Source of the DNA: Sulfurovum sp.
GTDB taxonomy: Bacteria > Campylobacterota > Campylobacteria > Campylobacterales > Sulfurovaceae
Reading direction: 5' to 3'
Length of the DNA: 43,431 nt
Assembly: GCA_024763175.1 (NCBI GenBank)
Contig: JANTGA010000005.1
Coordinates: forward strand, 1-43,431
Numbering within the stretch: position 1 is the stretch's first letter; every line of letters starts with the position of its first letter. This document shows positions 1 through 43,431 of this stretch, piece after piece. Both the position numbers and the translations under genes were made by a program. The notes under the pieces were generated by a model. That model did no database searches and had not been told where the DNA came from. It worked only from the letters and a program-made list of their open reading frames with translations.

Positions 1-53
1 ATTTTATAGTTTTAGAGGAAAAAAGTTATTATTTGGAAGATGAAGTGGGGTTT

Positions 54-245
54 TTAGGGGTGAGATTGGGTGAGTTTTTTCACAGTCTCAGAGCATGTGA
101 GCCAGAAAAGATCATCATCGAGGTACTCCGTATAGATCGCTTTTGAACCACCAGACAGGACTTGCGTCATCAACACCCCTCGCCCAAACCTCCCTGTGAG
201 GAAAATTGTAGTAAAATCGCGAAATATATAGCCGCCACAAGCCAT
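54..245 (-). CDS. possible small ORF (63 aa), divergent from frdC; hypothetical
   Basis: Minus-strand ORF starting at the internal Met (MACGGYIFRDFTTIFLTGRFGRGVL...). Composition is protein-like, but it sits in the frdC upstream region and no family was recognised. Confidence 0.25.
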   Translation of the reverse strand: MACGGYIFRDFTTIFLTGRFGRGVLMTQVLSGGSKAIYTEYLDDDLFWLTCSETVKKLTQSHP

Positions 246-270
246 ACTAAATTTTACGTTCGGAGTATTG

Positions 271-1005
271 ATGAAAAAACCAAAGATCGACAAAACACCT
301 GCCAGGCTGGACTTTATCCAGAGTGCGACGGGACTGATACTGGCACTATTTATCATGGGGCACCTTCTCTTTGAAGCTTCTATCCTCATCAGCAATGAGA
401 TGATGTACAAAGTCACGCTGATGTTTGAAGGGTACTACTTTTTCGGGGAGCGGTATCCCGGGATCATCTCTTTCCTGGCGGCGGCGATCTCTGCGATCTT
501 CATCCTCCATGCCGCAGTAGCGATGCGAAAGATGCCCTCCAAGTACAGAGAGTACCGCATCATGCGAAAACATACAGCAAGCCTGCATCACGAAGACAGC
601 TCCTTGTGGATGATACAAGTCTTGACTGGATTTGCTATGTTTTTCCTCGGCTCCGTCCACCTCTACGGTATGATGGCACAGCCCGATCAGATCGGTCCTT
701 TCCTCTCGTCCGTCAGAGTCGTGGACGGGCATATGGCACCGCTCTATCTGCTCCTGCTCTTCTCTGTGGTCAGTCATGCCTTTATCGGAATGTATCGTCT
801 GGCGCTGAAATGGGGCTTTATGGAAGGCAAAAACAGTAAAAAATCACGAAAAATACATAAATTTCTTATGAGGGGATTTATCCTCGTTTATCTCGTCATA
901 GGCTCCTTCTCTCTGGCAAAATATATCGAAATCGGAATGACACATGACTTCAGTGACGGAGAGACATATCATTCCCAAACTATCCAGATGGAGTCAGAGC
1001 AATGA
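271..1005 (+). CDS. frdC: fumarate reductase cytochrome b subunit
   Basis: Multi-TM protein with conserved His residues ([31 protein letters not shown]), directly upstream of frdA and frdB. ATG at 271 follows a GGAG; the ORF track start at 268 is a TTG. Confidence 0.93.
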
Positions 1006-3005
1006 AAATCATCTATACAGATGTCTTGATCATCGGTGGCGGACTGGCAGGCCTGAGGGTCGCAACAGGCGTCAAGGAGAGAGGACATGATGCTGTCATC
1101 TTGACACTGGTTCCTCCCAAACGGTCACACTCAGCAGCTGCACAGGGCGGGATGCAGGCGAGTTTGGCCAATTGTGCTATGGGTGAAGGAGATGATGAAG
1201 ATGTCCACTTCGCAGACACCATCAAAGGAAGTGACTGGGGAGCAGACCAGGAGGTCGCCCGGATGTTCACACACTGCGCCCCCAAAGCGATCCGTGAACT
1301 GGCGGCCTGGGGCGTACCATGGAGCAGGGTCGATCGAGGTGATCACACAGCGATCATCAATGCCAAAAAAGTTACCATTACCGAGAGAGATGAAGCCCAT
1401 GGGCTGATCACAGCGAGAGATTTCGGCGGTACCAAAAAGTGGCGCACTTGCTATACTTCGGACGGTACAGGCCACAGTATGCTCTATGCGATGGACAACA
1501 AAGCCCACGACGACAAAGTCGAAATCCACGAACGGATGGAGGCGATCGCACTGCTGCACGAAAACGGCCGCTGCTATGGTGCCATCGCACGAAACCTGAT
1601 GGATGGCGAACTTGTCGCCTATGTCTCCAAGGCTACCACGATCGCCACGGGGGGCTACGGCAGGATCTATGAAGTCTCTACCAACGCGATCATCTGCCAG
1701 GGGATGGGCCAAGCCATCGCACTGGAGACAGGGATCGCCACTTTGGGGAATATGGAGGCGATACAGTTTCACCCTACCGCTATCGTACCGGTAGGAATCT
1801 TGACGACAGAGGGGTGTCGTGGAGACGGCGGTCTCCTGCTGGACAAAGACGGTTATCGCTTTATGCCTGACTATGAGCCGGATAAAAAAGAGCTGGCATC
1901 CAGAGATGTCGTCAGCCGTAGAATGACCGAACATATACGCAAAGGCAAAGGAGTCAAATCCCACTATGGCGATCACCTCTGGCTCGATATCACCATACTC
2001 GGGCGCGAACATATCGAAAAAAATCTTCGAGAGGTGAAAGAGATCTGCGAAAACTTCCTGGGGATCGACCCGGCAGAAGAGTGGATACCGGTCCGTCCGA
2101 CGCAGCACTACTCTATGGGCGGCATACGCACCACTTACAGAGGCGAATCCCAAACACTCAAAGGACTCTACTCTTGCGGAGAAGCAGCATGCTGGGATAT
2201 GCATGGATTCAACAGACTCGGCGGCAACTCTGTCAGCGAGACGGTGGTTTCGGGCATGCTTGTCGCTGAATATATTGCTGACTTTTGTGATACACCGGAA
2301 AGCTCCGTCAATATTCACAGCTCCACCATAGAAAAATTTCTCAAAATCGAAGAAGAAAAGATCGAAGCGCTCCTCACAGTCGAAAATGGTGAAGATGCCT
2401 ATGTGCTCCGTCGTGCGATGGAGAAGATCATGATGGAGAAGGTCGGTATCTTTAGAAATGGGAAAGATTTGCAGGAAGCTGTGGATGAACTCGAAGCACT
2501 CTATAAGCGTTCCAAAAATATCGAAGTCTTCCGCTCCAAAAGCCGTGCAGCCAACCCTGCCCTGGTCAATGCCTACAGAACACAAAGAATGCTGAAAGTC
2601 GCACTGACAGTGGCTTATGGAGCTCTCCTCAGGACAGAGAGTCGTGGTGCGCATGCGAGAGAGGATTACCCTGAGAGAGATGATGCCAACTGGCTCAAGC
2701 GAACGATCACCTCCTGGCCTGACAAAGAGCAAACGATGCCCACCGTCACCTACGAAGAGATCCCTATCGGCAAGATGGAGCTTCCCCCGGGCTTCAGAGG
2801 CTATGGCAAAGATATGACTTTGCACAATACAGAGAGCAAAGTAAGACAAGAGACTGTTGCTGCCATCAGAAAGAAACTTGAGGAGGGGGGAGCATCACGC
2901 TTTGAGATCCAAAATGCACTGATGCCCTTCAAGCATAAACTGCCAAGCAAATATCAAAACCGTAATGAACGGCTGAATGAACCATTAGGAGAAGAACATG
3001 AGTGA
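1002..3005 (+). CDS. frdA: fumarate reductase flavoprotein subunit
   Basis: FAD-binding N-terminus ([15 protein letters not shown]), [12 protein letters not shown] flavinylation region, HPTAIVP and HYSMGGIRT motifs; overlaps frdC by 4 nt. Confidence 0.97.
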
Positions 3006-3750
3006 GAAAAAAGACGGCCATCAACTCAGGAAACTCCAAGTTGACATACTCAGGTTTGATCCCCATGATCCTGATGACTTTCCCCATATCGAGACGTTTG
3101 AGATAGAGGAAGCACATGGGATGACACTTTTTGTCCTGCTCAATGAGATACGAGAGCATCATGACAACTCTCTCAAATTTGATTTTGTCTGCCGTGCCGG
3201 TATCTGCGGAAGCTGCTCGATGCTCGTCAACGGCAAACCGACGCTGGCCTGCCGCACTCTGACCAAAAAGCTCGATCAACACATCACCCTCGCACCCCTG
3301 CCACTCTTTGAGTTGATCGGAGACCTGTCTATCAATACCGGAACATGGATGAGGGGGCTCAATGAACGTCTCGAGACATGGATCCATGACAAAGAGCAGG
3401 AGCTCAATGTCGATGCGCTCGAAGAACGCATGGAGCCGGATCTCGCCGATGAGATCTACGAACTCGATCGCTGTATCGAGTGCGGATGCTGTGTCGCGGG
3501 ATGCGGAACGATCCAGATGCGTCCCGATTTTGTCGGTGCCGTCGGACTCAACAAAATTGCCCGCTACCACCTCGACCCCAGAGACAAACGCGACAACAAA
3601 GACTACTATGAACTTGTCGGTGATGAAAATGGTGTCTTCGGATGCATGACCCTCCTGGGCTGCGAAGACGTCTGCCCCAAAGACCTCCCTCTGCAGAGCA
3701 AGATCGCGTATCTGCGAAGGATGATGCTCAGGACCGGACTGAAGGGCTAG
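2998..3750 (+). CDS. frdB: fumarate reductase iron-sulfur subunit
   Basis: 2Fe-2S motif CRAGICGSC...C and [11 protein letters not shown] / [12 protein letters not shown] cluster motifs; overlaps frdA. Confidence 0.97.
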
Positions 3751-3911
3751 AGCCAGAGCGGTATTTTGATACTGCCCTCTCTTCGGAGTGACAGCTTTCC
3801 CTTAGCAGCCACAAGTACTTGATCATACATCGTCACCCCCTCAAATACACATCCCAAAACTACCGATCGATCACCTATAGCCGGATTGACTTTAGGATTG
3901 ATGGGATTTAA
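3747..3911 (-). pseudogene. possible C-terminal remnant of a decayed gene
   Basis: Minus-strand reading [53 protein letters not shown] has protein-like composition but no start codon at its 5' end, with an in-frame TGA just upstream. It overlaps the frdB stop codon. Confidence 0.3.
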
Positions 3912-4002
3912 ATTTCAGAAGTACTCAGTAATACGGAAAAAATCAGCCATTCGATAAGTTATGAGTTATGGTTCAGTATAGTGATATAGTGGGGTTTATA
4001 AG

Positions 4003-4079
4003 TGGTAGCAAGAGCGAGACTTGAACTCGCGACCTCCGGCTTATGAGACCAGCGCTCTAACCAGCTGAGCTACCTTGCC
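4003..4079 (-). tRNA. tRNA-Met (anticodon CAT)
   Basis: Reverse complement GGCAAGGTAGCTCAGCTGGTTAGAGCGCTGGTCTCATAAGCCGGAGGTCGCGAGTTCAAGTCTCGCTCTTGCTACCA folds as a 77-nt cloverleaf with encoded CCA. Acceptor GGCAAGG/TCTTGCT, T-arm GCGAG-TTCAAGT-CTCGC, anticodon CAT. Confidence 0.95.
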
Positions 4080-4098
4080 ACTTTGTTGAAGAGTCGGA

Positions 4099-4127
4099 AT
4101 TTTAGCAGAAAATAGCTTTAATGTCAA
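4099..4127 (-). promoter_or_regulatory. sigma70-type promoter for tRNA-Met
   Basis: Minus strand TTGACA-N17-TAAAAT, about 20 nt upstream of the tRNA 5' end. Confidence 0.8.
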
Positions 4128-4227
4128 TGGTAAAATGAAAAAAAATATATATTTGTACTTCCTGTAAGTAGAGCACTATACTTTAGTCATAGAGACTCAC
4201 TATTATTAAATATTTTGAGATAGACTC

Positions 4228-4256
4228 TTGACAAAATGAAAAAAAGTCATTACAAT
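4228..4256 (+). promoter_or_regulatory. sigma70-type promoter for groESL
   Basis: TTGACA (4228-4233), 17-nt spacer, TACAAT (4251-4256), 40 nt upstream of the groES ATG. Confidence 0.8.
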
Positions 4257-4295
4257 ACGACTCACAAATAAAGATTATCAAAAAAAGGAGTCTAC

Positions 4296-4562
4296 ATGGC
4301 ATTTAAACCATTAGCAAACAGAGTACTCGTCGAGAGAGAAGAAGAGGTGACGACTACGGCATCAGGTATCATCATCCCGGACAATGCCAAAGAGAAACCC
4401 CTGCAAGGTAAAGTACTGGCAGTCGGACCGGATGCTTCGGATGAAGGCATCAGTGAAGGCGATACAGTCGTATTTGGCAAATATACGGGCACTGAGATCA
4501 CACTCGACGGCAAAGAGCTGCTGATCCTCAACAGTGATGATATTCTTGGGATCATCAGCTGA
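4296..4562 (+). CDS. groES: co-chaperonin GroES
   Basis: 88 aa; [33 protein letters not shown]...[17 protein letters not shown]; upstream of groEL. Confidence 0.97.
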
Positions 4563-4603
4563 TCTCGGAGCGCCCAACGCTTCACACAAAACAAAAAACA
4601 TAA

Positions 4604-6265
<1,662 letters not shown>

Positions 6266-6286
6266 CGTTAACGCCTCCACAGGAAG

Positions 6287-6317
6287 AGACCCCCTCCTCT
6301 CTCTTCTGAGGGAGTCT
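6287..6317. terminator. hairpin between convergent groEL and the GGDEF/EAL gene
   Basis: AGACCCCCTC-N11-GAGGGAGTCT, a 10-bp stem with one mismatch and no clear T-tract. Confidence 0.4.
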
Positions 6318-6346
6318 CCAAAAACGGGACTAAACTCAGTGGCAAA

Positions 6347-8113
6347 TTATCGTCGCAATAACTCCTGAAATTCAAAGACTGGGCTTGGCTTGGCAAAAAT
6401 ATAACCATAGGCTTCATCACAACCCAACGTTTTCAACATAGCATATTGACCTCTGGTCTCAATCTTTTCCGCAACTGTTTTCAAATGATGGGTACGAGCA
6501 AGAAGCGTGATGGCCTTGACCATCTCCTGATGATAGGGATCTTTATCAATATCTTTGAGCAAGGAGTGGTCTATTTTCAGTGTATGAATCGGCAGTTCCT
6601 GCAGCAGAGAAGCAGAAGATCCATTCGCACCGAAGTGGCTGATAGAGAGTTTGACACCGATCTTATCGAGGATCGAAAATGATGATTTTGTCTTCTCGAT
6701 ATCATGCATCATTTCACGCTCAGAGATATTGAAACTAAAATGAGCCGGATCAACGCTGTAATCGGCAAATAGTTTTTCAAGCTTCTCTGCCGGACTCTCA
6801 ACCAAGAGTTCATAGGCTGAAATATTGACAGATATCTCTATGTTTTTGAAACCATAATCACTCCAGCGCCTATGCTGATAGATCGTCTCCTTGAGTACAT
6901 AATCTCCAATATCCCTGATCAATCCGGACAGTTCTGCAAGATGGATAAACCTGGCAGGAGTAATTAATCCAAATCGAGGATGATTCCATCTGATAAGTGC
7001 TTCAGCACCCCTGATCTGCTCTGTTTCGAGATCAATGACCGGCTGATAGTAGACTTCAAACTCTTTTCTCTCCAGTCCCAATTTGATCTCATTGGTCAAA
7101 AGCATATCATCATTTTGTATGTTAATATTTTCTTTTTTAAAAATCTCAACCGTGCCATTCAGTTTTTCTTTTGACTTGGCGAGCGCAAGGAAAGCATGGT
7201 CGATCAATTGATTGGCATTTTTGCCATGATCAGGAAACAAGACTACACCGACGGAAAATGTAAAATATGTCTTTTTGTTGTTCAACTTAAAAAACTGTGT
7301 AATTGTTTTGGAAATCTTGGTGCCTTTGGCAAGCGCATCCTTTTCGCCCTCAATATCTTTCACGACATAAAGAAAACTATCACAATCCAAGCGATAACCG
7401 AAGGCATTGTCTGCCTCCAGAACCTTCAGAAGAGCTGCAAATTTTTTCAAGAGATCATTGGTGTAAGTCAATCCATAGGTTGACTTCAATGTCTCAAAAT
7501 TATTGATACCTAAAATATAGAGTGCCAACTGCCCGGACTCTTTCTGCGCCTCAATGATCATTTGATTGATATCGGAATTGGCTTTAAACTGACTATGGAG
7601 ATTGGTAAGAAAATCGATCTTTTTCAATCTTTTGAGGTTCTCTTCTTCTTTGAACTCACTGCTGGCGTCCTGAAAAACACAAATGATTGAGTTTTGGAGA
7701 TTCCACTTCGAGTGGTCAATATAGAGATTGACATGGTGGACAGATTTTTCGATGGTCAGAGTCACTTTTTTGAGGTGGATGGTTCCCTCTGTGATCTTCC
7801 CCTGTTCATCAATCACTTCAAAAAGTGACTTGATGTCTGATTGGCCTACCTGCAGAAGTATCTCCTTGGGGGGGATCATATTTTCTTCATAAGGCTTTAG
7901 CTGCAAGAGTTTTCGTGCTGCCCTGTTGGCTGAAAAGACTTCATAGTCTGCCGAGAAAACAACCACTGCCTCTGCCTGATACTCATTGGCGTTTCTGAAA
8001 AGTTTGACTTCACCCTTCAGCCTGTTTATCTCTTTGGAGTAATGCCACTTCATCCACAGCAGTATCAATATGATCCCTATTGTCACCCCAATTGCTGCTA
8101 TTGATATTTCCAT
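6347..8113 (-). CDS. membrane-anchored PAS-GGDEF-EAL protein with degenerate catalytic motifs
   Basis: 588 aa; N-terminal TM, PAS-like segment, GGDEF position reads YRLDCDSF, EAL domain has GAEALIRWNHP but SHFGANG in place of DDFGTG. Confidence 0.9.
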   Translation of the reverse strand: MEISIAAIGVTIGIILILLWMKWHYSKEINRLKGEVKLFRNANEYQAEAVVVFSADYEVFSANRAARKLLQLKPYEENMIPPKEILLQVGQSDIKSLFEVIDEQGKITEGTIHLKKVTLTIEKSVHHVNLYIDHSKWNLQNSIICVFQDASSEFKEEENLKRLKKIDFLTNLHSQFKANSDINQMIIEAQKESGQLALYILGINNFETLKSTYGLTYTNDLLKKFAALLKVLEADNAFGYRLDCDSFLYVVKDIEGEKDALAKGTKISKTITQFFKLNNKKTYFTFSVGVVLFPDHGKNANQLIDHAFLALAKSKEKLNGTVEIFKKENINIQNDDMLLTNEIKLGLERKEFEVYYQPVIDLETEQIRGAEALIRWNHPRFGLITPARFIHLAELSGLIRDIGDYVLKETIYQHRRWSDYGFKNIEISVNISAYELLVESPAEKLEKLFADYSVDPAHFSFNISEREMMHDIEKTKSSFSILDKIGVKLSISHFGANGSSASLLQELPIHTLKIDHSLLKDIDKDPYHQEMVKAITLLARTHHLKTVAEKIETRGQYAMLKTLGCDEAYGYIFAKPSPVFEFQELLRR

Positions 8114-8164
8114 TCCACTCCTCCTGATCTCTTTCTTTGACGATTCATCGATGCTCCATCAATC

Positions 8165-9430
8165 CTAAAATTTACTTTTTTTGCGACAAACTGCCTCGAT
8201 AGTGGTATTGGCATCTTCAACGACAAATACTGTTTTGGGCTCAAGAAGATCCAAAGAAACACTTTTGCCGCCAACAGAGACCTTTGCCCATCCCTCTTTG
8301 GCACGCTTTCTTGGATTATTGGAGAGGTATTGCTGTTCCAGTGCACCCTTTTGGCGACTCTTCTGCTCTAGCACAAAATCTATTTGCTGGAGAAACCCAT
8401 TGACTAGAGGCTGCGACAATACCCTGAATTGCTCCAGCTTGTAGCCCATCACGCTCTTGTATCTCTGAGCCAAAGCCGAAAAATTATCCAGAAGCTGCGA
8501 CAATTGTATCTCGATAGAGAAGCGTCGCAGCTCATCCTCCTTCTGCTTGACTGCATGCGCTTTGTGAAAGAGTATTTGGCCGACCCGCTCACCGAAACGA
8601 TCGATGTGCTCATCCAAAGTATAGAGCAGCTCTTGCTTGTCCGGCAGCACCATCTCGATCGCGGCACTCGGTGTAGGAGCACGCAGATCTGCAACAAAAT
8701 CACTGATTACGATATCAACCTCATGGCCGACAGCACTCACAACCGGACTCTTGAGCCGATAGAGGGCATCGGCTACGCACTCTTCGTTGAATGCCCAGAG
8801 GTCCTCTGCACTTCCGCCTCCGCGCCCTGTCACGATCACATCTGCACCCAGTGTATCTGCATAAGCCAAAGCCCTCGCGATCTCCTCGGCGGCCCTTTCC
8901 CCCTGCACCAGTGTGTCAACAATAGTCACACTGACCAGCGGCCATCGCTTCTCAATGATCTTGAGCATATCATGCAGTGCAGCACTCTCTTTGGCAGTCA
9001 CCAGGACAATTTTCCGGATTGATTTGGGGATCACTTTTTTTCTCTCTTTGTCAAAATAGCCTTTCTGTTTCAGTTTTGCTTTCAGCTGCTCATAGGCGAG
9101 TACCAAAGCACCTCTCCCAAAAGGTTCGATATGTACGGCATAGAACTGATACTCACCCCGTGGTGTGTAGACACCCACCGAGCCCTCTACGGTGATATGC
9201 TCTCCTTTTTCAAGGCGAAACTTCAACTTCTGGGCATTGGAACGAAACATAACGCATTTGATCGAACTCTTCTCATCCTTGATCGAGAAGTAGACATGAC
9301 CGCTCGCTTGATGATACGTCACTGAGGCGATCTCCCCTTCGACGCTGATATGCATAAAAGTCGCTTCCAGCAGAGACTTAATTTTTGTGTTGAGTGAGGA
9401 GACCGTCATTATCGATTCTTTCATCTTCAC
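8165..9430 (-). CDS. xseA: exodeoxyribonuclease VII large subunit
   Basis: 421 aa; N-terminal OB fold (SVEGEIASVTYHQASGHVYFSIKDEKSSIKCVMFR), VIVTGRGGGSAEDLWAFNEE, SAVGHEVDIVISDFVADLRAPTPSAAIE. Confidence 0.95.
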   Translation of the reverse strand: MKMKESIMTVSSLNTKIKSLLEATFMHISVEGEIASVTYHQASGHVYFSIKDEKSSIKCVMFRSNAQKLKFRLEKGEHITVEGSVGVYTPRGEYQFYAVHIEPFGRGALVLAYEQLKAKLKQKGYFDKERKKVIPKSIRKIVLVTAKESAALHDMLKIIEKRWPLVSVTIVDTLVQGERAAEEIARALAYADTLGADVIVTGRGGGSAEDLWAFNEECVADALYRLKSPVVSAVGHEVDIVISDFVADLRAPTPSAAIEMVLPDKQELLYTLDEHIDRFGERVGQILFHKAHAVKQKEDELRRFSIEIQLSQLLDNFSALAQRYKSVMGYKLEQFRVLSQPLVNGFLQQIDFVLEQKSRQKGALEQQYLSNNPRKRAKEGWAKVSVGGKSVSLDLLEPKTVFVVEDANTTIEAVCRKKSKF

Positions 9431-9441
9431 CCCTCTGACTG

Positions 9442-10182
9442 CTATGTATTGTCAGCTTTCTTCTGTGCCACCAGAAGTGTTGAAATCCCCATGGAGAAAG
9501 ATTTGCTGTACTTCATCTCAAGACCTGCCTCCTCCAACTCTTTTTGCAGCATTTCCGTCGTCAAAAATTCTTCGATAGAGTCAGGCAGATACTGGTAAGC
9601 TTCGTAATTTTTTGAAATGAGTCCACCGACTTTTGGCAAGATCTTTTTCATTCCAAAATCAACCACTTTGTCGACGATGCCATCCCGCTCTTGTTTGGTA
9701 AATTCCAGAATGACCACAATGCCCCCCGGCTTGAGCGCACGATAAAATGCCTGCAGGGCTTCGACACGATCAACAACATTGCGTATGCCATAGCTAATCG
9801 AGATCACATCGGTACTCTCATCATCGATCGGAAGCTCTTGAGCTTTTCCTTCGATAAAATCAGCAAAATCCACCTTTTTTCTTGCAACTTCAAGCATCCC
9901 GGTCGAGGGATCGATCCCTACATAACGATCAATGGCGACACCATTTTTGGCCGCCTGTTCACGCCAATAGATGAGCAGATCACCCGTCCCTGTCGCTACA
10001 TCCGTGATCTGGCCAAGCTCTTTTTTGCCCATAATCTCGAAAGCTTTATCGCATCCTTTTTTGCGCCACTGGATATCGATCCCCATCGTGAGTACACGAT
10101 TGGCCAAATCGTACGTCCCGGCAATATCATCAAACATCGTAACAATTTTTTCCTGCTTATTCTGCTTCTGCTCTTTATTCAT
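9442..10182 (-). CDS. ubiE: demethylmenaquinone/ubiquinone methyltransferase
   Basis: 246 aa; FDDIAGTYDLANRVLTMGID, DVATGTGDL, SYGIRNVVD, GGIVVILEF motifs of the UbiE/MenG family. Confidence 0.95.
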   Translation of the reverse strand: MNKEQKQNKQEKIVTMFDDIAGTYDLANRVLTMGIDIQWRKKGCDKAFEIMGKKELGQITDVATGTGDLLIYWREQAAKNGVAIDRYVGIDPSTGMLEVARKKVDFADFIEGKAQELPIDDESTDVISISYGIRNVVDRVEALQAFYRALKPGGIVVILEFTKQERDGIVDKVVDFGMKKILPKVGGLISKNYEAYQYLPDSIEEFLTTEMLQKELEEAGLEMKYSKSFSMGISTLLVAQKKADNT

Positions 10183-11191
10183 TTTTCGCTTTACTCCATA
10201 TCATCATATCGATCCCTTTTGTACCACTGTGCAGAAAGGTCAGATCTTTATCGATATTATAAGTTAAATTATGCGCAGAGAGCTTAGGTGTCTGATAAAA
10301 CAGATACCAATCAGTCTGCTCAGAAAAGGCATTGAGCATCCCCTCTCCTCCCTCGACGAGAACAAAAGAGGGTTTGCACAGATATTCCAGATCATTGCCG
10401 ATTGACACTTCCCGCCCACCAACACCAAAAAGAGGAATATTGCGATCAAATGTATCCTCTCTCGTATAGATAGTGATATCGGGCGCTTTCCCTCCCGTCA
10501 ATCGGCAGTCAAGTGTCGGACGATCGACCCGCACAGTATTGCCTCCGATCACCATCCTGTCACAGGCTTCACGCAAGCGATGCACATGCATCAGGGACGC
10601 TTTCGAGCTCAGGTATCCTCCTCCTATCCTGCCGTTGGAAGTCTGTGCCAGTTTGAAAAGCACGAAGGCCCGTTTCTGCCAAATAAGAAAAGGCTCGATC
10701 AAATGCTGCGCCAACACTCTTTTCACACCTGTTTCCACTACAACACCCGATATTCTCAATCTGTCGATACCTCCGCTATGTGCATCGATGGGATCGACCT
10801 GCGCGACAACAACTCTCTTGGGCTTCAGCACGGAGAGCAGCGAAGCGCAAGAGGGTGTTTTGCCTCTATGGTTACAGGGTTCGAGTGTGACATAGATCGT
10901 ACAGTAACGAAAAAAATGCGAAGGTAACCGGAGCAGAAAGTCATGTGCCATCTGTGCATCAAAACGATCGAAACCGATCTGTTCTCCGGAGATATTTTCG
11001 TAGGCAGAGAGCAGCGCAAGGACTTCTGCATGAGAAGTGCCGGCTTTTTGGTGGGCTTCGATAGCAACAATCCTGCCATGATGTGTTATGACGGCACCGA
11101 CTGCCGGATTGGGATATGTCAGCAGCTGAAATTCCCAGGCTTTATCGATGGCAAGCTGCATGCATAGCTGATCTAACTGCATGATTGCCAC
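10175..11191 (-). CDS. ribD: riboflavin biosynthesis deaminase/reductase
   Basis: 338 aa; TYPNPAVGAVI, SHAEVLAL, TLEPCNHRGKTPSC, followed by a reductase domain. Confidence 0.92.
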   Translation of the reverse strand: MAIMQLDQLCMQLAIDKAWEFQLLTYPNPAVGAVITHHGRIVAIEAHQKAGTSHAEVLALLSAYENISGEQIGFDRFDAQMAHDFLLRLPSHFFRYCTIYVTLEPCNHRGKTPSCASLLSVLKPKRVVVAQVDPIDAHSGGIDRLRISGVVVETGVKRVLAQHLIEPFLIWQKRAFVLFKLAQTSNGRIGGGYLSSKASLMHVHRLREACDRMVIGGNTVRVDRPTLDCRLTGGKAPDITIYTREDTFDRNIPLFGVGGREVSIGNDLEYLCKPSFVLVEGGEGMLNAFSEQTDWYLFYQTPKLSAHNLTYNIDKDLTFLHSGTKGIDMMIWSKAKNE

Positions 11192-11252
11192 CTTTTCAAT
11201 TCAACCCGAAATATGGAATAGCACTCACCCGATTCATCAAGAGACGGGGCGA

Positions 11253-11687
11253 CTACTTCTTCCAGTCAAAATATGTTTTAGCTGTTTTGATTTCGCTGTA
11301 GGGATAGAGTTCATCCCCGTGTTTTGTTGCTACCGTGACACCTTGGCTGTCTGCACTTTTCAGTAGACCTTTGAGCCTGTCCTGTCCTGGAACTTTTAGT
11401 TTGACGCGCTCCCCTACTGCGCCCTTGAAGTGCTCAGGTTTGCGCAGCTTTCTTTCGATACCGGGAGAGCTGACTTCCAGTCTGTAGGGAGAGTTCATCG
11501 GCGGATGCACATCCAAATAGGGCGAAAGCATGTTGGATATCTCGGCACAAAGATCAAGATTGACGCCCCCTTCCCTGCTGACATAGACTCGAAAAATCGT
11601 CTCCTCACCCTCATTCACAATTTCGCTATCATAGAGTTCTGCACCATTGGCTTTAACAATTTTAGCAATTTCCTGCTCAAGACTCAT
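11253..11687 (-). CDS. rimP: ribosome maturation factor
   Basis: Start MSLEQEIAKIVKANGAELYDSEIVNEG; SPYRLEVSSPGIERKLRKPEHF; next to rbfA and infB. The track start at 11726 is probably too far upstream. Confidence 0.93.
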   Translation of the reverse strand: MSLEQEIAKIVKANGAELYDSEIVNEGEETIFRVYVSREGGVNLDLCAEISNMLSPYLDVHPPMNSPYRLEVSSPGIERKLRKPEHFKGAVGERVKLKVPGQDRLKGLLKSADSQGVTVATKHGDELYPYSEIKTAKTYFDWKK

Positions 11688-12069
11688 CTGCTCTATCCTC
11701 TCTCTTCTTGTCAGCAGGTATCTCACGCTCTATCTGCTCAAAAAGTCTCTCCATCCTGCTGATCTTTTCAAGCTGATGGTCAAACTCAAACGTCATACGG
11801 GGTGCTTTGAACCATCCCTCCATCTGCTTGCATTGATTTTGGATATAGCCCGCTACTTTTCGAAGTTGCTTCAGCGCTTCGCTCTGCTCTTTTTCATTCA
11901 GGAAAGAGGGCTCGAGATAGACTTTGGCATCGCTTCGGCCTTTGGAGCAAACCACATCCGTTACCAGCAAAGAATTGATCCGACTATCATCGAGTGTCCC
12001 CAGCGCCTCGGGAATGATCTCCTTGAGAACAGACTCTACACGATGCCGTTTGATCTCTTCCTGCGTCAT
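11677..12069 (-). CDS. rbfA: 30S ribosome-binding factor
   Basis: 130 aa RbfA-like protein between infB and rimP. Confidence 0.85.
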   Translation of the reverse strand: MTQEEIKRHRVESVLKEIIPEALGTLDDSRINSLLVTDVVCSKGRSDAKVYLEPSFLNEKEQSEALKQLRKVAGYIQNQCKQMEGWFKAPRMTFEFDHQLEKISRMERLFEQIEREIPADKKREDRADES

Positions 12070-14732
12070 AGCGTTACCTGCTCCTCCACATCCTTGAAGG
12101 TTTCGAAGGTATCGCCTGCTTTGATATCGTTGAAATTCTCAAGCATAATACCGCACTCGAAACCATTTTTCACCTCTCTGGCATCTTCGCTGAAGCGCTT
12201 CAGCGAAGAGATCGTACTGGTATAGACCACAACACCGTCACGGATCAGACGAGCCTTGCTGCCTCGTCTGATCACACCTTCGGTGACCTTGGATCCTGCG
12301 ATGGTACCTACCTTGCCAACGACAAAGGTTTCACGCACTTCCGCCTGCCCTGTAATCTCTTCACTGATGACTGGACTCATCATACCGCCAAGCAACGCTT
12401 TCACATCATCAAGCAGATCATAGATGATAGAGTAGGATTTAATCTCTACGCCCAGTGCTTTCGCTCTCTTCTTCACGTCACCAGTGGGTCGAACATTGAA
12501 CCCCAGGATGATGGAGTTTTCACTGGCATCCGCCAATGTGACATCACTCTCTGTCACACCACCTACGCCTTCATGAATAACATCAACTTTAACCTCTTCG
12601 TTTTTCAGTTTTTCCAAGCTGCCCTTGATCGCTTCCAGCGATCCTTGAACGTCTGCCTTGATAATGACAGGCAGCGACTTGAGTTGTCCTTCGGCAATCA
12701 GTGCAGAGAGGTCATCCAGTGTTGCTTTGGTACTCTTGGAGAGCTGTTTTGCACGAGCATATTCTGAACGCTTTTCTGCCAATTCGCGTGCTTCCCGTTC
12801 ACTCCCCATCGCGATCATCACATCACCGGCGCCGGGTACCTCATTGAGGCCGACGATTGCGGCAGGTGTTCCCGGTCCAATCTCTTTGAGGGTTTTTCCT
12901 TCATCACTTCGCATGGTACGGATACGTCCGTAGGTATTGCCCACGATGACATTGTCACCTATGTGCAGCGTACCGTTTTTGACGATCACATTGGCCACCG
13001 GACCAAATCCTTTTTCCAGCGAACTCTCCACGACAATCGCTTTGGCTTCCCGTGTCGGATCGGCTTGCAGCTCCATCATTTCTGACTGGAGCAGTATGAC
13101 GTCCAAAAGCTCATCGATTCCCTCACCGCTATGCGCAGAAACATTGACAAATTCATACTCTCCGCCCCACTCTACTGCCAATACATCCATCTCTGCCAAT
13201 TGAGACTTGACCATCTCAGGGTTCGCACTTGGCTTATCGATCTTATTGATGGCAATAATCATCGGAACGCCTGCTGCCTTGGCATGAGAAATCGCTTCAC
13301 GTGTCTGAGGCTTGACACCATCATCCGCCGCAACAACAATAATAACAACATCTGTCGCTTGTGCTCCGCGAGAACGCATCTCTGTAAAGGCTTCGTGCCC
13401 CGGTGTATCGACAAAAGTAATTTTCTTGCCATTTTTTTCTACCTGGTATGCACCGACATGCTGTGTGATTCCGCCAGCTTCTCTGTCTGCTACTTTGGCA
13501 GAGCGGATCCTGTCAAGCAGTGACGTTTTACCATGGTCGACATGTCCCATAATCGTCACAACAGGCGGCCTCTCCATCAGGTTGACATCTGCCACAGCAT
13601 CATATGCATCGGAATAATCAAGCGCATCGAGCGGATTGATCGTCGTGACTTCTACCTCGAACTCTTCTGAGAGGATCTCTATGGAGTCTTTGTCGAGAAA
13701 ATCATTTTTCGTCACCATCGTACCAAGAGTAAACAGCACCTTGACGACTTCGCCCACACTTCTGCCTACTTTTTCGGCAAATTCATAGACTCTTACATTT
13801 TCAGGTATTTCAATCACAGTGATCTTTTCTCCCTCTTCCTCATGCCTGCTGTATCTTTTTCTTTTGCCGCCGCCACGTCGAATCGAGCGTCTCTGCTGGG
13901 GTCTGAAAGTATTGGTCTGTGGACCTCTCTTTTTCTGCTCAGCTCTACGTCGTTCATCCTGACGCTTCATCTCTTCATAGATATTTTTATCACTGAAGTC
14001 CAGCATCACCACTTCGGCATCATTATATATCTCATCACTGGCACCGAAGTCTCCGCCAACCATAATGTTCAATTTTTCGCCACTGGACTTCGCTTCGGCA
14101 GCTTTTTTGATTTTCTTCTTTTTTGGGACAGCAGGCGCTGTCTCCGACATGCTGATTTTTTTCTTGACTGGAGCGCGTTTGGCTTTTTTGACGATCGTAA
14201 TACCGCCGCGAGAGAGTAGTTTTTTCTTTCGTTTCTGCTTTTCCGGCTCTTTTTTCTCGACAACCGTCTCTCTCTTCTTGTCGTTTTCAGCTTTAACTGC
14301 AGGCTTCGCGGCTTCAGGCTCTTTGCTCTTCTCCACAACGGCTTCAGCTGCTTTTTCTTCTGTTTTTACGACTGCTTTTTCTGCCGTCTCTGCTTCTGCT
14401 GTTTTAGTCTTGGCAGCTGTCGCAGTCTCTGCTTCGATGCTTTTGGCGTTTTGACTCTCTTGTGCTGCTTTTTCAGGCAAGGTATCAGCTGCAACAGTCT
14501 CTTTTTTGCTCTGTTTTCTTCTCACAGTGATTTTAGATTTTGGAGCAGGTTTTTTCATCCCTTTGGGAAGGGTCCCGCTGATAGCGTAATCAACAAGGAT
14601 CCCCGCCTCTTCGATACTAATCGTACTATTGGCAGCCTTGACATCATATCCCAGCTCTTTGGCTTTTTCCAACAGTTGACCGTTTGAAAGCCCTGCTTCG
14701 TCTGCGATTTCTTGGATCTTTACTTTATCCAT
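12066..14732 (-). CDS. infB: translation initiation factor IF-2
   Basis: 888 aa; IF2 N-terminal domain, K/E/A-rich linker, [27 protein letters not shown]. Confidence 0.98.
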
Positions 14733-14961
14733 TCTTGATTAACTCCTTTAAAAGCTTAACAAACCGTTCTTCATCTTGTTTAAAACGCTTCGTTAAGCCT
14801 TTGATTTTTTTTGTATTATTGATGCAGTCGTGACAAAGATAAAAACTTCGCCCTTCTCCCTCGTATTGAATCACTTGATTGGTTTTAAGCTGTAGTCTGA
14901 CCATCGAATTTTGCGTGTTCCTCTGTTTGCAGGAGAGACACATACGTATAGGATCGCTCAT
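14725..14961 (-). CDS. ylxR: YlxR/DUF448 family RNA-binding protein
   Basis: 78 aa; RMCLSCKQRNTQNSMVRL, GRSFYLCHDCI; immediately upstream of infB. Confidence 0.85.
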   Translation of the reverse strand: MSDPIRMCLSCKQRNTQNSMVRLQLKTNQVIQYEGEGRSFYLCHDCINNTKKIKGLTKRFKQDEERFVKLLKELIKNG

Positions 14962-14987
14962 ATGCTCGTAATTATACCCAAAAGAGT

Positions 14988-15869
14988 TTAACGCTTCGCT
15001 GTGGCGCCATAATTATCCAAGGCCTTGTTGAATACTCTGAAATGAGGGAAATTCTCTTGCAAAACATTTGTAATTTTCTGAGCGTCATCCGCATAGCATA
15101 GAGAGAAGAAAGTAGAACCGCTTCCCGAAAGTGTACTCATCAAAGCACCATGTTTTAAAGCCAAACGCTGAACTTCAAAGAGTTCAGGCATCATTTTCAT
15201 TCGACGGTTTTGATGCAGCTTATCTTTCGATGCAATACGCAACAGATCCCATGACTCACTCATAAACAATCCTGTCATAAACGCTGCACGGGAGAGTGAA
15301 TAGACAGTTTCCTCTTTTTTGTATATTTTTGGCAAGACATTACGCGATCGGGCTGTTGATATCGTTCGATCCGGTACGACCAAAACAGCACGAAGATAAT
15401 CAGGAAGTCTTCTCTTTTTACTGTAGACACGATTCCCCTCCACACATGCGACATTGAAACCGCCCATTACTGCCGGTGTAATATTGTCAGGATGATTTTC
15501 ATAGCGCAATGCACGGTTGAGTATCTCACGCTTATTGTACTTGATTCCAGCGGCAAAGTAGGCTGCCGTGATCGAGCCTACAATCACTGCCGAAGAGCTT
15601 CCCAAGCCTCTGGATATAGGAATACGATTCATAAATTCAAAACGAAAAAGCGGCTCTTTGTGGGTCAGACGCCTATAGTTTTCATTGAAAATATTTAAAA
15701 AAAGTGTGTTTTTCCTGATTTTCAGATTTTCTGCGCCTTCCCCTTTGGTTGAGACACTCAAAAACTGTGAAGGTTTGATAATAATTTCATTACGCAAATC
15801 TATTGCCAACCCGAGGGTATCAAACCCTGGCCCCAGATTGGCACTGGTCGCCGGTACACTTATGAGCAC
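14988..15869 (-). CDS. thrB: homoserine kinase
   Basis: 293 aa GHMP kinase; [43 protein letters not shown]. Confidence 0.95.
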
Positions 15870-15896
15870 AAATTCCCTTTCTCCATTTTATTCAGG

Positions 15897-16364
15897 CTAG
15901 ACAGCCGGCAATATATAGTTTGGTATCGATGCCTCATCGATCTTTAATCCCTCCAGCGATGCAGGCAAAAAAAACTCCTGCGGGATCAACTGCTCAAACT
16001 TTTGCGTCTCTATCCTCTCTCCCACTTTTATAAAGTAGAGGTTTCCGACTGCTTTGATAGGCTTACCTTTGTTTAACGCAAATGCACTGCACCCCTGAAA
16101 AGGGATTTCTTTGACAATCTCAATCGTTTTGAGCATAATATAGGTCAATTTTATCGCCATATAGCTCCCCGGTCCCCGGGTATAAATCATCTTTGACAAA
16201 GGATAATGGTCCATCACTTTGATGATCATCGCCAAGAGCACATCAGAGATTTTTTGCTCACTCTTTATCGTTTCTATCAATTGATCATCGCGATAAACGC
16301 CCAACAAAACAGGCGAGGAGATAGAGAGAATGAGAAGCGTATACTCAGGCGAAACTTTTTGCAA
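15897..16364 (-). CDS. tsaB: short TsaB-like tRNA threonylcarbamoyladenosine biosynthesis protein
   Basis: 155 aa; LLILSISSPVLLGVY and YTRGPGSYMAIKLTYIMLKT resemble the TsaB GPGSFTGLR region; overlaps the lpxC 3' end. Confidence 0.7.
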   Translation of the reverse strand: MQKVSPEYTLLILSISSPVLLGVYRDDQLIETIKSEQKISDVLLAMIIKVMDHYPLSKMIYTRGPGSYMAIKLTYIMLKTIEIVKEIPFQGCSAFALNKGKPIKAVGNLYFIKVGERIETQKFEQLIPQEFFLPASLEGLKIDEASIPNYILPAV

Positions 16365-17238
16365 ATTCTCTACTCTGAAGCGACTCTATTGTCACCATTT
16401 CATAGTTTCGGCTGTCAGCAAGCAGTGCCGATGTCAACAAGTAATTCAGCCTGTGACTTCCGGCAAATGCCGTATAGTTGCCCAAAATGTTGTAGCCCGA
16501 AACCATCATGTCCCCCATCGCATCAAGGATCTTGTGACGAACGAACTCGTTTTCAAACCTCAATCCTTCCGGATTGAGGATTTTATTCTCATCCAACCCT
16601 ATAGCATTCTGCAATGTAGCTCCCAGCGCCAGATTCTGACTCTGTAGATACTGGATATCCTTGGCAAATCCAAAGGTCCTCGCACGTGCTATTTCGTTAA
16701 TAAATCCTGTTGTGCTGAATTCGAAACGCTCTCTTTGCTGTCCTATGACAGGGTGTGCAAAATCAATTTCAAAATCAAATGTTGCGCTTTGGGATGGTGA
16801 AAGTTTTGCAAACTTCTCCCCCTCTCTCACTTCTACTTCTCTCTTGATGCAAATCACATGCTTATTTTGCTCTTGCTGTTTGATACCCGCTTCATCCAAG
16901 AGGAGGCAAAAACTGATCGCACTGCCATCCATAACCGGCATTTCGCCTCCGTCAAGAATCACACGCAGATTATCAATACCATAGGCATAGATTGCTGAAA
17001 GAAAATGTTCAATCGTCGAAATCGAAGCCTTGTCGCTTCCGATCACTGTTGCCATCTGTGTATTCACAACACTTTGCGGAGAAAGCGGAATGCTGGCTGC
17101 CAAATCTTCTCTGTAAAAAATAATTCCGGAATCTGCATTTAATGGCTCAAGCCTCAATCTGATAGGCTCCCCCTTATGCAGTCCTATTCCGACTACTTCA
17201 ACAGATTGCGCGATGGTTCTCTGTCTCATCTTTGTCAC
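16345..17238 (-). CDS. lpxC: UDP-3-O-acyl-N-acetylglucosamine deacetylase
   Basis: 297 aa; RTIAQSVEVVGIGLHKG, TIEHFLSAIYAYGIDNL, MPVMDGSA, HKILDAMGDM. Confidence 0.97.
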   Translation of the reverse strand: MTKMRQRTIAQSVEVVGIGLHKGEPIRLRLEPLNADSGIIFYREDLAASIPLSPQSVVNTQMATVIGSDKASISTIEHFLSAIYAYGIDNLRVILDGGEMPVMDGSAISFCLLLDEAGIKQQEQNKHVICIKREVEVREGEKFAKLSPSQSATFDFEIDFAHPVIGQQRERFEFSTTGFINEIARARTFGFAKDIQYLQSQNLALGATLQNAIGLDENKILNPEGLRFENEFVRHKILDAMGDMMVSGYNILGNYTAFAGSHRLNYLLTSALLADSRNYEMVTIESLQSREFAKSFA

Positions 17239-17358
17239 TCCCTTTTCCTTATTGCATACTTTCCCAACTCTATGCCATATTGTACAGATTATACCATATC
17301 TCTGTTCAGATTAGATTAAACCCAAACTCCTGGACTTGCCCCCAGCAGCAATCTCCTA

Positions 17359-18771
17359 TTATTTTTTTGTCTGCGTCCTGTTGTCGGCATTGAAAATAAT
17401 CTTATCAGCATCATCAAATATCTTCACAATATTGTCTTTAATCCATTTCTTATCCAGCCACTCAACCGGTCTGACTTCAATACCTTGCACCAGGATGCCA
17501 AAATGCAGATGATCCCCCATCGCCAGGCCGGTCATTCCGGTTTTTGCGATCATCTGACCGACATGCACCTCATCCCCCTCTTTGACCAGCAAGGTAGAGC
17601 AGTGGCCATAAAGAGTATAGAGGCCCAAGCCGTGATTAATAATCGGCATATTGCCATAGATACCGTTATAGTCAGCAAAAACAACTTTACCGCTGTTCGA
17701 TGCGAAGATAGGTGCCATTTTTGTACTTGCCATATCATAGCCGAGATGATACGATTCGGAGATGATCTTGCTTTTGTCTTTGGCATAATAGTATCGATGA
17801 TCTCCAAAACTGGCAACCTTTTGTCCATTCTTCAAAAGGTGAAAAGGATTGATCTTCCAGCTTTCAACCATTTTATCTGAAACCTTAGATGTATAGGCAT
17901 GTATCAGAGCCTCGTTATCTTTTCGCATCACTTCATTGACAGACTTCAGTCTCGCAAGCCTCTCATCCTTCATATACTTTGGTTCCTGCTCTGCCAAGTC
18001 TGTGATTTTTCCGTCAATAAACGAATCTGACGCTTTGATCTTGGAAATACGATAGTGTCTATTTTTCAAATAGAGAGGTATTTCTGCTGCACGACTATTG
18101 CCTGCTTTGTCCTGTGCAATAACTTTCGCCTGAAAATCCTCTTCAGTGAAAGGCCAGGCAAAAAGTGAGACAAAATACCCTTTTTTCTTATAAGGCTGTG
18201 CTTTATATTTCCTTCCCCCAGCTTCAACATAAAGCTTTGCAAGCGCATCATCATCAGATGCCTGGAAGATAACCAATGCACTCCCCCCCTGTGCAATACT
18301 GTAAGAGTTCGCAAGCACAGTGACATCGGGACGGCGATAATCAATCTTGAGTTTGATTGTCTTTTCAGCACTGTTTCCCATCAAGTAATTCCACTTGCTC
18401 ATATCGGTTGCCTGCGTCTTCAGTATCAACACTTTTGCCTGACGGTTAAGTTTTCCATCAGGATACTTGACAGAGATGACCTTCTCCTTTATCCCATTCA
18501 GGTTGTCAGCTGTGGCAACAGGAACGATTGAGTTGCCGTCACTCAGTGTCACTTGATAACGTTTCAATCCATAATTATCGAGAATTTTGATCTTTAGTGC
18601 ATCTTTGGCATTCCAGTAACTGTATTGCGGTGTTTCGATCGTAGGCGGTACGCGTTCGAAATCTTTAGCCGTATAGAGAAAAATAGCTCCGGCGATACCG
18701 CCGCCAATGATCAATATCAACAGGATAATCCATCCGATGCTGCTACTTTTTCGTCCTCTTCTTCTTACCAT
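17359..18771 (-). CDS. M23 family zinc metallopeptidase (cell-wall endopeptidase)
   Basis: 470 aa; N-terminal TM; HLGYDMAS, GHCSTLLV, GDHLHFGI M23 motifs. Confidence 0.93.
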   Translation of the reverse strand: MVRRRGRKSSSIGWIILLILIIGGGIAGAIFLYTAKDFERVPPTIETPQYSYWNAKDALKIKILDNYGLKRYQVTLSDGNSIVPVATADNLNGIKEKVISVKYPDGKLNRQAKVLILKTQATDMSKWNYLMGNSAEKTIKLKIDYRRPDVTVLANSYSIAQGGSALVIFQASDDDALAKLYVEAGGRKYKAQPYKKKGYFVSLFAWPFTEEDFQAKVIAQDKAGNSRAAEIPLYLKNRHYRISKIKASDSFIDGKITDLAEQEPKYMKDERLARLKSVNEVMRKDNEALIHAYTSKVSDKMVESWKINPFHLLKNGQKVASFGDHRYYYAKDKSKIISESYHLGYDMASTKMAPIFASNSGKVVFADYNGIYGNMPIINHGLGLYTLYGHCSTLLVKEGDEVHVGQMIAKTGMTGLAMGDHLHFGILVQGIEVRPVEWLDKKWIKDNIVKIFDDADKIIFNADNRTQTKK

Positions 18772-19724
18772 TTTTCTTCTCCTGCTTCCAAACTCGATAA
18801 GCTGATATAGTTTAATATTTTATCCAAAATCTCTTCAATATTCCCGGATTTTACAGTAAAACCACAGGCATTCTTGTGCCCGCCGCCGCCGAAATGTTCG
18901 GCGACATAAGAGATATCCTCTTGTTTGCTCCTGAGCGAAACCTTGACCTGTGATGCATACTCTGCCAGCATAATACCGATCTCCACAGTTGCCAGAGAGC
19001 GGGCATAATCAACCACCCCTTCGACGTCACTCATGCTTGCTCCTGTCGCATCAAACATAGACTGATCAACCCGCAAAGATGCGATCGTCGCATCAGAGTG
19101 CAGCGTCAATGTCTCCAGCGCCCTCCCCAGGATTCTCAAAGAGGCGAGCGAGCGTCTCTGGGTAAAGTTGAGAGCGACGCGCTGGTGATCGGCTCCGTAC
19201 GCTATCAACTCTGCAGCGAAAGAAAATACCTGTTCGTCGACATTGTTTGTCACAAAATGACGGGTATCAGAGACCAATGCCGCATAGAAACAGCTTGCAG
19301 CCTCTCTGGTCACGGGAAAACTCTCTCGCATCACAGCATAGGCGACATGTGCACTGGCTGACAAACGAGGGTCGACAAGATTAAGCATACCATAATTTTG
19401 ATTGGTTTGATGGTGGTCGATATTGATGATTTCGCGATCCTGCACATCAAATCCCAAACGATCAACACTCCCGCAATCACAGGAGATGATCAGACTGTCT
19501 GCATAATCAATTGTGTGCTTGATCTTGGAAAAATTCGGTAAAAAATCGAGATAGCGCGGCAGGTCAGTTGAATAGTTCACGACTTCCACCTGTTTGCCAT
19601 ACGCCTTCAAAAGTGCGTAAATCCCCAATGATGTTCCGATAGCGTCTGCATCAGGATTGATATGAGAGAGGATCGTGATGGTGCGATAGCGATCAATGGC
19701 AGCTTTGAACTCCTGGCGCATCAT
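18765..19724 (-). CDS. DHH/DHHA1 family phosphoesterase (NrnA-like)
   Basis: 319 aa; SHINPDADAIGTSLG, SCDCGS, IDHHQTN, FGGGGHKNACGF. Confidence 0.93.
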   Translation of the reverse strand: MMRQEFKAAIDRYRTITILSHINPDADAIGTSLGIYALLKAYGKQVEVVNYSTDLPRYLDFLPNFSKIKHTIDYADSLIISCDCGSVDRLGFDVQDREIINIDHHQTNQNYGMLNLVDPRLSASAHVAYAVMRESFPVTREAASCFYAALVSDTRHFVTNNVDEQVFSFAAELIAYGADHQRVALNFTQRRSLASLRILGRALETLTLHSDATIASLRVDQSMFDATGASMSDVEGVVDYARSLATVEIGIMLAEYASQVKVSLRSKQEDISYVAEHFGGGGHKNACGFTVKSGNIEEILDKILNYISLSSLEAGEEKW

Positions 19725-20560
19725 CTCTTTTCCGTATGGCTTTCCTCTACCTTCATAGAGAGATCGATCCAGTTGGCTTGATGGATGATACTCCCTGACG
19801 AAATAGCATCTACACCCGTCTGCGCCAAAGCGCCTATTGTCTCCAGTGTGACATTGCCACTTGCTTCGAGGAGGATATGAGGAAAGTTCTCATTGCGGTA
19901 GGCAACCACTTCACGGATGGTTTCAAGAGGCATATTGTCGCACATCACGATATCAGCACCCACTGCCATCGCCTGCTGCACCATCCCGAACGTTTCACAC
20001 TCGATCTCTACCTTGGACGTAAAAGGTATGGTTCTTCTCACCTCTTGCATAAAGCTATCAAGATCGCCGATCGTTTGCAAATGGGTATCCTTGAGCATCA
20101 GACAGTCATCCAGCCCCATACGGTGGTTGACACCACCCCCGCAACGTACAGCATACTTCTCAAACTCTCTCAGCAGCGGGCGTGTCTTGCGGGTATCGAG
20201 GAGCTTGACACCGCTTCCCTCCAGCGCTGTGGCATAACGTTCCGTCAATGTGGCGATCGAACTGGCATGCAGCAGCAGATCCAAGATAGAGCGCTCCAGC
20301 GAGAGCAGTGTTTTGTTGTCCCCAAACACCCACAACAGCTTTTCACCTCTGACAAATCGATCTCCATCGTTAAAAGCCCATTCGCACTTGAGTTCATACA
20401 TTTTTATGAGGAGGTCAACATACTCTTTGCCGCTCAAAACACCATCACTCTTGGCGATCACATAAGCGCGGATCTGCTTGTGTACACTGATACGGGAGAA
20501 GAGGTCTCCTCTTCCCACATCCTCGGCGACCAACGCTTCTAAAAATTTCTCTTTTTGCAT
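19721..20560 (-). CDS. nadC: nicotinate-nucleotide pyrophosphorylase (carboxylating)
   Basis: Start MQKEKFLEALVAEDVGRGDLF; LLDTRKTRPLLREFEKYAVRCGGGVNHRMGLDD, EASGNVTLETI. The track ORF (to 20707) extends into nadA. Confidence 0.95.
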   Translation of the reverse strand: MQKEKFLEALVAEDVGRGDLFSRISVHKQIRAYVIAKSDGVLSGKEYVDLLIKMYELKCEWAFNDGDRFVRGEKLLWVFGDNKTLLSLERSILDLLLHASSIATLTERYATALEGSGVKLLDTRKTRPLLREFEKYAVRCGGGVNHRMGLDDCLMLKDTHLQTIGDLDSFMQEVRRTIPFTSKVEIECETFGMVQQAMAVGADIVMCDNMPLETIREVVAYRNENFPHILLEASGNVTLETIGALAQTGVDAISSGSIIHQANWIDLSMKVEESHTEKR

Positions 20561-20570
20561 CACGTGCCCT

Positions 20571-21566
20571 TTACTTGATTTCCAGCATGCGCTGCAGTGC
20601 CACATTGGCCCACTTGGTCGTATGCTCATCCAGAACGATCTCATTGATCGGCTGATCATCCTCGATCGACTTGAGCGCACGATAAAGATCTTCGAGAGTC
20701 GTCTCATTCATCGTCGGACACTCCGGTTTGGTCGAGGAGAGAACGTAGGTATTCTCTTTTCGCATGCGGTTGACGAGATTGTATTCGGTACCCACTGCCA
20801 CCTTCTGCTCGGGATCAAGTTCGCCGACATATTTGATCAGCTGAGAAGTAGAGCCGGAAAAATCAGCCGCCTGCACAACTTTGGGGTCACACTCAGGATG
20901 TACAGCGATCGTGATGCCAGGGTACTTGTTGCGATAAAATTCGATATCATCGACAGTAAAGAGCTGATGGACAGAACAGAAACCGTTGAAGCAGACCACA
21001 TCCGCCTCTTTGGGGTCACACTCTCCCTCTCCTATGACACAGGACTTCAGCCCCATCTGAATGGCAAAGTTCTGCCCCAGACAGCGATCCGGTACAAAAA
21101 GGATCTTTTTACCGCTTTCGAGCCCTTTTTCGATGATCTTGTATGCATTGGAACTGGTGCAGACCATACCTCCCATCTCCCCGACTTTGGATTTGACAGT
21201 TGCGTCGGAGTTGATATAGGTGATCGGCAAAATATCCTCTTTGGCGACACCGCGTTCTACCATATAGGCTACACTGTCGTCGAAGTAGCTCCCGTCGATC
21301 ATTCTCGCCATCGAACAGCAGGCAATCTTGGGCATCAAGACACGCTTTTCAGGTGCGATGACCTTGACGCTCTGGCCCATAAAACCGACACCGCAAAAGA
21401 CGACCCAGGGATTTTTGTCTGCCTGGCATCGTCTGGCCAGCTCCAGACTGTCGCCGGTGATATCCGCCATCTCAAACACTTCATCCCGCTGATAAAAATG
21501 CGCCACAACCGTGACATCCAATTCCTGTTTCATTCTCTCGATTTCGGCCCTGTAATCTATCATCAT
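20571..21566 (-). CDS. nadA: quinolinate synthase
   Basis: VVAHFYQRDEVFEMADITGDSLELAR, VFCGVGFMGQS, HPECDPKV, ECPTMNETTLEDLY. Confidence 0.96.
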   Translation of the reverse strand: MMIDYRAEIERMKQELDVTVVAHFYQRDEVFEMADITGDSLELARRCQADKNPWVVFCGVGFMGQSVKVIAPEKRVLMPKIACCSMARMIDGSYFDDSVAYMVERGVAKEDILPITYINSDATVKSKVGEMGGMVCTSSNAYKIIEKGLESGKKILFVPDRCLGQNFAIQMGLKSCVIGEGECDPKEADVVCFNGFCSVHQLFTVDDIEFYRNKYPGITIAVHPECDPKVVQAADFSGSTSQLIKYVGELDPEQKVAVGTEYNLVNRMRKENTYVLSSTKPECPTMNETTLEDLYRALKSIEDDQPINEIVLDEHTTKWANVALQRMLEIK

Positions 21567-21653
21567 TTCTCTCTTCCTCTTCACCTTAATTCTGGTTATT
21601 TTATCTAAATTCAGTTAAAATTGCACCTCAAAACCAATACAAATGGAATACAA

Positions 21654-22277
21654 ATGGATTTTTTCAATCAAAACATCATGCTCTATCTGGCAAGCTATCT
21701 GGTGGCCGGTATCCCTTTTGGCTACCTCTTGGCAAAGCAGTTTGCAGGTGTCGACATCAAAGAAGCCGGCAGCGGCAATATCGGAGCAACGAATGTGCTC
21801 AGAGTTGTCAAGGAACAAGATCCGATACTGGCAAAAAAACTGGGTGCTATCACACTTTTTCTTGATGCGGCCAAGGGTGCTGTCATCCTCTTGATCGCAA
21901 TGATGCTTGGCGCAAGCGATTCGGTACTCTGGACGATCGCGGTACTGGCTGTTATCGGACACTGCTTCTCTGCCTTTCTGATGTTTGAAGGGGGCAAAGG
22001 TGTCGCGACAGGCTTTGGAGTTTTGGCCGTGATGATGCCCATACCTGCACTCATCGCTATCGTCGTCTGGGGGATCGCGAGCAAAGGATTGAAGATCTCT
22101 TCCCTCTCCTCTCTGATCGCTCTGGCAGCCTTTGTTTTCGCCAGCTACATCATCTATCCGGATGTACCGGGCATTCACTCACACGCACCCATATGGGTCA
22201 TTGCACTGATCATCTTTTATAAACATATTCCCAACATTGTCAGACTCTTCAAAAAGGAAGAGGGCAAAGTAGTATGA
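21654..22277 (+). CDS. plsY: glycerol-3-phosphate acyltransferase
   Basis: Start MDFFNQN; GIPFGYLLAK, GSGNIGATNVLR, GHCFSAFLMFEGGKGVATGFG. Confidence 0.95.
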   Translation: MDFFNQNIMLYLASYLVAGIPFGYLLAKQFAGVDIKEAGSGNIGATNVLRVVKEQDPILAKKLGAITLFLDAAKGAVILLIAMMLGASDSVLWTIAVLAVIGHCFSAFLMFEGGKGVATGFGVLAVMMPIPALIAIVVWGIASKGLKISSLSSLIALAAFVFASYIIYPDVPGIHSHAPIWVIALIIFYKHIPNIVRLFKKEEGKVV

Positions 22278-22612
22278 GGATTCATATCCAGTCACTGCGC
22301 TTCGATACGATCATCGGACTGCTTGAGTTTGAACGGGAACAAGAGCAAACAATTCTCGTCGACCTCGAAGCAGAATATATCTACGACAAACAGACATTTA
22401 TCAATTATGCCGACTTGGCAGCCTTGATCAAGACAGATCTCAAAAAAGAGCGTTATATGCTTCTCGAAGAGGCGCTCTCGGGTCTCAAAAAGAAAATTAT
22501 AGAAGCGTATCCTGCCATCAGAGAGCTGAAGCTCAAAATTGCCAAACCTGACATTCTCGAAGACTGCACGGTTGCACTGAGTGATAGCTGGAAGTTTTCG
22601 CCTGCTTTATGA
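22274..22612 (+). CDS. folB: dihydroneopterin aldolase
   Basis: 112 aa; MRIHIQSLRFDTIIGLLEFEREQEQ, YADLAALIK; ATGA overlap with plsY. Confidence 0.88.
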   Translation: MRIHIQSLRFDTIIGLLEFEREQEQTILVDLEAEYIYDKQTFINYADLAALIKTDLKKERYMLLEEALSGLKKKIIEAYPAIRELKLKIAKPDILEDCTVALSDSWKFSPAL

Positions 22613-22725
22613 CAACGATTCGGCTGTTCTTTGCTTTTTTTGTTCGATTTTTTTAAAAAAACTTTAATCCTTTCCAAAATTGTGTTATACTATTAAATAA
22701 ATATTAAATTAAAGGATCTTCACCT

Positions 22726-23397
22726 ATGAGAATTTTGATTATTGAAGATGAAGTAACACTCAGTAAAACACTATCTGAGGGCCTCAAAGAGTTTGGTTAC
22801 CAGAACGATGTGGCTGAAAATCTAAATGACGGACGATACTATCTGGATATCCGTAACTATGACCTGGTTCTGCTTGACTGGATGCTGCCTGACGGCAATG
22901 GTGTCGATCTGATCGCAGAGATCAAGGCAAAAACGCCCAAAACATCGATCATCATACTCTCAGCACGCGATGACAAAGAGAGCGAGATCGAAGCACTTCG
23001 TGCCGGAGCCGATGACTACATCAAAAAACCTTTTGATTTTGAAATCCTTGTTGTGCGTATCGAAGCAAAACTTCGATTTGGCGGCAGCAATATTATCGAA
23101 ATCGATAACCTTATCATCAATCCGGAAGAAGAGAAAATACTCTACAACAAAGAAGAGGTGGAACTCAAAGGGAAGCCTTTTGAAGTGCTGACACATCTCG
23201 CAATGCACAAAGATCAGATCGTCTCCAAAGAGCAGCTCCTCGATGCGATCTGGGAAGAACCGGAGCTGGTTACTCCCAACGTCATCGAGGTAGCGATCAA
23301 CCAGATCAGACAAAAAATGGACAAGCCTCTCAATATCACAACGATTGAAACGGTGCGCAGAAGAGGTTATCGATTTTGCTTTCCCAAAAAAGCATAA
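22726..23397 (+). CDS. hsrA: OmpR-family response regulator, HsrA/CosR-like
   Basis: Receiver with IIEDE, LVLLDWMLPDG, IILSAR, IKKPFD. C-terminal KGKPFEVLTHLAMHKDQIVSKEQLLDAIWEEPELVTPNVIEVAINQIRQKMDKPLNITTIETVRRRGYRFCFPK closely resembles my recollection of Helicobacter HsrA (HP1043). Confidence 0.85.
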   Translation: MRILIIEDEVTLSKTLSEGLKEFGYQNDVAENLNDGRYYLDIRNYDLVLLDWMLPDGNGVDLIAEIKAKTPKTSIIILSARDDKESEIEALRAGADDYIKKPFDFEILVVRIEAKLRFGGSNIIEIDNLIINPEEEKILYNKEEVELKGKPFEVLTHLAMHKDQIVSKEQLLDAIWEEPELVTPNVIEVAINQIRQKMDKPLNITTIETVRRRGYRFCFPKKA

Positions 23398-24680
23398 GAA
23401 CCAGCTTTCTTATCAAGCTCTCTGCTGCGATGGCAGCACTGCTTCTTCTTTTTTCGATCGCTCTCTATAGCTATATTACACATGGCGTGGACAGGGAGCT
23501 GCACTCTTCTCTAATGAAGCAGGCCAAGTATCTTTTTGCTACATATCCCGATGTCAAAAAAGGGATCGAAGAGAATGGAGAGATCCTCAGAAAGACACTC
23601 AATATCAACGCCAGAATCGTCTACATCCCAAAATCGCACTACCAATCAACCCATATGCGCAAGATCAAAAGAGGCAAAGAGTATTTTATAGAGTTGCTTT
23701 TCCCCTACAACTTTGAAAATCAAACCTATCTGAATATCTCTGCAAATGTGACCGAACAAAAGCATGTACAGCAGTATGTCTACAGGGCAATTGTCTTGAT
23801 GAATATCTTCGGAATGGGACTCATTATACTCTATGCCTATTTTCTTTCAGGGATGCTCATCAGCCCGATTCGCATCCTCTCGGAAAAACTCTCCAGAAGA
23901 AATGAAAAGATGATGGATCCGATCCGAACCAGCGATCTTCCTCTCGAATTTGAACCCCTCTCGACATCCATCAATGCACTGATGATGCGCATACAGAATT
24001 TTACGAAATACAAAAAAGAGCTCTTCATTGGTGCGGCACATGAACTCAAAACACCGCTCGCCGTGATGAAAACCAAGACACAAGTGACCCTGCTAAAACG
24101 TAAAAGTACTCAGGCAGACTACGAGGAGGCACTCAGGCAAAATATCACTTCCATCGACGAGATGAATAAGATCATTGGCTCCATACTGGAGTTTGGCAGA
24201 GCGGAAGGTGCGCAGTTTGAAACCCCTCAAGATATCGATGTTATTGAGTTCCTCAAGAAGAAAGCCAATGATTATGAGATGCTTTGCCGTGCCAGTCATC
24301 GAGAATTCAGCTATCACCTTCAGCCGGAGAGATGCGTCATGCATATTCAACCCTTGCTATTGACACAAATACTGCAAAATTTTGTCCAGAATGCACTTAA
24401 ATTTACCCCGGAAGGAAAAAGTATTGCGCTCAACTCCTACGCCTACGATAAGCATCTTGCCATCGAAGTGATTGATGAAGGCAAAGGGATCGAGGAAGAC
24501 AAAGACCTCTTTGCTCCTTTTTTGAGATCCAGGGATTCGAGCGGTGTCGGCCTGGGACTCTTCCTGGCCAAGAGTGCCGCAGATAGCATGGGTGCCCAGA
24601 TAGAGATACACAACAGAAGTGATCGGCAAGGGACGCTTGCCAGGGTACGACTACCGTTATACCCGTTTTGCAAAATATGA
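23376..24680 (+). CDS. sensor histidine kinase
   Basis: Two TMs, AAHELKTPLAVMKTKTQ H-box, NFVQNALKFTPEG N-box, IDEGKGI and GVGLGLFLAK; overlaps the regulator gene. Confidence 0.95.
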   Translation: MLSQKSIRTSFLIKLSAAMAALLLLFSIALYSYITHGVDRELHSSLMKQAKYLFATYPDVKKGIEENGEILRKTLNINARIVYIPKSHYQSTHMRKIKRGKEYFIELLFPYNFENQTYLNISANVTEQKHVQQYVYRAIVLMNIFGMGLIILYAYFLSGMLISPIRILSEKLSRRNEKMMDPIRTSDLPLEFEPLSTSINALMMRIQNFTKYKKELFIGAAHELKTPLAVMKTKTQVTLLKRKSTQADYEEALRQNITSIDEMNKIIGSILEFGRAEGAQFETPQDIDVIEFLKKKANDYEMLCRASHREFSYHLQPERCVMHIQPLLLTQILQNFVQNALKFTPEGKSIALNSYAYDKHLAIEVIDEGKGIEEDKDLFAPFLRSRDSSGVGLGLFLAKSAADSMGAQIEIHNRSDRQGTLARVRLPLYPFCKI

Positions 24681-24768
24681 AAAAACAGTTAACAACTTTT
24701 AAATATTTTAAATAGAGCATAAGCTTTGTTAAGCTATAACACCATAAATTAAATGAGCTGAGGTAAAA

Positions 24769-25020
24769 ATGGCCCTTATTATTACAGATGAATGTATCGC
24801 GTGTGACGCATGTCGGGAAGAGTGTCCCAATGAAGCAATAGAAGAGAACGATCCTATCTATATTATCGACCCGGATCGATGCACCGAGTGCGTCGGCCAC
24901 TATGATGAGCCCTCTTGTATCGCTGTCTGTCCGGTAGACTGTATCATCTCAGATAGCAACACGGTAGAAAATGCGGAAGAGCTGAGATTTAAATTCGAGC
25001 AGCTGCAACGCGAAGAGTAG
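24769..25020 (+). CDS. 2[4Fe-4S] ferredoxin, YfhL/Alvin type
   Basis: 83 aa; CIACDACREECP and CTECVGHYDEPSCIAVCP (8-residue insert between the 2nd and 3rd Cys). Confidence 0.93.
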   Translation: MALIITDECIACDACREECPNEAIEENDPIYIIDPDRCTECVGHYDEPSCIAVCPVDCIISDSNTVENAEELRFKFEQLQREE

Positions 25021-25031
25021 CTGAACAGACA

Positions 25032-26534
25032 ATGGCAAAACGAACTGCAATCATTGATATCGGTTCCAACTCCGCCAGACTTGTCATTTTCGAACGTACG
25101 AGCCGATTTGGCTTTCACCTGATCAGCGAACAGAAAAGCAAAGTACGGATCGGCGAAGGGGCTTATGCCAAAGGCGGAAACCTCCAGCCTATTGGCATCG
25201 AGCGCGCTTATCTCGCCCTCGAATCTTTCATCCAAACGACAAAGAAGTATCGTGTCCACAAGATACTCTGTGTCGCGACTTCTGCACTGAGAGATGCTCC
25301 AAACGGTCCCCAGTTTGTCCAATGGGTACGCAAAAATCTCCATCTCTCCATCAAAATCATCGACGGCAATGAAGAGGCCAGACTGGGTGCCATCGCAGCC
25401 AACAATCTCCTCCCACTCACCGATGCTATTACGATCGATATTGGTGGTGGGTCTTCTGATATGGCGTTGATTCACAGAGGGGAGATCGTTGAAACCTGCT
25501 CTTTAAATATCGGTACCGTCCGCATCAAAGAACTCTTTTTTGATCGCAAAGCACCCATCGAAGAGGCCCGCAGCTATATCAAAGAGGAATTGAAACGCTT
25601 ACCGGACTCTTTCAAATCTCCCATCGCCGTAGGAATAGGGGGCACTGCCAGATCTCTGAGCAAGGGGATCATGAAACGCAATGCATATCCTCTGGATAAA
25701 CTCCACGCTTTTCAGTATACTCTTGAGGATGAGATAGACTACCTGACCGCCATCACACTCTCCAGCGCCAAGGGCTTGAAAAAATTTGACCTCAAGCAGG
25801 AGCGTTTTGATACGATTCGGGAGGGTACATTGATCTTCCTGGAGATTCTCAAGCAGATCCATGCCAAAGAGCTCATCACCAGCGGTGTCGGCGTTAGAGA
25901 GGGGCTTTTTCTCAAGGATCTTCTGCGTCACAACAAGCTCCAGTTCCCCAAGGGGCTCAATCCCAGTATCCGAAGTATCCTTGACCGCTTTGACAATCTC
26001 ACAGCAAAGGACTCCAGCGCTTCGCATCGGATCAAAGTTGCCTCCGGACTGTATGAGATCTGCCATCAGGCATTTAGCCTCCCCATGCGCTATCACGATA
26101 ACCTGAATGCTGCACTCAAACTCTCCAATATCGGCAAAACCCTGACGATCTACAAATCCCGGCAGCATGCTTTTTATATCGCGATGCAGGAACTTGATTT
26201 TGCATTCAGTCACGAGGAGATGCTCTTGATCTCTCTTCTGCTTCGAAGCTCTGGAAACTCACTGCTGAAAAAGTCGCTTTATCAGGCCTACAAGCCGCTA
26301 CTTCCCAAAAAAGAACCGATGAAGTGTCTCAGTTTTATCTACAACCTAACGATCCTGCTGCACGAAAATGCCAATGAAGCAAAGATCGACTTCCACTACA
26401 GTAACCAAACCCTCACCATCCGGGCTGACCAATCTCTCTACCATGCCAAAGAGGCGATTAAATCTATTGAGAAACCCTATCCATTTGCTATTATCCTCGA
26501 AGCACGAAACAAAATTCCTGACTATACATTCTAA
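25032..26534 (+). CDS. Ppx/GppA family exopolyphosphatase/guanosine pentaphosphatase
   Basis: 500 aa; IDIGSNSARLVIFE, CVATSALRDAPNG, AITIDIGGGSSDMALI, GIGGTARSL. Confidence 0.93.
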   Translation: MAKRTAIIDIGSNSARLVIFERTSRFGFHLISEQKSKVRIGEGAYAKGGNLQPIGIERAYLALESFIQTTKKYRVHKILCVATSALRDAPNGPQFVQWVRKNLHLSIKIIDGNEEARLGAIAANNLLPLTDAITIDIGGGSSDMALIHRGEIVETCSLNIGTVRIKELFFDRKAPIEEARSYIKEELKRLPDSFKSPIAVGIGGTARSLSKGIMKRNAYPLDKLHAFQYTLEDEIDYLTAITLSSAKGLKKFDLKQERFDTIREGTLIFLEILKQIHAKELITSGVGVREGLFLKDLLRHNKLQFPKGLNPSIRSILDRFDNLTAKDSSASHRIKVASGLYEICHQAFSLPMRYHDNLNAALKLSNIGKTLTIYKSRQHAFYIAMQELDFAFSHEEMLLISLLLRSSGNSLLKKSLYQAYKPLLPKKEPMKCLSFIYNLTILLHENANEAKIDFHYSNQTLTIRADQSLYHAKEAIKSIEKPYPFAIILEARNKIPDYTF

Positions 26535-26624
26535 AAAAAGTCGATAATAAAGTTTATGTGGAATGTTTGGGTACCCCCACAACGGGCACCCTGTAGATTT
26601 TAGGCTGAGCAGGAGAGGAGCGCC

Positions 26625-28964
26625 CTAGAACTTGGTTCCCATAGAGAATTCAAACGCAGCCTTCTCATCAGATGGCACATCATCCAGCGCATAGCCGTAG
26701 ACCAGGTTGATCGCACCAAAAGGCGACTGCCACTCAATCTGTGCACCGACAGACGTTCTGGTAATGTCATTATCGATAAAGGTTCCCCCCTGGACTTTAT
26801 CAGCCTTGATATGTCCAGCATCGGCAAAGAAGGTCAAACGCATTTTTGCTTTCTCTGAGAGCGGAATACTTGCTTCGATCGTCGCTGAAGCTCTCTTGTC
26901 TCCACCAAATCTATTCTCAACCGGAAGACCTGTATTGGGATCGATATAAGAGATATAAGGCGAGATTGAATAAGGACTGTAACCCCTTACGCTTCCAACA
27001 CCTCCCATATAAAGCCTCTCTGCCGTAGGTACTTTTTCATTTGACCCATGCTCCAGCCAAGTGCCCCGCGCCTTGAATCGGAGGATCAAATCATAATCAA
27101 TCAAATCTTCCATCCCATAGAAAGCACCAAATCTGGCATACACTTTGGTCATATTGGCATAGCTGTCATAGAAAAGTGAATCCACAGGTGTCAAATCACC
27201 ACTAAAGCTGGCAAATTCAAAATTGAGGCCGGCAATAAATCCTTCTCGTGGCGTATAGTAGTCATCCGTATTGTCAAAGTTGATCCCCGCAAGCCCTGAA
27301 ATTTTCGTATATTGGTCCACGTAGAGCAGTCTCTCGATCGCACCAGAGTCATAGACTGCATCACCATTGATCTCTGAAGAGTTATCCATATAGCTCACAC
27401 CTGCAGAAAAATAGAGATGCCGCATAAATCTTCTCCCAGCCATCAGACTCCCTCCGGTCTGATCTGTCGTATAGTCGATATATTCATAATAACGCGTGAA
27501 AAGACTGACACTCAGGCTGTATTCACTATCCCAAACTCTGGGGTTTGTGATCGAGATATTGGCACTTCTGGAGATCTGCGACCAGTCGATCCCCAGGCTG
27601 CCGTTCAGTCCTGTACCAAAGAGATTTTTGTTGGAGACGCTGGCGTTGACCATCACACCTTGATAGCTACCATAACCACCACCGGCGGAGATACTTCCTG
27701 TCTGCGCCTCTTTGACCTTCACCAGAAGATTCACCTTCTCCTCGCTGATGCGTTCCGGAACGATATCCACTTTTTCAAAGAATCCTGTCCGTCCCAATGC
27801 GCTTTTGCTGTCTTTTAGATCGGTATAACTGTAGGTATCGCCCGGAGCAAGATAGATATATCTTCGAACGACTCTATCCTTGGTGACATCATTTCCGGAG
27901 ATCAGAACATCGTTGATCTTCACTTTTTTGCCAGGAGTAATCTGGTACTGAAGATCCACAAGGCCTTTTTCATCGTCTTTATGAAAGTTCGGATTGACCT
28001 TGGCATAGGCATAGCCAAGATTTCCGACCTTTTCTTTCAGTTTTTTCATATCCAGACGCATTCTTTTGATATTGAATACTTTACCTTTTCTGAGTTTCAG
28101 CTCACTGGTCAACTCAGCCGTATTGAGTCCTGGAACACTCTGTGATATGGTGACCTTTCCAACGCGGAACTGCTTGCCCTCTTTGATCATGTAGTCCACT
28201 TCCGCATTATAAGAAGCAGTGTCGACGCGCATCAGAGGTTTACTGACTTTGGCATCGATGTAGCCCTTTTTCATATAGGCTTCACGTGCTCGCATAGAGT
28301 CATAGGGGAGCTGTTCGACATTGGCATCACTCTCCCCCAGGAAAGGAACCCAGTCCCACATGCCGGGTTCTTTGTTGACCATATCATTCTCTATTTCGCT
28401 TTTCTTTAACTCTTTTGCGCCGACGAAATTGGTCTTTTTGATCTTGATCTTTTCACCCTTGTTGACATCAAAGGTGACTGCATAGCTGTCATTGACTCTC
28501 TTTTTGGAGACTTCGACAACTGTATCATAATAGCCTTCGCTTTCCACCTTGGAGATGATGGCTTGTTTTGCTTTTTCGATGCGTCTTTCATCGTAGAGGT
28601 CGCCCTTCTTCAGTCCGATACTTTTTTTCAGCTTCTCCCCATCTTCTGCGGAGCCATAGCCCTTGATGGTGACTTTGGAGATAGCGGGCTTCTCGTCGAA
28701 GTGATAAACAATCAGTCCATTCCCTTTTTTCTCTACCCATACATCCTTGAAGTATCCCTGGCTGTAGAGATTTTTGACAGATTCATCGATCTGCTCTGCA
28801 TCGACGCTGTCCCCTTCTCGTATCCCGGCTACTTCCTTGGCAACACTGGGGGAGAGATGCAGCAAACCATCAAATTTAATCTGCTTTACTTTTTCGGCAG
28901 GGAGGAGCGACCCGGCTACAACCCAAAGCAAAACAATCTTTTTCATCTTGTTTGTCATATTCAC
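26625..28964 (-). CDS. bamA: outer membrane assembly factor BamA
   Basis: 779 aa; signal peptide, POTRA repeats, VRGY (GGVGSVRGYSPYSISP), C-terminal beta-barrel ending in Phe. Confidence 0.95.
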   Translation of the reverse strand: MNMTNKMKKIVLLWVVAGSLLPAEKVKQIKFDGLLHLSPSVAKEVAGIREGDSVDAEQIDESVKNLYSQGYFKDVWVEKKGNGLIVYHFDEKPAISKVTIKGYGSAEDGEKLKKSIGLKKGDLYDERRIEKAKQAIISKVESEGYYDTVVEVSKKRVNDSYAVTFDVNKGEKIKIKKTNFVGAKELKKSEIENDMVNKEPGMWDWVPFLGESDANVEQLPYDSMRAREAYMKKGYIDAKVSKPLMRVDTASYNAEVDYMIKEGKQFRVGKVTISQSVPGLNTAELTSELKLRKGKVFNIKRMRLDMKKLKEKVGNLGYAYAKVNPNFHKDDEKGLVDLQYQITPGKKVKINDVLISGNDVTKDRVVRRYIYLAPGDTYSYTDLKDSKSALGRTGFFEKVDIVPERISEEKVNLLVKVKEAQTGSISAGGGYGSYQGVMVNASVSNKNLFGTGLNGSLGIDWSQISRSANISITNPRVWDSEYSLSVSLFTRYYEYIDYTTDQTGGSLMAGRRFMRHLYFSAGVSYMDNSSEINGDAVYDSGAIERLLYVDQYTKISGLAGINFDNTDDYYTPREGFIAGLNFEFASFSGDLTPVDSLFYDSYANMTKVYARFGAFYGMEDLIDYDLILRFKARGTWLEHGSNEKVPTAERLYMGGVGSVRGYSPYSISPYISYIDPNTGLPVENRFGGDKRASATIEASIPLSEKAKMRLTFFADAGHIKADKVQGGTFIDNDITRTSVGAQIEWQSPFGAINLVYGYALDDVPSDEKAAFEFSMGTKF

Positions 28965-29136
28965 ATATCCTTCTATTTAAATAGGGGCAATTTACTTAAA
29001 GGTGCCTTTTAAGTTCTGATTGTATCTTTTTTTTGCTAAAGAGCACCTCTAATGGCAGAAAATACCCACAGCTCTTGTGTGATATAATATACTGAGAAAG
29101 TACTTCTATATTTCAGGATTGACAAAAAGGTATCAT

Positions 29137-29967
29137 ATGAAGATCGGCATCATAGGATTGGGGTTGATGGGTGGATCGCTGGGTATTGCACTCAAAAAGC
29201 GTTACCCCTCTTATCAACTCATAGGCCTCGACCACAATACGCTCCACTGCTCCCAGGCTCTGGAGCTGGGACTGGTCGACACGATCGCTTCTACGCTTGA
29301 GAGCATAGTGGAGTGTGATGTTATTTTTCTCAGTATTCCTGTCGATGGGATCATCGCTGCACTCCAAACGCTCAAAAGTGTCAAGCCTGAATGCACGATC
29401 ATCGATCTGGGAAGCACCAAGGCAAAGATCGTCGCTTCCGTGCCTCCTCTCATCCGCAAAAATTTCATCGCTGCTCATCCGATGACGGGAACTGAAAAGT
29501 TCGGCCCCACTGCTGCGATCGAAGCGCTCTATCAGGAAAAGGTCGTCGTCCTCTGCAACCTCGAAGAGAGCGGGGAGCACCAGCAAAAAACTGCCCTCAA
29601 GCTCTTCCGCGATATTGGAATGAGGATCGTCTTCATGCGTGCGGCAGAGCACGACCGACATGCCGCCTTCATCTCCCATATGCCCCATGCGCTGAGCTTT
29701 TCGCTTGCCAATGCCGTGATGAGGCAGGAAGCGGCGAAGAGTATCACGGCACTGGCCGGCGGCGGTTTCAGGGATATGAGCCGCATCGCCAAAAGCTCAC
29801 CCGAGATGTGGGTCGATGTCTTCCGCCAAAACAAGGCAAACCTTCTCACTTCCCTCGAACACTTCAGCGAAGAGTTGGAAAAGTGCCGTCAAATGGTCCA
29901 AGACGAAGAGTGGGATGCACTCAATGCATGGATGCACGATGCCAACAAGCTGCACGATATCCTGTAG
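29137..29967 (+). CDS. tyrA: prephenate dehydrogenase
   Basis: Start MKIGIIGLGLMGGSLGIALK; DLGSTKAKI, HPMTGTEKFGP, SHMPHALSF. Confidence 0.93.
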   Translation: MKIGIIGLGLMGGSLGIALKKRYPSYQLIGLDHNTLHCSQALELGLVDTIASTLESIVECDVIFLSIPVDGIIAALQTLKSVKPECTIIDLGSTKAKIVASVPPLIRKNFIAAHPMTGTEKFGPTAAIEALYQEKVVVLCNLEESGEHQQKTALKLFRDIGMRIVFMRAAEHDRHAAFISHMPHALSFSLANAVMRQEAAKSITALAGGGFRDMSRIAKSSPEMWVDVFRQNKANLLTSLEHFSEELEKCRQMVQDEEWDALNAWMHDANKLHDIL

Positions 29968-29971
29968 GATT

Positions 29972-31888
29972 TCATAATTGATACCTGAAGGTCGCAACGA
30001 CCTCCGTAGGCCTCCCTACCACACCGCTTATCATGTGATGCAGGTATGCCCGCTCCTCTTTTTGTAGTTTTTCACTCACAATGACTTCACATCGGACCTC
30101 TCTATGCTTTCCCTTGTGCCGATAATCGATCTTGTTAAGATAGACATGTTTTTTGTTGATATCAAATTGAACTTTCGATAGTGCGCTCTGGATATCCGAT
30201 TTTTCTTTCATTGCTTCAAAGGAGTGGTAGAGAGGGATAGTGATCATCACTGCGATGATCGTCCAGATCATGATCCCCTTTTTGGCAACACGGATAGGTG
30301 CATACCCCAGCACCAAAAAAGTAATCGCCCCAGCAAGCACAATCCCTATAAGGTTCGTCACAAAAAGCAACAACGCAAGGATGAACATTGTCCAGTCACC
30401 CCATCCCAGGCCGATCCCGGAAACTGCCAATGGCGGCACCAATGCCACAGCGATCGCCACACCTGCCAGCGAAGAGGAGATCTTCTCATCGTTCTTGACA
30501 TAAGCTGCTGCGATACCGGAAGCGATCGCCACCAGCATATCGAGAAGCGTAGGAGAGAGACGCGAAGCCATTTCGCTGCTCAACTCTCTGATCGGTGTCA
30601 AATAGGCGACCAGCATGGCTGTCGACAAAGTAATCATCACGCCGATCAGTACCGTTTTTGAAGCATTCTTGAAAAGATCCTCATCCTGCCGCAATACCCC
30701 CATACTCAAACTGACGATCGGCTGCATCAGGGGTGCCAGCAGCATTGCCCCGATGATCACCGAACTGGAGTCGATAAAGAGTCCCAGTGCTGCGATCACC
30801 GTAGCAAGGATCAGCAATATCACAAAAACACTATTGATCGAACCCTCATTGCGCAGATTGCTAAAGAGTGATGCATACTGTTCTGTCGAAGCATGCCTGA
30901 AAAAGGGAATCCCGCGATGAAAATATGTCATGCTCTCCTGATCTTTGGGTACACCATCGAGACGGACACTATTTCGATCACTCTTTTCTGCTCTCTGGTT
31001 CTCCCAAAAATTTTCTCCGACACTCAGACGAATCGCTTCAGTCTGCGTCTCAAGAACGATAGGTGTTTGCGTCATCTCAAGATCATCGACGACTACCTTG
31101 ACAGGCTCATCGGCAGAAGAGATTTCCATTCTGGCACTCTTCATATACCCCCATGACGAGGGAATCCGTTCTGCTTTCCATTTGTGCACAAACAGGGTGA
31201 AGGGATTGCTGATAAAATACTGAAAAAGTGATCTTGGCGAAAGGATGAGAAGTGTCTGCTGCCCACCCACTGCACTCAATTTGTTCCGCAGCACTTTCCC
31301 TATCCAGCTAAAATTATTGTATCCCAAAGCGATCATTCCAAGAGCTGAGAAGGTATAGCTATTCTCCTTGTCTGTTGCGACTGTAAAGGTATAGTGCTTC
31401 AGAATATTTCTCTGGCGGACAGCCTGCCAAAAAAGCCCAAGACGCTTGAAAAATGAGTGTTTTGGATAGTAAAATTCAAACTCTTTGAGCACTGACGTAT
31501 TCCCGATTCGGATATCATCGATCACCAGTTTGTCGTTGCAATAAAGCATATCAACTTTTTTTTCACTCGGAATACTCGCTACCCGAAAAGCCTCTTTCGG
31601 AGATGATGGCAGATCGAGTATTTTGGCAAAGCGTGGCTGTTCGGGGAGGGGGAGTATGCCCATAGAGAGATCATTGTCCTGAGCAAATTCCAAAACAACT
31701 TTGATTTCAGGTATCGATCCAGAAACAATGATGTGTGAAATGGCTGCAAGATCAAGCACGGGCAATCCCCCCTCTTTTGAAAACGAAACAAAAGAGATAT
31801 CTTCACCGCCCTCCATCTCCCTGAACTGTTCGACAAACGCTTCGCTCTCTATGCCATATAAATAGCAGGTTTTTTGTACAGACTCCAT
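29972..31888 (-). CDS. TIGR00341/DUF389 membrane protein with N-terminal DAGK-like domain
   Basis: 638 aa. C-terminal half is multi-TM DUF389 (SSSVIIGAMLLAPLMQPIVSLSMG, SGIAAAYVKNDEKISSSLAGVAIAVALVPPLAVSGIGLG). N-terminal half aligns with lipid-kinase landmarks. Confidence 0.85.
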   Translation of the reverse strand: MESVQKTCYLYGIESEAFVEQFREMEGGEDISFVSFSKEGGLPVLDLAAISHIIVSGSIPEIKVVLEFAQDNDLSMGILPLPEQPRFAKILDLPSSPKEAFRVASIPSEKKVDMLYCNDKLVIDDIRIGNTSVLKEFEFYYPKHSFFKRLGLFWQAVRQRNILKHYTFTVATDKENSYTFSALGMIALGYNNFSWIGKVLRNKLSAVGGQQTLLILSPRSLFQYFISNPFTLFVHKWKAERIPSSWGYMKSARMEISSADEPVKVVVDDLEMTQTPIVLETQTEAIRLSVGENFWENQRAEKSDRNSVRLDGVPKDQESMTYFHRGIPFFRHASTEQYASLFSNLRNEGSINSVFVILLILATVIAALGLFIDSSSVIIGAMLLAPLMQPIVSLSMGVLRQDEDLFKNASKTVLIGVMITLSTAMLVAYLTPIRELSSEMASRLSPTLLDMLVAIASGIAAAYVKNDEKISSSLAGVAIAVALVPPLAVSGIGLGWGDWTMFILALLLFVTNLIGIVLAGAITFLVLGYAPIRVAKKGIMIWTIIAVMITIPLYHSFEAMKEKSDIQSALSKVQFDINKKHVYLNKIDYRHKGKHREVRCEVIVSEKLQKEERAYLHHMISGVVGRPTEVVATFRYQL

Positions 31889-31964
31889 ACTACTCCCCTC
31901 TATCCAACTTTTGCATCTTTTTCTCCTTGCCTCTATTTTATATATTTGTATGCTGCTTCTGCAA

Positions 31965-32083
31965 GGTCCTGCCGTCAGGACACTCGAACTTGTTCGAGTC
32001 TACAACGGCTTAAAGCAAACGGAAGTTTTGCCTCAGACCAGTCTGAGGGTCCTGAGCTTAGGACACTCGAACTTGTTCGAGTC
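31965..32083. repeat. cluster of palindromic elements with a duplicated 36-nt unit
   Basis: GGTCCTG(CCGTC)AGGACACTCGAACTTGTTCGAGTC at 31965-32000 and GGTCCTG(AGCTT)AGGACACTCGAACTTGTTCGAGTC at 32048-32083. CCTCAGAC-CA-GTCTGAGG hairpin at 32031-32048. Confidence 0.85.
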
Positions 32084-32115
32084 CAATGATTTGCCAGCTC
32101 CTTCTTGTCGCTGTA

Positions 32116-33621
32116 TCACCGCTCACGATAGCGATCCACCAAAGTTTTCAGTACACTCTTGTCGATCACGATGCTTTTGTCTCCTCCTTTTTTGGCGTAG
32201 AGGTCGCGTACCATCGCTTCTACCTGGGGGTTATCGTTGGTGTGGGGGTAGAGGATCTTGAGGGCTTCGCTCTCTCTCATCGGGCTGATGCGTCTTTTCC
32301 ATTTCAGCAGCGGCAGGAGCTTGAGTGTGCCGAGTGTCAGGATGATGCCGCCGCCAAAGGCGAGTAGCAGCATCCAGGGATCAGCGGCGAAGGCGAAGGC
32401 TTCTGCTGCCTTAGGCTGCTCTGCCTGGACCGGCTCTGCTGATGAAGCTGCCCTTGCTGCGGGAGGCTCAGCTGCGTGAACGACGGTCGCTGCTGCTTTT
32501 CCTCCCTTGACAGTGATCTGATGGGCTTGTGTTTGCAGCGTTTTGACCTTGCCGCTCTTGTAGTCAAAGAGTGAAAAAGAGCGGGACGGTATCGTGAAGT
32601 TGTGGTCTGCGATGAAGACATACTTCTTCTCCCAACTACTGATCAGTTCTGCACCCGAGAGACGACTCTCTACTTTGGCATCGTCACTGTAGATCGTGAC
32701 ACCGTCGATATCATAGCTGGGTCCTTCGAACTCTTCGAGATTGCCCTCTCCGCTGATCGTGATCGTCAGGTTGACCGGTTTGTTGGCTTTGACTTTGACT
32801 GCATCGATCGTCTCTTTGAGTGTCAAGTCACCGACGAGATCAGTCTCTTCCGGTGCAGGCTTGACGTCGACATTGACACGACTGGAGACGATCTGACTCC
32901 AGACCGGCGTATCGAAAAAAGTACCGAAAAAATCATCCTTTCGGCGACCGCGCTCAGCGACCTTGGCTCTGGCGGGTTCGATCGTCAAGTTGCCTTCGTA
33001 CTTGGGCGTCAAAAGATAGCGCAGCTCATGAACCAGATAACCCCCCTTGTGGTAAGTTTTCTCCTCTCCGACCTCCTTGACAAAAAAATCTTTCACCTCC
33101 GGCTTCTGGTAGGCAACTTTCATCAAGTCTGATTGCCTGGATTCGTTGAAATAGACTGAAAGCAGGAGCGGCTCACCGACATAGACTGACTTCTTGTTCG
33201 TTACCATATCGAGACTGAACTTCCGGGATGTACCGGGCGTAGGAGCTGCTGCCTTGACTACCTTGATCTCGATGGGATCTGTCTTGAGTGTCTCACCGTC
33301 TACCTGAATCGAAAAGGCAGGAATAGTCATCGCCTTATTCGGCGTAAAGGTCACGATCTGTTTTTTGACATGCTCCTGTGTCATTTTGCCGTTGATCATC
33401 TTCATGGAGGATTGTGACATGTTGGAGACACCCTCGACAGGATAGCTTCCGACTCTGTCGATCACAGGAAACTGTACATTTGACCCTGATGCTTCCAGGG
33501 TCACCCTGACACTGTTGCCTTCAACGACATCAGTGTCATCAACTGTCGCTTTGACGCTTCCGGCAAAGAGCAGCACAACTGCAACTTGCCACAAGAGTAT
33601 TGTTTGCCATAATCGTTTCAC
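32116..33621 (-). CDS. batD: BatD family protein
   Basis: 501 aa; signal peptide, N-terminal VEGNSVRVTLEASGSNVQFPVI, C-terminal TM; last gene of the Bat operon. Confidence 0.88.
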   Translation of the reverse strand: MKRLWQTILLWQVAVVLLFAGSVKATVDDTDVVEGNSVRVTLEASGSNVQFPVIDRVGSYPVEGVSNMSQSSMKMINGKMTQEHVKKQIVTFTPNKAMTIPAFSIQVDGETLKTDPIEIKVVKAAAPTPGTSRKFSLDMVTNKKSVYVGEPLLLSVYFNESRQSDLMKVAYQKPEVKDFFVKEVGEEKTYHKGGYLVHELRYLLTPKYEGNLTIEPARAKVAERGRRKDDFFGTFFDTPVWSQIVSSRVNVDVKPAPEETDLVGDLTLKETIDAVKVKANKPVNLTITISGEGNLEEFEGPSYDIDGVTIYSDDAKVESRLSGAELISSWEKKYVFIADHNFTIPSRSFSLFDYKSGKVKTLQTQAHQITVKGGKAAATVVHAAEPPAARAASSAEPVQAEQPKAAEAFAFAADPWMLLLAFGGGIILTLGTLKLLPLLKWKRRISPMRESEALKILYPHTNDNPQVEAMVRDLYAKKGGDKSIVIDKSVLKTLVDRYRER

Positions 33622-33676
33622 TTTTTATCCTTTGTCTCTCTATCTTTCCAATGCTTCATTGGCTTTATCTCTCTTC

Positions 33677-34645
33677 TTACCATGGGTTGACCTCATTATC
33701 CCGTTTGGGTTTTTTAGCTTCTCCCGCCTGATACATCATCGAGGGAAGCTTTTTTTGATTGAGCTTTTTGAGCAGTCTGTTGAGCTCTTTCTGGGTCATT
33801 TGCTGCTCTTTGCTCATCTTTTGCTTTTTCTGCTCTGAACCGGCACTGCTTCCCTTCTCTTTTTGCTGATCTTTTTTCTCTCTCTGAGACTGCTGCTGAT
33901 CTTTTTGGCCTTTTTGATTTTTCTGCTGTTGCTTTTGCTGCTCGTTTTTCTTTTGATTGGGCTTCTGCTTCTGCTGATCTTTTTCACTTTTTTTCTGTTG
34001 ATTGGGCTTCTTTTGCTGATCTTTTTGATTTTGATCTTTTTTCTTTTGATTTTTTTGTTGCTTTTTCTGATCTTTTTGCTCTTTTTTCTTTTGATCCTTG
34101 TTTTGATCCTTGTTTTTCTGCTGATCTTTTTTCTTTTGGTCTTGTTTTTTCTGATTCTGTTTCTTTTGCTCTTGCTGCTTTTTCATCTTTTTGGCCAGCT
34201 CCAGGTTGTGACGGGTATCCTCGTCTTCTCTTTGTTTCAGTGCCTCCTCATACGCTTTGATCGCTTGATCGTATTTTTTTTCCTGGAAATAGCTGTTGCC
34301 TACATTGTGAAGCCGCTGCGTCTCATCGATTCCTTTGGCTCTCTTGTAGGCTTCGATCGCCTGATCGTATTTTTTGTCTTTATAGTAACTGTTTCCCAGA
34401 TCATAGTCGACTTCGGGAGACTTTTTGTTCAGCTTCTTCAGCAAGGCGGCACTCTTTTGGTACTGTTTTCCCTCATACGCTTTGTTGGCTTCATCGATCG
34501 TTTTGAAGTCCATCAGACCAGCATCTGCAAGAGTCAGCAGTGAGCAGTGAGCAGTGAGCAGCGTAAGCAAAAGATGTCGTTCCAAAAAGAAAAAAAATGC
34601 CGATCTCCTCCCTCGGACTCTTGATTTTGAATTTCGAACTTTCAT
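33677..34645 (-). CDS. TPR protein of the Bat operon with K/Q/D-rich low-complexity tail
   Basis: 322 aa; GLMDFKTIDEANKAYEGKQYQKSA and TPR units NSYYKDKKYDQAIEAYKRA / NSYFQEKKYDQAIKAYEEA, then a long KKDQQKN-type tract. GGAGGAG RBS and ATGA overlap with the upstream VWA gene. Confidence 0.88.
   Translation of the reverse strand: MKVRNSKSRVRGRRSAFFFFLERHLLLTLLTAHCSLLTLADAGLMDFKTIDEANKAYEGKQYQKSAALLKKLNKKSPEVDYDLGNSYYKDKKYDQAIEAYKRAKGIDETQRLHNVGNSYFQEKKYDQAIKAYEEALKQREDEDTRHNLELAKKMKKQQEQKKQNQKKQDQKKKDQQKNKDQNKDQKKKEQKDQKKQQKNQKKKDQNQKDQQKKPNQQKKSEKDQQKQKPNQKKNEQQKQQQKNQKGQKDQQQSQREKKDQQKEKGSSAGSEQKKQKMSKEQQMTQKELNRLLKKLNQKKLPSMMYQAGEAKKPKRDNEVNPW
34534..34561. repeat. heptanucleotide tandem repeat TGAGCAG (3 perfect copies plus 1 variant)
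   Basis: Plus strand tcagcag-tgagcag-tgagcag-tgagcag, inside the signal-peptide coding region of the Bat TPR gene. Confidence 0.9.
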
Positions 34646-35661
34646 TTTTCTCCTCCATCCGCAATGATTTGCTTCTCTTGTTTCTCTCTTCTTGGCATCG
34701 AAGCAAAGGCTATCAAGAGCAGTATGATCCCCCCGCCCAGCGGATAGTAGAAGAGCTCGACGCGGTCTTTGATCTTGACGGCGGCCTGTTGTGTCGCCTT
34801 GTGCCCGGATCGGATCGTAGATACCAGCTGATCGATATCCTCCCGTCCATTACTCGCGACGACATACGCGCCGCCTGTCTCCAGGGCGATTTTTCCCAAT
34901 GCATCGTTGCGCTGGCTGATCGCGATCGTTCCATCTTTTTTTGCCAGGGGTTTGCCGTTGGCATCCAGGACCGGAGCACCCTTCTCTGTGCCGACGAGGA
35001 CAACATAGAGTTCGATACCGCTCTCTTTCATCTCCTCGGCAAAGCCCGCAAGTGCCTCCTTATCGCCGCCATCACTGAAAACGATCATCATTTTTGGCTT
35101 CTTCTCTTCAAGCATCTTTGCTGACAGAGACCCTAGTGCCGAAAAGTCCGTCGATCCCATGTTGATGTATTGATCATTGACACGTTCAACGATCATCTTG
35201 AGTGTCTCCTTATCGCTGCTGAAGGGGGCCAGCACGAAGGAGACATGGGCGAATGCCACTACAGCGATCTCATCACTGGGCATCTCATCAAAGAGTGTCG
35301 TCATCTTCTTTTTGGCGAACTCTAGCCTGCTGGGATAGTCATCCTTGCTTCGCATCGACCCGGAGATATCCAGTGCCGTCAACAGACTCAACCCCTTCAC
35401 CTCTACCAGTTTATCAGCCTTCTCGACCACCGGTCTGGCGATCGCGACGATCATCAAAAAGAGAGCAGCAAAGATAAGGATGTTACGCACAACCATCGGA
35501 ACAGCATCGCTGCCTGCACTGAGTCTCTCCAGTACTTTCTCATCAAAGAGCCTCGAAATGCGGTCTTTGTTTGTCGAGATAAGCAGTGCGAAGATGACAA
35601 AAGGAATCACCAATCCCCAGAAAAGATAGGGATGCACAAAAAGAATACTATGCATCATCAA
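34642..35661 (-). CDS. VWA domain protein (BatB-like)
   Basis: 339 aa; TM helices and MIDAS LDISGSMRSKDDYPSRLEFAKKK; IVFSDGGDKEA. Confidence 0.9.
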   Translation of the reverse strand: MMMHSILFVHPYLFWGLVIPFVIFALLISTNKDRISRLFDEKVLERLSAGSDAVPMVVRNILIFAALFLMIVAIARPVVEKADKLVEVKGLSLLTALDISGSMRSKDDYPSRLEFAKKKMTTLFDEMPSDEIAVVAFAHVSFVLAPFSSDKETLKMIVERVNDQYINMGSTDFSALGSLSAKMLEEKKPKMMIVFSDGGDKEALAGFAEEMKESGIELYVVLVGTEKGAPVLDANGKPLAKKDGTIAISQRNDALGKIALETGGAYVVASNGREDIDQLVSTIRSGHKATQQAAVKIKDRVELFYYPLGGGIILLLIAFASMPRREKQEKQIIADGGEK

Positions 35662-36578
35662 GCTCCTCTCGCATTTCTAAAGTAGACAAAGAACAGCAGC
35701 GCCAAAATCGCCAGAAACAGTGGGTAGATATAGAGATAGGTGTGCTGCACAACCTTCTTGTCATTGAGTTGACTCGCCTCAAGCTTATCGATCTCCCGAT
35801 AAATCTCAGTGAGCATCTCACTGTTATGAGCACCATAGGCTCTCCCTTTCCCTGCATCGGCCAAAGCCTGCAGATAGCGCCCATTGTAGTCGCGAGGACT
35901 CCCTATTCCGATCGTATAGAGTTTGACATCACTTTTGGCGACGATATTTTTGATATCTTCGAAAGCGACTTTGCTCATATTGTCCCGGCCATCCGTCAGC
36001 AGGATAGCAATCTTGGATTTGGCCTTGCTTTTACTCAGCATTCCGTAGGTCTGTACCAGGGCATCGTTGATCGCGGTGCGCTTCCCGGCGATACCCAGCT
36101 GCTGATATGCTACGATATCTTTGAGAAACTTCTTCTCGAATGTCAAAGGCGACGCGATGAAAGCAACATCCGCGAAGGTCACAACACCGATACGGTCATT
36201 TGACCGCTTATCGATAAAGTCATTGACCACCTCTTTGACCACATCAAATTTGTTTTTTCTGATATCATTGGGGTCAAAGCCTCTTTGCCGCATCGAATCA
36301 CTCGCATCAATCACCAGGACGATATCGCGCCCCTCTTTGTGACTGTTTTGATACTCTTTTGTCAAGACGGGAGAAGCCAATGCCACCACGGCGCCCACGA
36401 TGCCTATCCACTTGAGCCACAGCAGAAGGGAACTCTTTTTTGCACCGCCCTGGAGAAGCAGTCTCTCGATATGGGGAAAATAGATCGCTCTGCTCCGCTC
36501 CCGGCAATATCTCGCACAGAGCAGAAAAAGCAGAATGATCCCCAATAGATACGGATATTCAAAACTAAACTGACTCAT
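35658..36578 (-). CDS. batA: VWA domain protein (BatA-like)
   Basis: 306 aa; MIDAS VIDASDSMRQRGFDPND; ILLTDGRDNMS; overlaps the neighbouring VWA gene. Confidence 0.92.
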   Translation of the reverse strand: MSQFSFEYPYLLGIILLFLLCARYCRERSRAIYFPHIERLLLQGGAKKSSLLLWLKWIGIVGAVVALASPVLTKEYQNSHKEGRDIVLVIDASDSMRQRGFDPNDIRKNKFDVVKEVVNDFIDKRSNDRIGVVTFADVAFIASPLTFEKKFLKDIVAYQQLGIAGKRTAINDALVQTYGMLSKSKAKSKIAILLTDGRDNMSKVAFEDIKNIVAKSDVKLYTIGIGSPRDYNGRYLQALADAGKGRAYGAHNSEMLTEIYREIDKLEASQLNDKKVVQHTYLYIYPLFLAILALLFFVYFRNARGA

Positions 36579-36981
36579 CGGCTACCTGCACATAGAGATT
36601 GAATTGGTTAAGCGTTTCTTCATCGACATGCGCCACCTCTTTTTTATATTTGTATTTTTCCAGGAGAGGCTCCAGCTGCTCGAAAAGCTCCCTTCTCCTC
36701 TCATCGGTCGCCAGCAATCTGGCATATTTTGTCGCTGTATAGGCACTGGCCTTGGGATCGACCCAATTGATCGCGTGCAGCTGCTCCAGGTACTTTTTGG
36801 CGAGATTGGCCTTGCGATGCTCCAGATACTTTCTGACTGCAAAAAACAGGATCGCTGCCAAGAGCACGACTCCGAAAATGATCAACCCCCAGAACAGATA
36901 AAAACTGCTGTCGGGTATCTCCAGCAGCGGCTTGATGTCTCGCAACTGCTCTACGCCACTTGCTGTCTGTTGACTATGCAT
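36565..36981 (-). CDS. small single-TM protein of the Bat/MoxR operon (DUF4381-like)
   Basis: 138 aa; LLEIPDSSFYLFWGLIIFGVVLLAAILFFAVRKYLEHRKANLAKKYLEQL; located between the DUF58 and VWA genes. Confidence 0.75.
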   Translation of the reverse strand: MHSQQTASGVEQLRDIKPLLEIPDSSFYLFWGLIIFGVVLLAAILFFAVRKYLEHRKANLAKKYLEQLHAINWVDPKASAYTATKYARLLATDERRRELFEQLEPLLEKYKYKKEVAHVDEETLNQFNLYVQVADESV

Positions 36982-37000
36982 TGTTTTTTCCTCTCATCTC

Positions 37001-37828
37001 TTATCTCATTCTCGTGAACAGTTTCAGATAGGGATCTTCATCGGTATAGATTTTGGCAAAACGGATACCGTTTTTTCTGAACTGTTTATAGAGCTTGTCA
37101 TCATTCTCATAGAGTGCCCGCCTGTATCGCTTCACTGTGCCACCGTCAATATTGCCCTCGAAGCTCTTAGCGCTTTCCATATCGATCAGCCTCAGGTAGC
37201 CCAGCTCTCCGGGATCTTCTTCGAATCGGTCCCGTACAACAACAGCAAACACATCGTGTTTTTTACTCAAAAGTTTGAGATCGATCTCGCCGATAAAGTC
37301 GGAAACAATAAAAACCAGCGAACGCTTTTTGACCCTGTTGAAAAGCGTATCGACGAAGCCCTCGAAATCTCCCTCTTTTCCGATCGAGCTGAAGTTCATC
37401 AAAGACTCCACAGCCTTATGGACAGAGAAGATCTTCTTGGTTGGCTTGCTCTTTTCGTAGAGTCGGTCCGCATAGATCATATGAGAGAAGAGATCGGCAT
37501 TTTTGACAGCCGAAAACCCCAGGATCGAGACGATCTCCGCGATCACTTCACTCTTCTGTCTGACGGTGCCAAAATAGACTGAACCATTCATCATACTGGC
37601 TACGACGACATTGAGCTCCCGCTCCTCTTTGTAGATCTTGACAAAAGGCTTGCTCAACTTGGCTGTCGTCTTCCAGTCGATCTTTCGCACATCATCGCCA
37701 TAAATATACTCCCGAAGTTCGGAAAACTCGAACCCCTGACCATTGAAAATCGAAGCATTGTTTCCCAACATATCGCCGAAAACCTGTTTTCTGCTTTTGA
37801 GAATAATCTTTTTGCTTGCTGTATTCAC
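37001..37828 (-). CDS. DUF58 domain protein
   Basis: 275 aa; GQGFEFSELREYIYGDDVRKIDWKTTAKLSKPFVKIYKEERELNV, the canonical DUF58 motif. Confidence 0.95.
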   Translation of the reverse strand: MNTASKKIILKSRKQVFGDMLGNNASIFNGQGFEFSELREYIYGDDVRKIDWKTTAKLSKPFVKIYKEERELNVVVASMMNGSVYFGTVRQKSEVIAEIVSILGFSAVKNADLFSHMIYADRLYEKSKPTKKIFSVHKAVESLMNFSSIGKEGDFEGFVDTLFNRVKKRSLVFIVSDFIGEIDLKLLSKKHDVFAVVVRDRFEEDPGELGYLRLIDMESAKSFEGNIDGGTVKRYRRALYENDDKLYKQFRKNGIRFAKIYTDEDPYLKLFTRMR

Positions 37829-37837
37829 TATCGTATC

Positions 37838-38785
37838 CTATGGAATCGGAACTGCTGCCAGCACTTTCTCGATGATATAATCCTGCGTGATCCCTTCCGC
37901 TTCTGCTTCGTAGCTCAGGATAATCCTGTGGCGCAAAATCTCCTTGGCGATGTAGGCGATCTCGATCGGCGAAACATAGTCCTGCCCCTTGAGATAGGCG
38001 ATCGCACGGGAAGCTTTGTACATATCGATACTCGCACGCGGTGATGCGCCATACTCGATATAATTCTCCAGCTCTTCAAGTCCGAAGAGTTTGGGGTCTC
38101 GGGTCGCAAAAACCAGTTCGACAATATACGCTTCAATCTCTTTGTCGAGGTGAACAGCCATCGCCTCTGTACGAATCTGCTCAAGATCCTCCAGTGTCGC
38201 AACTTGGCTGATCGTATCGAATGTGTCATTGGCAACCCGTCTGGCGATCTCCAGCTCCTCCTCCTTGGTATTGTAGCCTACCACAACCTTCATCATAAAT
38301 CGGTCGAGCTGTGCCTCAGGAAGCTCGTATGCTCCCTCCTGCTCGACAGGGTTCTGCGTCGCCATAACCAAAAAGGGCAGATCGATCTGAAAACTCTCAT
38401 CCCCAATCGTCACCTGGCGCTCCTGCATCACCTCCAGCAGTGCCGACTGCACCTTGGCCGGTGCACGATTGATCTCATCAGCGAGCAGCAGATTGGTAAA
38501 AACCGGCCCTTTTTTGATCTTGAATGTGTTGTTGGTCGGATCATAGATCTCGGTTCCGATGATATCAGAGGGGAGTAGATCCGGTGTGAACTGCACTCTC
38601 TTGAACTGCAGCCCCAGGCTCCTGGCCAGCGCATTGACCGTCGTGGTCTTCGCCAGACCCGGCACTCCTTCGAGCAGGATATGTCCTCGACACAAAAGAC
38701 CTGCGAGCAATCCTTCGACCATCTTCTCCTGTCCGACAACGATTTTACCCACTTCTTTTTTGATCGCCTCGATGATTTGACTCAC
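37838..38785 (-). CDS. MoxR family AAA+ ATPase
   Basis: 315 aa; HILLEGVPGLAKTTTVNALAR, LLADEINRAPAKVQSALLEVMQERQVT, ATQNPVEQEGAYELPEAQLDRF. Confidence 0.97.
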   Translation of the reverse strand: MSQIIEAIKKEVGKIVVGQEKMVEGLLAGLLCRGHILLEGVPGLAKTTTVNALARSLGLQFKRVQFTPDLLPSDIIGTEIYDPTNNTFKIKKGPVFTNLLLADEINRAPAKVQSALLEVMQERQVTIGDESFQIDLPFLVMATQNPVEQEGAYELPEAQLDRFMMKVVVGYNTKEEELEIARRVANDTFDTISQVATLEDLEQIRTEAMAVHLDKEIEAYIVELVFATRDPKLFGLEELENYIEYGASPRASIDMYKASRAIAYLKGQDYVSPIEIAYIAKEILRHRIILSYEAEAEGITQDYIIEKVLAAVPIP

Positions 38786-38915
38786 TTATTTCTCCTTCTT
38801 AACGATCCACCATTGGGATCTTTAAATTTTGCTTATAGTACATCACATAGATTAATAAATGATTAACAAAAGCAAAATTCTTTAGTTAATATGACTAAAC
38901 TTTCATAATGTACTT

Positions 38916-38927
38916 AACTATATAGTT
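38916..38927. promoter_or_regulatory. perfect 12-bp palindrome in the moxR/wzz divergent region
   Basis: AACTATATAGTT; a second dyad TTTAGT-N7-ACTAAA lies at 38881-38899. Confidence 0.35.
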
Positions 38928-39024
38928 CAAAGTGCAATAGCATATAAATTTCTCATAGTCGACTCTTTAATCGAGAAGATTGTAAAATAATTCATATCTA
39001 TATCCAATCGTAAGGCAATACACT

Positions 39025-42018
39025 ATGCAGAAACGCAAAAAGAGAGAGATAGGTTTTAGCGATATCAGTAATTTTATCACCAGAAATAAGCGGATTATTG
39101 CCTTTTTTGCAATCCTTGGTGTCGTCATCGCCTTGGTGATCAATTTTAAATTGCCCAATATTTACCAATCGAATAGTTCGATCGATATCACCCCTGCCCA
39201 AAGAGATGCCCCCAGAGACATACTGGACCTGGCTTCCGGCACAGTGAGCAACCTGAGCGATGAGATCATCATCATCAAGTCCCGGCACAATATACTCAAA
39301 ACCCTGGAAAACCTGGATATCGGCACACGCTACTTTATCAAAGGACGACTCAGAAACACTGAGTTTTACAAAGACTCCCCTTTCACCGTACAGACGGAAT
39401 TTATCGCACCAAAAATACGGGACTATATGTTTGAGTTGACACCCATTTCCAAAGAGGAGTTTCGACTCGTCATCAAGCCCGGTCTGATGACGAGCATACT
39501 CACCAAGGCACATTCCCTCTTCTCCTCCTCTTCTCATGACACAAAGCTGATCCACTATGATCGAGTCCATCGCTACAACAGTCAAATCTCTACCCCATGG
39601 TTTATCCTGACAGTCAAGCAGAATTATCAGCTCACTGCCAGGCGCTATGCCTTTACGATCAGTCCGGATGAACAGATGCTCAAATTTATTCAGAAAAATC
39701 TGGATGCATCCTATCTGTCAAAAAAAGGGACAATTCTGGAGCTTACCTATGATGATACGATTCCGCTTCGTGCCAAGGAGATACTCGCAGCGATCGAGCA
39801 CACATACCTCAGTGAAAAACTCAAACTCAAAAGCAAAAGTGCCCAGGGCAAGCTGGATTTTATCGACACCCAACTCGAAACTATCAATCTGGCACTGGAA
39901 AAAGCAGCGAGCAGACTCGAAGAGTATAAAGCAAATCATGTGATCGTCAATATGGGCAGCCAGGCAGCACTTACATCGCAAAAACTCAGTGAACTGGAGA
40001 GCAGCCTCTATGAGCAGGAAACCAGCAAAAGTATCCTGGAAAATATCCTTAGCTACATTCAGACACACAATGATATCGGCGGTATCGATGTCAACTTCAA
40101 GCAGCAAAACTATGCCGACTCTGCAGTCAAGTCTATCATTGCAGAGATTCAAAAAGTCCATACGCAAAAAACGACACTCCTGCTCAACCGCACCCAATCA
40201 CATCCGGAAGTGAACAATCTGAACAAGCAGCTTGCTTCACTGAAAAAATCTCTCGAAGCATCAATCAGAAGCAGTCTTCGCAATCTCACGATGCGGATCA
40301 GTACCCTCAAAGAGACGATCAAGAAACGCAAAAAAGAGCTGCAGAAGCTTCCAATACAAGAAAAACGACTCGCCACACTCACGCGCGACTATATGGTCAA
40401 TGAGAAGATTTATGACTATCTCCTGGAGAAGAGAGCGGAAACCACGATCATAGAGTCCTCTACCGTCTCCCAGGTCAGCGTCCTCAATCCTCCGATCCTG
40501 CCCACGAAGCCGATCAAGCCAAAACGTCTACTGCTGATCGTTGCCGGACTTATCCTGGGTACAGTCGTCGGTATGACGGTTGCTGCTGCCAGAAAATATC
40601 TGCATACCACGATCAGAACGACGGAGAATATCGAAGCACTGACTTCTATTCCAGTCTATGGTACCCTGCCTATTTTGGATAAAAACAGCAGGCCGTTCTA
40701 TGATGCTTTCCTTAGTGCTCTCTGGACCAATATCGCATTCCTGGGAGGCAGAGACAAATCCAAGCTGATCACCTTCACCTCTACCATCTCGGGAGAAGGC
40801 AAGACAACAACCGTCTGCGAATTGGGAGAAAACATTGCTGAAGGCAACAAAAAAGTCATTCTTGTCGATCTGGACATGAGGAAATCATCCCTCCATGAGA
40901 GATACAAGCTCTCTAACACTACGGGCATCAGCAATCTGCTCGCGGGACACACGTCGCTTGACAAAGCGATCAAGCATACGAAACATGCCAACCTTGATGT
41001 CATTACCAGCGGACCCATACCCACCAACCCTACCGGGCTGATCATGTCCGGCACGCTCGAACCGCTCATCGCTACACTGCTGGAGATGTATGACTATGTC
41101 CTGCTGGACTCACCGGCTATCGGACTGGTCGCTGACGCAAAGATACTCCTCTATATTTCGGATATTACTTTCGTTGTATTGAAAGCTGACTATTCCAAAA
41201 AAGAGTTTATTGAAAATATCAACCGCATGAACGATGATCCGGATGTGAACCTCGGTATCATTTTGAACGGTATCGACTTCAGTACGAATGACAGTCATGG
41301 CTATGGCCATGTCTCCCCCTACTCTTCTGACTATTATGACTATACCCCTCCTACCCTCTCCGCCCTCGCCACGCTCTCTGCCTTACCGGAGAAAATCGAA
41401 GCAATGATCTCAAAGAAAAAACTGGAAAGCAGCAAGAGGAAGAGTACAAAAGAGATCGAAGCATCTTCCTCAAATGAACCTGTAGCAGAGGAGAGCTCCG
41501 GCAAAACCAAGACAGCCGAAAAACCGACAAAACCGACAAAACCAAGCGGCAAAAAAAAGATACCAAAAATTTCAAGAAGACGCGGCAAAGAGAAGATTAA
41601 AAAAGAGATGTCACACCTCATCGAAAAACCCGAACCCAAAGTGCAGATCCCAGCCAAACCCAAAGAGAAAAAGAGTGAGGTCAAGAAGTTCCCTCCCGTA
41701 AAATATCACGATTTTGACACCAGTCATCTTCTGGACATGGGGCTATCACAGAAAGATGTTGACATCTTTACGCTTGAGCTTATCGGACATATCAACCACT
41801 TGACCCCGAAGATCGAGACTGCACTCAAAAATGAAGAGTATGAGACGATAGAGCAGCTGATCCGCTCCATCAAAGAGTCCAGTATGATCCTGGGCAAAGA
41901 TGGTGTATCGGCTGTATCGAATGACTTTTATACCTATATGAAAACAGGCAGAGACAAAGAGATCATCGCGGCACATATCAAAAACCTCAAAAAATATCTT
42001 GCCAGACTCAAAAAGTAG
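39025..42018 (+). CDS. Wzz-type chain-length determinant / BY-kinase with C-terminal Hpt-like extension
   Basis: 997 aa; N-terminal Wzz domain with TM, coiled coil, second TM, Walker A SGEGKTTT, Walker A' VILVDLDMRKS, Walker B YVLLDSPA, Tyr cluster YGHVSPYSSDYYDY, K/P-rich linker, C-terminal helical domain. Confidence 0.93.
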   Translation: MQKRKKREIGFSDISNFITRNKRIIAFFAILGVVIALVINFKLPNIYQSNSSIDITPAQRDAPRDILDLASGTVSNLSDEIIIIKSRHNILKTLENLDIGTRYFIKGRLRNTEFYKDSPFTVQTEFIAPKIRDYMFELTPISKEEFRLVIKPGLMTSILTKAHSLFSSSSHDTKLIHYDRVHRYNSQISTPWFILTVKQNYQLTARRYAFTISPDEQMLKFIQKNLDASYLSKKGTILELTYDDTIPLRAKEILAAIEHTYLSEKLKLKSKSAQGKLDFIDTQLETINLALEKAASRLEEYKANHVIVNMGSQAALTSQKLSELESSLYEQETSKSILENILSYIQTHNDIGGIDVNFKQQNYADSAVKSIIAEIQKVHTQKTTLLLNRTQSHPEVNNLNKQLASLKKSLEASIRSSLRNLTMRISTLKETIKKRKKELQKLPIQEKRLATLTRDYMVNEKIYDYLLEKRAETTIIESSTVSQVSVLNPPILPTKPIKPKRLLLIVAGLILGTVVGMTVAAARKYLHTTIRTTENIEALTSIPVYGTLPILDKNSRPFYDAFLSALWTNIAFLGGRDKSKLITFTSTISGEGKTTTVCELGENIAEGNKKVILVDLDMRKSSLHERYKLSNTTGISNLLAGHTSLDKAIKHTKHANLDVITSGPIPTNPTGLIMSGTLEPLIATLLEMYDYVLLDSPAIGLVADAKILLYISDITFVVLKADYSKKEFIENINRMNDDPDVNLGIILNGIDFSTNDSHGYGHVSPYSSDYYDYTPPTLSALATLSALPEKIEAMISKKKLESSKRKSTKEIEASSSNEPVAEESSGKTKTAEKPTKPTKPSGKKKIPKISRRRGKEKIKKEMSHLIEKPEPKVQIPAKPKEKKSEVKKFPPVKYHDFDTSHLLDMGLSQKDVDIFTLELIGHINHLTPKIETALKNEEYETIEQLIRSIKESSMILGKDGVSAVSNDFYTYMKTGRDKEIIAAHIKNLKKYLARLKK

Positions 42019-42082
42019 AGCAGAGGGCATAAGTCCAAAGCTGCTCTTTGCACCTCATCCAAATCCAAAAACAGAGTAAAAA

Positions 42083-43431
42083 ATGAAAATAGATATACTA
42101 TCCAGAGATGAAAGCCTCAACATCATTTCCGACCCCTCATTCAGGACGACCTGGGATCAGCTCGCCCGGCAGACATCCCACTGCACCGTGATTCAGGAGT
42201 ATGGCTTTGTCGCCTCCTGGTATCTCTCCTATCTTGAGCTCTTTGACCCGATGATGGTGCTGGGGTATGACACATCGGGTACAATCATCGGAGTGCTTCC
42301 TCTGGCAGTGGCACATGACAGCGGTACACTCTCCCTTGCAGGCGAAAACCAGGCCGAATACCATGGCTGGGTATGCCCCAAAGCGCATGAGGAGCATTTC
42401 CTTATTCAGGCACTCATTACGATCAAAAAAGAGTTGCATCCCGGGATGTGGCAATGGGGCTGGCTCCCTCCGGGTGTCGACACTGACTGGCTGCACGCCA
42501 AGCTCCTGCACAAAAATGGGATCTATATCAACACGATCGCCCTGGATTCGCCCCTGCACAATCTACAGCATCCCGAAAAACTCGAAAAGATCATCAAACA
42601 CAAGTCAAACAAGATCAAGATCAACCGACTCAAAAGAACAGGCGAGTTAAGAATAGAACGGATCAGGGACCGAAACCGTGCCGAAGAGCTCATCGAGACA
42701 ATCATCGATCAGTACAACTTCAGGCACCTCTCTCTCTACGACAATATCCCCTTCAAATCAGACACGCACAAAAAAGAGTGGCACCTCAAACAGATTGAGC
42801 TGATGCCTGAATATACACATTTCACGGTCTTGTGGCACAATGATGAACTCCTCGCCAGCAATTTTGGCTACTGCACAGATGAAAAGGTGCTTTTGGGGCT
42901 CGTCAGCTATGATCCGGTCAAGGGCGCCTACTCTCCGGGTGTTGTCTTCCTGATCAAGCTGATGGAGTTCATCAAAGAGGAAGGCTTCGGCTATCTGGAT
43001 TTGACACCGGGCGGCGACAGCTACAAGGAGCGCTATGCCAACGAACATGTCGCCCTGCTTAAGCCAAGCTTCAGCTTCAACCGATATCAATGGATGAAGA
43101 GTTATCTTGCCAGCAGAGTACGAAGATTTTTGAAACAATATTTGACTGCCAAGGATATCGCAACAATCAAAAACAGGGTTAAAAAGAATCTTTTTAAACT
43201 GTTGAGAAGAAAAGTCTCTGAGCATACAAAAGGTCTTCCTTCTTATTTCATCTACACAAAAGAGACGAGGCAGGTCTCTCCCCCCTATGCATTGCCGCCC
43301 CTGAAAAAACAACAATACAGGGACTTGCTGCTTTATGAAGGCTACAGAGAGGATCTGACCTGCAAAGAGATCGCCTATCGATCGATGAAAAAATTTGAAC
43401 GGGGTGACAGGCTCTATACGATGGTGGCTGA
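42083..43431 (+). CDS. GNAT/CelD (BcsL)-like acetyltransferase, truncated by window end
   Basis: ATG at 42083 opens a frame with no stop through 43431 (MKIDILSRDESLNIISDPSFRTTWDQLARQTSHCTVIQEYGFVASWY...LDLTPGGDSYKERYANEH). Absent from the ORF track because it runs off the window. Confidence 0.8.
   Translation, partial: MKIDILSRDESLNIISDPSFRTTWDQLARQTSHCTVIQEYGFVASWYLSYLELFDPMMVLGYDTSGTIIGVLPLAVAHDSGTLSLAGENQAEYHGWVCPKAHEEHFLIQALITIKKELHPGMWQWGWLPPGVDTDWLHAKLLHKNGIYINTIALDSPLHNLQHPEKLEKIIKHKSNKIKINRLKRTGELRIERIRDRNRAEELIETIIDQYNFRHLSLYDNIPFKSDTHKKEWHLKQIELMPEYTHFTVLWHNDELLASNFGYCTDEKVLLGLVSYDPVKGAYSPGVVFLIKLMEFIKEEGFGYLDLTPGGDSYKERYANEHVALLKPSFSFNRYQWMKSYLASRVRRFLKQYLTAKDIATIKNRVKKNLFKLLRRKVSEHTKGLPSYFIYTKETRQVSPPYALPPLKKQQYRDLLLYEGYREDLTCKEIAYRSMKKFERGDRLYTMVA

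Follow-up and report, generated by a model that had tools for sequence, protein, structure and literature searches.

In a contig of Sulfurovum sp. (43,431 nt, the whole of the stretch analysed and called the window below), the core of the leader of a BatC-like TPR protein was found to be encoded by a short heptanucleotide array. We consider it probable that this array supplies the BatC signal peptide with its hydrophobic core, and that it occupies an old site at which the units turn over in place and in concert, rather than being a programmed switch. Its role in the signal peptide is suggested by its position and composition. Arrays of this kind recur across species in the leader of batC and, in fewer cases, in that of batD, in one codon register and with different, internally homogeneous units. 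Seven-base arrays are common in bacteria, and to our knowledge no role or origin has been generally accepted for them; here, one orthologous site shows them in use as protein sequence, in the predicted export signal of BatC.

The window contains a Bat (aerotolerance) operon that is in no way unusual in itself. It shows the known order BatA-BatB-BatC-BatD and runs from a MoxR-type AAA ATPase through a DUF58 protein, a short protein with no Pfam match, two VWA proteins and the TPR protein to BatD. The BatA-like and BatB-like VWA proteins (35658..36578 and 34642..35661), the BatC-like TPR protein (33677..34645; 322 aa with a Lys/Gln-rich tail; Pfam TPR_1, 4.3e-15) and BatD (32116..33621; Pfam BatD, 3.8e-28), whose leader in relatives can also bear heptamer arrays, are all encoded on the reverse strand. 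The TPR protein was identified as BatC by its position between BatB and BatD, its match to NCBIfam TPR_BatC_Lepto (7e-8) being below the cut-off of that model. Its tail (window positions 33700-34200) is a very Lys/Gln/Asp-rich stretch of low complexity, with many short repeats.

The BatC leader (MKVRNSKSRVRGRRSAFFFFLERHLLLTLLTAHCSLLTLADAG; 34517..34645, reverse strand) comprises 43 codons ahead of the conserved LMDFKTI. As described in an earlier note on this DNA, its ATG at 34645 is served by the Shine-Dalgarno site GGAGGAG (34650..34656, reverse strand) and overlaps the batB stop codon as ATGA. As a putative signal peptide, the leader has the layout MKVRNSKSRVRGRR... LLTLLTAHCSLL ... ADA, and its best 12-residue hydropathy is 1.81. 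Its core (h-region), LLTAHCSLLT, is encoded by CTGCTCA x3 + CTGCTGACT at 34532..34561 of the reverse strand. The repeat to which the note had drawn attention was evident both from direct reading of the coding strand from 34561 to 34532 (CTGCTCACTGCTCACTGCTCACTGCTGACT) and from TRF (period 7, 4.3 copies, score 53). All three forward (pyrimidine-strand) frames of the array give one cyclic, stop-free heptapeptide, AHCSLLT, because 7 and 3 are coprime and this strand is free of stops; the three reverse (purine-strand) frames all contain stops. Thus, since every frame reads the same stop-free heptapeptide, an array in pyrimidine orientation always supplies a hydrophobic stretch, and the coprimality of 7 and 3 provides an easy path by which non-coding repeats can turn into signal peptides.

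BatC orthologs were present in 140 of 175 family genomes at E <= 1e-30, and leaders were compared at 115 loci, mostly from this family and some from other families of the same order. The family is probably Sulfurovaceae, because a protein of G022 is 88% identical to one from a Sulfurovum record (L153). When a fixed 30 nt whose end is four codons ahead of the conserved glycine-plus-mature start was scored, period-7 identity reached at least 0.75 in 19 of the 115 leaders, compared with 0.02 expected from a codon shuffle, and none of the 115 reached that value at periods 4-6 or 8-11. With weaker arrays and that of G013 included, a period-7 array is found in the signal-peptide core of 24 of the 115 leaders. 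The same ten codons are covered in 23 of these 24 arrays, the exception being G013, whose array lies two codons closer to the mature start. The alternative suggestion of the note, that the repeat had been inserted into an ancestral signal peptide and displaced it, is at odds with these orthologs, in which the array itself is the core and its register is conserved.

About a dozen distinct units were found among the array-bearing batC leaders. GCTCACT is shared by the window, G022 and G126, and the closest relative, G002, carries ACTCATT. Three genomes each contain ATTCACT (G135, G139 and G120), TTTCATT (G034, G023 and G032) and ATCTACT (G111, G151 and G080), and four contain CTTCACG/T (G109, G154, G104 and G153). 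The remaining units are TCTCATT (G131), GCTCATT (G155), ATTGGCT (G114), ATGCATT (G092), ATTNATT (G150) and ACYC-type units (G013 and G091). Different units give different peptides at one register.

Judging from the sequences, the units of the batC array evolve in concert, because identity between units is 0.86 within an array and 0.59 between species, and unit position is irrelevant: between species, identity was 0.595 for matching and 0.592 for non-matching positions. When synonymous codons were drawn at random with the peptide kept, period-7 identity fell to 0.47, compared with the 0.86 observed (0 of 1000 draws), and therefore it is the DNA, not the peptide, that carries the repeat. This makes it most improbable that the array is a neutral passenger or a product of protein-level convergence, with a conserved hydrophobic peptide (e.g., LFTIHYSLFT) encoded by DNA that is periodic by accident. 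Some decayed leaders do retain the peptide, as in G149, but different units encode different peptides in the same register. Leaders with no clear array had a period-7 identity of 0.368, compared with 0.309 for the null (0 of 1000), which suggests that decayed arrays may be among them. Decay by substitution was seen in close kin (G149 and G134), and in general the differences between leaders of close relatives were point decay or indels that kept the frame, and not the gain or loss of one unit.

On a tree built on BatB plus BatC, with the array columns left out, 17 changes in the presence or absence of the array and 13 changes of unit were counted. The patchy presence might reflect repeated gain instead of repeated decay. 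The batC site is probably old, its units turning over in concert, and the unit appears to have been replaced about a dozen times with the register unchanged. The simplest route would be slippage within the array, by which units are gained and lost and after which selection would bring back the frame and a number of about four units; alleles of 3 or 5 units would then be loss-of-function states, purged or at most rare. Block replacement could have acted at the batC site in place of slippage. Over its first 60 nt, mature batC is 90% identical between the close sister genomes G023 and G091, yet the identity of their units is 0.32, and from these alignments the difference resembles the replacement of a block more than slippage in steps. 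A broader version, which we put forward as rather unlikely, is that an unrecognised process other than simple slippage continually replaces entire blocks at heptamer-array sites across the family, changing the unit and keeping the register. If true, such block rewriting would remodel signal-peptide cores and protein termini, and enzyme loops as well, in concert.

The replacement of the unit between G023 and G091 and the patchy presence of the array are also in agreement with repeated independent insertion or ectopic gene conversion, by which batC would receive ready-made arrays and only those in the hydrophobic orientation would survive. Heptamer arrays are dispersed, with dozens in many genomes, and in G135 the ATTCACT unit of batC is also that of nearly all the other listed arrays. 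For its part, the window's genome contains exact GCTCACT arrays at C3, where the array touches the stop codon of a gene that is carB-like by eye, and at C5 and C130, as well as degenerate array traces at C91 and C2. Since GCTCACT arrays are also present at C3 and C130, the batC array of this genome may have been copied from elsewhere. Against this explanation, the batC unit was found nowhere else in five genomes, some of whose assemblies are 80-90% complete (ATTGGCT in G114, ATCTACT in G080, ACTCATT in G002 and CTTCACG in G104 and G153), so that turnover there was local. Moreover, the common register of 23 of the 24 arrays would be unexpected under random insertion, and no common flanking sequence was found outside the array. 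We therefore hold the arrival of ready-made arrays to be a possible but minor contender, and in-place turnover remains the reading that we prefer.

The note had also proposed a switch between two leaders, and the dependence of the frame on repeat length, on which that proposal was built, is correct, as are its translations of both frames. With the 4 units present, ATG 34645 reads through the leader into LMDFKTI. With 3 units, translation from ATG 34645 would end after 34 codons and the in-frame start becomes ATG 34658, fusing MEEKNESSKFKIKSPREEIGIFFLFGTTSFAYAAHCSLLTLADAG to LMDF of the TPR protein, as the note had calculated; a T7 run with 4 units has the same effect on ATG 34658. At 5 units, no leader in frame is obtained from either start, and at 7 units the ATG 34645 frame is restored. 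An alternative start is thus available for just one of the two frame-shifted states. That start (34656..34658, reverse strand) is open and overlaps the Shine-Dalgarno site of batC by one base, with no such site of its own, and amounts to an 'AT' preceding the GGAGG of the real start; this context is common to 14 of 110 orthologs, array-bearing or not. The T8 run is present as noted (34597-34590, reverse strand) within the leader. As a hypermutable tract it was rejected, runs of this kind being ordinary in the genome: A or T runs of at least 8 number 8 in the window and 57 in the 440 kb of stretches in which the window's genome was sampled.

A contingency locus at which repeat number, together with T8 length, sets batC on, off or to the ATG 34658 leader within a population would be consistent with this arithmetic and with the past gain and loss of units that turnover at the site implies. 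The unit, moreover, is not a multiple of 3 and lies inside a gene, as is looked for in phase-variable loci, and heptanucleotide tracts are established or proposed mediators of phase variation in Haemophilus influenzae (PMC2651432). No off state was found, however, among the 115 ortholog leaders: all were in frame, including the 24 with arrays, for which 0 of 24 places the upper 95% bound at about 12%. The batC array has about four units, the last imperfect, compared with the 13-38 copies, varying between strains, of the hmw1A and hmw2A tracts (PMC2651432). These long tracts resemble the array in having 7-base units whose number can alter the frame or promoter spacing. The lack of a Shine-Dalgarno site at ATG 34658 and the lack of a candidate start for the other shifted state also argue against a switch. 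The same holds for the GCTCACT array in the N-terminus of tilS (TIGR02432), a gene that is essential in most bacteria. Phase switching at batC is thus not supported so far, and we regard it as improbable; the batC array is better read as a signal-peptide core undergoing turnover.

The batC array belongs to a dispersed class of heptamer arrays of 3-5 units, which are found mostly at gene edges and less frequently within genes. NYTCAYT arrays of at least 3 units were found in 95 of the 175 family genomes, in a search whose reversed-pattern control is not independent for these units. Among 60 arrays from five genomes, 41 are intergenic, most of these having 3-5 units and a start or stop codon no more than about 50 nt away. 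Eleven are situated close to the N-terminus of a forward ORF, some of these ORF starts being mechanical and maybe too early. Density varied: period 7 accounted for 40 of the 50 short arrays found in 240 kb of G027, mostly intergenic and some in inverted pairs, and the window's genome had just 3 period-7 arrays (score >=13) in 440 kb, compared with 0 after a one-step Markov shuffle. The exact GCTCACT array also occurs in Acidobacteriota, Verrucomicrobia, Bacteroidota, Cyanobacteria, Planctomycetes, Proteobacteria and others. A mobile element with shared flanks was considered and rejected, the other genomic copies having the array alone in common.

The batD leaders, intended as an array-free control, bore arrays in 7 of 49 cases at a threshold of at least 17/23, one or two of them (e.g., L053 and L050) in purine orientation and outside the core; the phenomenon is therefore not confined to batC. 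Together, the batC and batD leaders offer a comparative system for the turnover of short heptamer arrays and for whether turnover becomes a switch. Coding arrays were found at other sites as well. Two genera have the GCTCACT array as the N-terminus of tilS, represented by the window's genome (L376, G000:C130), where a TTG or GTG start would be required, and by G135 (L366, C166). In a D-cysteine desulfhydrase-like enzyme, an in-frame array lies at one site in a loop in the window's genome (L375, G000:C2), G022 (L341) and G126 (L373), with units that are different or decayed among the three species. The C-terminus of a TtcA-like protein bears arrays with different units in G022 and G092, and a PgmG-type mutase (L342, G022:C14) has an array-derived insertion, SSLLIPHSSLE, directly before the active-site loop (ITGSHNP).

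Heptameric repeats at gene edges have been described in Xanthomonas and Nostoc, where GGGAATC and GGGGA(C/T)T repeats, most often of four units, lie near stop and start codons between co-directional genes, and both unit and length vary per intergenic site (PMC4692102). The arrays described here are alike in their 7-base units, mostly 3-5 in number, and in their position at gene edges, but have NYTCAYT-like instead of G-rich units, a subset of them is coding and forms signal-peptide cores, and orthologous arrays change unit while keeping the codon register. TAACTGA direct repeats, which are patchily distributed across phyla (Beggiatoaceae, Cyanobacteria and Bacteroidetes) and occur in 2-6 copies just upstream of start codons in the best-studied genome (PMC4679880), are likewise short heptamer arrays of patchy distribution. 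That system, however, has one fixed unit with related heptamers rare, whereas here there are many related units, some of them coding. A literature search for papers tying heptanucleotide repeats to signal peptides returned none that was relevant.

The array can also abolish the boundary between batB and batC, because in three members of genus g5 (G023, G032 and G091; L014, L018 and L095) the two genes form one open frame through it. This parallels the batB-batC fusion reported for Leptospira biflexa (PMC3557215). An RNA hairpin sought at the batB-batC junction of the window was weaker than those of shuffled sequences (z +1.5). In G139, G155 and G131, the leader array does pair with a purine array located where batB ends. 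Elsewhere, purine-orientation arrays (L346, L357, L368, L377 and others) often start in or at the upstream stop codon and overlap the next start, which suggests a role or an origin at gene junctions. In the array-rich genome G027, heptamer arrays were observed as inverted pairs in intergenic DNA, at spacings of 20-100 nt (G027:C1:215313-215408, 188966-189056 and 219139-219294), and a perfect 151-nt ATTCCTC array of about 21 units lies in a short ORF (G027:C1:99208-99359), so that long arrays occur there alongside those of 4 units.
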